In this document: one piece after another, positions 1 through 64,000 of the stretch
Layout of the letters: every line of letters begins with the position of its first letter
Position numbering within the stretch: the first letter of the stretch is position 1
Source of the DNA: Mesodorylaimus sp. YZB2_4
Lineage: Eukaryota; Nematoda; Enoplea; Dorylaimida; Dorylaimidae
Direction of reading: 5' to 3'
NCBI GenBank assembly: GCA_030248295.1
Contig: JASANH010001043.1
Span: 1-64,000 of the forward strand
Length of the DNA stretch: 64,000 nucleotides
Notes under the pieces: model-generated
Databases searched by the model: none
The model's input: the letters and a program-made list of their open reading frames with translations, nothing else
What the model was told of the DNA's origin: nothing
Translations under genes and position numbers: made by a program

Positions 1-3000
1 CATAAGGGACGTAAGGTACTGCCATCGCCAATGTTGCCAGAATGTTTCAAGATAGCCTTGGCTCTTCCGCCAGAGGGTGATGAGGTCAGCGTTACGAAAC
101 TTGCGCTCCGTTGTACAGGAGTCGTTGATTGCGAACGACGTTCGCGAGGAGAGGAAAAGCTGGGGAGTTAGGCACTCTCCATCTTCAATATCAGATCCAA
201 CGTAGACAAGTGGGCGAGAGTTCAGAACCGCTTCGATTTCACAAATAAGCGTGCCAAGCTGCGACACGGTCAGAGTAGAATGATCGATGGATTTACGGAG
301 GCATTGCTTCACCATACCAATTAGGCGTTCGTAGAAACCTCCTTCCCAGGGAGCCGATTCGGTGATGAAGTGCCATGCGATTTCGTGATCGAGGCAGTAA
401 GAGGAGATGAATTGTTTGGTTTGTCTAAATTGTTTCGCGTTGTCGGAAATGATTGAGGTGGGTTTACCACGTCGAGAGATGAAGCGAGAAAGGCATAAGA
501 GAAATTCGGATGAGGTAAGATTATTGACCAATTCGAGGTGAATGGCACGCGTAATGAGGCAAGTGAAGATGCAGATCCAGTTTTTTTCCAAACCCAATTT
601 CGTTTTGACTAAGAGTGGCCCAAGATAGTCGAGGCCAGTATGAGAGAAAGGAAGCGTTTTTGTCACTCGCGAAGCGGGGAGGGGAGGGAATAGAGGGGCC
701 GTATACGGGCCGCCATCGACGCGTTTGCATACAAGACAATGACGAAGGACTGAGAAGATGACTGAACGCCCAGCAGGTATCCAGAATCTTTGCCGAATAG
801 CGGATAGGGTATGCGAGACCCTGGCGTGTTTCAGCTGAACGTGAGTGTCCATAATAAGAAGACGCGAGAATCTGCTTCGTTTTGGGAGCAATATAGGAAT
901 TTTCGCGGACGGTTGAAGATCCGATTTTTCCAAACGTGTCGTACATCCGATGATGCCCTCCGCGTTGAGAAAGGTGCGCAGGCCGGGAACAGACGAAGGA
1001 CCATCTGGGTAGTGACTGTTCTGAATGTGGCGAATCAGACAATGCTGAGTGCTAGCGATTTCAGGCCCAGTGAGTTCGATAATCGGCGTAGGTTTGATTT
1101 TATGGCAATGATTGAGAAAGCGTAAAACGTATGATACAACGCAAAGAAGGCGTTGAAGTGTCGTGAACCGTTGAAGGATATCGGTTTCCCTTTGAGGATT
1201 TACGCTGATGAGAGTCTGTGTGTCTATAGCCAATATAGGGGCTGAAATTTCGGGAGAAGTAGGCCATTTGTCGGGCGATTTGGAGAGGAATTCGGGTCCT
1301 TTCCACCATAAGTTAAGCGACCTGTAGTTTTCTGGAGTGGCACCGCGAGAGGCTATATCGGCTGGATTCGATTTTCCCGGGACGTAGCGATAGGATACGT
1401 TTTCGATGGAGCAGATTTTGTTTACGCGATTCTTGATGAAGATTGTATCTGGTCGGGGATTATGGAGCCAATGGAAGACACATTGTGAGTCGGTCCAGAG
1501 GTAGCAGGTTTCGACTTTGAGTTGGGTTGGCTGTAATGACTGGTGAGTCAAGGCGATAGCGCGACTTCCGATGTCTGCGGCGATAAGCTCAAGTCGGGGG
1601 ATCGATTGCCTCGGTTTAGCTGGGGCAACTCGCGATTTGGCGAAGACGATGCGTGTGACGATCTCTTCGTTCAGACATTTGAATCGTAAATAGACGCAAC
1701 AGCCAAAGGCGACTTGAGAGGCGTCGGAAAAACAATGGATTTCACAGGATGGGGGAAGACGACTTGATTCTCCGATGAATCGAGGCCAGGAAACGTTGCT
1801 GAGGGATGTCAGCTGTTGAAGTAGAGTGGCCCACTTTTGAGAATCAGTTTTGGAAAGAGCTTCGTCCCAATGGCGACTGGTGTTCCAGAGGGCTTGAAGG
1901 AAAATTTTTGCTTGAATCGTGACAGGTGAGACGTAACCGAGGGGGTCGAAAACACTGGCGACTGATCGGAGGACAGATCGTCGGTTTGGAGCCGCTGGAC
2001 TTCGACTGAGTTTAGGCTCCTTGATGCTGAGGAGGTCGGTTTCAGTATCCCAGACAAGACCGAGTACTTTTACTTTCTTGGAAGTGGCACGATCTGCTTC
2101 AGGGAGGGAATCTCGGAGATCTGGGCAGGAGCTAGACCATTCACGAAGGTTCATCAAGGCGTCTTGGAAAATTTTCTTTCCATCTGAGTAAAACTGGTGA
2201 GCTTGGTCGGGGTCTCGACCCCAGTGATGACATTGTCGGCGTAAATGTCATTTAGAATTTTCTTAGCGGTTGGGCTTTCGTATTTCTTAAGATGGTGCGC
2301 GACAGTAGCGGCAAGAAGAAAGGCAAAGTGATGACGCCGAAGGGAACACGAGCGAATCGAAACGTTTGGACGTTATCTTCCGTAGTATACTTAGAGGCAT
2401 CCTTCAGCCAGAGAAACCGGGTTGCGTCTCTGTCTTCCTCTTGCAATCCGATGTGTAAGAAAGCCTTTTCGATGTCTGCTGATATTCCGATGGGGTGCAG
2501 TTGGAAGCGAATGAGGATATTGGCTACATTATCGAGAATGACCGGGCCACGGTATAGGCATTCGTTAAGACTCAGATCTGACTTGTTTGCTTTAGCAGAA
2601 CCATCATATACAATGCGAAGTTTAGTGAAGCGATCAGGTGTTATTACGGCATGGTGAGGAATGTAGTGCGGCTTGTTTGGTGAGGGATCCTCTGGGACCC
2701 TTTCGATGATACCGCTTTGAAGCTGGTAGTTGATGGTTTTTTGATACTGATCAAAGACTTCAGGTGAGGCGGCATGTCGCTTTACGAGAGAATTCAAACA
2801 GCCAAGAGCGAGTTTGTAGTTGGATGGAATTTGGTAATCGGGGTATATCCATTGCCACTTTACGTAGTATCGTTTATCTTTGAAGCGCAGATCATCCTCA
2901 AACGTGCGAAGTACGGATTCATCATTGACGTCAGATGAATGGTCTCGTATTCCAAGTTGTTCAAGATCCCAAAATGCCGATGGATCAACCATGTCCATGG

Positions 3001-3454
3001 CGTGCGAATCGAAAGAATTCGGACTAGGCGAATCGACTTGAGAGAGCATGTTCGTAAAGAGAAGCGTCGTATGTGAGATGATGTTTGTACATTCATTCGT
3101 AGCAGATGGAGTTGGTGATTCTCCTTTTCCAGTAAGGATCCACCCCAGACGAGAAGGAATGAGAGATAGTGGAGTGCTTCCCGGCACTGAGACACTGGAG
3201 TCAGCGAAGATTTGATCCCAGTATTCTGCGCCAATTAGAATGTCGACAATACGGGACTCAGAAGCATACGGAATAGTATTGGCTAGATCGTAGGACTGCA
3301 GGGATGTCTCAGCTTCGGGAGATAGGGTTGCTATCGGGCGAACCGTCGGATCAGTTATCTTCGGAATCACATAGGCTGTGATGCTGAGATCGAAGCCATC
3401 GCGAGTGCGAAACGTAAGATCGTTGACTTGCAGAATCAAGAACAGCGTGGCCAT
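1..3454 (-). pseudogene. pol: BEL/Pao pol: protease-RT-RNase H-integrase
   Basis: Pol copies the element RNA into DNA and inserts it. The first part (3454-3100) carries a DILIGAEYWDQI stretch and RLGWILTGK, typical of the BEL protease-linked DUF1758 region. The RT follows: IVYDGSAK, SADIEKAFLHIGL and RVPFG are visible, and the active site reads YADN near 2240 instead of the usual YVDD. RNase H begins near 1740 with CFSDASQVAFGC. The integrase shows a zinc-binding region near 830-720, LDYLGPL near 640, SDNAKQF near 450 and APWEGGFYERLIGMVK near 345-300, which contains the catalytic glutamate. The frame shifts between protease and RT and again near 2250, so a full polyprotein cannot be made. 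The C-terminus is outside the window. Confidence 0.88.
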
Positions 3455-4495
3455 CGGAGAACGGCTTTGATGGGCCAGAACGAGCGGTGATCTTGGCGGA
3501 CATCATGAAGGAGGAGCGAAGCGGACTTGGAGCTATGCAGGATGTCGTTTGCCCAGATGAGGGGCCAGTCGTAGAGTGAGATGTAGCAGAGGAGGAGGAA
3601 GAACCGCAGAGCGAACGATGATGCCTTCCATGGCAAGATGGGCAATTCCTAGTACTTTTGCAATTGCCAATGCGATGACTGCTAGACAGACAGTTGGAGC
3701 AGAGTTTCTTTTCTGAACATTGCTTCTTGCGATCGTTTGGCGTCAGATACTTGGAGCATTCGCTTGGCCAGTGATTCCCATTACAGAGCTGGCACATAGG
3801 CGATTTCGTTGGAGAGGGTTGAGAGGCACGGCGGCCATTCGCAGCGGAGTTATTCGTAGCGAGATTCATCGTTGTAAAGACGCGTTGGCGACTAGCCGCG
3901 TTCTGAGCGAGGGACCGATTCCTTACGTGTTCTGATGTTCCAACTTCAGGAGACGACGCTGTATTACGAGAGCAGTTTTCCATATATTCTGAGGTTTCGA
4001 TATGATCTTGGAGTAGGATGATCAGGGACTCGACGGTGAACGGCTTCTTACCGTTTTCTTTGAACAATTTCATCGCGAGAGTAGATGGAAGAAGATCTTT
4101 GAGCATGATCGCGAGGCTGTGCTCGTTTTGAATAGGAATGCAAAGAGCAATGAGCGAGTTATAGTTTGCGTTCAACTCGTCAAAGAAATTATGCAGCGCG
4201 CGTGCCTCGTTCTTAGGTGCCTTGAGTGCGTGAATGTTCTGCAGATGTTTCGTGAGGATGAGATCTTTTTTTCCGAAACGATCTTCGATCGTTTTCAAAG
4301 CGACGGCATAGTTCTCGCTCGTCAATTCGATCGTTCGAAGTCGTTCGATTTTGCTAATTCGATCGTAGACTTCGCGTCTGGAATTTCGTCCAGGGCGCAA
4401 TTGGTTGAGCCGTCTTTGTCGATTTGACTAGATCGGAGCGCCTTTCGGAGACGTTCGCGAATAGGACCAAGCTGTTTCCGAGATTTCGAGGCCAT
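3351..4495 (-). pseudogene. gag: BEL/Pao gag with zinc knuckles and start of protease
   Basis: The likely start is the ATG at 4495, giving MASKSRKQLGPIRERL. The frame then shifts by one near 4400 into the long open stretch. The middle is DUF1759-like (TIELTSENYAVALKTIEDRF and LKDLLPSTLAMKLF). It is followed by three cysteine-histidine clusters (CQLCNGNHWPSEC, CSNCLSSSHRIGNC, CPSCHGRHHRSLC) that would bind the element RNA. The tail AVLDSASQRSYVS is the protease active-site region, with DSA where DSG is usual. Gag is shorter than normal before the DUF1759 part, suggesting an internal deletion. It is followed by pol after another frame change. Confidence 0.85.
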
Positions 4496-4560
4496 CTTCA
4501 CACTGCACCGCCGCCTTCCAGGCGAACCAGTCGACGAATGGCGAGACGAAGATTGGACGA

Positions 4561-4577
4561 ACCACGTTCTGCTACCA
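4561..4577 (-). other. Primer binding site of the BEL/Pao element
   Basis: On the minus strand this reads TGGTAGCAGAACGTGGT, starting with the TGG that pairs with the CCA end of a tRNA. It lies two bases downstream of the LTR end, where reverse transcription of such elements starts. The donor tRNA was not identified. Confidence 0.65.
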
Positions 4578-4579
4578 CT

Positions 4580-5134
4580 TGTAGCGAGATAAGCGTTGTG
4601 GAAGCGTTTAGCAGCAGAGAGAATGATCGAACCGACTGCTCTGGTCAGCCGACGACGAGAGACTGAGTATAGACAAACTTCGTTACACTGTCTTTACGGA
4701 CAAAGGTAAGCAGGCGACCTCTCTGGTCGGAGACAGAATGAAGAATGAAAACCACAGAAAGCGAACAGAACATAAAAAGGGAAGAATCACATCGTAAAGT
4801 CACAAATCGAACATGCTTCTCCTGGGTTGTAACGTGAGCCTTGAATCCATCGCGCTCCATCGCGACAGCTAGCACTCTTCTTTTATACTAAGATTTGACC
4901 TCAAGAGCGTGACTGGACACCTTTGTTTTTGGATCAGTCGCTCTCTTATCTGTCTCATTCCAAAATAATTGAATAACCCTACAAATAAGTGTCTGTCAGA
5001 CGTCTCACATGTGGGTATCGTGTGATGTCTAGCCGCTCAAAAAGTTGAAAATGTGACGCTAAACAAGACTGAGCTAAAAAACATTGCCTAGCTCATCATT
5101 TTTGGTTAAGAAAATGCATGGCCGCCGGCGTACA
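4580..5134 (-). repeat. 5' LTR of the BEL/Pao element
   Basis: The inner boundary is well supported: on the minus strand the LTR ends in CTCGCTACA two bases before a primer binding site. The outer boundary is uncertain (ACA at 4983, 5134 or 5190). A TATA box lies inside it. The partner LTR is outside the window, so the two copies cannot be compared. Confidence 0.6.
4881..4887 (-). promoter_or_regulatory. TATA box in the BEL/Pao LTR
   Basis: The minus strand reads TATAAAA within AGTATAAAAGAAGAG. Transcription would start about 25-30 bases downstream, near 4855, leaving about 275 bases of R-U5 before the primer site. Confidence 0.5.
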
Positions 5135-5802
5135 ATTTTGTCTGAACATTGGCCGTGGGTTCCAAAAGTTACGTAGAGTAATGGAATACAATTGTTTTCT
5201 ATTAGCAGCGCTCTGATTGGCTTCTACTGCAGGAGGCACGGAGCAGTCAACCAAATACTGGAGCAAATAGTTTTTTAGTTAGTCGTGCAGTGTATGTGCG
5301 TCACTTAACGAATACTGGAATGCATAGGTATTCAGTTAGCCGTACCTCTCGTCACCAGGCCTGGCAGTGAAAAAGGAATTTTATTTATTTGGACGAATTT
5401 AGCTTGTTTGAAAAAAAGTTTTTTAAAAATTACGCGACGAAACATCAGGTTCACAACAATTCTTTTGTTTCACAGAAAACGTCTAGAAAATTTTACCGGC
5501 GGCACAATTTTGACGTTGAAAAACAAATGACCTTTTTGACTAGCCCTCTACGTGGTAAAAAAATATACTCTCGATTTTATGTGTACTGAAAGGATTTTAT
5601 CAACAAAAGAACTAGATTTCCTTTTTTAAAAACCCTCCGCATTTTAGAAAACGGAATCGAATTTTGTCGCCAGCCATTTCTGAATTGGACTTCGGTGTCT
5701 GTTTTTGTAAGTCGTGTGATTTTTCCTCGAGTTTTTATGCGTCTATATAAACCGTGTTATGCGCTTGTTACAGGTTGTCATTTACTCCTTGAACGCTCAA
5801 AG
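5135..5802. other. No gene recognised
   Basis: AT-rich sequence between the BEL element and the polB remnant. A possible 5' UTR intron (GTAAGT near 5708, acceptor ACAG near 5773) immediately precedes the polB start. An open stretch at 5389-5589 has low-complexity lysine/phenylalanine content and no recognisable features. Confidence 0.4.
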
Positions 5803-6188
5803 ATGGATGAGAGCCAGGATATCGAAATGGAACACGAACCGACCCCCCTCGCCACCACCACCGACCTCGCCATCCGACTATCCTTGGTACTAGAATCGTG
5901 GCAGTTCGCCGATGCCCGATGACGACGATGACAAATATACGGACGAAAATATGCGGGACCTGCAGGAATGGAATATGCAGGTCGAGAGCGAGAAATTGAG
6001 CGAGGTTTGGTGCCATTCGACGATGACGAAACGACCGACTACGCTCAATATTACGTTCTGAACAAAGCGGATTCGCACAATAGCAGGAAATTGAATACGG
6101 TCGTCAATCGATTCACCGCCAGCGTTGTCAATTCGAATCAATTGAGAGGAAACGAAATTTACGCCTGCATTCGCGACTTTCGCCATTT
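5803..6188 (+). pseudogene. polB: N-terminal exon of Polinton-type DNA polymerase B
   Basis: A proline-rich then acidic leader (PMPDDDDDKYTDENMRDLQ) runs into QYYVLNKADSHNSRKLNTVV and IYACIRDFRHF. These correspond in position and pattern to the start of Polinton/Maverick protein-primed polymerases. The frame carries stops near 5890-5922 and shifts near 6000. The reading ends abruptly at about 6188, where the CACTA transposon begins, and resumes at about 12729 with ILKHMIQKAAGKMRKEDHF. Assignment rests mainly on that continuity, since this N-terminal part is weakly conserved. Confidence 0.55.
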
Positions 6189-6345
6189 CTGACTAAGATC
6201 TGAGTAATTTTGTTAGCTAGACCTACTCAGATCGTCGGAAAGAAGTTAGTCAGATTTATGCAGAAGTTAGTCAGTCTTAGTAAAAAATGTATGACTTTTC
6301 TGCGTAAGACTGAGTAAGATCTTAGCTACCAAGCAAACTAACTCT
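6189..6345. repeat. Left subterminal repeats of the CACTA element
   Basis: Clustered ACTCAG/CTGAGT and AGTCAG motifs, for example GATCTGAGTAA, CTACTCAGATC, AGTTAGTCAGA and GACTGAGTAAGATC. They would be the binding sites for an element-encoded DNA-binding protein. Confidence 0.55.
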
Positions 6346-6499
6346 GATCATCTTACCTGGTGTTTTATATCGCGCAAGCTCCTTCACAAGTCCGCATCAG
6401 ACAACTTTATTATTCACTGTGACATGAAATAGCAGCTAAGAAGTTCCTATCGCTAACCGTCAATGTTGATCTCCTAACATTAATATAATTCGCTACTTA

Positions 6500-9057
6500 C
6501 TAGTCTGTAGCATCCAGCAATATACCAAAACGATCGTATTCACTTTTATCAATATTTTCGCCTTGCTCCATTTTTTCTTCAAATAGACGAATCTGTTTTA
6601 GTAGAGCTGATTGTTCGTCCATACTTTCACTGATCCCTCGATCTCGATCTTGTTTGATATGCTTGACCTCATCCTGAACGAGCTCGTCCCACACAGACCA
6701 CGCAAGAGAGGGGCAATGGCCTTCTTCGATAAGCTGCCAATACCACGCATGGGGCTCCCTTTCCCTAAAAATAAAGTGTTTTTGTGATTTTGCAAAAACC
6801 CCTTTTTTGGATGTTTTTCTTGGCAAAAACCCCTCTTGGGAAAACGGCCTGCCATGTCTTCTGATCCCCTTTCGGAAAGACAATCAGACGAAGTCAGCGA
6901 TGTTGCTTTAAGAGGTACGTCTCGACTGATATGACTGTATTCCTAATCGCAAGAATATTATACCCAGTACATGCAGGTTCTACTGTACTTACACAGTCTT
7001 TACGCAGTCCGCACCAACACCATCCGCCTTTTTCAGCAAGAAAGAAGAATCATCTTGCTTTTCCAGCCTCGATTTAAATTCCTCCAATCTCTTGTTCAAT
7101 TCATCTTGAGACAACTTTTGGTCAGCAAGTTCGATTTTGGCCGTCTCCAAAGCGTATCCAATATTCCAAGCGACAACAATATCTAGAATTTATAAACATA
7201 TATCAGTTAGGTATTTTATTTCCCAGACAGACATGGTTTGGGGCCAAACAAATTCTAGATGATAAAATTTTTTGATAAAAGCAACCATACGCGAATTTCA
7301 GTCTATAAAGAAGTCACCCGTTTAAAAATCCCACACAAAAAGCCGTCTCTTTGACCCCTCTAACACCAAAAAATTCATATCTCCGCGCGAAAATTTAAAT
7401 TTATGCAGGATTTCAAATCATTGTTATTATCGATATCGACTAATGCCGAGAATTGCCTTATCAGACATACCTGGGCCAGCTGGACCCTGCCAGATTCACC
7501 CAGATATACCAGGTAACCAGTAAACCTTATCACGTACCTTCAAACAATTGAAAGCCACTAGAATCTTTGTGTTTGATATGACAACGATCACTTTTGCGAT
7601 CATGGGCACTGATTTTATTGTACCGAATTTGTCGATTTCCCCAAAATTTCATGGCTAACCTCCGCGCAAATTTTGATGGCTCCCGATCGCTGCGATTAAG
7701 GTTTTGAAGAAAAGCCTTGATACGATCGCTTATGTCGATTCCCATCCAAAGAAAGCTGGTCTGAAACAACACGAGATATATGCATACCTTAAAAAAAACT
7801 AAAGTCGCCGCACCAGTTTGTTCAAGACGTACTCAACAGCGTACCCTTTCACCTGGCCCACAATCGATAAATTTCGTTTCCCACTGCTCAGGACCTTATA
7901 GAAACAAATATCTATCAAGCGAGAGAACGCAAACTGTAGCACACGACTTTACTTACGGCTCCTGTTCTCATAGCAGTCTCAATTTTTCCGACCCGTTCTG
8001 TGACAGAGCTCAACGCTTTTTCAATTTTCGAAAAATTGAGTTGATTGCGCTTATCCATGTCCGTGATCAAAGCGGCAACGAATTCCAACGTCGTCTCTTG
8101 GCCATCTTCGGCCTGCAATCGGCAACCCGAAAATAAAATCGACTTTGGAAGGAAATAGAAAAAACTCACGTGTAAAGCTAATGGAGGCGATACTGTAGGA
8201 GGTTTTTGCTTCTTCGGTCTTTTTTTACGAGCTCCATGATCTTCATCTATCAGGACGTGAATAATAAACCATATTACTCATCATTTAGAAATAATAATAG
8301 CTTACCGTCGTTTACATAATCTGGATCCTGATTCTCTTGAGTAAGTGCCCGTTTCTTAGCAACAGAATTCACTCCCAAGACTGGAGGATGACCAAATAGC
8401 CGAGGTGATTCGGACGACAAAATCTGATTATTTGCACTGAATTCTTGATTTTCATTAGAATCGAGATTATCTGATAACTGCGATAAATTTAAATGGCCAC
8501 GGTTAACAATCGACTCTTCAGCCAAACGCTCCGAATGACGAACAACGGCAGCTTCCGCCTCGTTCAAACCATTACCTACATGAAGGCGTACTGCTTATTA
8601 GACAGTAGGAGGGCGTGGGCCTTAGGCGCCCATGATTTTGGCGCTTATCCTCTACATAAGCTACAGTATTCTATCGGGCCAGAAAGTTATGATTCAGTAC
8701 TCACATATCTCCACAATAAGCGCCTCCAAAAGGCATTCACTGGTTTCATCGCCTGGATCATAATAATACTTTATACGCTGATTGACAGCCCAAAGAATCC
8801 GCTTTTCCACCGGTTCTAACGTTCCATTATCAACGTATTGCTTCGGAAAGTTTGGAGAATTGTAAAGCTTCAATTGAAAGGCGATGTTTTCATCATCAAC
8901 GCATATGGCATATCGATTATTAAATGCTGAAAACAGATTTCTCGCAGCAGCATGAGTAAAAATAAAAACCGAAAAACCAAGGTCTTTTACCTGCTAGTTT
9001 CGTCATTGCTTGCTGACGTCGGCTCGGTTTGATCGAAATGGCGCAATTGTTTGCCAT
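6500..9057 (-). CDS. CACTA accessory gene, BEN-like domain and coiled coils, about 9 exons
   Basis: Inferred exons on the minus strand: 9057-8991, 8926-8705, 8575-8306, 8246-8170, 8112-7957, 7760-7538, 7182-6993, a short exon ending near 6800, and about 6768-6500. All have GT-AG borders, and the phases agree from the ATG at 9057 to exon 7. The start MANNCAISIKPSRRQQ was chosen because only that frame joins exon 2 in phase. Exon 4 carries a basic nuclear-localisation-like run (KKRPKKQK). Exon 5 and the last exon look coiled-coil. Exon 6 holds SKFARRLAMKFWGNRQIRY, similar to the core of BEN DNA-binding domains. Exon 7 (ADQKLSQDELNKRLEEFKS) is coiled-coil. By position it may be the terminal-repeat binding partner of the transposase, as TnpA is in plant elements; that role is inference. 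The last two splice sites are uncertain. Confidence 0.6.
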
Positions 9058-9380
9058 TATGGCAGAATAAAGCTAATTTTTTAAAGCGTTGAACAATTTT
9101 AACAAACAAACTCGGACAAACTAGAAAACGAACAAATCCAAAATCTTTGAGGATAAGCAAGCCAGCTAGACACGCAGCAAGCCCCAAAACCCAAGCTACA
9201 GTAGGATTTAAAAAGCTGAGGGTCGTTTGATGTAAGCAGCTATGTCAGCCTGACCATCATTTGCGCTCATCAAGTAGGCAGATATTCTGGCGATCGGCAG
9301 TTCGATCGAAATTTATGTCACTTTTGTTCTTTTTGAAGAATTTTTTAAAGTTTTCAATTATCCATGTATTTTTCCCAATC
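9058..9380. promoter_or_regulatory. Shared divergent promoter region of the CACTA element
   Basis: About 320 bases separate the minus-strand ATG (9057) from the plus-strand ATG (9381), so both genes must be started from here. No clear TATA box was picked out. Confidence 0.4.
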
Positions 9381-12297
9381 ATGAAACGCAGCTACGCACG
9401 CGACACGAACTGTGTGAAGAAAAATAAATTATTAAGTCAGCTCGTTGCTGTGGATGCTTCGTTGTGCACGAACGATGAGAGGAGCCAGAATAATTCTGAT
9501 AGTTCTGATGTTACGGAGACCGATTTTATTTTCTCTCAACCAGAAAATATTCCAAAAAAGATTCACTCAACGCCCGCTCATTCGAATATTCCTTCGATCG
9601 ACTCTATGTTTGGTGAAACGAGTCCGCTACTTCAAAGCGAGATGGAGGAGAATTATTTATTTGATGTCGAGGCGCAGTGGGAGGACGGTGAGTTTGACCC
9701 TGGCAATTTCAGCGCAGTCGACGAAATAATTTTACCAAGAAATAATGACGAGTCCGCTCTACCACTATTTGAGACGCAAACAGTGGTATCGTCACCAATT
9801 TCTGTGGACGATTTTTGCTGCATTTTAGTCTCTTATCAAAGGAAGAACAGGACAACCGACGTCGCCATGGATGGGATTTGCAAACTTTTCAAGCGCTTAC
9901 TTCCGTCCCCAAACAATTGCCCAGCCTCGTTTGGAATTGTGCAGCGAAAGATCAAAGAAATGATTAGAAAGCAAGTTGGATCAATAACTTCTGAAATCAC
10001 TCGCGTGTGCGCCAAGTGTCATGTTTCATTGAGCGATGGAAACCACGACTGTAACATAGCTGATTTTTCAAGAAAGCCGTCTGCTTATTTTTATTGTGAC
10101 ATCGAAATGCAACTGAAATCGATTCTGACTCACAATGGTCACGAAATTCTTAAGTTTCTTAAAGACACCACTGAATTCTGTTCAAAATCGAGCGCCGTTT
10201 GCGATATTTCAAGTGGATATTTCTATCGAAAAAATATTTTGCCAAATCCAATGGCCAACAAGCTGATTTTGAATTTATTGATCAATGCGGATGGAGCTAA
10301 ATTTACGAAATCAAAATCTGGCAGCTTTTGGTCAGTCGATGCGCAAATTGTGGAATTGCCTCCAAAACTTCGTGTCAAATTTGAGAATTCAGTCCTTTTT
10401 TCATTATGGCAAGGCGATACGAAACCGGAATGGAATATTTTGATGAAAGCTGTCATTGGCCAGCTGCGAACACTTTCTCAAATCGGTTTTGTGGCGAAAA
10501 TTAGTCAAACTGATTATTATGTTCGGGTTCGTGTCTTGGGCACCGTCTTCGACTTGCCCGCGAGCGCCAGTATTTGGAATGTTATTCAGTGGAATGGTAA
10601 GAGTAACGTGACCACTCCCTGCTTTTATTCTGTTATGTTTTCTTTTAAGGTGCTTTTGGTTGCATGCATTGCAAGGAGCCGGGATTAGTGTTTAGCGTTG
10701 CTCAGGGTAATTCCAAATCAAATCGTCATATATGGCCCTTCTCAAAGACTCGAGAACTAAAGGACTCAGCTTTCTGGAAGTTGGCGTATAAGGAGATTGC
10801 TGCTGGCACTATGGTCCCCTTTTTTGGGGTGAAAGGACACTCGGTCTTATCAGAATTAGTGGTCGATCCTCACCTGCAAAATCCTCTCGATTTTATGCAC
10901 CAAGCGTATGAAGGTGTATTCGATAAGATTTTGGAAAGTTTGTTTGGTAATGTCATTATGGTTTTCACTTTTTGTTCGAAGGCATGGTGGAAAAATTTAA
11001 AATTTGGAAAATGTATAGCTTTAGGGCAATTGAAACTTTGGCGGGAAATTTGAATTTCCGCAGAAAATATCAAGGGCCCATAGACAAAATTTTCTAGGGG
11101 GCGTCTACACTACCTTGGATATTCAGACAGCGATGTTTGCATTTGGACTGGTTTATATTCAACTGTCTCTGGGTTTTAGGTTCTGGTAAAGCATGGACAT
11201 TTGGTAGGCTGGCCCAAAAGCGAGAACTCGATGAATTTATAACAAAGATCAAATTTCCTTTCGATTTTCAGCGACGTATCCCATCTTTCGACACGATTGC
11301 ATACTTCAAGGCATCGGAATACAAGAATTTACTTCTTTATGGATTGTCACCAGCCCTCGTTAATTTCGTTTTGGAGCATTCAGTTCAAAATGCTGAAGTG
11401 ATTGATTTTGTTCACTGGATAGCCTTGTACCACGAGATCGCCTTCCGCCTAAATTCAGATGTCATCGACTTGGATTCGTTAAATTTCGTAGATAATCTAG
11501 TCAGCGTGTGGCAGCAGTTATTACCATCTTTCATTGGCGAGGAGAACCAGACGTATAACTGTCACGCGACATGCCATTTGACTCATTTTGTCCGAAATTT
11601 GGGCCCGCTTCATCATTATTCGACGTTTGCTTTTGAAAATTTCAACAATGTGTATGCGAATATAGTCACCTCAGCGCATGGGACGCTGGTCCAGGTGGCA
11701 AGGCGATTCGATCAAGAGAAATTTGTCAAGTCGTGGTTACATACAGCAGGCAAACGTGAGAACTTGGTGGATATCATCGAAGAATTGTTTGAAAATACCC
11801 ATGATGGTCAGACAAGGTACGGATCGGTCAAGTTGACGTCAAAAGTCATGGCCACACCCTTGGATGATAAAGAAAAGTCTGCATTGCTCTTAGCCTTTGG
11901 CGATCAAGTTTCCAGCATATCAACAGTTGTCAGTGCGAAAGTATTTTCGATGGCAGTCAGGACTAAAGGTTTCGAAGATGGAAAGAAAACGTGCTCACAT
12001 GTCGGCCAATTTTCCGATGGGGACGCTTTGTTTTATGCTGTCATTTATAAAATTTTCATTCGATTTGGTCGCGTTTACGTTTTATGTAAAGAACTGCGTA
12101 TACTCAACGCTTTGATTGACTCAATTCCACCGTGTAAGAATGTTTTGTTGGCTGATTTGTGGGTAGATACGCGCCCTTATGGAAATATGTTTCATCTGGC
12201 TGAGTTATCAACTGTGTATCGAATTGTGGAACTGCAGAACTTGAAAAAAAGGTGTATAGTACTTGATTTTCGTGATCGAATTTTATTGATGGAGTAA
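9381..12297 (+). CDS. CACTA (En/Spm)-type transposase, 3 exons, open frame
   Basis: Exons 9381-10596, 10650-10946 and 11180-12297 join in phase (introns of 53 and 233 nt, both GT-AG) to 876 codons plus stop, without any in-frame stop. Conserved blocks of animal CACTA-like transposases are visible: LILNLLINADGAKFTKSKSG followed by ELPPKLRVKF and SLWQGDTKP; GAFGCMHCKEPG, a CxxC pair; FFGVKGHSVLSEL and NPLDFMHQAYEGV; and NLGPLHHYSTFAFENFNN near the end. It would cut and paste the element. The start MKRSYARDTN was preferred to an upstream in-frame ATG at 9261 because the upstream part is hydrophobic and lies in the promoter interval. Confidence 0.82.
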
Positions 12298-12439
12298 TGT
12301 ATGACTTTTGAACACAATTGAATTTTCCCACTGTTTGAAGTTCTCGAGTAAAAGCTTTGAGTGGATGTACGTTTCACAGCGGCTTTAGTGTCCAATATTT
12401 TCCAAACCATGCGCAACGCGAGCCCGCATCACATAGCCA

Positions 12440-12704
12440 GAAATGGATTATGACTGATTCTTACTTATAAGACTTGTTAAGAAATTATAAAGTCTTACTC
12501 AGTTTCATTCTGGGCTTGTGCAGTATTTATAGATGCTAAGAACTTCCTCAGTCTTACTCAGATTTATGTTGGAACTCTATACTATTCGGAGATGCTAAGA
12601 ACTTCTGAAGTCTCACTCAGAAATAGATGCTCATACAGAAATTACTCAGAAATTTATGTGATTCTCAGATCTTATTCTGACTTACCTAGAAGTTACGCAG
12701 AGTG
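12440..12704. repeat. Right subterminal repeats of the CACTA element
   Basis: Repeated TCTTACTCAG, ATTACTCAG and AGATGCTAAGAACTTC units. AGATGCTAAGAACTTC is seen twice (about 12532 and 12592). They mirror the motifs at the left end. Confidence 0.55.
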
Positions 12705-12728
12705 AAAATTCGGGCGTCCGTCTAACAG

Positions 12729-15416
12729 GTATTCTCAAACATATGATCCAGAAAGCTGCGGGCAAAATGAGAAAAGAGGATCACTTTCATTACACCATTC
12801 AAGCCACGGGTCTGAAAAATCCCATAGGCATAAGCCACGTCCAGGCTAGCGATGAGGCGTTGGAGAATTCGTTTACCTATATCGCGAAAGTCCTACAATC
12901 GGTTGACGAAATGCGTTTAGACAATCAACTGATCATCACTGTCACCAGAACCAAATTGCCTGAAGAAGGTAAAGGTAGACCAAAATGCGGCGGCGTTCGA
13001 GCCTGACGAATTCCTAACATCCAGAAATGGTTGAAAGCGAAGCGGTGCATTATTTCTGTGGGTCGAGACGATGATATGTGCGGCTTCAAAGCCATTGCTA
13101 TAGGAAAAGCTGTGGCCGACAACGTAAATGAGAATATTAGACTACGCGCGAAATGGATTCGCAGTCGTACTGAGGACATCGCTAACGCTGTAGAGATGGA
13201 CGTACGCGGCGGTCTGGGACTGGATGGCGTCCAGAAAATTCAAAACGTTCTCGTCGACTATCAGATAGTGGTTTATTCTATAGAAGACACAATGGGTACT
13301 GTCAACGTTGTTTTCCAAAGACCGCCTAGTAGGAAGCGCATATTTCTTCTACTTATCGATGGTCATCACGATGTGGTCACATCGGTGAAGGCGCTATATG
13401 GGCGAGATTACTTCTGCGAAGCTTGCTTGGTTTCTTATGATCACTCGCATCGATGCGCCCTCTTGTGTCCGTTTTGTCAGGCGCGGGGCTGTCAGAATTT
13501 GAGCAAGCACAGAACCTTGTTCGACGAAGAGTGTCAGCAGTGCGGCATCGACTTCAGAACGGCCGCTTGCGAATCGGCTTATACAAAAGAACAGTGTGAT
13601 CGATTTGGTAAGTGTCAGACGTGCTATTTGACGTGGCCCAAAAACCGTCTCGACCCTCCCAGTCGTCACCATTGCTCCGAGCGATATTGTCGTACGTGCA
13701 AGCGTTGGCAGCCGCGTTTCGTCGAACATCAGTGCTATATCAAGTCGGGAACCAACATTGATGAAGACAAAGAAAAAGAAGAGAAACAAGGAGACAGTGA
13801 AGAGTCTGGAATTTCAGCCAAACAGCCTTCCAGAAGTACCAGCGTCGAATCGAAGAGTAAGTTTGAAACCTATTATTGCGATTTTGAAACGGCTGTGCGA
13901 TGCAGTGATCGTCACTTCGCTTCCATTCTTTGTATCATTCAACGAGCCGATGGTGTGGAGTCGATTTTCGAAGGACCCAATTCGCCGGAACACTTTTTGG
14001 ACTATATTTCGGATTTAGACTATGAAACCACTATATATATATACTATAAGAATAGTGGTTGCCCATTATGCCCAGGTAAGTTTTTATGAACCTGTTTTTA
14101 GCAGTCCTAATGTAGCGAAATTGATATTTTGGGGATTCGATATTTTCTGTTTCTTGAAGGCCATCTACGAAAAGCGCCAACCTGTCGAAATAATTTCTAA
14201 AGGGCAAAAGATAATCCATCTGACGATGGTCAATGCTCGGCTGAGATTTATCGATTCGATTTCCTTTCTGAGCATGCCATTGGCTAGTTTCAGTTCGGCC
14301 TTCGATATTCCTGAAATCAAGGAGGGCTTCTTTCCGTATGCTCTGCTAAAATGCGTACCCGACGAGGATCCTACAGGCATCGTCGACCGACTAAAAAGGG
14401 CCATCCCCTTCCCTGATGAGAAATCGTTCGACGTCGACTCTATGGCACTGAAAAGAAAGGCCGAATATAAAAAGTTTTTCAGCCAGGCTGTTCTACATTT
14501 CGCTGAGAATCCCTACGTGCCATGGACCGAACTGGTGCAGTACTGCCAATCCGACGTCACTTTACTACGCGAGGGGTGCGAACGGTTCTGCAAACTCTTC
14601 ACTGAACAAATGGAACTGGATCCGTTCGACAAGGCCATCACATTAATGTCGGCGAATTTCCAATCATTCTGCGCCAATTTTCTACCCAAAGACAAAATTG
14701 CTGTGATCGGAGACAATCGTCTGTTCAAGGGCAAGTATAGTCGGATGGGTTTGGTTTGGTTGCAAATGTTGGCCGATCGTAATGGTATTCACATTCTAGA
14801 CGGCGGCAACGGCGGCGAGAAAAAGATAGGAATCTACACAAACGACGGATTCTCCGATCAAACCTAGATATGGAGCTATGGCCGCGATCAAGCATGGAAA
14901 TCGAAGGGTACTTGCTACTAATTCCACAGTTGTCCCTTTCACGGATGTCCCACTTGCTTCAAAGATAGAAACGAGATCTTTCTTGGCAAAACCATGCAGA
15001 CTCGATACAGTCGAACCATTCGTCGGGAACGGTACTTACAAAGTCAGAACTACAACGTCATTGTTGCGTGGGCGTGCCAATTTGACCCTATCATGAAGAG
15101 TCAACCGAATCTGCTGGAGAATGCTCGTCGTATGGGTGCCTTACATCCCAGACTTTTGCCGCGTCAAGGCTACTACGGAGGTAAATATCTATATCTTACA
15201 GTTTTCTAGGACGAGTTTATGCTTGACTGCTATATCAATTTTAGGAAGAGTGGAGGCATTTGAATTATATCACGAATGCGCCGAAGATCAATCAATATTC
15301 TACTACGACTATAATGGTAAGACCCTTTTGTTTTCTAAACTAAGTATTCTGCTAATAGCACACCTTTTTCAGGCTTATATCCATACACTATGCTGATTAC
15401 AGAGTTTTACAATGAG
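12729..15416 (+). pseudogene. polB: Polinton/Maverick-type DNA polymerase B, intron-containing, 3'-truncated
   Basis: Protein-primed family B polymerase (DNA_pol_B_2). The N-terminal part has VLQSVDEMRLDNQLIITV, then CGFKAIAIGKAV and a cysteine-rich region (YFCEACLVSYDHSHRC onward, 13410-13740). Exonuclease motif I is YYCDFETA (about 13875). Exo II is split by a frameshift (VVAHYA then GFDIFCFLK, about 14060-14150). RFIDSISFLSMPLASFSSAF and the exo III region YCQSDVTLL follow, then FHGCPTCF. Two introns (15181-15244 and 15317-15372) join in phase around the palm motif YYDYNGLYPYTM. There are in-frame stops at 13004, 14865 and shortly after. Nothing of the palm after motif A was found; the gene stops at a donor at 15417. 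This copy is dead. Confidence 0.85.
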
Positions 15417-15769
15417 GTAAGTGTATTAAATTTTTGTAAATTTTTGTAAATTTTTGTAAATTTTTGTTTGTTTTCAGCGGAAAATTCAAAAATTGTTTTC
15501 TCAGTTGCTAAACCATTACTGGACTGCATTTTCAAATTACACACCTTTTGTGTACTTGTTAACCCTGCTAATACCGATAAAAAAAACGAGCACAACATCG
15601 CTGACTTCGTCTGCGAAGACGCCGTCTGATCTTTTTCCCGCAAAAAGAGGAGTCGAAGGGTCAGTGCCATGGCGGCGCATATCAGTTTCTTGTAAAAATT
15701 GACACTGTTAAATTTAATTTTTCCCCGCGAAAATTTTAAATTGATTTGAGCCTTTTAAACAATACATGA
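15417..15769. other. Intron-like repeat and unassigned sequence
   Basis: Begins with a splice donor GTAAGTG, then about four tandem copies of the 10-mer TTTTTGTAAA (15431-15470), then a TTTTCAG acceptor at 15471-15477. The sequence after the acceptor does not continue the polymerase; an open stretch to 15700 is not recognisable. Confidence 0.4.
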
Positions 15770-18545
15770 CCAAACAAAACTTTTTTTAAAAGCATCAAAA
15801 TTATGCTTCGGAACAATAAGCTGATGAGGCTTAAAAAAACGAGCGCTAACACGATTTACATTCTTGTGTTCAAAAGAGCGTTAAAAAAATCGTGATACCC
15901 ATTATAAAACTTGAAAAACTGACACATTTTTAAGCGTTTCCTTCTGTCAAAAAGAGAGGAACAACTGGCACGCTGTGAAGCTTCCTTATAAGAGATCGTA
16001 AAATCATTCAGATAAAGCCTAACTGCATAGAAATTGGCACGTTCGATCTCTTAGATATCTTGGTCTAAAACTGGGTCCCAGCAGGCAGAGCCATATTCCA
16101 TCACAGACCGGATGCAAGCAGTATAGACATTTCCTAACACAGAAGGAGGGGCATGTCTTCCTAACTTGCGCCTAAGGGCTCTAATCATACAGGTAGCTTT
16201 GCGAACAACATTCGAAACATGCGAGCTTAATTTTTATATGACTGTTGAATTGAATGCCTAAATATTTTACTTCATTTACAAATGCGATACCTTTGCCATC
16301 CACTAGAATATCTGGAGCTCTGGTAATTTCTCTGTGGCCGTATTGAAAGATGATCGCTTGAGATTTGGTTGTATGTATTTCCAGACCATTTAATTTGATC
16401 CAGTATGAGATATAGTCCACAATCGGTTGAACTTTTGAGCTGATATCAGTATTGGACTTTTTGATGACAATGAATGTACTCGAATCATCCGCATAGGCTT
16501 GGAGGAGAGAGTCGGGAAAGTTTTCAGGAAATTGACGAAGTAAAGAATCAAAATACGCAATGAATAATGTCGGACCCAAAATGCTCCCCTGGGGTACCCC
16601 ACTATACACAGGTATTTTATTCGATTTGATCCCGTCGATCGAAACATATTGCGAGCGATTTGATAAATAAGATGAAATCCATCGAATTATTCTCGTTGGT
16701 ACGCGATGATCAGATTGAAGTCGGCGTAGCAATAGAACATGCGGGACCTGATCAAATGCCTTCTTCAAATCTAGGAAGACTCCAACAACACATTTCGTAT
16801 CTTTCTTGTTGAGGGCATCGTGGATAAACTGGCTCGCAGAAATCAATTCGCTATTTGTACCTCGTCGCTTTATGAATCCATGTTGTGCTGGAGATATCGA
16901 CAGAAATGGTCGAATAGTATTATCGATATGCCGTCTCAAAATTTTCGATAATATGCACAGCAAGGATATTGGGCGATATGATCCCAAGTTGTTTTCTCCC
17001 CACCTGCTTTCGGGATCGGTACGACTTTGGCGCGTTTCCAGCACGATGGAACGTCCCTTCATTGATCGATCGATTGAATAGGACAGTGAGAGCTGGTGAA
17101 ATGGCAGGTGCTATCAATTTGATAACAGCGACGGTAAATCCATCTTTACCAGGGGCGCTATTTCGTTCTAGATGCCGGATTTCTCGAACAATAAAATTTT
17201 CGTTCACAGAATAATCAATGAAATCGTCAGGGTCGTGATCCGGGGGGGGGGCCACATTCACCAAAATATGTGCTATTAAAATTCGTCGAAAATTGATTGT
17301 TCAGAGCCGATGCTTTCTCAACGTCAGTCAAAAATGGCTGATCGTTGTTGTCGATGAGAGCAGGTATTTTGCGGGATTCCAGTGACAATCGACGAAAAGC
17401 TGATTAAAATTCGGCGGGAGATTTAAAATCGTCGAAATTTTTCCCAATAAATTCTACGTTGGCTTTTCGAATCTTTTTCCTACACTGAGACCGTAATGAG
17501 AGAAATATTTGGTGGTCGACGATATTACGATTCTTGAGCCACGATCTAAGAGCAATTTTTTTTTTCTGATCTTTGCTAATAATTCGGAAGTAATCCAAGG
17601 CGAACGCTTTTCATAAGGGACATTTTTGGATTTCGCCATTGATGACAGGACGTCGTTGATCGTGTTGGTGAGAAGTTCACACGCTTTGTTGACTGAAGTG
17701 GCATTTCTGACAAGATTGATCAAATTTGCTTCGAGTAATTTGTTGTTGACAAAATTCCAGTCCGTTTGTTTGATTAACCAAATAGGGCGAGTGTCAGGCG
17801 CTTTCTTCACATAATAACCAGCGATCTCCACTTCGATCGGATCATGATCTGATTTCCAGGTCGGTTTCTCCAGAACTGACGTCGATTTATGGCGACTAAT
17901 AATACTATCGCCGAATATAACTAAATCGATCAAAGTTCTCGTGCCACGAACAGGATCGGTTTGGGTAGGTCTGGTGACAGTCTGCTTCCCGGCAATAGCA
18001 GACAGCATACCTAACAGCCGCTTCCTTTCTGGAGAGTCGGTCAAATAATCGAAATTGAGGTCGCCCATTATTACCAGCCGATGAAGATTGCGTGGAAATG
18101 CTGTAGAAATATAATCGTACAATGCATCCACAGCACTAGATGCATTTTTTGGGAGATAGACTGAAATGCAAACGATAAAATCACGTCCACTACCAATACG
18201 TACGGATAGTGCCTCCTAGCCATTGTGTGCGATGTCGAAACGAGATGGGCCGGGGAGACGAATACACGGTAGGCTAGATCTCGAATGAAAAACGATACCA
18301 CCACCTCGATTAGTTCGATCCTGACGAAAAATATCGTAACCGGGAATTAAAATTTCATTATCTAGGGTCTTGCAATCAATCTTCGACTTAAGTATTGAAT
18401 AAAAGTCATATTTTGATTCAATAAATTCCGCAGAAAATACGTCAAATTTTTTCTTGATACTATTGATATTGCAAAAACCAAATTTCCAATTAGGAGCCAT
18501 AAATGACAAATAAATTTGGAGAATTTGGAAGAAGAAAAACGCCGA
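15770..18545 (-). pseudogene. CR1-like non-LTR retrotransposon, endonuclease and RT
   Basis: On the minus strand: an apurinic-type endonuclease (GFCNINSIKKKFDVF near 18480, GYDIFRQDRTNRGGG near 18320, GDLNFDYL near 18060, SDHDPIEVEIAG near 17840) followed by reverse transcriptase (GSYRPISLLCILSKIL, VFLDLKKAFDQV, SGVPQGSILGPTLF, LLQAYADDSSTF) between about 17260 and 16250. The C-terminal part continues, with a stop at about 16046, to about 15770. It is the same family as the copy at 59.2-60.6 kb; the two align through the RT and C-terminal region. Several frameshifts (for example near 17264 and 18131) and stops show it is inactive. Its 5' end abuts the L1-like fragment at about 18590. Confidence 0.85.
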
Positions 18546-18593
18546 CATTTTCATAAGAAAACAGGTTTTATCGGGTTTTGAAAATAGTCGCAA

Positions 18594-19850
18594 TTGAGTA
18601 GCGTAATTGGCCTCCAGCCAGACATGTTAGTCGGGTCTTTACCCGGTTTTGGAATCAATGTAATGACCCCTTGTTTTTGTGAAGAGGACAGCTCCTTAGT
18701 CGCGAGTGAAACAGCAACGCATTGTGTATATGGTAAGCGAATATGCTCCCAGAAGACTCTGTACCATTCTATAGGTAACCCGTCCCTGCCCGGTGTCTTC
18801 CCTGAAGTCATTTTCGTTACTGCAGTAATGTACTCTGCGGGATCCACAGGGCGATCCAGCTGATCCCGAGCTTCTTGACTCAGTTTGCATTCGTCATTTA
18901 AAGCAACTCTCTCAAACCACGCTTCGGTCGTGCCTTCGTCTACAGACTCGTTTTTGTAAGTCTTTGAAAAGAAGGCGTGCGCCACAGAAAGAACACCCTT
19001 AGGGTCAGACACCATTTGTCCTACTTCATCAATAAGCTTAGTCATTGTTTTTCGCACTTGGTTTCGCTTTTCTAAACCCATGAAGTATTTAGTTGGTCTT
19101 TCCCCCAAGGCAAGCCACCGTACCTGAGAGCGCAAGATTGCTCGGCGTGCGTAGTCCTTGGCTAAGGCGCTCATCTCAGCTTTTAGGCTATCCCACCACG
19201 CTAGCTCCGCCTCGCTTAGGCTGTCAAAACGCGTTTCGAGTTCATCGAGCGCGACTTGCACTCTCAACTTACGACGCACCCGTTTGGAGTTAGAGTGCGC
19301 GCTATATTGCATGGAAGTATCTCTCACTGCCATCTGTATGTGGTCCCATCTCAGTTTATGATCCCAACCGTCAGTCTCTGATAGCGCCACTGCAATTCGA
19401 TCTTGGATAATAGCTACATATTGTTCATCCTTAGAAGCATCGTGTTCAAACGCCACAGTCCAGGACCCGCGACCTGGTACCTTGCCCCTTGTCAGTGGAA
19501 CATGACACGGTTATGGTCGCTAAAGTGGGCGTGTACAATTTTCCCATCTATGACCTCCCCGTACAGTGAAGCTGGTACCAACCAGTAATCAAGCCGGCAT
19601 TTCACATTGGGATGGGGCTGCTTCGAAGTGTATTGTCGTGTAAGTGGGTGCATCTCTCGCCAGAAATCTAAAAAATTCCAATCAGACCGAATCAAATGGA
19701 CACAGTCCACTACAGGCTTTTTCTTGAACCTCGTGTTTCCACCAGACTTATCGAGATCAGGATTTATCGCGACATTGAAATCGCCACCAATAATGACAGG
19801 TAAGATGCTCGTGTTGAACAGTGTTAGTGCTAACCTCATGCGCAGGAAAA
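18594..19850 (-). pseudogene. L1/Tx1-like LINE ORF2 fragment, endonuclease and start of RT
   Basis: The endonuclease end is at 19839-19492 with GGDFNVAINPDLDKSGG and FSDHNRVMFH. A frame change leads to 19456-18594: a linker with WLALGERPTKYFMGLEKRN, then SGKTPGRDGLPIEWYRVFW and ITLIPKPGKDPTNMSGWRPI, which are the first RT blocks of L1-type LINEs. The reading stops at LLNCDY exactly where the CR1-like element begins. No continuation was found on the other side of that element, so this is a truncated copy rather than a clean nested insertion. Confidence 0.8.
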
Positions 19851-19884
19851 AATTCCACTTGTTCCGCTGTAGACACCGGATCAG

Positions 19885-21065
19885 GTCAGGTTCAACCCGA
19901 CGGGTCGGGTCAACCCGACCCGACCCGACCCGAAAGTCTCGGGTTGGGTTGACCCAAATTCGTTACAAGTAGTTGAAGTTCCGCGCGATAAAAACCATTC
20001 ACAAATCATCAGAACGTGGTGGCGTTGGTGTAAAAGTGACTGTGAGAAAATATGAGATGGAGACATCTCACGCGCGCGAATCTCCATCTTTTGTTATTCC
20101 GGTTATCCTTAGTGAATGCGATAACGTTCCTTCATATTTACCACAATAGTGGTCAAATGATTGTTTAAAAACCGTAGATCTAAAAGCGACCAGGGTCTGT
20201 CCACTGGATACAAGATTCAACCAATCCGAATAATAGGCGTCAATAATAGAGACAACTCTGTCATAACTTTCGGAGTCTGAGACAGCTTATCATTGGTTAA
20301 ACAGAAAAATACCTAAATATATATATATGAACCCCAGGCTAGAGTTGCATCTAGTCCTCACAAAAGATATCGCTTACAAAGTCATATTGTGCTGGACAAT
20401 AGCTCCTGTCAGAACCTCCACTACTGATGGAGGGATGTGAGGGTACCTATCACTTTTGAACAGTAAACTGTTTTGCAACGCTTACATGGATGGTGGTCAA
20501 GGAGGCTATTATTGGTACATATTTGGTTTTTGGGTACAGACTATACCGCTTTTCCAGCCACATATACCCTGGAAGTTATGTCATATTCAGGAATCAAACG
20601 TGATTATACACCCCTACGATGTAGATACGACCTGCTCAAAGTTATCAATTCCTTCTTATGTTAGAGTATGGCCAGTTTCACTCATTCATCAGAGTTAACA
20701 AGAATGTTTATGAGAACTGTCACATATGGACCTCCCTTTGCAGAAATTACTCAGAAAAATTGGTCATTCTCACAGCTTACAATTCGTCTCTCATTCTTGA
20801 AAGTCACGCAGAATAAGAACGTGGAATGAAAGACTTTGTACATGCATGCATGAAGCATATACTGCAAATCCTGGAGTCGAACAACTACAAAAAGGTTTTT
20901 GTAGCTGCTTATAGCAGTAACTTGCAAGATTTCTGTATATTTGACTTGTTTGACCCGATCTTTTGAAAAAGTGACCCAACCCGATTTTGACCTAACCCAA
21001 CCTGAAATTTTGCTGACCCGACCCGACCCAACCCGACCCGACCCGAAAGTTCCTGACCCGTTCCT
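19885..21065. repeat. Element bounded by CCCGA-rich arrays, hAT-like non-autonomous candidate
   Basis: Both ends carry degenerate arrays of ACCCGACCCGACCC: 19890-19950 and 20950-21060. Each includes GACCCGACCCGAAAGT, in the same orientation. Similar CCCGA/GGGTCGGG-rich termini are known from hAT-type elements. The 1 kb between them has no reading frame I recognise. Around 20735-20815 it contains a stretch resembling the right end of the CACTA element (GCAGAAATTACTCAGAAA and AGTCACGCAGA). Confidence 0.4.
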
Positions 21066-21156
21066 GACACCTCGACCAAAAAAGCCCATATCACTGCTGT
21101 CTTGTTGGTTGACTGCTTGGACAGCTTGTATTTCGAGATGAAGAAGTTGAAAGTAA

Positions 21157-21477
21157 TTACAGACGACGCACAAACCTTCCTTTCCAACAATTCTTGGCGA
21201 TCCTCCACAGCCCTAACTCGACCAACCCCAAATCTTGGCCCTGCTCACGAATCATGTCGTAGAAAGGTTGCATTGCCGTCTTGACCACGTCCATGATATT
21301 GGCATTGAACACTGGGGCTGACGGATCGATTGATGGTGTTGTTTCCATTGCCATTGTATCAGACGAAGCCATCTTGGACGTCGAATTGGGAGGGGACTGC
21401 TCTTGGAGCGGTTGGAAAAAATTATGAAGACGGGGTTGTAGTCTCGATTTTGGAGATGTAGTCGATGGACTCCTCAC
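21157..21477 (-). CDS. Possible LINE ORF1-like fragment, unrecognised
   Basis: An open stretch of 106 codons with a serine/threonine/proline-rich start, then MDVVKTAMQPFYDMIREQG. A second frame continues as EDRQELLERKV, suggesting a broken coiled coil. It lies upstream, in minus orientation, of the L1-like ORF2 and could be its ORF1, separated by the CCCGA-bounded insertion. This is inference from position only. Confidence 0.2.
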   Translation of the reverse strand: MRSPSTTSPKSRLQPRLHNFFQPLQEQSPPNSTSKMASSDTMAMETTPSIDPSAPVFNANIMDVVKTAMQPFYDMIREQGQDLGLVELGLWRIAKNCWKGRFVRRL

Positions 21478-21919
21478 GAACTTTCCCTTGATCGACGCCG
21501 TTTTGATCAGGTGTGGTCACAAGAAAAAATGCTGATCAGAAAAGAAAGGCTGATCAGAATCGAGAAAACGAGAACTTTCGAGGCCACCGTGCAAAAGGTA
21601 CACGTGGCAGCAGGCAAGGCAGGCGGCCCGGATCGATTGCACACGTAGCGAGGTATAGCGCTAATGCGTTAGTTAGGATGCATAAACAGAGAAGAAGGCA
21701 CGGTACCTGCTCTGCCGCAGCAAAACGCGGAATGAGCGCACAGCTAGTGATCTCGCACATATTTCTTAAGCCATGCTTAAAACAGCACTCGCTGCATCGG
21801 GACACTCGCGGAAATGGGAATCGACGTAAATCAATGGGAATGAAGCCATGGAAAGGATTTTTGCTCGGGGTAAAAGTGAGTTCTAGTTATCAGACTGCTT
21901 ATGACAAGAAACAATGATT

Positions 21920-22150
21920 AAATCAAAAAACCCGTTCGATTAAATCAAACTTTTAGATTAAATCAAAGTTTCTGCGTTGTTCATTTCAATATTTGTGCGC
22001 ACTTTGATTCATTTTTCTGCGAACCAGGATTTTTTTGACGAGGTAGAGGGAAAAATCAAAAAACGAGAGATAAAATGATGCTTTTACGCAGGTACTTTCC
22101 AAAAATCAAAAGTTTTTTTGATTAAATCAAACTTTTGAAAAAAATCACAA
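21920..22150. repeat. GATTAAATCAAAC-bounded AT-rich unit
   Basis: GATTAAATCAAACTTTT occurs at about 21940 and again at about 22115, with further GATTAAATCAAA copies at 21917 and 21957. GATTAAATC is nearly its own complement. Probably the remnant of a small non-autonomous element. Confidence 0.35.
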
Positions 22151-22234
22151 TGTGCTTACTGTAGGCGCTAAGACAGGCACAGTCTCCTCTCCAATGTTCT
22201 TCGTTTGAGCGGCAGTTGGTGGTGATGCATTTTC

Positions 22235-22372
22235 CGAATTCGGACATGGTCAACTAGGCGATGGTCAACTCGGTGATGGTCAACTAGGCGACTGCGCACT
22301 AGGCGCCAGGTCAACTAGGCGATGGTCAACTAGGCGACTGCGCACTAGGCGACGGACGAGTAGGCGATATTA
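22235..22372. repeat. Minisatellite GGTCAACTAGGCGAT, probable MULE terminal array
   Basis: At least eight variants of GGTCAACTAGGCGAT / GACTGCGCACTAGGCG in tandem. They stop about 80 bases before the MULE transposase start, so they are probably the left terminal repeat and promoter region of that element. No matching inverted copy was seen downstream. Confidence 0.5.
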
Positions 22373-22452
22373 CCATGTTCAGCAGTCTTTTTGTTGTTTG
22401 TTGTCTGTTGTGCGGCTGCGCCACTCAGTTTAAATAAACAGTTTGGAGCAAG

Positions 22453-23834
22453 ATGGACAATTTTCCGATTGAAACGCAGCGCAATAACGAGAAGTATACA
22501 CGCAATAGATATATGTACGTCAAAGACAAGCTGAACAAAGCTGGAAAAATTCAGTTTTGGCGATGCGACAAGAAGAACGATACATGCAATAGGCGGATTT
22601 GGACCAATGTGCACGACGGGTCATTTCACTCAGAAAAAGCTCAGCATACCTGCCGGGCAACTGGAGATGCAGTTCGTGTTGAAATGCAGCGTATCAGCAC
22701 GAATGCTGGGAAGATCGCCAGATCTACTATGGAAACGCCTGCTCGAATCTGCGAACAAGTAATCGCTAACATCCCTTCAGCAGTGCAAGGTCAGATGCCA
22801 AAAAGAGAGAAATATCCAACGCGTTCGGAATGGGAACCAAAGAGCACCACAGAATCCAGAAGCTCGTGAAGAAATTGTAATTCCAGAAGAATACATGCAT
22901 TATGAAGCATATGGAGGTCACCAAGAGCTTTTTTTGTTAGCAGATTCGGGTGCAGGTGAACCCGATCTGCAACGCATCCTTGTTTTTGGCTGTGAGAGTC
23001 ATGGAACGTGTGCGAATCAGATGAGCGCATTGTTCATGGACGGCATTTTCCTGCTTTCTCCCCCGATTTTCGCACAGATCTTCGTCATCTTGGCTCGACG
23101 TGAGCAGGGCTTTGTGTCCCCCATGCTCTATTGTTTGTTGCCTAACAAGTCGCCGGAGACATACGCCAAAGTGTTTCGAATGGTCAAAGATCTGTGGCCA
23201 CAAATGAACCCAGAGACCATCAACGTGGACTGCGAAATCGCCATCCATCAAGCGCAACGGGCGATTCGAGGCTGTTTCTTTCACTTGATTCAAAATCTGC
23301 GCAAACACTTGTCTGGTATACATCTTTTGGGTCGCTACAGCACCGACGCTCAATTCGCACTAGAAGCTAAAATGGTCACTTCAGTTGCGTTTGTACCACA
23401 GGTTGATGTTCTACATGCTGTGGCTGCACTCGAAAATCACCTGCCAGATGAGCTCGAGGCAATCCTGGAATGGTTCACGAACACATACATTGGGCGATTA
23501 CGGAACAATGGAACGAGGGCTCCACCGCTTTTCCCAATCGATCTTTGGTCAGTACACCAGCGCACCATAGATGGCCAAGATCGCACACACAACTACGCTG
23601 AGGCCAGTCACAAGAAACAGCAGCTGGGATTTGGTTCTGGCATTGCGCATCCAACCATTTGGAAGTTCATTGATGGACTTCGCAAGGTGCAAAAAGCTTA
23701 CGATGTGGAGTACGAGCGTTTCGTTGCTGGCCATGATCCACCAGGTTTCGGCTAGTCGGTCGCGTTGGTTGTTGGCACGATGTCAGCAACGGGAGCGCCT
23801 TGTTGAATGCGCACAATACGGAGAAGACCTTTGA
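22453..23834 (+). pseudogene. FLYWCH zinc finger-MULE (Mutator-like) transposase
   Basis: The first frame (22453-22869) has a FLYWCH-type finger: FWRCDKKNDTCNRRIWT with HTC at the end. The frame then shifts near 22870 into the MULE transposase domain (22895-23755). Visible blocks are FMDGIFLLSPPIFAQIFVI (first catalytic aspartate), LYCLLPNKSPETYAKVF, INVDCEIAIHQAQRAI (second aspartate) and CFFHLIQNLRKHL, a C..H pair. NYAEASHKKQQLGFG follows. A further frame change at about 23735 continues to RSRWLLARCQQRERLVEC and a stop at 23834. Two frameshifts make this copy inactive. Confidence 0.85.
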
Positions 23835-23970
23835 AACGCATGCTCCATTTGGATCTGTTCTTGCCGTGATTTCTGTGGACCACATAGTCACCAAAAGAAA
23901 AGGTGAATTTGCCAGCTTGATATCGATCAAATTCTTGCTCCGTTCTCGCTTTTGACTTGACTTGGCGTTC

Positions 23971-24950
23971 TCACAATCGTGCCAGCATGGCTTTAAGAAC
24001 TGCTCTGCGCTCTTGCATTAACGCGGCGGCTTCTTTCTCGCCTTTTGAGGTGGGGCTGGGCGCGAGAGGAGTGCCAAAAATCTGATCGATTTCCCTTGTC
24101 ACTTCTTGCACAAATGTAGCTTCGCAGGGGGACTTACTAATCGTGTCGACGTAGCTTTGACGAATAGCTGTTTTTGCTAACGGAATATATTCGTCCCAAT
24201 TTTCGTCGCCTTGGCGTATATGCAACGCTATGCAATTTGCAATTTTCTGGTTCAGTCGCTCGACTTGTCCATTGCCTTGTGGATGCCATGAAGTGGTGAA
24301 CTTCTTCGTGATGCGTAATTCTTTGCAGACGTGTTGTAGCATCGCGCTGTGATATTCAGGACCATTATCGGATAGTAGCGTATGGGCTAGTGGATGGTGC
24401 ATGTAGACGTTGTCCAAAAATACTTCGGCCTCTGTTCGGGCACGGATATCAGGTACCGGAATCAGGTAGCAGTACTTCTTCAGCAGATCGATGGAATTCA
24501 CCAAATAACGATTGCCTTTGCGTGTGACTTTGAGAGGACCCATGGAATCGACTGCCTATACCGTAAATTGCTCTTCTGGAACAGGCATTTCAGTCAAGGG
24601 AGGTGTTCGATTGACTCGATCTGGTTTCCTCAGCTTGCATGGAAGACACGCTGCGCACCATCTTCGAATATCGGTTTCCATCGTATCCCATTGATACAGA
24701 GGGCGTAAGATTTGTATCATCCGGTTGGAGCCTGGGTGATCAGATACCCGATCTGGCGAATTGTGATGAGCAATAAATATCAATTTGCGATATGTCGTTG
24801 GTACAACTATGCATCGGGATTTTCCAACTGGTTTGCGTTCACGTCGACAGTACAGAAGAACACCTTCGCTTGCCAGTTCGTACTTGTACAGGATCCGCCT
24901 GAGAGCTGTTCGAGCATCGACATTTTCTTGGAAAATGCCGGATAATGCTT
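23971..24950 (-). pseudogene. Ty3/Gypsy integrase, downstream part of a dUTPase-containing pol
   Basis: The zinc-binding region (HHNSPDRVSDHPGSNRM, then CAACLPCK at about 24650) is followed by the catalytic core: AVDSMGPL, LLSDNGPEYHSAML and NGQVERLNQKI supply the D, D, E residues. There is one TAG stop at about 24556 between zinc finger and core, and a TAA at 24949 just upstream of the zinc finger; otherwise one frame connects to the dUTPase region. The copy ends at 23971 and the rest of the element is absent. Confidence 0.85.
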
Positions 24951-25685
24951 AAATAACATCCCATAGTGCAGATTGTTCACGCTGGGCTGTACGCAACTGA
25001 GCACGGGTTGGCAATAGGTCTTGCATCGCGGGGTAGTCGACTGGACGTGGGGCGTATTGACCATAATCATCGCTTTCTAGGCTGGAAGCGGAAATAGTTG
25101 CGACTGAAGTCAGTTCGTGTGATAGAATAGTTCTCGATGCATCTGGTTCCGATGATAGCACGATCGCTTTGAATTGCTGTTTGAACTCGTCCCACGGATC
25201 GGTAGGCAATGTGGATGCAGCATGCAAAACCACAGGCGAGATGGACTGCTCTGATTCTGGATTGATGGCCACGTTCGCTTGTATGCTGGCACCACTTTCG
25301 AGGGGCACCTCGACTACCTCGCCACTTTCGATGCCGGGGGCGGGGTTGATGTAAAGCGTGGTGCGCTGCACTCGATTGATCTCGGCCGTATCGGACTCGT
25401 CATAGTCTTGCATCGCAGCGCTCAACCGGGGCACTGCAACTGCTTCTGGCGTGAAATTTCGTTCAAAAATAAGCTGCGCGATTCGATCTTCGCGTCGGAC
25501 TAGAAAGGGCGATGGACCGTGATTAAAGAGTAAAACAGCAATGTTACCGCGATAGTCCGGATCAATGACACCAGCACCGACTGCGATCATTCATTGTGGC
25601 TGCCAGATTCGATCTGGGCGCAATTCTCGCATAGCAGCCGGGCGAGATTTAGATTTGAATTGCCGTTTTGCACAATGCTGCTCTG
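24951..25685 (-). pseudogene. dUTPase domain and linker in a Gypsy pol
   Basis: dUTPases hydrolyse dUTP so that uracil is not built into new DNA. Here YARIAPRSNLAA (about 25630) is dUTPase motif 2. After a one-base frame change comes [20 protein letters not shown] (motif 3) and [12 protein letters not shown] (motif 4). The glycine-rich motif 5 was not seen. About 150 residues of acidic linker follow ([14 protein letters not shown] and so on) before the integrase zinc finger. The pol order dUTPase-integrase resembles non-primate lentiviruses. The domain is truncated upstream at about 25685, where recognisable sequence ends. Confidence 0.85.
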
Positions 25686-25689
25686 TTTG

Positions 25690-26329
25690 GTGGAATTAAA
25701 TAAGCGTATGCGCTGGTCAGATTATAGCTAGCTGCATCGGCCGTGTTTCGCCTCGGTGCCTAGGAGGTCTAACTCTCGTGCTGTGCGCGCACAGTAGCAG
25801 GTAGTGTTCATAGCAGGAAGTGTTCAAGCCGCGGCTAGGCGAATCATTTTGTGTTCTGTATCCCTTTATCCTCGAGCGGTTCATTACTGATATAATAAAC
25901 CATGAGCATGACCATAGAGTTGGAAGGGGGAAAAGATTGTCAAGAATATCTCTCGAGGTTCAGGCATTTAAGAATAAGCCTTATCACTTTACTCGCAGCG
26001 CTCCAGCTTTAGCATAGTCAGGTTGCTCGTATGAAACAGCACAGCTGATTTTCGTAGCCTGTCTGAACATTAGCATGTAACGACGTTCCTTCTCTAAGTA
26101 TGGGCTCCCCAGCTCTTATACGTCCTAGACTGGGTATGGGGACTCGACCTAGGTGAGGCCTAATAAGACTTGCTGAAAAAGAATGGTGCCAACATCGTGC
26201 AGACTCTTTTTAATTCTCATCTCAAGATATGACCCGACTGCTCTCGTCGGCTGCGCGATTCACTCTAACGTTACCCAGAGCGAGGCAACCGCCTTCCACT
26301 CTTCAACTCCATCAACACTCGCTCACTAG
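25690..26329. other. No gene recognised
   Basis: Unassigned sequence between the truncated dUTPase-Gypsy fragment and the 5' LTR of the 15.4-kb element. No repeats or coding pattern identified. The last four bases are CTAG, the target-site copy of the element. Confidence 0.4.
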
Positions 26330-26700
26330 TGTAATAGGCGTGGATACACTTGTCTGCACCTATCAGTGAACTGGTCTGCCTCTCCTAGGTCGGGGCCAGG
26401 CACGAGGCCGAGAGTGATATTAAGGCCGAGTGACTGGTTTGGTTTGCAGGAATTGGGTGGTGACCGGTATTGAGTTCCTGATCTGAATTGCACTCTGTGC
26501 GATTCGGGCTCAGGACCATCAGAACCTCCTTCAGGATCGACACGTGCGGCCGCCCTCTGAGTTGTGAGCCTAAACGGCCCTTGTGTGTGATTGACGAATA
26601 AACGATACACGAGGCGTCGTGGGCTACGTGGGTTCGTTCCTGTGGCTAAGGCCGTCCACTGGCTTGTCCTAGTTCGTCCTGGGATAGGCTAAGGATTTCA
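26330..26700 (+). repeat. 5' LTR of the 15.4-kb element
   Basis: 371 bp, TG...CA ends. Nearly identical to the 3' LTR; the main difference is 13 bp present only in the 3' copy near its start, plus scattered substitutions. Confidence 0.93.
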
Positions 26701-26701
26701 C

Positions 26702-26716
26702 TGGCGTCGCGAACAC
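26702..26716 (+). other. Primer binding site candidate
   Basis: TGGCGTCGCGAACAC begins one base after the LTR end and starts with TGG, the complement of a tRNA CCA end. The tRNA was not identified. Confidence 0.55.
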
Positions 26717-27123
26717 CCACGTTTGGGGTAGCTTACCAACACAATTCGAGAGTGGTCAATTGTTTCGATCGAGGTAAGGTGATTGAATACGAAGATTTGA
26801 TCGCTAGCCCGTCGACGTTGGACGCGCACGTGCAATCTGAACTATAGCCTTCGGAAAGACACGGGCTGGTTTTATTCTCGATCGATTGGTATTCCTCGAG
26901 TGCGATTTTGTTTCTATTTAGATTGGCAACGCGCCATCCACGTGGCAGGTTGGTGGTACGACTTGGTAAGTGACGTATTTTTACCAATTAGCGTGTCTGT
27001 TGGGTAGACACGCGTACGACAGTGGAATGCATCCATCGAAACAAGGTAAGGGTGGAATGTATCCGCCTACGCATTTGTATTATACGCGCCGACGCACTAT
27101 CTGCTCGAGGCAATGGACGAGTG

Positions 27124-29902
27124 ATGGATGAGCACCGATTGCAGCCGGCTGGCACCAAGTTGCCGGTACAGAAGACGGCGACACAACAAGGAACGAGTGA
27201 TAATCGAACTACCGGGGTGGACCATCTGAAGCGTCTGGGTTTAGACAAAACGAGCGACGCGGTGCCATCAATCATTTGGGGGGGGGGGGCGCTTCTGGTG
27301 AGCACCCACCTACCATTTCGGCAGTGGCTGGTTCGGTTGTGGCCACAGTGGTCTCAGCTATTTCGGCAGCGGCAACAACAGTAGCCGTAAGTACTGCGTC
27401 ATGGGTTCGGGGTCATATAAGTGGAGCTCTCTCTGGTCAGCTTGGGGATGGAGTAGCACTTCGCCGGGCTCAGTCCTTGCCCGGGGTTGTCGAGCAGAAG
27501 GCATTAGCCCGCCTGAACACAGTACCAACGATGATTTTCGAACAGTCGGGTAGCAAAACGACTACTGTAGACGACATCACAGAACCAAGTGGCGCAACTT
27601 CAGCGACAGCCACAGGAAAGAATTCGGAAAAGCAGGGTGACAATTTCCCTAGGTCTGAGCTACTGACGTGCGAAGATATCTTGCAGTGTCGTAGCATCAA
27701 CATCATTCAACGCTGGATCGAGCGCCTGGGCTGGTCTGAAGTATGGCCACGAACTAGCTGGACGAAATGGAACAAAAGCGATTTGCTCGACATTTTGCGG
27801 CGCGAGTTGTATTATTATGCGATCGCGTATTATTGGGTGACCAATGGTGGCCCACCAACGAACCCGTTCAAGAAGAGCGACTCGGTTATCCCTACAGTAG
27901 AGTGGCTAAAGGATGCTGCTCAGGAATATTTCGGCAAGAAAGGTAACTTCATTATTAACCAATGTTACTTCTATTTACCATTGCAGCTGTCGTATGTCGT
28001 GGGTCCGTTTATCTGGGACCCCATTCAGCAATGGTGGACCGACTATGCATATCGTTTAACTTTCGTCACACCTGCTGGGACTAGTGATACCACTGGCCCA
28101 GGCGGTAATCGTCGCAGCATGGCGAACTTGCAAGTATCGCCTGCCATGGATCAAATTTCCAGTTCAACGAGGCTGGGTGCAAACGGCACACTGGCCCCGC
28201 AGAATTTGCAGCTGGCTGGTCATAACATACTGGGCGGACTGCGGGATGAACTATCAAATATGGTACGAGACGTAGCTGATGTCCGAAAGGAACTAGCAGC
28301 AAATCAAGACGAAAAGGTGGATGGTTCTGTCTGAGATGGCAGTGATCTCTCGGGCGATCAGGATACACCACCATCACCATTCACTCGCACGCGCAGAGAC
28401 CTGGAAGAGGCGGAAGTCAATGCATCAATACGGAATATGGGACAAAGATTTAGGAAGCTGATGGAACTGCAGAAGTCGAAGGAGCAAGAGAAACGACCAG
28501 TGCCTATCTATCCTAGTCTCACAGACTGGGATAATTGGTTCCTTGATTTCTTCACGCATGAGGAACGGGGGGGGGCAGTGCTTCGGAAACGACCTGACGA
28601 TCTGGAAGGATATCAAGAAGACATGATCAGGCACTACCACCGCACGCGAGAAGCAATAAAACAGCATCGATTGCGATTGGTTTCTGAAAGTAAGGTCCAG
28701 GTTAATCCACAAACTGGCTTTCCAGAGTACCCTGTCACCACGTTCCCATTTCCAATTCCACCTATTCTACAGGATGCGAAAACGCTGGGCAGATCGAGCC
28801 AACAGGCTACCACAGTAGCAACGACTATGAATAGGGCTCCGATTCCAATCGGTCAGACATATTCAAACGCATCATCACAGCAGCAGCCGACATTATTATA
28901 CGACGCGAGTGGAAATCCGTATTGGGTTAACATGGCATCGACTATAGCTGGTAGCCGACTGGCGGCATCTGCGAGTCCAACGGGATACTCGATGGCCATG
29001 CACCCAGGAATTCCACCAATTATTCCCCAAGTTCAACGCGCGAACAGTGGTCACCAGCATAGAAGTGGTCAACCGGGTGACCCTCCAGGCGATGACGATG
29101 CATCCGGTGGATCGGACAATAGCGACGATAGAAGACGACGAAGGCAGAGGGGTGGACGCCTTCCGCCCTGAGGGTCTCGTCAGCAAGAACGACAGCCGAC
29201 TTTGCCGTTACCTTCAATGCAGCGCCTCGATCCTTTTAGGGGCAGCATGGACGGCGAATTTTGAGTCTGGCTGCGACAATTCGAAAGTGCACTCGCTGCA
29301 GCAGATGCAGCCACGAAATTGACATATTTTGGTAGTTGCATGAAAGAGGCAGCAGCTACTACATGGGCTTTGCTTTCTAGCAACTAGAAATCGACGTACA
29401 AACTGGCGAAGAAAGCGATGGCTGACGTCTACGATCGACAATTATTTGCGAAGCAGCGTAGAATGCAATTTCAGCGCTGCGTGCAGAATGCGAACGAGCC
29501 AGTAATCAAGTATCTAGAACGACTGCGTGACTTTGGCACACAGTTGTATCCGGATTCAGATACCGAGCGTCTGAAAGAAGAACTTATGTTTCAGTTCACG
29601 ATGGGTTTGGTGCAACCCTTGAAGAAGCGAATGCTGCAACAGATAGTGGTGGAACAGCCTCCGCCGAATCTGGAAAGACGAAGGCATCGGGCTTGCGAGC
29701 TGGAGACTTTTATGAAATTAGATGCAGTCGATAAAGCGGCGCCGTCAAAAGCGATGATGGCCAGTGCCAACACTGGCAATGCATCGAGTACTGACGAAGA
29801 ATTTTTTGATGCGGATGATGGGTCGGATACGACGAATGATGGCGGTGGTGGCGATGCGCCTTCTGATAAATTTTCAAAGTCAAGATTCAACAACATGGGT
29901 TG
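27124..29902 (+). pseudogene. gag: Gag of the 15.4-kb element
   Basis: Starts at MDEHRLQPAGTKL (27124). The frame must change at a run of 12 Gs (27278-27289) to enter the long frame used to 29902. An N-terminal region of about 350 residues has no family I recognise (aromatic-rich RELYYYAIAYYWVTNGG). A proline/glutamine-rich linker follows, then a retrotransposon gag-type capsid region (AAATTWALL, CVQNANEPVIKYLERLRDFG, LMFQFTMGLVQPLKKRML). Stops within the frame are TGA at 28332 and 29169, another TGA near 29262 and TAG near 29385. The capsid end is acidic (DEEFFDADDGSDTTNDGGGG). Confidence 0.75.
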
Positions 29903-30471
29903 ATTCAACCGACAACGGGGTGACCCGTTTGGTAAGTACGGTTATGCTCGTTACAATCATACCACATTTACAACCTGAATTCGATGGGAATGGCGAAATG
30001 CGTTCCCGTGGCCAATGGCGCGGACGATACAGTATGAAATATCATTCGAGTGATGAAGACCGAAGATCGAAATATCAACAGCGGCAGAAGCCCCGCCAAG
30101 ATCAGCGGCAATACGATCGCACTGAACGACGCGACCGATCGTCATCATTCAGCGACTCCCGACAGAATTCGCCATGGCGTCAACGTGGCGGACGCACTGA
30201 CAGTCAACGATCTTCGAATACTGGAGACAACACGGGTAAAGCGACATGCTTCAACTGTAAAGGAACAGGTCACTATGCACGAGACTGTTCATCTCCATGT
30301 GGTCAGTGTGGCGATAGGTCGCATTCCTTGATGCAGTGCAGTGCAAGGATAAGAGATGTGAGTCTTTATCGTTGGACGAAGACGCTGTCATCAGAGGAAC
30401 AGCAGGAAGAAACTACTGGACAAACGTCTGGTACATTTCCAAAAAACGCGAAGAAGGCGGTGCACCATTAG
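29890..30471 (+). pseudogene. Nucleocapsid: basic region and CCHC zinc knuckles
   Basis: In the next frame after the capsid, an arginine/glutamine/serine-rich stretch is followed by CFNCKGTGHYARDC, a perfect CCHC knuckle, and CGQCGDRSHSLMQC, a second one. This is the RNA-binding end of gag. A frame change near 29890 connects it to the capsid part. Confidence 0.85.
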
Positions 30472-30473
30472 AT

Positions 30474-30905
30474 GTGCCGCCTATGAATTATTTATTCCTG
30501 TCACCCGAGAACGTGCCCACAGTCAGACTTCCGTTCGCAGAAGCCGGGTATGGTCCTCACGACGTGTGCATGGCGAGCGACGGACGTTCAGTCAGGGTAA
30601 ACAGGTTGCCCTTGCCATTAATCGATATTTCGTTCAGTCGGTTCAAGACTCGTGCATATGTCGATAGCTGTGCAAGTATTACCCTGATTTCAGAAGAAGC
30701 GTTGGAAGCGATGAAGAAGAAAGAGTACCATCGGTCCAAGCTGGAGCCACCAGATATCGACCATTGTGTCGATGGGGATGTTAATGCCGATTTTAGGCAT
30801 TGCTCGTTTGGATGTGACTGTTGGGGATAAAACTGCAACTAATATTCCATTTTACGTTTTAGAGTATGGAAAGTATTCTGTGCTCTAGGGTGAAGACTTC
30901 AATAT
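30474..30905 (+). pseudogene. Aspartic protease of the 15.4-kb element
   Basis: AYVDSCASITLISEEAL (about 30655) is a retropepsin active-site region with cysteine in place of the glycine of DSG. After a frame change near 30780, PILGIARLDVTVGDKTATN and YVLEYGKYSVL represent the second half of the fold. The altered active site and frameshift suggest decay. The interval to 31110 is disrupted by stops. Confidence 0.75.
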
Positions 30906-31109
30906 GGGACTACATCGATGGCAATATGATACGAAACGAGAGCGAGTTGGTACACGGCTGGTGCATTGACGGGCGTCGATGTGCCAGTACATCGTACACC
31001 GCTTAATTATTTCAAAGCTTCCGCTAGAATAGCTAACACTATTCGGGTAGGAAAGCGACGACATGAGATCGTCACAGCCACAGCGCCTCGATTATAATGG
31101 GGCCGCGAC

Positions 31110-33010
31110 GTGCTCTTCGATCCAATTCCTTCTGAGCCTCATTTGATGATGCCAAGGACGATCATACGACCTGATAAAAGGACTGGACATTTTCTGGTCC
31201 CTTTAGTGAATCTGGCACGAACGGCTCAGCTCCTGCCGCGAAGCATGAATATGGGTTTTCTCTCTGAGCCGGAACCGTTTCGAGTGACGTTTCGTTACAA
31301 TCGTAGAACGGATCCAGGGAGAGCCGGACTTCAATGGGAAATGCCGAATCCGTTTCTGTTTGATAAGAAGGCTCCCCCATTCTTGCAGATGGAGCCAGTA
31401 ATTTCCGATCAACCAGTCGATCTGGTGCCATGCACATTCACAGCGATTAGGCCCGAAGTCGAATTTGTGGAACACGAACGCTTGTGGTTGCACACTATGT
31501 CTCGGAGTGATGGGTCTCCGAAACCCAAGTGGCCACATCGGGTTCCAATTGATCGCAAAGATCAGAAACGCCAGAAGAAATTACTGGGAAAGCTCAAGCT
31601 CGGTAACGGAAACCTTTCGGAGCAAGACACGCAATGGATATGTCAAGTAGTCGCAGAGAATTCGGACGTCTTTGCTCTACAGAAAGAAGAAATCGATGGT
31701 ACCCAATTGGCACAACATCGTATTGAAACAGGAGATGCGAAACCAGTCATGGCTCGCCCACGTAGGCTCGCAGAGAGTCAGAAACCCATTATTCAAGAAG
31801 AAGTGGGGAAATTGTTACGCTTGGGTTGGATTCGACCATCACATTCTCCATGGGCCTCACCTATCGTATTGGTTCGCAAGAAGACTGGCGATTGGAGGAT
31901 GTGTGTCGATTTCCGTGCCATTAACAAGGTAACAAAGAAGGACGCCCATACGCTGCCCAACATCCATTAAATGTTGGGTGCACTACGCGGTTCGAAATAT
32001 TTCTCAGTATTCGACATGACCTCGGGTTATAGTCAAATACCATTGGATCCAGAAACAGCTGAAAAGACAGCATTCGTCTGTCCTTTTGGTTTTTGGGAGA
32101 ACGTCAACATGCCTTTTGGACTCTGCAATGCACCAGCAGAGTTCCAAAGGTGCATTGGAAATGGCATTGTTTGGATTGCTATGGATTTACACCCTATGCT
32201 ATCTGGACGATATCATTGTATTCGGTAAGAACTTGGATGAACATATCGAGCATCTGAGTACAGTCTTTGGTCGACTGCGCGAAGCTCATCTCATGCTCGA
32301 ACCATCGAAGTGTGCTATTGCGATGGACCAGGTCGAGTACCTGGGACATTGCATTAGTGCCGAAGGTGTTTCTATCACAGATGACAAACGCGATAAGATT
32401 CGAAATTTTCCAATCCCGACCAACACGGATCAGCTCCATAAGTTCATGGGGTTGGCCAGCTATTATCGCTCATTCGTCGAGGGATTTGCTCGTAGGACGA
32501 AAGCTTTGCGAGATCTCTTGAAGCGAGCTACGAAGTGGTCGTGGATGGAAACGCATCAAAAGGAATTCGAAGATTTACGAGAAGCACTGGTGACTTACCA
32601 AGTGATGCGGTACGTTGACTTCTCTCTGCCATTTAGGCTCAGCACAGATGCGAGCAATTCGCCATCGGAGCAGCACTGGAGCAGTATGATCCGAAGAAGC
32701 CAAAACATGCTTGGGCAATCGGGTTCATATCGTGTACCCTGTCACCCGCTGAACAGAATTATACGACGATTGATCGGGAGTGCTTGGCTATTTATTGGGC
32801 GATAAAGCAGTATCGACACTGACCTGTATGGACGTCCATTCGAGGTGTACACCGATCACAAGCCTCTCCTGTATTGGTACAAGGAGAAGGACTTGGAGGG
32901 ACGTCGCGGTAAGTGGCTGATGCAGTTGCAGGATTATACTTTTAGTATAACACACGCGAAAGGATGCGACAACGGTGCCGCAGACTGTCTGTCTCGACTG
33001 CCAGCGGCTG
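31110..33010 (+). pseudogene. Reverse transcriptase and RNase H of the 15.4-kb element
   Basis: The RT has QEEVGKLLRLGWIRPSHSPWA, WRMCVDFRAINKVTKKDAH, then a TAA stop at 31968, then FSVFDMTSGYSQIPLDP, MPFGLCNAPAEFQR and, after a frame change near 32150, CYLDDIIVFGKNL as the active site. The connection domain has HCISAEGVSITDDK and FMGLASYYRSFVEGFARR. RNase H has STDASN, then shifts frame near 32655 and 32820, and ends with YTDHKPLLYWYKEKDL and GAADCLSRLP. This is a standard Ty3/Gypsy order. Confidence 0.9.
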
Positions 33011-33640
33011 ATGCAACATTATTTGCAGCCTTGTCGCCAAGTCATCACTGCAAGCTTTGTGGCCCTTCTGCATTGATCGCGCTTCTACCGCAAGCATTTG
33101 CAAATGGGCACGATTCGGGTATTTCAGAGGACAGCGATGCATCCGACGAGGACAAAGATTCTGTTCCTGTCCAGATGGCCAGCATACCACAAATTTGTGT
33201 AATGGAGGCGACTGATTCGGAAAGCGAAGGTGAAGCTCCAAGTGCGTGCCTCAAACGGGAAGTCGACAATGTACCATTGGCACTGATACGAGAAGTTCTC
33301 CCAGTGCCTCTACCAATGAACTGGCTAGACAACTTTGTTGCTCTGGCCTCAGCGAAGCCCTTAGATTCGATATCCGAGGGCAACAGTGAATGTGAGTACG
33401 ACAGTATGTTCGATGACTGTATCTCCGCTATTGCGGATGCCGAGCAGGTTCCTGGCGCCTCTGTCGGGACAAATCAAGGGGATCTGGATGAGGACGCCAC
33501 CCTGGAATTTGATGTTCAGACGGACGCGAATATGTCTGAGGATTCTGAATCTGAATCGGATTTGGAGTTGCAGGATGAGTTGGATCTGTCGGTACAGGTC
33601 AAGGCAGACAAGCTGGAGATTGAAGTGGCTAAGTTAGCTG
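33011..33640 (+). CDS. Acidic spacer of about 210 residues between RNase H and integrase
   Basis: An uninterrupted stretch rich in Asp, Glu and Ser (SEDSDASDEDKDSV, EATDSESEGEAP, MSEDSESESDLELQDELDL). It also has a CKLCGPS pair near its start. In most Gypsy elements RNase H and integrase are joined by a short linker, so this is an insertion. It stays open while most other domains here are broken. It occupies the same pol position as the dUTPase of the neighbouring Gypsy fragment, but no dUTPase motifs are visible in it. Function unknown. Confidence 0.6.
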
Positions 33641-34810
33641 CAGACACGTTTCCTGATGCGCCTTCCCGGGACGTCTTTAAGAAGATGCAGAGGGACGAAG
33701 ACGAGTTGGGCTGCATCATTGCATTCTTGCAGGGTGATTACAGTCAGTCTCCCAGAATCGCGAATTTAGCAAAAAGCTACTTATTGGACGAGGATGGTAT
33801 TTTAATGCACCGATGGCATCACGAGAGCAAGTTGATCGAAGGCAATTTCGTTCACGATTGGGTAGTGGTTCCGCCCGAGTTGCGACGATTCATTTTCGAT
33901 GCAGCGCTCAGGGATGCGGACCACCCGGGTTTCGATCGACTGTTCTCAGCGCTACGCATCAAGTATTTTTGGTCTACAATGCGAAGGGATCTCCGGGCTT
34001 GGTGTGCCGAGTGCAACACTTGCGCTCGTTTCAAGGCACCTCACCGGTACGAAGGACCACCTCTGGAGATCATCAAACGAACAGCGCCTTTTGATACGAT
34101 TGCCATAGACGTGCAAGGTCCATTTCCAACTTCGAATCATGGGAACAGGTTCGTGGTGGTGATCATGTGCATATTCACCAAGTGGGCTGGAGCGTATGCA
34201 GTGCCTGACCAGAAGGCCGCGCGCATTGCTCGCCTGCTTGTTGATGGCTGGATCACGCGACACGGGTGTCCTCGGGTGTTGCTCAGTGACTGTTGCTCAT
34301 TTCTTGTCGAAGCTCGTTTTACGACTCTGCAAGGAATTAGGGGTGAAGGAAGTTTCGACCACCCCATATCACCCGCAGTGCAATGGTAATGTAGAGAATC
34401 TGAACAAACTTATTGGATTCTCCATGGCGTGCTATGTGCATCCTGATCAGAAAGATTGGGACAATCGCTTGCAGCTGATAATGATGCATTATCGGCATAC
34501 ACCGCATACGACAACAGGGGTATCGCCAAACCTCATGTGGCATGGACACGAACCGCCGACGGCACTGGATACATTGCTTTCGCAGCCTCGTACCGATGAG
34601 GTACAGGGCATGGAGTATGTAGATCTGTTACGGATCCGCATGGCAAGTATCGATGCGGAAGTACGGCAGAACATTGAACTCAATCAATTTCGTCAGAAAC
34701 TACAGTATGACGAGACCGCTCATCCTCTGTCATTGTAAGTTGGGGATTGGGTTCGAAAACCAAACTATCATTTCAAACCTGGCCTTTCAAGGAAACTTAG
34801 TTTTCATTGG
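33641..34810 (+). pseudogene. Integrase zinc finger and catalytic core of the 15.4-kb element
   Basis: The HHCC region is DADHPGFDRLFSALRIKYFW with WCAECNTCARFK (33920-34035). The core has FDTIAIDVQGPF (first D), VLLSDCCSF (second D) and, after a one-base frame change near 34330, YHPQCNGNVENLNKL, which supplies the glutamate. MHYRHTPHTTTGVSPNLMWHG is the typical end of the core. A TAA at 34736 interrupts the frame just before the GPY/F-type segment WLGPYEVVKILGESG. Confidence 0.9.
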
Positions 34811-35528
34811 TTGGGCCCATACGAAGTGGTGAAGATACTGGGTGAGTCTGGTGTCTTGATCCAAAATTTGCAAGATCCAAGGAAGCCGATCGAACGCTGG
34901 CACCTGCAGCATCTGTTAAAGACGACGGAACGCCTGGAACAGACTGCAGTGGTGGATGAGGCATCTGCTGGAGCAGTACGAGCACGAAGAACGAGCGAGG
35001 GCGCTTTCGAGCAGGTGGAGGGTAGTGCTGAAAATGCTAACGACGCACCTTCTCTGTTGCAGGATCAGCCTACCTCGGTGGTGGATCCACAGTCAAATGT
35101 TCCGCCTGCCTCAACTCCCTTCCAGATTGGTCAGTACGTCTGGGCAAAGGTCATGGGCTTCCCTTGGTGGCCTAAGCGCATCACGGGTCTGGGTGCCCAA
35201 GGAGGCTCTGATGAACCTGACGTATCGTTGATCAAGAAATCGCATGAGCTCCCCACATCCCGCATCAACTTAAAAACCAGTCTATCGGGTTTACTCTCTC
35301 AATGATGATTGGAAGTATGCGTACTTGCGGGAATCGGCGATTCAGGATTTCGTTACTCACCAGCAGTTCTTCCAGACGAAGCTACGGATGAAGAACGACA
35401 TGCCGAAGAAGCACAAAAGTAAAGTAGGCAAGCTGAGGGAAGCTATTCACCAGGCCGTTTGCGCGGTTGAGGATATGCGTCTGGCTGGTACTGTACGTTG
35501 CTGGACGCAAGTTTGGATGATGGAATAG
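34811..35528 (+). pseudogene. Integrase C-terminus with PWWP domain
   Basis: After the GPY/F segment (MGPYEVVKILGESGVLIQNL) and about 80 residues of linker, IGQYVWAKVMGFPWWPKRI (35124-35180) is a clear PWWP domain start; PWWP domains bind methylated H3K36 nucleosomes and DNA. After a one-base frame change between about 35235 and 35285, the second half is readable: YRVYSLNDDWKYAYLRESAI, then DFVTHQQFF, then a basic MPKKHKSKVGKLREAIHQAV helix, ending at 35528. This matches the beta-barrel plus helix layout of PWWP domains. It sits where chromoviruses have a chromodomain, so a role in choosing integration sites is a reasonable inference. Confidence 0.88.
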
Positions 35529-36017
35529 CGCCAGTCCAATTTACAGCGTTGTACCATTGCCCTTTCGCACCATGTGCGTATGGGGGCAACATGGGGGGTT
35601 TTTAGGATGTTTAACTCTCACGCGCCTGAGCATCTTCGTCTCGAGGGTCTGGGGTCTTGCCTGCTTATGTCAGGATAGCCTGGGCTGATGCGCCACGTGA
35701 GTGTGTTCTCGATGGTGGTCAGCCGAGACCACTTATTTTTCGTTGGTCATTTTCGACGTGTGGTTTTTTGTTTCTGTTTGGGTTTTTTTGTGGACTAGCT
35801 AGTTCTTCAAGTGCCTTGTTAACGGTTTTCTAAGGTAATCATCCCAGCCGGCTCTCAGCTGTAGCTTTAGCTCCGGGTCCGGTTTCGGGTTATTTGGGTT
35901 TTTTTTGTTCTCTTTACTTATTCCTTGGCAACGAATCTCGGTTAGGCGTTTGCTCAAGGAGTGGTCAGTATTTCGAATGGTGCTTATAAGTGCCTTACTT
36001 GAACTCAGGTAGGAAGT
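35529..36017 (+). other. Spacer between pol and the second reading frame
   Basis: About 490 bases without coding pattern. It contains T-rich runs (35760-35790, 35895-35915), which could serve as a splice acceptor or internal promoter for the downstream frame; no decisive signal was found. Confidence 0.4.
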
Positions 36018-39000
36018 TTGGCTTTCTGTGAATTGATCTCGTGTAATTTCGGGGACATGGGTGATTCGATGGAATTATCGAATATCCCAGTGATGACGGT
36101 GGCTATGACTGCCGCAACAGAAACAATTTCAGTTTCTGTTTCTGGGAGTGCCTCGCAGGTGACTCCCCCTATTCTAGGCGATTATACTATTGGGTCGGCG
36201 AGCGATCCGTATGGATCGCTGCCTATGGACATGGCCGTGGGTTTGCGCGACGTAGATCAGAAGATTCGCGATACGGCTCAACGGGTCGCGAAGCTGGATA
36301 GACAAGTGTCTTCTGGCTCCGTTTGCGCACCACTTCGCATTCCGGATACGGCTCGTATGGGTTTGGCGAGGGATGCCACAGCACAGAAGTTGGTGGCGTT
36401 TGGTTCGAGAGTGGTAAGTATGGCTGGCGTGCCTAGGGACTGACAGCAGCCCCTGGTCTTGGACCAAACCATCCGGGCCGGGCTGTTTAACGCAATGGCA
36501 GTACCAGGCATGCCAAACCAGCTGGCATTGTTCCAGTTGCACGCGTATTATCGCCAACATTTGAAGCGACACCCTTTGCTCGATGGCACACGATCGACCG
36601 TGGAGGTTATCACTGGCACCACATCGTTGGAAGTCATTTATGACACGTTCAGTAAGTTGGTTAACTTTGGGGATTCTGGTGGTGCGATCGCAGTGTTCAC
36701 AGTTGGTCCCGAGTGGGGTTCAGCTAGGTCGTCGTTCGCTGGAGCGGGAATACCGCTCGATCTCCTCGAAGATTTTGATGCTATTATGCCGAAGGATTGT
36801 ATGCCCATACTGGCGAGGCCCGAAGAATGTGATGGATCGGCGGAGATGGAACAGCTGGTGGACAGCCTCACCAGGTTGTTTGCCAGCTCGGATTCCCAGG
36901 CAATGAAATGCAGCACAGTGGACGAGCCTTATTCGAATGCCTGTTTGCCGAATCGGGTGGTAAGTGTACCCTTGTCGTGTGAGAAGTTCTTGTCTCTCTT
37001 TCAGACCAGTGAGATCTCGTTAGCGCATTACATCGTTTTGGTCAATAAATTGGGATACGCAGTTGTGATCGATACTAGGAGTCAGGGTGGCTCCCATTCG
37101 TTGTATCAGGTGCCCTTGATGGGGGTGGCTGTGCGATCAATCGCTGGGTAAGGTGTTTTGGTCCAAGTCGTGCGTCCAACGGGTAGAACAGACGTTGTGC
37201 ATGCGGTCTGGTATGGTAAGAAACACCTCATGTTTGGATGCTGTGTGGACACTGGGACTTGGACCAACTGTTTCGTCGCTGGATGAGGCCTTCCAGCGAA
37301 CTTACAGCTGGCTGAGCTGTTTCGGCTGCCTTCGCCTGGCAGGGATCCTTCGACCCTGGCTGGAGCGATTTCGGGCATATTTCCTTTTCCGTTTCAGAAA
37401 GCAGGATTGGTGAGCTTGTTCATTCCCACTGATCCGTTGGCCATGCCCACAGACCCTACCACGTTGAGGGGCTGTCTGGTGTTAGGCGCGTTGGCTGTGA
37501 TGGATCTGGCCATCGCGACCAGCGCGTTGCACGACTTGTGGTATTTGCATCCCGACGCCCTGCCGTTTTGGTTCATGGGTGCGGTACGGGTGGGGGTTTC
37601 TGTCGCCGACATGCCCCCTTCCTTGGTGGAGGTGGGTAGGTCGGTTGGCCCGTTACCCACCTGTTCGCAGTGCGGATCGCTGGGTTGTGTCTATGGTATG
37701 GTGGCGGCCGAATTTGATCGATACGACCTCTCGAAGGTCTCGGATGAACAAGCCGATTTGGTGCGCGATCTGATCGTCACCCGATGGGAGCTGCGGGGAC
37801 ATGAGGACGCGCGGGCCTTTGATGCTGGATGCCGTGGGGTGGCCCAGAACATTCCCTGTCTGGGTCCTCGCCCATTGGAATCGCCTACGTTACCATCACT
37901 GTTGCAGGGTGCAGCACAGCATGAGCCCGGCACAGCGTTCTTCATTCCCTCTGCGATCCTGGGTAGTATTCGTGAGAACCTGGAGATTCGCCCTCAGCGT
38001 GCTGATGCGTCTCCGGCGGACACACAACCACCACCACCTGGGTCTATTAAGGTTCGGCAGCGGTGGGAGAAATATTTGGCCTATTTGCAAGCATGCGGGT
38101 TTGCGGTCGACAAGATCCCACAGTCGCAATTCGCCTGCTGGGAAATGGCAAGGGCTGAGGCATATGGCCAGTTTGACGATACCACATCTTTGGTCACGGG
38201 TCGTCCATTGACGGCTTCCGCTGAACTGTACAGTAAGGTGAATATGTTGCCTTCGTCCTTGAGCATGGGTACCCTGTCTCTCCAGGATGCTATTTTACTG
38301 ACGCAGCCGGGGTTTCCGGCGGCTGAGTTGGCGCAGATTGTCTCCGCAGGGTTCCCTGCGGAGGGCGTGCCAATTTCTCAGCGTCGTGTCGCTGTTCCCG
38401 TTTACGAATTACAAACTGCCGGCCTGTCGTTTCATAAGTATCCTATGGCCCCTGAATCATTAGCATGGTGGGCATGCGACACATGGAAGTTGCAATGTTG
38501 CCAGGTTCTGACTCTTTTGCAGTCCCAGGAGCCCTAGAATCAGTCGTCTCGAATGCTTCAGGCCGTGGCGTGTGAACTCTTGGCTTTGCACGCCTGGACT
38601 ATGGGGCAGTTGATGGACACTGATCGGGGAAATCGCTATCGGTGCCCGCCGCACGAGTGGTTGGCGGCTTCATTGGAAGTTGTAGCGTTTGTTGCGAACT
38701 CGTTTTATCGAGTTACTGAGTCCGAATACCGTTCGTTGCATGGTCGGGGTGCGGATGGCCGATCGTGGGCATTTTGGCCCTCCCCGTTGGGCACGTGTGC
38801 GGTTCTGGTTCCGATTTCGAAGTTGGATTCCTCTCGGTTACTGCGGAAACATCGGGATTTGCTCCCCACCAGGTATGATGACCAACATTTGGGTTTATCA
38901 GTTGGGGTTTCTTTGCCAGGGTCGTCAACACCGTATTACCAGTTAGTGTCGACCAAGAATGCACATTTGCTGTCCTTCGGGCTGATCTTCCTCAAATACG

Positions 39001-40409
39001 TTTCGCATGCGTACACGGTCAAGTATGGCGACCTGTTTTCTTCGTCATTCATGGTCGATCCGGCTCGACCTGGCACGCCGATTGCTATTGCGGCGTCGTT
39101 GCGGTTGCCCCAATGGTTTCTAGAGATTTTGCATGCGCCGGGTACAACCCCTGTTTTTGATCTTTTTCAGAAAGTACTGGATACCGAGTTCTGTGTTCCC
39201 ACTGGTTACCCGCAGCTACCGCCAGCGTCGGCGACTGCGTCCTCAGCACCTTTAGCGCAAATTCTCGATGCAGGACGAGACTCAGATCCCGACACGCGCA
39301 AGCATCGCCGGAGGCAGCGACAGGCGTCTCGTTCTCGCTCACGACATTCGTACCCTCGACGTGATGATTATCGGAAACCACCCCCCCCCCCTGGGGTTGG
39401 TGCGGCTGGTTCGGGTTCCGGGGCCGGATATGTTTCATCTGGTTCCAGGACCTTCTATTCTAGTTCTGGTCAGCAACAATCTTCGACTTCAACCTCCACA
39501 GGGTCTGGACAGCAGTCTGGGTCCCAGCGGTCGGGGTTGGCCCTGGTGGGGGAGGAGATGTCCCCTGTGGCTCCCCCTCGCGTGGGTGGTTCCTCTGGTT
39601 CTGCCTTCGCTCCCGACGAATGTGCCAGGCCAGAGTTCGATTTTTCCGGATATTGTGGAATGGACGGGTTTAGATGCGGCTACTTCGTGCGATTTGGGTT
39701 CGGAGTCAAGTGCCGCTTTGTCCGATATTTTTCTTCATTGCCTGGTGGTGGGTAAGCCTGCTCCCATTTCGTCTCAAGCGCCTTTTTCGGGGCGCCCGCC
39801 AAGGTGGAGCCAAGGTGAGTTCCTTTTGATTCCTATCTCCCCGCTGGTGTTGACTTCCCCAACGTCCTTTGGGGATCTGAATTGTGTCCCTTTTGGGCCC
39901 CCGGGCGAGGTGCTTCCCCAGTGGAGTGCCCTGTATTATGTTCCGTTATGCCTACGCTCCGATTACCCCAAGTATGGGAAGGAATTGCGATTTGATTGTC
40001 CCAGCGTGGTTGGATTCCGCCACTCGGGCCATGGGCAGCTCCGCTATGTGGTGCATAAGCCCTTGCTACATTGACCGGCTTATCCCATGGTTCACCACAC
40101 GATTTTTGATTTGACTGGAGTGCCCTTAGATAGGTCGTGGTCGGTTTTGGACTGGCCTTCTCGTAGGCCGTTTCCTTCGTTTGCGGCTTGGGTGGTTAGT
40201 CGGGGGGTCATCGGTTTCAGGCTGCACGGGCGATGTGGATTTCGCGTCTCAAACGCCTGTCTACGTATCAATTGGCTATGTACTTTCTTGATGAGCGCTG
40301 GGGAGGTGTCCCCTTCAGCAATGACGTCTCGCTTGCCTCTATGGGATTCGCCCGTCCCGGTTCTGGGGCGCCACCTCGACGTCGGCAGCTGGCGCCCCCT
40401 GCATTGTAG
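36018..40409 (+). pseudogene. Second large reading frame (about 1,460 codons), unknown family
   Basis: From 36018 to about 39640 a single frame is open apart from four stops (36441 TGA, 37149 TAA, about 37284 TGA, 38535 TAG). It then continues one frame over to about 40225, with a stop at 40072, and in a third frame to AMYFLDERWGGVPFSND and a stop near 40409. The pattern of rare stops between long protein-like stretches implies one former protein. Notable parts: a CSQCGSLGC cluster (about 37660), and an Arg/Ser-rich basic tail (RKHRRRQRQASRSRSRHSYP, about 39300) followed by proline and Gly/Ser/Gln low complexity. I saw no signal peptide, membrane anchor or fusion motif, so it is not an obvious envelope protein. 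The basic tail suggests nucleic acid binding. Function unknown. Confidence 0.6.
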
Positions 40410-41329
40410 ACGGTTTCGTTGATGGGTGGGGGGACGGATGGTGGCCATTATTGGGCTCCCCCCTTCGAGTCGTTGTGGTTTCGTCTGATTCCGTCTACTA
40501 CTGTTGACTAACCTGTTTGTTTGTTTAGGGCTTAACCCTGGACCGCCTTGGTTTTAGCCCCCCAGCCGTCTGGTAATTTCGTTTGATTTCACGTATTTTT
40601 TTTGCGTATTCTCTTCTCGCTGGATCAATATTTTCCTCATAGCGAATTTTACCGCCTGGTTTGTCTTCATCTTGAACCGGGTCACAGGGTCTGGGACTTT
40701 CCTGGGCTCTGTGCCGCACACCTCGGATGTTGGTATCTGAGGCGCGCCCGACTGGACTTGGGTTCTGGTCGGGTAGGGATTCGGGGGACCTAACGGGTCC
40801 TGGGGGGTTGGTGTCTGATTCTGCCGACCCTTCTGGAGACCCTGGCCGCCGCTGGACAATTGGTGTCTGATTCTGCCCTATGCTCTGGCTGGTGGCGAGT
40901 GTCTGGACCCCCGGTGTCTGATTCCGCCAGGGGCTCTGGGCACTCGAGGGAGGTTTGGCGTGCGCTCTTTCTTTCAGCCTCCGTCGCCTGCAGTCACTGA
41001 AGCCACAACGCCTAGTGATCTTTCGTGATTGCTCAGTGATCTTGGGGTGATGGGCTGCGTTGCGTTGAGTGTTGCTGCCGTAGGCCTCCCATGTTTGCGT
41101 TCCTTGTAGACCCCTAGGGCCGTCGGAGGGTAGCCAGCCGCGCCTGCCTTGGTTCGCTTAACCCCTTTTGGTGGACTTTTTGGTCTGCCGGGTTTGGTGT
41201 TGGGATCTCCTGGTCATCCCTGATTCCCGTTGCCTTTACCTGATGGACCCAGACATTTATCGGTCTGGTGTGCCCCCTTATCTGGACGTGCCCCTCGTTT
41301 CACGGGAAGCGCGGGGTCACGCTTCTTTT
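40410..41329 (+). other. Non-coding 3' region of the 15.4-kb element
   Basis: No reading frame recognised. GGTGTCTGATTCTGCC or a near copy occurs at about 40809, 40861 and 40908, a degenerate repeat of roughly 50 bp. Confidence 0.5.
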
Positions 41330-41343
41330 AAGGAGAGAAGGAG
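41330..41343 (+). other. Polypurine tract
   Basis: AAGGAGAGAAGGAG lies directly before the 3' LTR, the expected place and composition for the plus-strand primer. Confidence 0.8.
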
Positions 41344-41727
41344 TGTAATAGGCGTGGATACACTTGTCTGCACCTATCAGTGCACTGGTTCAGGGAACTG
41401 GTCTGCCTCTCCTAGGTCAGGGCCAGGCACGAGGCCGAGAGTGATATCGAGGCCGAGTGACTGGTTTGGTTTGCAGGAATTGGGCGGTGACTGGTATTGA
41501 GTTCCTGGTCTGAATTGCACTCTGGGCAATTCAGGCTCAGGACCATCAGAACCTCCGTCAGGATCGACACGTGCGGCCGCCCTCTGAGTTGTGAGCCTAA
41601 ACGGCCCTTGTGTGTGATTGACGAATAAACGATACACGAGGCGTCGTGGGCTACGTGGGTTCATTCCTGTGGCTAAGGCCGTCCACTGGCTTGTCCTAGT
41701 TTGTCCTGGGATAGGCTAAGGATTTCA
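41344..41727 (+). repeat. 3' LTR of the 15.4-kb element
   Basis: 384 bp, same ends as the 5' LTR, with 13 extra bases near its start (around GCACTGGTTCAGG). Followed by the target-site copy CTAG. Confidence 0.93.
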
Positions 41728-41731
41728 CTAG

Positions 41732-42209
41732 CATACAACATTGATACACAGGATGATAATGGCGCCACATTCAAATCACAAGGACATCACAACCTCACTA
41801 CAACTCGCCGGGGGCACAATAAGTGATCGATCCCGATCACATGCCCACACTCCTTACTCTTATCTGATTCATCTTATGCAATCCAGCCCTATCACACGCG
41901 CCACACCAATGGCGCTTAGCCTATCCAGACCAGACCAGACAAGTCACAAGCAGAAATATGTATGTACAACGCATGCCGTGTTTCACGCCCAAAACATTCC
42001 GACTCCAATTCATTTCTTCAGCTCCCCTCCATAGCGAGCTGGTGGCTGGACATTAGCCCGCAATCCGTATCTGCCGCCCTCCTGTCCTCGCACTACTGCT
42101 GGAGCGCTCGCCTTGACTCGCCCCGACCGACCTTGACCACCCGTGGATGTTGTGTTGTCTGCGCCTGCGTGGCTGTGGTTGTTGAGGGCACCTGGGCTTC
42201 TCCACTCGT
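41732..42209. other. No gene recognised
   Basis: Sequence between the 3' LTR target site and the next Gypsy fragment. Nothing recognisable; the last part may be the 3' end of the minus-strand Gypsy element. Confidence 0.35.
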
Positions 42210-44700
42210 CATCAGTACCGCTGGTATGGTCGGTGTCGGAGTCGTTGATGGTCCTGGCGAGCTAGAAGAAGGAATGCTGGGTGTAGGGGCCTGATCTCCA
42301 CCACCGACGTCCACAATCGCGACGTCCCTTGAACCCTCTGAACGCGGTACTTGGCCCCCAAGCTCACATCTCCTCTGGCGGGGCTATCCACTAAAAGTTG
42401 TGCTTCCTCCCTGCTTTTTTCTATCTGACCGGGTGTTGTAGGTCTTCTCGGGTCTTGCGCTGGTCTATCAGGACTCCTAACCACCTCTGGCACTGGCTCG
42501 ACTGGCGCACCTGAACATCACGAATTTCTTGCGCTGTCTCCAGGGTTCTAGGTACTGCATCAGCCTGCGCTCCTCCTGGTTGAACTCCGATGTCCTCATC
42601 GTCATCCCCATCCTCCCCGAAACCTGAAGGTAATTGACAAGGTGCAACGCATGGCTTTACACGATTCGTGTGCACGAGCAGTCTTGCCGCTGCGGGATCG
42701 TTTCACAATCGAATGACAAGGTTAATTGGGTGGGTATGGCTACCTCGAGGTATAGGCCACCCCATTTCCGGTTTGAACTTCGCGCCAACCCCTCTCCTTT
42801 CCAGCCTCAACCACACCGGATAATTCACTTCAAATTTAGGCATAGAAGCTGTCCTGTCAAAATTTTTCTTCTGCCTATGCTGCATTTCCCGCAGGTTCTG
42901 ATAGATGAATCTCTTTATGATACCTAGCCTATCGATCATCTTCGCCACGTACTGAGAGTGATTCCGAGTATCCGGAGGAGTATCTCTCAACTCACCAGGC
43001 AGTTTAGGCTCTCTGCTATATAGAACAGTGTACGGTGAATGTCCAGTGGTCCTTTGGACAGACGACCGGTACGCGAACAAGATAAACGGCAAACCTTCAT
43101 CCCAACCCTGTTGTCTTTTGTTGACATGGACGTCTAACATTGTTCCAATAATCTTATTACACCGCTCTGTCTGACCATTGCACCGAGGGTGATAACCCGA
43201 AGTGGTAGTTATTTTTATGTCGCAGACTTTGCACACCTCTTTCATGACCTCAGACAAAAACTGTGGTCCTTCGTCCTTGAGCAGCTGATGACACGCTCCA
43301 TGACGACAGATGACCTCACGCAAAAATGCATTCGCGACAGTAGGGGCTTCCGAATTCGGTAAGGGCACCGCCTCCACCCACCGAGAGAAATAATCTGTTC
43401 TGATTCCGCCTACGCGTGACTGGTAAGGGTCCTAGCGAGTCAACCCCAATGCGCTCCCAGGGACCCGCAGAAGGGAAAGGTTGCAAGGACGCTTTTCCTT
43501 TCCCAGGAGCCTCCTTGAACCTAGCGCACAAGGCGCACCTTTTCACGAAATGCCCAGTATCCTTGTAATAACCATCCAGTAGTACCGAGCGGACAACTTC
43601 GCGAATGTCTTGGCTATACCGAAATGAGCGGCAAAGACGTCCCCATGACATTGCTGCAGGATCTCCAACCGCAGGTGCCTAGAGACCACAGCCTGCACGG
43701 TCGGATCTGCCGTCTTACCGCACTTGGTAATGTTCACTAACACGCCATCACGAATGGCAAAACGAGGTTTCTCCAAGAAAAACTGCTAAGCCAATGCATC
43801 ATTCAGAGGCAAGATCCCATGCTCGACGAAACTCATGCGCTGATGCAACAACGGGTCTGTTCTCTGCTCTGCGGCGAACTCATTCCACTTGACCGTTCCT
43901 CAATTCAATCCTTCGTTGTGCAAGCGTGTAAAAACCTCATTCACCCGAGCCTGATGGTCCTCAAAGGTCGCACCAAAGACCATAATGTCATCCATATACA
44001 CTTAACATATTTCGCATTGCATTCCCGCAAACACGCTGTCCATCAACTTCTGGAACGTGTTGGCCGAATTCCTCAGGCCAAATGGGAGCACCTTGAACTG
44101 ATAATGCCCACTAGGCACTGTAAATGCTGTCTTCTTACTATCCTCCGTTGACAACCTAATCTGGTGAAATGCGCTCATCAAGTCAAGCGTAGAAAACCAC
44201 TTTGCACCATGCAAAGAGTCCAGAATATCGTCTAATTTGGGCAGAGGATACTAATCACTAACTGTGTGACTATTCAGTTTCCTGTAGTCAACACAGAACC
44301 TCATCTAACCGCCTTTTTCCTGGCCGACACTATTTGTGACGAATATGGGCTATTATATTCCTCAATCTAGCCCGCCCCAAGCATTTTGTCTATCAACTGT
44401 CTCACAATTGGCCTCTGATAAAATGGTACGCGCCTTGGAGGAAGATGTACTGGCGGAGTCTTGCCAGTGTTAACCACATGTGTGACTGGAGACCTGACTG
44501 GCGTCAGCTCCGCATCCGAGGTCGCAAAACTGCCTTTCCTGGCCCACCCGGCCAGAAATCTCCTCATTTCCTGTGCCTGACCAGCGGTCAGATTGCGGTT
44601 AGAAAACCTTAGCTGTTTGATGATATCAAATGCACTTCCCCCTATCTTCAAAATTTCTATAGGCCGACTTTTCTCAAATTTACCAACTTTAAAGTTCCCA
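42210..44700 (-). pseudogene. Ty3/Gypsy pol fragment lacking RNase H
   Basis: On the minus strand: the end of the protease-RT linker (PPRRVPFYQRPIVRQLIDKM, 44400), then RT with WFSTLDLMSAFHQIRLSTED and VLPFGLRNSANTFQKLM (44214-44040) and a YMDDIMVFG active site near 43985. Directly after the RT thumb (about 43900) the sequence jumps to integrase: HGDVFAAHFGIAKTF, CALCARFK, GVDSLGPLPV, DEGPQFLSEVM and CNGQTERCNKIIG (43650-43140). It then runs to a VHTNRVKPC-like end near 42670 and an acidic tail. RNase H is missing. Stops and frame changes are frequent. It belongs to a different lineage from the 15.4-kb element. No LTRs were identified. Confidence 0.85.
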
Positions 44701-45383
44701 CTTCATTATTTAATAGATCTCTAGACATACTTACTTAGAGTCACTGGATATAGAAGCAGCAACGATTCTCACAAAACCCGTCGGCAGTTGACAAAAATGT
44801 TTCGGCAGTCATACACTTCAAATTGGTAGCACTAAAAGAAGCAAAAAGCCTAAACTACTCAAATAGGCAAAAAAGAGCGAGGTACATACAGTACATACGG
44901 AGATCCTCACCTGTTTCCAGCTTTTTTCCTTATTCCGCTTCATTTTAAAAACATGGGTCTAATATTTTAGCGATTTCTTCTAAGCGACCAGCATTTTCCT
45001 AAAAAAAAAGGAAAATAAAACAACCCTAAGATAAACTAAAAACCTACAAAAAATGCTGCTCAAAACACATAAAAAGATAATTTACCAAAATCATAATTAA
45101 ACTCACTCGAAATCCATGAATTTTGAAGCCGCACACTCTTCGGAACGAAGAGCGATCCCAGGGTCCGATCTCTACAGCGAGTATAGACCCTCGCACGCAC
45201 CCTCGCACGCTATGAAGATCGAACCTGCTGTAGGTGCGAGGGTGGCAATCTTCTCCATGCTACCCCAGCGGAGCGACGGGGGGTAGCATAGTACACATGC
45301 AACGTTTAACGACTTTCGACTGGCGAGAAATGGCCATTCGACCGCGTCATATTTGTCTGCTTTTAGCGCGAATGCGGATAACT
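44701..45383. other. No gene; contains a hairpin
   Basis: AT-rich to 45120. At 45256-45288 ATGCTACCCC and GGGGTAGCAT form a short inverted repeat. GCGAGGGT-like motifs recur at 45185-45245. No coding pattern seen. Confidence 0.4.
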
Positions 45384-45396
45384 CCCCGTTCGACAG

Positions 45397-46910
45397 GAGG
45401 GGCTGATCGCAGGAACAGGAACGATCCTGCGCGCAGGAACGGGGTCTAAAATCAGGAACAGGAACGAAATAGCAGCCCATTGATGCTCAGGTACAGTTTA
45501 TTTTTACGCACGCTGGCGCTAATTACGAAAAATCTAATTGTTCGTGATTGAAACAGTGAGAGATAATTGATGGTCAGGTACAATAAGATTCGATACGACC
45601 TGGCGGCAATTACGAAAACGTTGGGTTTCTAGACAACAAAAAACAAGATCGCAATCAAAAAGCGTATCATTCACATCTAGGGCGTGAAACCTACAATCAC
45701 AGCAAATTTTCGCGACCAACAGAACCACAGTAATCATCATTACGATGGTCCATTGATAAAATACTCGGTACTTTTGCTGTTTGGTCTCCAAGATAGGTTG
45801 CCTTACGATTGGGCTGACATTAGGCTTATGTTTAGTCTGGTGTAAGGTTAGGCTTGGGATGATATGCTGGAATAAGGCTTTTAAGCTAGCCTTATTCCAG
45901 CTTTTGCCTGAGGACCAAACGGCAAAAGCGCCTAATCCTCTACATGAACCGATCTACCTGAGTTTGGGTAGCTGACTGATTCTGTGGACCAGAAATGTGT
46001 AGGTGACTAATAGGGCACGGGCTTTTCTCGAATTTCGCCTTCGCGGGCTCTAGCAGACACTTGGCGGTGCAAAATGGATGGCGACTGACCTGTCCAAGTC
46101 GGCGTGTGCGCGCCTAGTAATGACGTCAAGCGAGGCCCGTGACGAATTGAAATAAAATAAAATACCAAATGATTTCTCGTAATATTTATTGGATTCATTC
46201 ACTCAATGGAAAACAAGCATAAAATTTGAGCAATTTCATTTTTTGAACAGCTTTTCGCTCCATTTTGGTTCAATTTTATTTTGACGTATGACGTAATTAC
46301 TAGGCGCGCACACGCCGACTTGGACAGGTCAATCGCCATCCATTTCGCACCGCCAAGTTTCTGCTAGAGCCCGCGAAGCCAAAATTCGAGAAAAGCGCGT
46401 GCCTTATTAGAAGCTTATAACGTACAGACGTAGAGATTTATACAGTACACATCAGGGTTTGGGGTATCCATATTCTGGTACACTTCCAGTGCGTATAGAC
46501 TGCCGGGTATTTCTAGTCATTCAAGATGACGGTATCATGGCAGAATAGTTCATCGTCGAAGCTGTTGCTCTTTGAGTTCAGAACTCTTTTTCTTTTGTTG
46601 CACTTTCAAAATTGAACTGGAACTTGGTTTGACGAACCCATTCGTTCACCTATCGCACTTTAAAATCCACGTCTTTTTCTCGATCTCAGTTGCAGTCATT
46701 TTGTTTCTAGCTCACATCAAAATACACAGCGAAATAACATTACAATCGACAGGATTCAGACTGAATATCTTTCATAAAATGCGCCAATTCGCGTAAAAGC
46801 ACACTGTACCTGAGCATCAAGGGGCTGCTACTCTCGTTCCTGTTCCTGCTTTTAGACCCCGTTCCCGCGCGCAGGATCGTTCCTGTTCCTGTTCCTGCGA
46901 TTAGCCCCTC
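45397..46910. mobile_element. 1.5-kb terminal-inverted-repeat element with 11-13 bp target duplication
   Basis: Ends GAGGGGCTGATCGCAGGAAC and, inverted, AGCCCCTC with CCTGCGATT. The inverted repeats extend about 105 bp (45397-45500 and 46805-46910) and include AGGAACAGGAACGA and GATGCTCAGGTACAGT. CCCCGTTCGACAG occurs directly outside both ends (45384-45396 and 46911-46923). No transposase is encoded, so it is non-autonomous. A smaller MITE is nested inside. Confidence 0.8.
46007..46410. mobile_element. Nested 0.4-kb MITE
   Basis: About 120-bp inverted repeats: the left arm (46007-46126) starts CTAATAGGGCACGGGC and the right arm (about 46280-46410), read in reverse, starts CTAATAAGGCACGCGC. 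Both share CTTGGCGGTGC and CCTGTCCAAGTCGGCGTG. About 150 bp lie between the arms. No coding content. It can fold into a long hairpin. Confidence 0.8.
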
Positions 46911-46948
46911 CCCCGTTCGACAGCGGTGGTTTCGTTATTGAGAAGTAT

Positions 46949-47470
46949 GTGCCAAGGACAAAAATGTCTTGTAAGTCTCGCTACGAATGCAACGAGGATT
47001 TATTTCGTGATATGGTAACGAATGACGAATTGAATGCGCGGGAAGTTCTCGAAAAGTTGGTTCAGAAGGAAGAAACTGCCCCTCCAAACTGCGCTTGCAT
47101 CAGTTGTTCATGCAAACGTAAACTGCAAACTGTTTTCTCTGCGGATGAGAAGCCTGTTTTCCAGAATTCCGCAGATACAAACGCATCTCTTTTGCAGGAG
47201 GTTGTGCAGCTATGCAAGGAAATTTTCAAAAAGATCACGTCCGTCACAAAAAATTAGGGGAAGCGGAACGCTAATTGCGTCATACAAAGCCAAGGAGAAG
47301 GAGTTGCGATCAAATGTTGCTGGGGACGAAATAAAACGAAACGGAAAGCTAAATTCAAGGAAGAGGAAATGGCTCTTTTGCGTAGCAAGCGGAAATATTT
47401 CAAAGAATTGCAAGCAGGAATTAAAGAAGGTGTCGAAGCAGAAGCGAAGCATTCACAGACCCTAGTAAGT
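46949..47470 (+). CDS. Hypothetical small protein with Cys-rich and coiled-coil parts
   Basis: MPRTKMSCKSRYECNEDLF begins a 102-codon frame with CACISCSC and a helix-forming end (LLQEVVQLCKEIFKKI). Beyond its stop at 47257 another frame reads KFKEEEMALLRSKRKYFKEL and ends at a GTAAGT donor (47466), so it may be a broken or spliced gene. The 1.5-kb inverted-repeat element sits just upstream of its start, in what would be its promoter. Not recognised. Confidence 0.3.
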
Positions 47471-48059
47471 GCTTTCTAATAATTCATGACGTCACAATAG
47501 CCGCTCGATATCCCTCACTTCGTCTCTGTGCGAAGGGGTAAGGGGCCTTATCGTTCACCCTGATCAGGAAGGGAGGCTCGAAGAAACCGTAGAAAAGTTT
47601 ATATTTTGACAGAAAATGCAGGTTTTCCCTTGCAAAATTTTTAATTTTGGGGGGCATATCAATTTTAGCGGGAAGAGATAGCTGATAAATACAGACTTCG
47701 CAGCAGTAAGCGCGCACGGGTAGTCCTTTGACTGCCGTTTCAAGGTCGCACAGTTTTGCAAGTTCAAAAGAGACTGTCCCGTTATATTTTGGACACATTA
47801 CCTAAATCCAGCATGGCGACAGTTTTGACTGCCCTTAAAAATCAAAAGGTGATAAATCGGCGTAGGTCATTCCATCACAATTTGATCTAAATCAGCAACG
47901 GTTTGTTATTTCGAATGCAAATTTATTCACGGAACCTATCCATTATTAGCAAGACAAATTGCATCAAGAAGAAAAGAGCTTGTGCGCTCAAGCGTTGAGG
48001 AACCTTTAAGTTCGGTGAATTCTCAATGAGAATTGATTTCCAAACTCCGTTTTTTTAAA

Positions 48060-48262
48060 ATTCTATACAGATATAAGGCCTGGAAGCGTTTGTCGGTGTC
48101 TCGATTTTCTTTTGGTTCACGTGTTTTCGCTGTATGTCTCATTTTGAAATTGCGTACAGGTTTAAGGCCTCCATTTTTTTATGTTTCGATTTGTTTTTGG
48201 TTTGCGTGGTTCCTGATGAATGTTACATTGCGGTTTTCTAGAATTCTGTGCAGGTTGGTCCA
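48060..48262. repeat. Degenerate 91-bp tandem repeat, about 2.3 copies
   Basis: The motif TACAGRTWTAAGGCCT appears at about 48066 and 48157, with a related GTGCAGGTTGGTCC at about 48248. Each is followed by a T-rich TTTCGATTT/TTCTTTTGG segment. Spacing is about 91 bases. Confidence 0.4.
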
Positions 48263-48774
48263 GCATGCTTTTAAGAAAGCCTACCACCCCACCAAGTAGA
48301 CCCCACACATGCGAAACATACCTGGCAACAACCCCCACACATGCGAAACACAAATGCCAACAATTAGACAGCGGAAATATGCTGCCCTTATCCCCTCTAT
48401 TGTAAGCAGGCTGAAAGTACATCTACATTACGCTGACAGCAAACAGGTTCTACAAACGGGAACTGAAGTTACAGGCTCTTTATTGATCGAACGAATTCGT
48501 CGATTGATCTCACAGTGGCACTGCCACGACCAGTCATCACTTGTGTCGCAACACCAGCCAAGCAGCGAGTTTTTGCAAATAGCTTGTAAACGACCAAATC
48601 AATTGCAGTGGTCGCATCGAGGTCCTCACTATAAATTCGGCTCGTATTGACAAAACTGGCTTGGATCTTTGCATTACTAGTTTCGTTCGAGCGTCCTAAA
48701 CGGAAGCAGACTTCTTGATTTTCCTGCTGCACATGGACTCCGTTAGAGGGTGGGTGGTCCATCGGGGTGTAGGC

Positions 48775-48908
48775 CAGTTGAGCCGTTCCTGATTGCGCCG
48801 TTTCTAGTAGCGCTGACCTATTTGCGCTGTTTTGGTTTGCGCCATGTCCTAATTTCGTCGACCCCGAATTGCGCTTCTTTCTGTTGCGCCGCTCTTTGAT
48901 TGAGCCGG
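48775..48908. repeat. Degenerate TTGCGCC minisatellite, possible MULE terminus
   Basis: About eight imperfect units of 14-18 bp such as GATTGCGCCGTTTCTA, TTTGCGCTGTTTTGG, TTTGCGCCATGTCC and GTTGCGCCGCTCT. This resembles the terminal arrays of MULE elements. It is distinct in sequence from the array at 22.2 kb. No transposase was seen nearby. Confidence 0.4.
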
Positions 48909-49864
48909 GTCATAGAGTGGTATAGCAGTTTGTGGTAGTTGCCTGTGTTTACTCGCACATCATCTAACCTTGTAATAATCCTGATGAAAGTAAAGCTTCC
49001 GGCCGTTTATGATCAGGTCTCTACTAGACGCGATGCTAAAAAAGCTGCGTTTCTGCACTAAAATTTTTGATAGGTTCTTGAGCAAGCCATTAAAATTTCT
49101 ATAGCTCTATAGCGATTCTTAGGATTGTACACCACCAGCGAACTGTCTATGTGGTTTAAAAAACATATGATGGATAGTCCGTTATTTTATATGCTGATGC
49201 AAGAGTGACTGCTGGCGACATAATTAGGTGACCTTGACGCTTGCTGTGTCTCTGCTTTGTTCGATGCTATGGTCCTGCTGATCATGTGCTCTATTTTTGC
49301 GATTGCTGACAGAATATAACAAAAAAAGATTTCTTTTCTATCACTGCAACATGGAATCTAAAAGACAAGAACAATTCGATGGTATTTGTCGCATTGTAAG
49401 GGGGAACATAAGAACTAGTCTGATCTTGAGCACTATAAAAATCATGTCGTATGCGTTCCTTTTACCTTTGGCCTGTTAGGCCTATGTCATTATCGGGTCC
49501 AGGTCATGCTGACTGTTCCCCTTGTCTTCTTTCGTTTTCGTGAATTGCACTTATAACCTTGTGTTGGTATCCTAGTCAGTCTTATATATGTGCCTCGTAT
49601 CGTGCGGTCGGGTGAACGATATTCATGTTCGCCTTGTTGTGAGACACCAGGTCTTACAGCATCCACTTTCGAACAGAGCATAAGAAAAAATTATCCGCAG
49701 TATCGTCAGCTTGATTGTCGCTACCGGGTGGATTCATAAACGCCAAAAAATATTCATTCATGACTTCATCTTGCGGCGTCTCATCTCCCGACATCACGGC
49801 CGTGGTTGCACCACTTTCGATGGTTGCAGTGGCAATAGCGTGCGCAGGCGGCATCAATGGAACG
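48909..49864. other. No gene recognised
   Basis: Mixed-composition sequence with only short open stretches (49297-49479, 49490-49681) that show no family features. Confidence 0.35.
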
Positions 49865-49945
49865 GGAACGTATGGTAGTGCACACGATGGTATGGTAGTG
49901 CACGTATGGTAAGCTGGAAACGTATGGTAGTGCACACGATGTAGA
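49865..49945. repeat. Short tandem repeat CGTATGGTAGTGCACACGAT
   Basis: CGTATGGTAGTGCACACGAT occurs at about 49869 and 49921 with partial copies between. Unknown origin. Confidence 0.5.
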
Positions 49946-49971
49946 TACTCAGGTAGCGACAACCTATTGCA

Positions 49972-50170
49972 AAAGCGTGGGTGTTTCGAAGTCCTCCTGC
50001 TGATTTGAAGTGGGACGTTTGGTCACAATATGGATGGCTTCTTTGATCTTCAGAAGTTTCTCGAAATTTGCACGATCGATGTTGCGAAAATCATCACAGC
50101 CAGCGTCATGTCCCGCTTGAAGCATGTGATCCAAGATAGCCAAGTCGGCTGTGGCTCGAACACGTTTCCC
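49972..50170 (-). pseudogene. GIY-YIG-like C-terminal fragment
   Basis: The minus strand reads ATADLAILDHMLQAGHDAGC, then KLLKIKEAIHIVTKRPTSNQQ, before a stop. A pattern of D/E-H....GH followed 25-35 residues later by EAI.I....P..N is typical of the end of GIY-YIG nuclease domains attached to Penelope-like elements and some other retroelements. The GIY and YIG motifs and any reverse transcriptase were not found upstream, so only a scrap remains. Confidence 0.35.
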
Positions 50171-51240
50171 CGTTATAAAATGTCGCTATGAAGACGCCTC
50201 AATTTCAAATTCTATTTTTGTCTTTTATGTAGTATCTGCAGGTCGATGTCATCTCGACGCATACAGGCTAATCTTCCTTATTTTTGCCAAAACTACGGTA
50301 CAGTTGTGGCTTCCCTTCACTGACATACTCATTGTCATGGCTTCTGCACCAGTCTATTAGTCTCGTCGACCTTAAATTTTATTGGATGAACAAGCAATGA
50401 GTTCTTACTTTGGGCTTATCAAGTTGACTCCTTTGTTCTTCCATTTAGTGTCCAATAATTGTGGCCATTTAGACGGACTGATATGTGTGCCATTCGCGGG
50501 CGCCTTTTTCTTGTGATCCCGGTTCTTGTGGTTGGTGCCAAAATGGTCGCTATCGAAATCGGTGAGCCATTAAAAAAGACGGCGTCGAACAAAGGAGCTT
50601 TATTGGACCGTCGGGGTAGCACCTCTCCCTCTCTGATTACGTTCTGAGATACGCGGTCTTATAGACGCTTTTAACTTATTATTATAGCGCACAAAGTAAT
50701 CATTATTCCGATAGTTAAAGGTGTTAAAAGAACAGCATAACACTCAGGATGTGTGCAAGAGACTTCTAATAATAGTGGGAGCTAGAGGTGCGTGCTTTTC
50801 GAAGCAAGACGAATGAATGAAGAGATGGCAATTCATCCATGCCCCAAAGTGTTACACCACCAAGACCTTACCAAGGTGAGTCCGTCCGCTTCCACTCATG
50901 AAATCGAGTCTCATTCGTTAACCCATTGTTATTTCCGTTATAAGAAAACGCGACTCAAAAAAATAAACGAAACCCCTTCTCCTAGGCACTCGCACATAAA
51001 TTATACACCACTCACGTGCCAGTGCTCTTCTTCCTGCCTTCTTCCACCTTCTTAGGGCCGATGTCTGCGTCTTCTGCTGTGACTCCGATCGCTGCTTCGG
51101 TCGTCCCTCCGTTTCCTCGAGTCTCGATTATTTGTTCGGCGGTTGTTCCGCTTGGGCCTCAGCGCCCATTGATTCGTTACTAGCCTCGTAGACCTATCGC
51201 ACCGGGTTTGCATTTCTTCGCCGCACTATTCTTACCACTT
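50171..51240. other. No gene recognised
   Basis: Several short open stretches on both strands, none with recognisable features. Confidence 0.35.
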
Positions 51241-51289
51241 CACTTCCGCCCTGAATGCCCAAAACCATGAGTTGCACCTGTGCCGCTAA

Positions 51290-52552
51290 TCATTCCCGAT
51301 CGGCCAGCAGTGCGTGACTTGCCACCACCGGTCGCGCCATGCTCATCAATAGCAATGGCGTTGGTCGTATTCCATCTGACCAAGCCTGCGCCGCGTGCCT
51401 ATTCAATAATCCGTGGTAAGGGAACCGCACTTCTTGGCGTCCCGTCAACCTTGTAACCACAAGAGCCGCTCGTTCTCGTGGCAATGCTGGTGGCCCGAAA
51501 TGTGTAGGTCCTTGTGGCAGCACTGTATAGAGCCCCATCTACGCCACCACTAGACCCCGCACAAAATAGATCGTCCCCATAGTGTACCAGCCAATGCTCG
51601 CCACATAATTCAGAAACTTTTCATTCGGCCCGATCCTCAATGTCACTCACTCAGAATCCACCACCATTCGGCTCTAAAATGTACCCAGAGCTCAAAAGGT
51701 GCAATCCTGGTTGCCGTTCTGTCCGCATGGAACATTCGAATTGCCACGCTTCTCCTTCGTTCACCAATACTCTTCTCCTCTCGCATAATTGACCGCTCAG
51801 TGGGATGTTGGACATGATCCTCGTTAAACGGATCACCTCTGATAAATAAAACGAGATCACCCAAATCACAGGCATTTTCCTGAAAGGCCGGTTCAGTATC
51901 GATGTATAAATTGAGACCCAGAATAAATAAGCAAAATACCGCCTCAATGAATGGATGGTGGTACCGCCGAATTGATCGCCTGATCTCCTCTCCCGCGTGC
52001 CGCTCTGATCGGACCACTATCTCAAATATCGGAATCAGCGTGCATGCCAACGCACGCATCCGTTGGGCGACCTGTTCTTCTTTCCGAGGTTGTGGTATTA
52101 TATGCCACTGCAACCCGTTTTGTAGTGCCAGCGTCGGCAGAGAGACCTGCATGCCATGTTTGTCCAAGGACCGCCATTCAGCCTGCCCTCCCCAATCGCT
52201 TGACCGCACATAATTGGTCCAGAATTGGTCGATCGTCTGATCCCCTTGGTGATAGCCGTGCCCTTATCACCTCCTCGTCTTGATCTTCCGGCCCAGGTGT
52301 CCCAGCTGGGGCCGGCCTTGCCGCTATCCACACCTTGCTTACTTGTGGCCGCACCACATCGCTCCTCGTTTCTGCCACATCGACCCTTGGTCCTAGCCTC
52401 GTCCAAACTGATTCTTGTTGTCCTCTCTCGTCCAATGGTGCAAACACAACCCGCGCTTTTGCCTGTCCTCGCTGCTCCTCGTCATCCATTTGTTTTGTGA
52501 TGAAGTTGGGCGAGGGAGAGGTGCTTTGACCTAGCTGACCCAACGGACTCAA
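51290..52552 (-). pseudogene. Unidentified decayed reading frame
   Basis: Three minus-strand stretches follow one another with frame changes near 52200 and 51640: an Asp/Glu/Arg/Pro-rich N-terminal part (52552-52178), a globular-looking middle (52209-51643, with IRRYHHPFIEAVFCLFILGL and RIAPFELWVHFRAEWWW), and a C-terminal part (51538-51290, RERAALVVTRLTGRQEVRF). The middle ends at a GTGAGT that could be a splice donor. The sequence composition looks protein-coding, but I could not assign a family. It could be part of a transposon or an old viral insertion; both are guesses. Confidence 0.4.
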
Positions 52553-52599
52553 CTACACACGACACTCGATAATTGCTTACTGATCGTGCGCTGGCGATA

Positions 52600-53441
52600 T
52601 GGGTCATTTCGCTTGGCGCCCCGTGCACCGACCAAACGAGCCATGAAACGATGGATGCGAACTCGTGGCAAATGTGAAGACCCTGGCCTTCAGGGAAATG
52701 TGAATTTTTCTGGTCTTGGGGGAAAAATGGCTTGTATGAGATCTGGAAATTCGATATCAGGATATTTCGTAAGCATTGTCAGTCGCACGTACCTATTCGC
52801 TGCTGCTAGGATAGGTTTGCGGTCATCAATCTGGATCAGGTTGGACAGGTGTTCACTGATCAGCTCATCTGGTTCGGGCTCTTCTGTCTTAGGTGGTGTT
52901 ACTTCCTGGCTCAGCCGCTCATGGCGCAGAGTCTTAGGGGTAATACTATAGGTGTCAGGGCAGCTTGACTTATTTCAGGTTCACTGTCAGACGAGGTCAC
53001 GACTTCTTGGCTCAGCCGCTGAAGGCGCAGAGTCCCGAGAGCGATTCTAGTCTGTTCAGCTGTTTTACCAGGAAAGGACTTGGCCAGGGTCTTAGCTCTC
53101 TCCGTAGGTCGCATAGATGGATCGAGCTTTTGGTTTACCTTTGCAAGTCTAACGATTTCGTCAACAGACCAAGTTTGTCTTTACGTGGATTGATTTGGGA
53201 GATCGGCATTTTACTCATCAGGATGTTTGTGCCGACGGTGTTGGGAGAGTCCCACTTTAGTAGGCCACACTGAATTGCACTCAAGACAAGAGAAACTAGC
53301 TATGGGCTGCGAGGCGGAGCTAGTTGATGGCTGACTTTCCTTATAAAATGAAGCGACCTCGGGCTGTGCGGCCTGGATGGATTGTCTGGTCTTACAAGAC
53401 TTAGTATGACTAGACATTAGGCCAAAAGAAAGGGACTGCAT
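52600..53441 (-). pseudogene. R2/NeSL-like LINE N-terminus: C2H2 zinc finger and Myb-like domain
   Basis: CLECNSVWPTKVGLSQHRRHKH (53290-53222) is a C2H2 finger of the type at the N-terminus of R2 and NeSL LINEs. After a frame change, WSVDEIVRLAKVNQKLDPSM and LAKSFPGKTAEQTRIALGTL (53170-53030) have the layout of the Myb-like DNA-binding domain that follows in these elements. Coding pattern continues to about 52600 (NLIQIDDRKPILAAANRYVR, YPDIEFPDLIQAIFP). No reverse transcriptase was found, so the copy ends there or is cut. A duplicated stretch of about 103 bp lies inside. Confidence 0.6.
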
Positions 53442-54862
53442 ATCGATACTATGATGGCAGGACCTACAGACTAAGAAAAAGGTCTGAAGGTGGTGGATTT
53501 CGCTGCAGTGGGCCCAAAGTGACTTGGCAGATCAGAAGCTGGAGTTACGGGTTGGGCAAGTCAGGGGCAACTGGATTGGACATTCTAGGACAAGTTTGGT
53601 CAAACCGCGTCTTTGTTCATAGTCAATAGACAAGCCATGGTAAGGCAAGGGTAAAGGCATGCCGGATTTATTTTCTAAATTTGACGTAACGATTTGATTC
53701 ACCTGATTTTGTTTTGCTGGGCCGAGAACCAGGCCACCAGATACGGGCTGGTGGGCCCCGTCACCAATTTCTTCCCGAGGTCTGATGTCTGATGAGGACT
53801 TTGGGTTAGGCTTCTAGGCTTCGGGTCGGAGCAAGCAAGGGAGAGGGCTAGGCTGGTTGGGGTGTATAGAGTTGAACTTCGGCAGGAAGAAGACTGGGTT
53901 CGTTTAGGTGGTATCTTGGATCGAAATTGAACAATTGAATTCGAATCGATATCGAATTCGGAATTGAACTATTGGATACATCATTGAGCTATTAAGTAGA
54001 TGATTGAACCGTTGGAATCGAATCGAAACGATCGACTTAGTTGTTGAATTAGATGAAGGTGTAAGGTGGGTGGATTGGTTGAAATGGTTGGATAGGCTAG
54101 AACTGTAGGCAGGGACTAGTCATATTACGCTCCAACGGTACGATTTTTCTCGTTGAACTTACCCCTAAGGGCCGGCGATCACAAGCTAGCAGGTGTTATA
54201 TACGTGATACATCGTAGTATGCCTGGTGGTCTTGTAGTTTATGCGAATATGTATTCGCCACCCTCCCGTCCTAAATCATACTTAGGACTTATCGTTAGGC
54301 CTGAGAGGGGCGTATCACGAATCACTGCCTGCTGTATATGTTATGTTCTGCTGTTTATGCTTGTACTAAAGAGTGTATCAAGTTCACACCCCAAGAAATG
54401 ACTTACTCTCGATACAGTTAGTTCAACGCAGGTTGGAATTTAAACCAGTCGCCACCGAATTCTTTTTATGCTCGTTCCCTTGGCTCAGACGGCCAGATCG
54501 TTCAAAGATAGCCAGTCATATTAGCCTCTCGCCTGGTACTTTAGAAGTTTCTGAAGTTTGAGTTACTAGTTGCAGGGACGTAGACCATATGACTTGGCAC
54601 TTGCTTCCATAAAGCAACGTGGAATCAACTACGTCTATCTTCCAGCTTTGCAACAAAAAATGAAATGGAGACGAAAGAACCACAAATGACGTTTATTGAC
54701 CAGCACGAGAATACGCTCTGACTGATACATGAACAGATGCTTCTATTTATTATCTTCCTAATACACATGCCTGGTAAGAACTAGTCTATCAGCACAAATA
54801 TGAACAAAAGAGAACAGGCGCAAGTCAGTGAAATGAGGCGAAATGACACCATGCAAAATGGG
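53442..54862. other. No gene recognised
   Basis: Contains a GAATCGA/AATTGAA-rich low-complexity stretch at 53935-54040. Open stretches at 54153-54401 and 54373-54561 have no features. Confidence 0.35.
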
Positions 54863-55060
54863 CTACAACACGCAAACGGAACATTCAGGAACGTCTGACG
54901 TGAGTGGCATTTCAATTGACTTAACGTCATCCACCTTCGTGATTTGTGGTTGGTGTTTTAAATAACAGTGCAGCCGGCGTGGAATTTCTGTAGGCTGCTT
55001 GTGATAGCTTTCTAGCGTGGAAAGCAGTTTGACATGCGACACCTGATCGAACATTAAAAA
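54863..55060 (-). pseudogene. LINE reverse transcriptase scrap
   Basis: MFDQVSHVKLLSTLESY followed by IPRRLHCYLKHQPQITKVDD and PLTSDVPECSV matches, position by position, the AFDxVxHxxLLxxL ... SYLxxRxQxVxV ... xTSGVPQGSV segment of CR1/Jockey-type RTs. The GVPQGS block has decayed to DVPECS. Only this segment is preserved. Confidence 0.55.
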
Positions 55061-55214
55061 AATAAACCACTAACTAGCTGGAAATTAGGGCCATTTAGCC
55101 AGTTGTGTGTAGATTGAGCTTGCAAAGTAGCCAATTTTGGAGAATTCAGAATTTTTGCGCGGTCAGAGCTGTCGACAAGGCTACCAAAATAGCACAAGAA
55201 GAAATGCTATAAAC

Positions 55215-56345
55215 GATTGAAGCGCTTCGGTCCTCGACAGATTTTAGCTGGAGACGGTCACAACGATCCACCTGACTCTTGTGCCAAGCATTGGACATAT
55301 ACTCTTATCGCGGCTGGTATCGAGAAGCAAAAAGACAACGAACAACAATACTTTTGCTTCCTTGCGTCTGCGATGGCTACATCCTGAACCAAGACGTCGT
55401 GAATTTCCGCCATATGGACAAAAAATCACCCACCGCCGAGCACGCGGCCTTTAGGCTTTTGTTCAATGCGTGTATCAGAGTATCGGAGCTTCTCAATGAT
55501 GAACATTCAATACAAACAGCTGGCTTAAAGAAACTGCCGTTTTGCAAGAAACTGTATCGAACGAAAAACACGAAAAAGGCAGCCAAACACAGAATAGAAG
55601 AGTTTCTACGCCGCATCCACTCCATGCCCTGCTCATCGGATGTTTTGCTCTCGTTGCTGTATATCACGGTATCGATATTTGGGACACGGCTACAGATGTC
55701 AGGCTCAATGTAAAGCGAGCAAGTGATTTCAATGGACAGAACAGGCAAGGTTTTACTCTGCTCACTAACTCGGTTGGGGTTATATATCTCAGGCGGCGCC
55801 TGATGAAAAGCGAGCTGATGGTTCCAATGAACGGTCGTTTTATTTGTTGCGAGCTTCTTATTCACACAATCACTTATGGAAGTGCAGTGAACTTGCGTGT
55901 AGGGACCCAGAAATATTTCAGGTAAGCGCATCTAGAAAGGATCTCTTCTGCCCCCTTCTTACTGTTGCAATATTGTTTTATTTCAGACATGGTGGCTTAG
56001 ATGCCGCGACCATTTGGCTGAGGATCACCAGAACTGTATGCACGCAGAGACCGACCGCACGCCGCCCATGATGACTGGAACGAAAGCATTCGCGCAGTAC
56101 CACATTTGTCTAGCGGGAAGCCAAACTCGCCGATCAGTTATGTCGCTCAACGCGCTCAGTCTAGCTTACGCTTCGAAATGCCTGGATTTCAGCTACGACT
56201 TCATGATTCTTCCGAAACAGCTGGCGACTCTTGATTACAACTACCACGTGCGACTTGAACTGAAAACGAAGCTGGATATACCGATGTTTTCACATCAATA
56301 TCACAAAGCGTCAAAAGCATTAGCTCCTCGCTTATGTGAGAGGTT
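55215..56345 (+). pseudogene. Decayed DDE-type transposase (GDG..SAK..TYTL family)
   Basis: ILAGDGHNDPPDSCAKHWTY (55241 onward) matches the GDGRxDSPGxSAKxxTYTL block of a transposase family common in invertebrate genomes. It is followed, in another frame, by MDKKSPTAEHAAFRLL and ELLNDEHSIQTAGLKKL (the S..xE...F and TDxHxxI blocks). Then come HNHLWKCSELACRDPEIFQ and, after a 65-nt intron-like gap (55922-55986), TWWLRCRDHLAEDHQNC, LAYASKCLDFSY and QLATLDYNYHV, matching its C-terminal blocks. The first block has lost GR and G. Several frame changes show it is dead. I am confident of the family, not of its superfamily name. Confidence 0.6.
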
Positions 56346-56603
56346 AGTTTCTTTTGGCTCACATCTGACCATTTCGCTGATATATTGGTCAATATACATA
56401 TAAGAAAATATTTGCAGGACGCGTGTGGCGTTAAGTGTATTAGCGACCTTCTCATTCAACAACGGTAGAAGAAAAAATCCAATTCGAACACAAGGACAAC
56501 CTTCCCCAGTTTACGAAGAACTGCCGCTTTCTTCAAGCATTCTCGCCCACCGCCGGGCACCATTACTTGGCTGTACCTAGAAAGAGCGTCTAGCACCTGG
56601 CCA

Positions 56604-56688
56604 CCGGCCTCGTGGCCTGTCTGGTTAGGCGACTGCCTCTCACGCCAGGTGCGCAGTTACGGGCGAGTGTTCGACTCGCGGGCTGGTA
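56604..56688 (+). tRNA. tRNA-Glu-like sequence, probably a SINE head
   Basis: GTGGCCTGTCTGGTTAGGC resembles an A box and D arm, CTCTCAC an anticodon loop with CTC, and GCGAGTGTTCGACTCGC a T arm with B box. The order and spacing match a tRNA-Glu. The acceptor arms do not pair well (GGCCTCG against GGGCTGG) and no CCA or terminator was seen. It is therefore more likely a tRNA-derived SINE or pseudogene than a working tRNA. Confidence 0.5.
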
Positions 56689-56689
56689 A

Positions 56690-57456
56690 ATTATTTCGTG
56701 TAAAATGTGTCCCGTCACCCTCGAGTGCGCATAAGCGTTTGGTGATGTGGTAAAACATGAACATGAAGCGTCATTGACTTACCTGTCCATTACCTTACCA
56801 TTGTCTGACATCTGCGAAAGAGAGCGAGCAAGCTTGTAGTTGGCAGACCTCGCGCTGTCTGGAAATTCAAGTTTCTGCTTTTTACGGGAATAAGGATCTG
56901 AACAAAACAGCATGCCGACCTTGTCTTCCAGGTGCTACTCGAACATAAAATAGCATACTCACAATCTTAAAGATCACATTCTCTATCCGCCCCCCCCCCC
57001 CCCGTGCTACCATAGTTCAAGATGTTTCAATTATAATAACAGAAAACTGTCCTTCGTAGCGTCAAACAGAAACTGATTAACCTTTTGCGGCGAACATCTA
57101 TTGTACTGTACTGCAAACAACTAAAAATGTGCGCCCTCCCTGACTCTGTATCGCTACTTTTTGTTTCTGAGGGCAGCAAACTGTGGTGTTAATTGTTGGG
57201 CAGAAACTGATTCGCGTAGGTCTTGACCTTCTTACTTCACGCTCTTAAATTTAAATGACTGTGAAAACCAAAGAAATCGACAAGTACCGTACTGACCATA
57301 ATTTGATATCAAGCATGCATTGCATAACAGTGCAATCAGGTAAATTAAGAATCGCCTTGTAAGAACTTGCCCATTTGCCTAACTTGCCTATCATCCAGAC
57401 TCGACTGTATCCGTTTTTGGTGTCGTAGAAGCAGCTTCCACGATGCGCCTGGCTCT
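56690..57456. other. No gene; contains C14 run
   Basis: A homopolymer of 14 Cs at 56990-57003. An open stretch at 57251-57481 on the minus strand runs past the end of the peptide gene in another frame. Nothing else recognised; the part next to 57456 is probably the 3' UTR of the peptide gene. Confidence 0.35.
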
Positions 57457-57690
57457 CTACTCGATGCGGTTGTACTTGCACCTGGTCTTAGGCGGGCATT
57501 GGGACTCGATGTAGTCTCCGTTCGGCTGGCAGGTCATGTACGAAAATCCTCTGTCATAGCACACTCGATCATTAATTCGCAGTTCGATTTCTCTGTCAGA
57601 CAGTGGAAGTTTGCAGCCAGCCTTGACTTGGATAATCTTTGGGTAAAGTACAACAGCAAAAAACACGAATGAGACTGAACAGCGGGCCAT
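57457..57690 (-). CDS. Small secreted cysteine-rich peptide (77 aa)
   Basis: The N-terminus MARCSVSFVFFAVVLYPKI is a good signal peptide with likely cleavage after VKA. The mature part of about 53 residues has five cysteines (GCK, VCYDRG, MTCQPNGD, QCPP, TRCKY). Their spacing, with an aromatic residue between the second and third, recalls chitin-binding peritrophin-type (CBM14) modules, but the similarity is only suggestive. The ATG is the first in frame. It is one of very few frames in the window that look like an intact host gene. Function not known. Confidence 0.5.
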   Translation of the reverse strand: MARCSVSFVFFAVVLYPKIIQVKAGCKLPLSDREIELRINDRVCYDRGFSYMTCQPNGDYIESQCPPKTRCKYNRIE

Positions 57691-57909
57691 CGTTCTGAAA
57701 AAAAAAATGGTTGCGGGGAATGATCATCTGGTCTGGCCTCCTGCTAGAGCATCAGCCCATTGCTCCCTGTGAGATAGAGCAGGGACACTTAATCAAGAAG
57801 ACAAATTTCGCACCCGTGTTATCTCACAGCAGAACACGCTCCCGCACTGATGACCCTGCCAGCCCTAAACTAGAAAGGGACTCAAACCTTAATTTCAGTT
57901 TGTACCCAG

Positions 57910-57916
57910 TTATATA
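57910..57916 (-). promoter_or_regulatory. Possible TATA box of the peptide gene
   Basis: TATATAA on the minus strand, about 220 bases upstream of the ATG at 57690. This would leave a leader of about 190 bases. Confidence 0.35.
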
Positions 57917-57919
57917 AGC

Positions 57920-59099
57920 AATGTCGATAGCCTACACACCAAGACAAAACTTCCCGCTCGAAATTGTTGCGCCAAGCGCCTAGGGCGATGTCTGAATTTT
58001 TAAAAGGTAGCAGTCATCTTTTATTCTGCTGACGTTGTCCCCGAGAGCAACTAGTGAGTTAAAGCGTAAATAACTTTTTCGTGAAACCCAAGTTGTACAA
58101 GATATTGTCGCCTCCTCCAAGCGGGCGCTGAGGTTGACAGTCGTCTGGCATGGTCGACAATATTCTGACCTTGTCTGAATAAAACAGGTTTCCCATCAGG
58201 GTCATTTCGAAAACATTCTATCCGTCATTATGAGAGTGAGGAACACAGACAGATTTTGGTGTGTCGCGTAAAGTTTTTTATTTTCGATATATTTAAAGTC
58301 ACCTTGTTCTTTGGCCTTTTTCAATAGAAAATTTTTTATTTTAACCCGTCAGCTGAAACATGATTCCATCTACTTCACATCAAACAGTCGTAAGAAAAGA
58401 CCACTGCAAAACAACGCTGGTCTCTTTGAAAAAGATAGTCTTTAACAGACAAGAAATCATATGTCTCCATTCTCAAAATTCTCAAAGAAAGACGTCGATA
58501 CGTCATAGAAATTAAAAATGGGCAAGATGTGTTTATTCATTTGCACAAGACATACTCGACATCCTTGACCAGAATACACTGTTTTTATCGGTTTTAAAAA
58601 TATATTCCCAAGATATAAACGTCCTCGAACGTAATTTTAAGTCGAGCGAAACGCGAAAATATACGACACAGAAAAAAAACTCTTCATGTAACCCAGCGGA
58701 TCCGGTTTATACAAAACGCGCAAGACAAAAACATGCCCGCCAAATTAAATTTAAAAAACACACAGTAGCGGGGCAGAGTATCCAGGAGAACGAAACCATG
58801 TTTTCATAGAGCGCCAAAGAGCGCTTGAGTTCTGGAAAAAAGTCGAAGGCCTTCTCCGAAGAATGCATCCTTCCATCAAGATCAGAGATAAGAACAAGAC
58901 GATCTTTGGCCTGGCTGGCATAAAAAGCGGGGCCGTGCTCGCGACAACGAACATAGTTTCGCAGTCAGCCTAGAGATGTATTTGGTTCGCCAAAATGGAT
59001 TTCGAGGGAAAAAGAAAACTGTATTTATGGGGATTACTGAGAAAGAGACTCTGGGTGAAACTTCTCATTCATTTTAGACAAGCATCAGTATGAGGATAC
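57920..59099. other. No gene recognised
   Basis: AT-rich, with short open stretches only. Nothing assigned. Confidence 0.35.
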
Positions 59100-60590
59100 A
59101 TTTCTGAAGTCATACTTACTTCATACTTCATACTTTATTTATACTCAAGCACCACAGGCGCACTCAGGGAGTATAAAACACAGAAATACAATGAGGGAAA
59201 CACGATTACTTAAAAACTACCCTAGATAAACCTTGTCGAAAAAGGGGCCAGTCAGATAGCGCCACTACCTCAGACAACTGATTCCATAAAGAAATTGTCG
59301 AAAAGATGAAACTTTGTTTAAAACCCTCGTAAAAGTGCCTTGGGATAATCAAATGATGGGCTTCACATGTCCTATCACTCGAACGCAACTCAGATCGATG
59401 CAAAAAACGAGCGTTCCCAAAGTCATGATGGCCATGATAGAATTTGTAAAACTGACACAGTTTCAAACAGTTACGTCTATCCCGAAGTGAGGACCAACCA
59501 GCCCTGCGCAGACCCTCTGCATAGGACACAGTAAAATCGTTCAAGTACAGCCTCAAGGCATATAAATGTGCACGTTCAAGATTAGATATATCCCCTTTCA
59601 GAGTGGGTGCCCATGCGACACAGCCATATTCAAGAATAGACCGAATACAAGCAGAATAGACATCACCAAAGACTTTAGGAGATAAATGATTTCCAAGTTT
59701 GCGTCTCAGGGCCCCAATCATAACATTACATTTTTTTACAACACTAGAAACATGTTCTGAGAATTTCAAGTCAGAACTGAGGATAACACCCAGGTAAGAC
59801 ACCCCTGGAACAAATTCTATTGGTCTGTCCCGAATACTCAAGCAGGGCATTCGTGGAAGCTGACCATAACCATATCTGAACAAGACAGCTTGAGATTTAG
59901 AAAGGTTAAAGTCCAGACCTGCTGATTCGACCCACTCTGAAATCCAGTTCATGGCAGGTTGTCCCAGCCGATCGATATCAACCAAAGTTTGACCAGGAAT
60001 GAATAAGGCCGTATCATCAGCGTACGCCTGTAGATGCAAATGCGGGAAACGAACACGAAAGTCGCGAAGAAGCGGGTAAGCGACGAAGAGCGTGGGGCCT
60101 AAAATACTACCCTGCGGCACCCCAGAGCTCACTGATGTCAAGTCGGAAAAACATTCTTCGATGACGACCCTCTGAGATCGATCAAGCAAATATGATGATA
60201 ACCAACGGACCAGATTTGGCGGAATATGATGAACAGTTTGCAAACAACGAAGTAATTGAAAGTGTGAAACCTGGTCAAAGGCCTTTCTGAGGTCCAGGAA
60301 GACTCCTGCGACAAAACGACAGTTTCTCGAATTTAAATGGTCATGAATATATTGGGTCGCACCAATAAGAGCAGAGTTTGTACCGCGACGCTTGCAAAAT
60401 CCATGCTGCTCAGGTGACAGAATGATGCGCGACCTGAGAAGCTGGTCAATGTGCCGCTCGAAGACTTTTGACATTATCGACAGCAGAGAAATTGGTCGCC
60501 ATGATTTGATGCTAGTTTTGTCCCCGGGTTTTGGAATTGGGACGACCTTTGCTAGCTTCCAGCAAGTCTTTCTCCATGGAAGAATTCACA
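59100..60590 (-). pseudogene. CR1-like LINE, 5'-truncated, nearly open RT
   Basis: On the minus strand KVVPIPKPGDKTSIKSWRPI (about 60545) leads into a 422-codon open frame (60474-59206). RT blocks are GVFLDLRKAFDQVSHFQLLR, SSGVPQGSILGPTLFVAY and LHLQAYADDTALFIPG. The C-terminal part follows (GDVYSACIRSILEYGCVAWA, LYLNDFTVSY) to the natural end. Compared with the copy at 16 kb it lacks two residues after FVAY. The endonuclease is missing. The 3' end has a microsatellite-like tail of TACTTCA units (59110-59140), as CR1-type elements do. It appears younger than the 16-kb copy. Confidence 0.88.
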
Positions 60591-60599
60591 AAAAGGAAG

Positions 60600-61405
60600 A
60601 AAATAAAACCAACTGCACTTGTTGGCAACGACTTGCAGAGGTGATGGTCTAAACAGTTTAAAAGTTTTCTGTACTTTTCCTTGTGCATTCGGTTATGTTC
60701 GCCCAATCCCGATTGTTTGGGAGCCAGTTCAGGATTTCATGAAAGGACGGTTTGGCCCAGTTTTTTCTTTCTTCCTTGGGGCTGAAGGATGCATTGCGCG
60801 ATACGTGAGATGTGATTTTGTACCAAGCACTTCCCCGTGTCAGAGTTTAGTGGAATATGCTGGCCAAAAAACCTCGCATTACTGTATTTCCTAAAAATTC
60901 TCCCTTGGGAGAAATACTCATATCCTTCACAGTACTTCGCAATTTGCACACCTAGTGATTTTGTCCTGTAATCCAAATTCGTCCTCGGGGGAGGATTTCC
61001 AGGGGGGAAGGATTTCGAGGGGGAGGGGGGGGGGTGAATTTCGAGGAAATAAGGTGAATGAAAAACAAGTTGGGACATACGGCTGGATCAGATCCCGAAA
61101 ATCGTTTTTGGAAAGTTTAGATTCGATCATTATCTTCGACCAATACTGTCCAAAAATCCTGAGCCAATGGTTGCCTGCAATAATTGCAGGTAGAAAAAAT
61201 ACTATTGCGCAACTTTTCTTTAACCAGTCTGTTAAATGAGATGAGATCGCAGCATCCACCGATCTGGCCGAACCGATCCGCCAATCCGAGGAATGTACCG
61301 GCTTCTGATCTGCTCCAACTGCTAGATTGGCCTATCGGTAACTAAGAGCTTTTTGCGCTTTATCTGCTGGAAAATGATAGCTCGCAGCATATTTACATTA
61401 TGACA
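60600..61405. other. No gene recognised
   Basis: Contains a G-rich run at 61017-61032 with GGGGGAGG motifs. Open stretches on both strands overlap the low-complexity G/P region and are not convincing. Confidence 0.35.
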
Positions 61406-61424
61406 ACTAAAATCCAAGCCACAC

Positions 61425-62175
61425 CCTGAATCGGATCGGGATCAGGATCCAGGCCTTGGGTCGGATCGGTCAATGCGAGATCAATGTTCTGCGTCGACTT
61501 CGTTTTCTCTGCGCATAATTCAAGTCACAAGTCATCTTGTCAGTTATTATTATTTGAGACCAGAGGAAACGTGAATGACTTTGATTTTGCAACTAGTGGA
61601 GTCGGACGACATAAATATCTCTGAGAAGTGGAAACCTACAGAGAAACATCGCGAAAGTGAAGTGAAGTGAACAAGTGAAACTTTACAAGAAACAGGAATT
61701 TTGGATATTTGTCCCTAGGTTCAAACAAAAGCTCTGAGCAAAATATCAGCGGCGTCTGGCCAACTGGTCAGCTGTGGTCAAACTGCAATGGAATACATAC
61801 ATGTAAATACATGTATTTGAATTTCCAGGATATTTTGGGTCTCTTTAAGAAAACACCCAAAGCCCTTAGTGTTAGAAGCTTTATCGCGAAATATCCGTTT
61901 TTAGGAAAACTCCAAAGTCGTGCTTGCAGTCATTCATGAACAGCATGTATCTTCTTTATTTTACTTGATCAGATTGTAAAAATGGATGTATGATAAGCGG
62001 TGAGGAAACCTTGAGAGGGGTGCTGCTTCGTGACACTGAGAATCGGGGGGGGGAGGCGGCTTCCAAAAAAAGTAGATGCATCATGTGATATAATCCACGA
62101 CCGGATCGGATCGCATGGGGAAAATTTAGGATCGGATCGGATGCTTAGGACCGGATGAGTTTCGGATCGGATCAT
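61425..62175. repeat. Element-like segment bounded by GGATCGGATC motifs
   Basis: AATCGGATCGGGATCAGGATCC and GGTCGGATCGG (61430-61470), and CGGATCGGATCG, GGATCGGATCGGATGC and CGGATCGGATC (62100-62170), mark the ends of a segment of about 750 bp without coding content. A further GCGGATCGGATG is at 63322. They resemble the simple GGATC/CCCGA-type ends of non-autonomous hAT-like elements; the inner boundaries are not defined. Confidence 0.3.
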
Positions 62176-62647
62176 TTAAAATACTTGTAATTTTTTGAGC
62201 ATTCAATAACGCATCAACTTTTCCGAGAGGCTGCTCCCATGATACACAGTATTACCAGTAGGTAATTATCACCATGATGCCATGACACTAGCAACGCAGC
62301 AAAGATCAAAATCCTGCTGATTCGGATCATCAACAGGCGGGGGTCAGGAAAGGAGCTAAGGCATTTTGTAGCTAATAAACTAGAAACATATGGATTTTGG
62401 ATTAGCAGGGATTGCACGGAAATACAGTAGCCGAAAGCTGGACTTATGTCAGAGATCACATTGGTGACTTGGGGGAAAGATCCCGAGCTCAGAAATTCCA
62501 TATTTCGGCAGAATATTTTGGGCTAACACCTACTATTTATCGAAGCTGTGGTACTTGGTCTAATGACCAGAAGCTTCATCAAAAGGTAAATTGACAGTTA
62601 CCTTTCGCGCCTAGCGAACGTAGGAACAAGGAACAGGGAGTCCTGGT

Positions 62648-63037
62648 TTGTATCAATGTAGGAATGACAGTGAGGCTCTTAAAATAATGCTGCTGTTTCG
62701 AAGGTTTCTGGAGCGCGAAAAAAAATTTGTCTGTCACGATACTTATGATTATTTTATTGACAAAGTTAGGTCTGGTGGACTGAAACAACTTGCGCAAGTC
62801 AGCTGTATAAAGATACCCAGAATAGCTGAATTAGCTGCTAAATTTGAGCTTTTGGATCAGTATACTCTAGGGCTAAAATGGGTGAATTTGTTACCACTTG
62901 GTCGGTCAAACAGTGTCGAAGGCGACCGGGGCCATGCAACAATACTGGACGTAGGTTCAGAAGAATTAGGTTTTTTGGGTTGCCTGCATTCATTCCTGAT
63001 TGCTAACATCGAACAAATAATGGGAAAAAATAAATGA
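62648..63037 (+). pseudogene. Possible C-terminal fragment of a transposase
   Basis: A frame of 129 codons with VCHDTYDYFIDKVRSGGLKQL and an E-containing helix after it. A GGL motif followed by a helix occurs at the C-terminus of several cut-and-paste transposases. The match is weak and I do not assign a family. A frame of this length in AT-rich DNA could also be chance. Confidence 0.2.
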
Positions 63038-63039
63038 TT

Positions 63040-64000
63040 GTAGCCGTAACTTCAAATTATTTTATAAAAACGGATTTTTCCACTCCTCACTCGCTTATAT
63101 TTTTGTCGATCAACACTAAACTGTTTTCTCATCCATGTTTTCTCTGGTCTCAAACAATAGAAACGACAAGATGACTTGTAACTCTAGTTTGTGAGCAGGA
63201 AGAGGAAGCATCAATGCAAAATATTGATCTCATCTAATTCATGACACTGAAGTTGTTGGAGAAAAATTATATTACTTGGTTGTTTGAATGCGGTTTTCTG
63301 AACACCACTGGCAGGGAACTGCGGATCGGATGATCCAATCCGAAATTTCGGATGGTGATTTTAGTAGTAATAGAGGGGGGTACTGAGCTAGTACCTTTTG
63401 TGGCACAATGCTTAAGCATAGACAGTGTAAACTAGCGCGGGAAGCGCGCTACCGTCATGTGTGAAACTACCTACAGTAATCCTGGAGCAGTTACAGTAAT
63501 CCTAAAATCGTCAAAGGGCAGAGACATGGTTTTGAAATTTTTTAACTGCGAAGGACTGACGAGTTGATTTTTTTCTACAAACTGATAAGGTGGCTAGCAA
63601 AATTTGAAATATTATTTCTGTTTTCTTTTCTTTTCTTTGTCCTTTGTTTCTACGTAAAACTTTAGTTATTTTTTCTGCTAAGTAATATCGTTAAAGGACT
63701 GACGAACTGTTTTTGATATATTTTTTATCTTCGTTACATTCTGTTGTGCATTGCTATATGATCTTATGGCATTTTTTTTCTTTTTTGATTTTTTTTAAAT
63801 CTGTGCATTTTCTAAAAGTTTTAATTTGTTTTGTGCAATGTTTGTACTATCTAATGACATCTTGGTTTTTTCACTTCTGACATTTCATAGAAAAAATAGT
63901 TGTGCATAAGTGTAAAGTCTTGAAATTATCGCAGGCTACAGAGTGCAACCTAGGAAATACGGGTATAGGGACAGACAGCGTTCTGTGCTGGGTGTGAAGT
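63040..64000. other. No gene recognised
   Basis: T-rich, non-coding. TTACAGTAATCCT occurs twice in tandem at 63474-63503. The TTTTCTTTTCTTTT run at 63620-63640 is low complexity. Confidence 0.35.

Follow-up and report, generated by a model that had tools for sequence, protein, structure and literature searches.

The integrase of a retrotransposon in the window, by which we mean the whole stretch of 64,000 nucleotides analyzed here, is followed by a sequence resembling a PWWP domain. PWWP domains are readers of nucleosomes and of methylated H3K36 (H3K36me), and HIV integration uses the PWWP domain of LEDGF as a chromatin tether. The locus raises the question of whether the domain is a part of the integrase or belongs to a host gene that has come to lie beside a dead element, and of what it could do for the retrotransposon.

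Organization of the window element

The PWWP sequence lies within a full-length but degenerate LTR element of approximately 15.4 kb, which occupies positions 26330-41727 on the + strand. Its features are the following.

26326..26329: target-site duplication CTAG, left copy; identical CTAG copies abut both LTRs externally
26330..26700, + strand: 5′ LTR, TG...CA, 371 bp, direct repeat of 41344-41727
26701..26722, + strand: expected primer-binding region just internal to the 5′ LTR, assigned by position only
27204..30471, + strand: gag region with several broken frames, ending in a CCHC zinc knuckle (ORFs, Pfam)
31098..32805, + strand: reverse transcriptase region, frames broken (RVT_1, E 2.9e-12, in ORF 32020-32805)
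32806..34738, + strand: end of RNase H, followed by the integrase with its zinc-binding H2C2 and a DDE core that is divided between two frames (Pfam)
34739..35110, + strand: SH3-like GPY/F segment of the integrase, followed by a variable linker (open frame; DNA match to relatives)
35111..35209, + strand: first half of the PWWP domain, GQYVWAKVMGFPWWP, in the GPY/F frame (profile E 2.4e-10)
35259..35495, + strand: second half of the PWWP domain with the C-terminal basic helix; the frame differs from that of the first half and is interrupted by a stop (profile E 6e-10; translation)
36003..40074, + strand: third coding region 3′ of pol, broken (partial DNA match to relatives)
41344..41727, + strand: 3′ LTR, 384 bp, direct repeat of the 5′ LTR
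41728..41731: target-site duplication CTAG, right copy, identical to the left one

The TG...CA LTRs, the short target-site duplication, the order of reverse transcriptase, RNase H and integrase, and the GPY/F segment identify the element as a member of the Ty3/Gypsy group. The domains RVT_1, RNase H, H2C2 and rve follow each other in this order in the window copy and in the locus L066, the polyproteins of which were scanned as pieces. In the list of ORFs, the gag-pol region of the window element is split over many frames. A zf-CCHC domain was detected in the gag ORF 29758-30471 (E 1.6e-6) and a sub-threshold Arc_C match in the ORF 29388-29903 (E 0.011); the ORFs 27204-28334 and 28335-29171 gave no Pfam match and are labelled gag by their position. 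The ORF 32806-34389 encodes RT_RNaseH (E 8.3e-7) and Integrase_H2C2 (E 7.8e-13) and shows a sub-threshold rve match (E 0.0045), and no Pfam match was obtained in 31098-31970 of the reverse transcriptase region or in 34163-34738 of the integrase region. By eye, the GPY/F segment resembles that of the locus L018. The two LTRs differ by 12 mismatches in 371 aligned bases and by one gap of 13 columns, the only one between them, which is located near the LTR start. LTRs with 4-bp target-site duplications were found in two copies, namely the one in the window and C48, a copy of the family designated Fam1 below, whose repeats of approximately 190 bp have CACT on either side (by eye). The element is thus larger than an earlier, sequence-only reading had covered; its LTRs, its third coding region and further families are added here.

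A third coding region of this length, placed behind pol on the same strand, is unusual for a Gypsy element of approximately 15.4 kb. Three of its pieces (36003-36443, 36444-37151 and the end of 39256-40074) match the DNA downstream of pol in L017-L022 with 34-47% amino acid identity, and the same pieces match L014 with 77-90%. No Pfam match at E 0.01 was obtained for 36003-36443, 36444-37151 and 38538-39755; the piece 37287-38537 gave a sub-threshold match to DUF6447 only, and the piece of this coding region taken from L020 gave no PDB sequence match. L017, L018, L019 and L021, in which a start-like piece almost abuts an end-like piece, seem to lack the middle part that L020 and L022 have. The region was matched in relatives from Fam3, the family of the window element, and in L014 only, the Fam1 loci being the only ones outside Fam3 that extend far enough downstream to look for it. 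In the C48 copy of Fam1, the 3′ LTR begins within approximately half a kilobase of the pol stop.

The PWWP domain in the window copy and in its relatives

The motif GFPWWP and a second half with WKYAYLRESAI and a basic helix, from which the domain had originally been recognized, are both present in the window translation. The open linker that was said to join the domain to the GPY/F segment exists for the first half only, because the second stretch lies in another frame and holds an in-frame stop. The search with PWWP profiles suggested by the sequence-only reading was made: a Pfam scan of 34739-35305 returned PWWP with E 2.1e-4 and 22.2 bits, which is below the cut-off of 25.6 bits because that frame covers the profile positions 1-19 only. 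A profile built from the PWWP domains of 14 relatives recovered both halves, with the E-values given in the feature list, which refer to that small search. The nearest copies, L014-L016 (80-92% DNA identity), are also broken. Intact relatives retain the domain, the loss of which had been named as grounds for abandoning the idea: in L017-L021 (72-73% DNA identity), integrase and PWWP are encoded in one open frame.

Recurrence of the fusion in the genome

The genome (145 Mb, 1067 contigs) was searched with profiles. With an E-value threshold of 0.001, PF00855 matches at least 146 places, a lower bound because 150 of the 173 first-look candidates were scored. The open frame around the match reaches 500 aa or more at 60 of the 146 places and 1000 aa or more at 35. 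When compared with the best 150 H2C2 matches of 691 candidates, 50 of the 146 places have an integrase H2C2 at most 3 kb upstream in the same orientation; the spacing is 922-1071 bp in 48 of these 50 pairs, and 37 are in frame. Seventy-two places were read, comprising the 60 best-scoring ones, four more in long frames and eight picked as possible host genes. An integrase is located upstream on the same strand in 68 of the 72 and in the same frame in 59, the profiles behind these counts having been partly built from those same loci. Of the four exceptions, L036 lies at a contig edge, L082 is a broken copy, L091 was covered by a short piece only and L094 resembles a host gene. By eye, seven of the eight candidate host PWWP genes (L087-L094) are pieces of elements, and L094 alone resembles a host gene.

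The association of integrase and PWWP is not due to chance. The in-frame joins elsewhere in the genome support the proposal that the domain forms part of a Gypsy integrase, at the position that the chromodomain holds in chromoviruses. The sequence-only reading had also allowed for a host gene brought here by a separate insertion; against this, integrase and PWWP are joined in the same way in one family after another, with almost constant spacing. The idea of a host PWWP gene next to the remains of an element was rejected on account of the recurrent in-frame joins, the fixed spacing and the many copies and families.

C48 is a young copy, with 3 differences over 188 aligned bases and 3 gap columns between its LTR stretches, and its open frame extends over 2153 aa. 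In six representatives (L026, L028 and L044 of Fam1, L066 of Fam2, L049 of Fam3 and L079 of Fam4), H2C2, rve and PWWP are all over the Pfam cut-off. RNase H was detected in five of them, and the sixth piece ends short of the RNase H region. None of the six gave a Chromo match at E 0.01, and by this domain they are not chromoviruses. In a set of 11 representatives covering all seven families, GPY and D,D(35)E are present in every one and the HHCC pattern in ten.

Families and descent

The PWWP integrases were sorted by eye into seven families according to their PWWP signatures. These are given below with the residues that, by alignment, occupy the aromatic cage positions, which are those of LEDGF (M15/Y18/W21/F44).

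Fam1: signature SLVWAK..PWWPARVLPESEA; cage positions M or L / V, I or L / W / F
Fam2: signature GDxVWAKMKYHPY[LW]P and kin; cage positions mostly M/H/L or W/F
Fam3 (family of the window element): signature GQYVWAKV[MT]GFPWWP; cage positions V/F/W/F (aromatics F, W, F)
Fam4: signature GQIVWVKVTGYPWWP; cage positions V/Y/W/L
Fam5: signature EFVWAKVPGHPAWP; cage positions V/H/W/F
Fam6: signature GSFIWAKVRGFQPAP; cage positions V/F/A/F
Fam7: signature WVWAKRARGQPYWP; cage positions no clear first residue/Q/W/F

The main tree contains 50 integrases, and a larger version with 129 rows was also made. Fams 3, 4, 5, 6 and 7 constitute one integrase clade (bootstrap 96, SH-aLRT 92), within which the placement of Fam6 is unsure because of its long branch; the clade without Fam6 reaches 99/98. 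The integrase piece of the window element groups with L018 (100/91, 141 columns) and nests with L018 and L020. Fam1 falls within the same larger group as Fams 3-7 (80/87), along with L095 and L099, which are PWWP-less. Fam2 is placed elsewhere in the tree, beside the outside proteins P0001 and P0006, which are no evidence of PWWP absence because their ends fall inside GPY/F (P0001) or soon after it (P0006). On the best tree the PWWP label changes twice, and a single change suffices in 0% of 200 bootstrap trees; the AU test does not reject the constraint to one PWWP clade (p 0.16). With the profile built from relatives, no PWWP was detected in the Gypsy integrases L095 and L098-L101 of the same genome.

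The protein search requires shared 5-residue words, so that its empty results do not show absence elsewhere. With integrase plus PWWP as the query, PF00855 was present in none of the best 120 of 358 matches (7992 candidates scored). The PWWP region of L026 gave one match among 195 candidates, P0121, whose sole Pfam match is PWWP, and the region 500-745 of L018 gave none among 1247 candidates at E 0.001. One scan of viral contigs found no relative. The fusion of PWWP and integrase is here known from one genome.

Selection and predicted fold

Maintenance of the PWWP domain by purifying selection is supported. Of 12 pairs, five have a finite synonymous distance, and in these five the dN/dS of the domain is 0.06-0.14. 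In most of the pairs compared, amino acid change is faster in the PWWP domain than in the integrase core. The models of two family members, which are of moderate confidence (pTM 0.63 and 0.43), predict a five-strand barrel with C-terminal helices that matches solved PWWP folds, including the PWWP-DNA complexes of HRP3, Shuguo and BRPF2. PWWP domains of the LEDGF/HDGF/HRP type are among the best PDB matches of Fam2, Fam5 and Fam6. In the model of L018, the GPY/F segment is SH3-like and the linker is of low confidence. The linker changes fast and, judging from the model, is probably flexible.

The aromatic cage and the reading of histone marks

As aligned, the cage is fullest in Fam3 and incomplete in most of the other families. 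The key Trp is retained in five of the seven families and in part of Fam2; it is replaced by L in the larger Fam2 subfamily and by A in Fam6. The window copy itself has S at the last cage position, where its relatives have F. Since the cages are reduced in most families, mark reading does not appear general across them on sequence grounds. Targeting to gene bodies through H3K36me is plausible, and among the families Fam3 is the likeliest to read this mark. The profile search of the genome returned two AWS matches, which we take to be of the SETD2/NSD/ASH1 type, 31 exon-level matches to Wnt, and a chromodomain ORF that we presume to be HP1-like. These matches indicate an animal with likely machinery for H3K36 methylation.

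Genomic setting of the insertions

The window contains 81 ORFs of at least 120 aa, of which 19 outside the element and 40525-41157 inside it were scanned with Pfam. Reverse transcriptases, an endonuclease, transposase-like pieces, DUF1759, DNA polymerase B, integrases and a dUTPase were found. No host gene was recognized among the 19 flanking ORFs, a scan that short exons would escape. The ORF 14019-14867 (+ strand) encodes a DNA polymerase B (PF03175, E 1.1e-7) amid transposon-like ORFs and is perhaps a Polinton remnant. At 23971-25590 (- strand), an integrase piece lies near a dUTPase-coding piece, the two possibly belonging to one retroelement with its own dUTPase. A tandem-like array of short imperfect repeats with GGTCAACTAGGCGAT units occupies 22233-22381.

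PWWP integrases are located on larger contigs than integrases in which no PWWP was seen (median contig rank 83.5, n=50, vs 323, n=100; p 4e-4). Chromodomain elements, represented by 54 of 70 matches after 16 presumed host genes were left out, lie on the smallest contigs (median rank 476.5). Kinase genes (117 of 144 matches, neighbouring exons and the last rows being left out) lie on larger contigs than the PWWP places overall, with median ranks of 43 (n=117) and 184.5 (n=146). These contrasts are a hint only, because the copies are non-independent, the lists were selected by score, copies differ in age and young repeats break assemblies.

Proposed function and alternative explanations

The best explanation, which we regard as probable, is a Ty3/Gypsy group in which the PWWP domain at the integrase end tethers the integrase to chromatin. 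Tethering is favored because PWWP is an established reader of nucleosomes and H3K36me and because HIV uses the PWWP of LEDGF likewise. The domain probably helps the element to choose or to keep its landing place. In the integrase, the GPY/F module is followed by the fast-changing, probably flexible linker and by the PWWP as the last domain. During integration, by analogy with the chromovirus chromodomain and with LEDGF in HIV, the PWWP would hold the integrase-cDNA complex on nucleosomes, the linker letting the reader sit on the nucleosome and the catalytic part act on nearby DNA. To judge from its cage-type F, W and F, the PWWP of Fam3 would most likely read methylated H3K36 together with nucleosomal DNA, and the families with reduced cages may depend mainly on DNA contacts or read a different mark. 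Several observations weigh against this explanation: most families have an incomplete cage, only transposable elements were recognized among the 19 ORFs scanned around the window insertion, the PWWP places lie on smaller contigs than kinase genes, none of the 200 bootstrap trees is satisfied with one change of the PWWP label, and the models reach moderate confidence.

A bolder form of the tethering model, a built-in LEDGF, is tentative: the integrase itself would read H3K36 methylation and aim at transcribed gene bodies, and the families with altered cages would have been retargeted to other marks. If this were true, the families would amount to a set of naturally retargeted integrases, a counterpart of the chromoviruses that faces euchromatin. 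Rather doubtful is a PWWP that serves as a general clamp on nucleosomes or DNA, reads no histone mark and leaves target choice broad. The reduced cages of Fam1, 2, 4, 5, 6 and 7 and the fold matches to PWWP-DNA complexes point in its direction, but Fam3 retains the cage-type F/W/F, and the Trp persists in most families. The clamp also agrees with the finding that HIV integration is still supported when unrelated tethers replace the chromatin-binding end of LEDGF (PMC2706977), which implies that tethering itself, not the mark, may matter.

A role within the cycle of the element itself, such as intasome assembly or contacts with cDNA or the particle, is improbable. The chromodomain of the Tf1 integrase promotes cDNA binding and mediates target site selection, according to a title cited in PMC3605345; however, PWWP domains are established as chromatin modules, and in the model a low-confidence, probably flexible linker separates the PWWP from the rest of the integrase. 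That the PWWP is a decaying passenger without function is very improbable: the loss of the Trp in Fam6 and the larger Fam2 subfamily and the faster amino acid change relative to the integrase core would fit decay, but the low dN/dS and the long open frame of the young C48 copy speak against it. The chance that a host PWWP gene adjoins a dead element by accident is negligible, for although the window copy is frame-broken, in-frame joins with fixed spacing recur in a large number of copies and families, and a single one of the 72 places read resembles a host gene.

Comparison with known systems

Among the matches listed in searches of 5.39 million open papers, no title or abstract opening describes an integrase-PWWP element. 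An integrase with a fused chromatin reader is already known; here, the fused reader is PWWP. Of the described arrangements considered, chromoviruses and Ginger1 are the nearest. Within the same genome, L103, L104 and other loci also encode integrases with a C-terminal chromatin reader (in L104, Chromo E 5e-7 and rve E 5e-5, the latter below its cut-off); these integrases, which we take to be Polinton/Maverick-like, are of another type than those of the Gypsy PWWP families. A metagenomic protein, P0013, is a Gypsy-type integrase ending in a PHD finger (E 1.7e-11), another reader fusion at the same position. Ginger1 shares a Gypsy-like integrase, GPY/F and additional C-terminal domains including PHD, but it is a DNA transposon with OTU, Ulp1 and PHD, and PWWP is not mentioned in the main text of its description (PMC2836005).

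Parallels are also offered by chromoviruses and lentiviruses. Chromoviruses likewise have a Gypsy pol with a domain of the methyl-lysine-reader type at the integrase C-terminus, beyond GPY/F, but their reader is a chromodomain and the reader here is a PWWP. Some chromodomain groups have a full aromatic cage and others do not, so that full and reduced cages coexist there as they do in the PWWP families (PMC3605345). One genome with related integrases that carry or lack a PWWP, and with natural cage variants, offers a clean test of whether the reader alone sets the landing sites, and the same comparison could ask whether euchromatic targeting evolves repeatedly. In lentiviruses, as in the present elements, a PWWP links the integrase to chromatin; there, it resides in the host protein LEDGF/p75 (and HRP2), LEDGF/p75 being a separate protein bound via its IBD, whereas here it is encoded in pol. 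In several families of one animal genome, the integrase thus carries a second type of reader, the one that HIV borrows through LEDGF.
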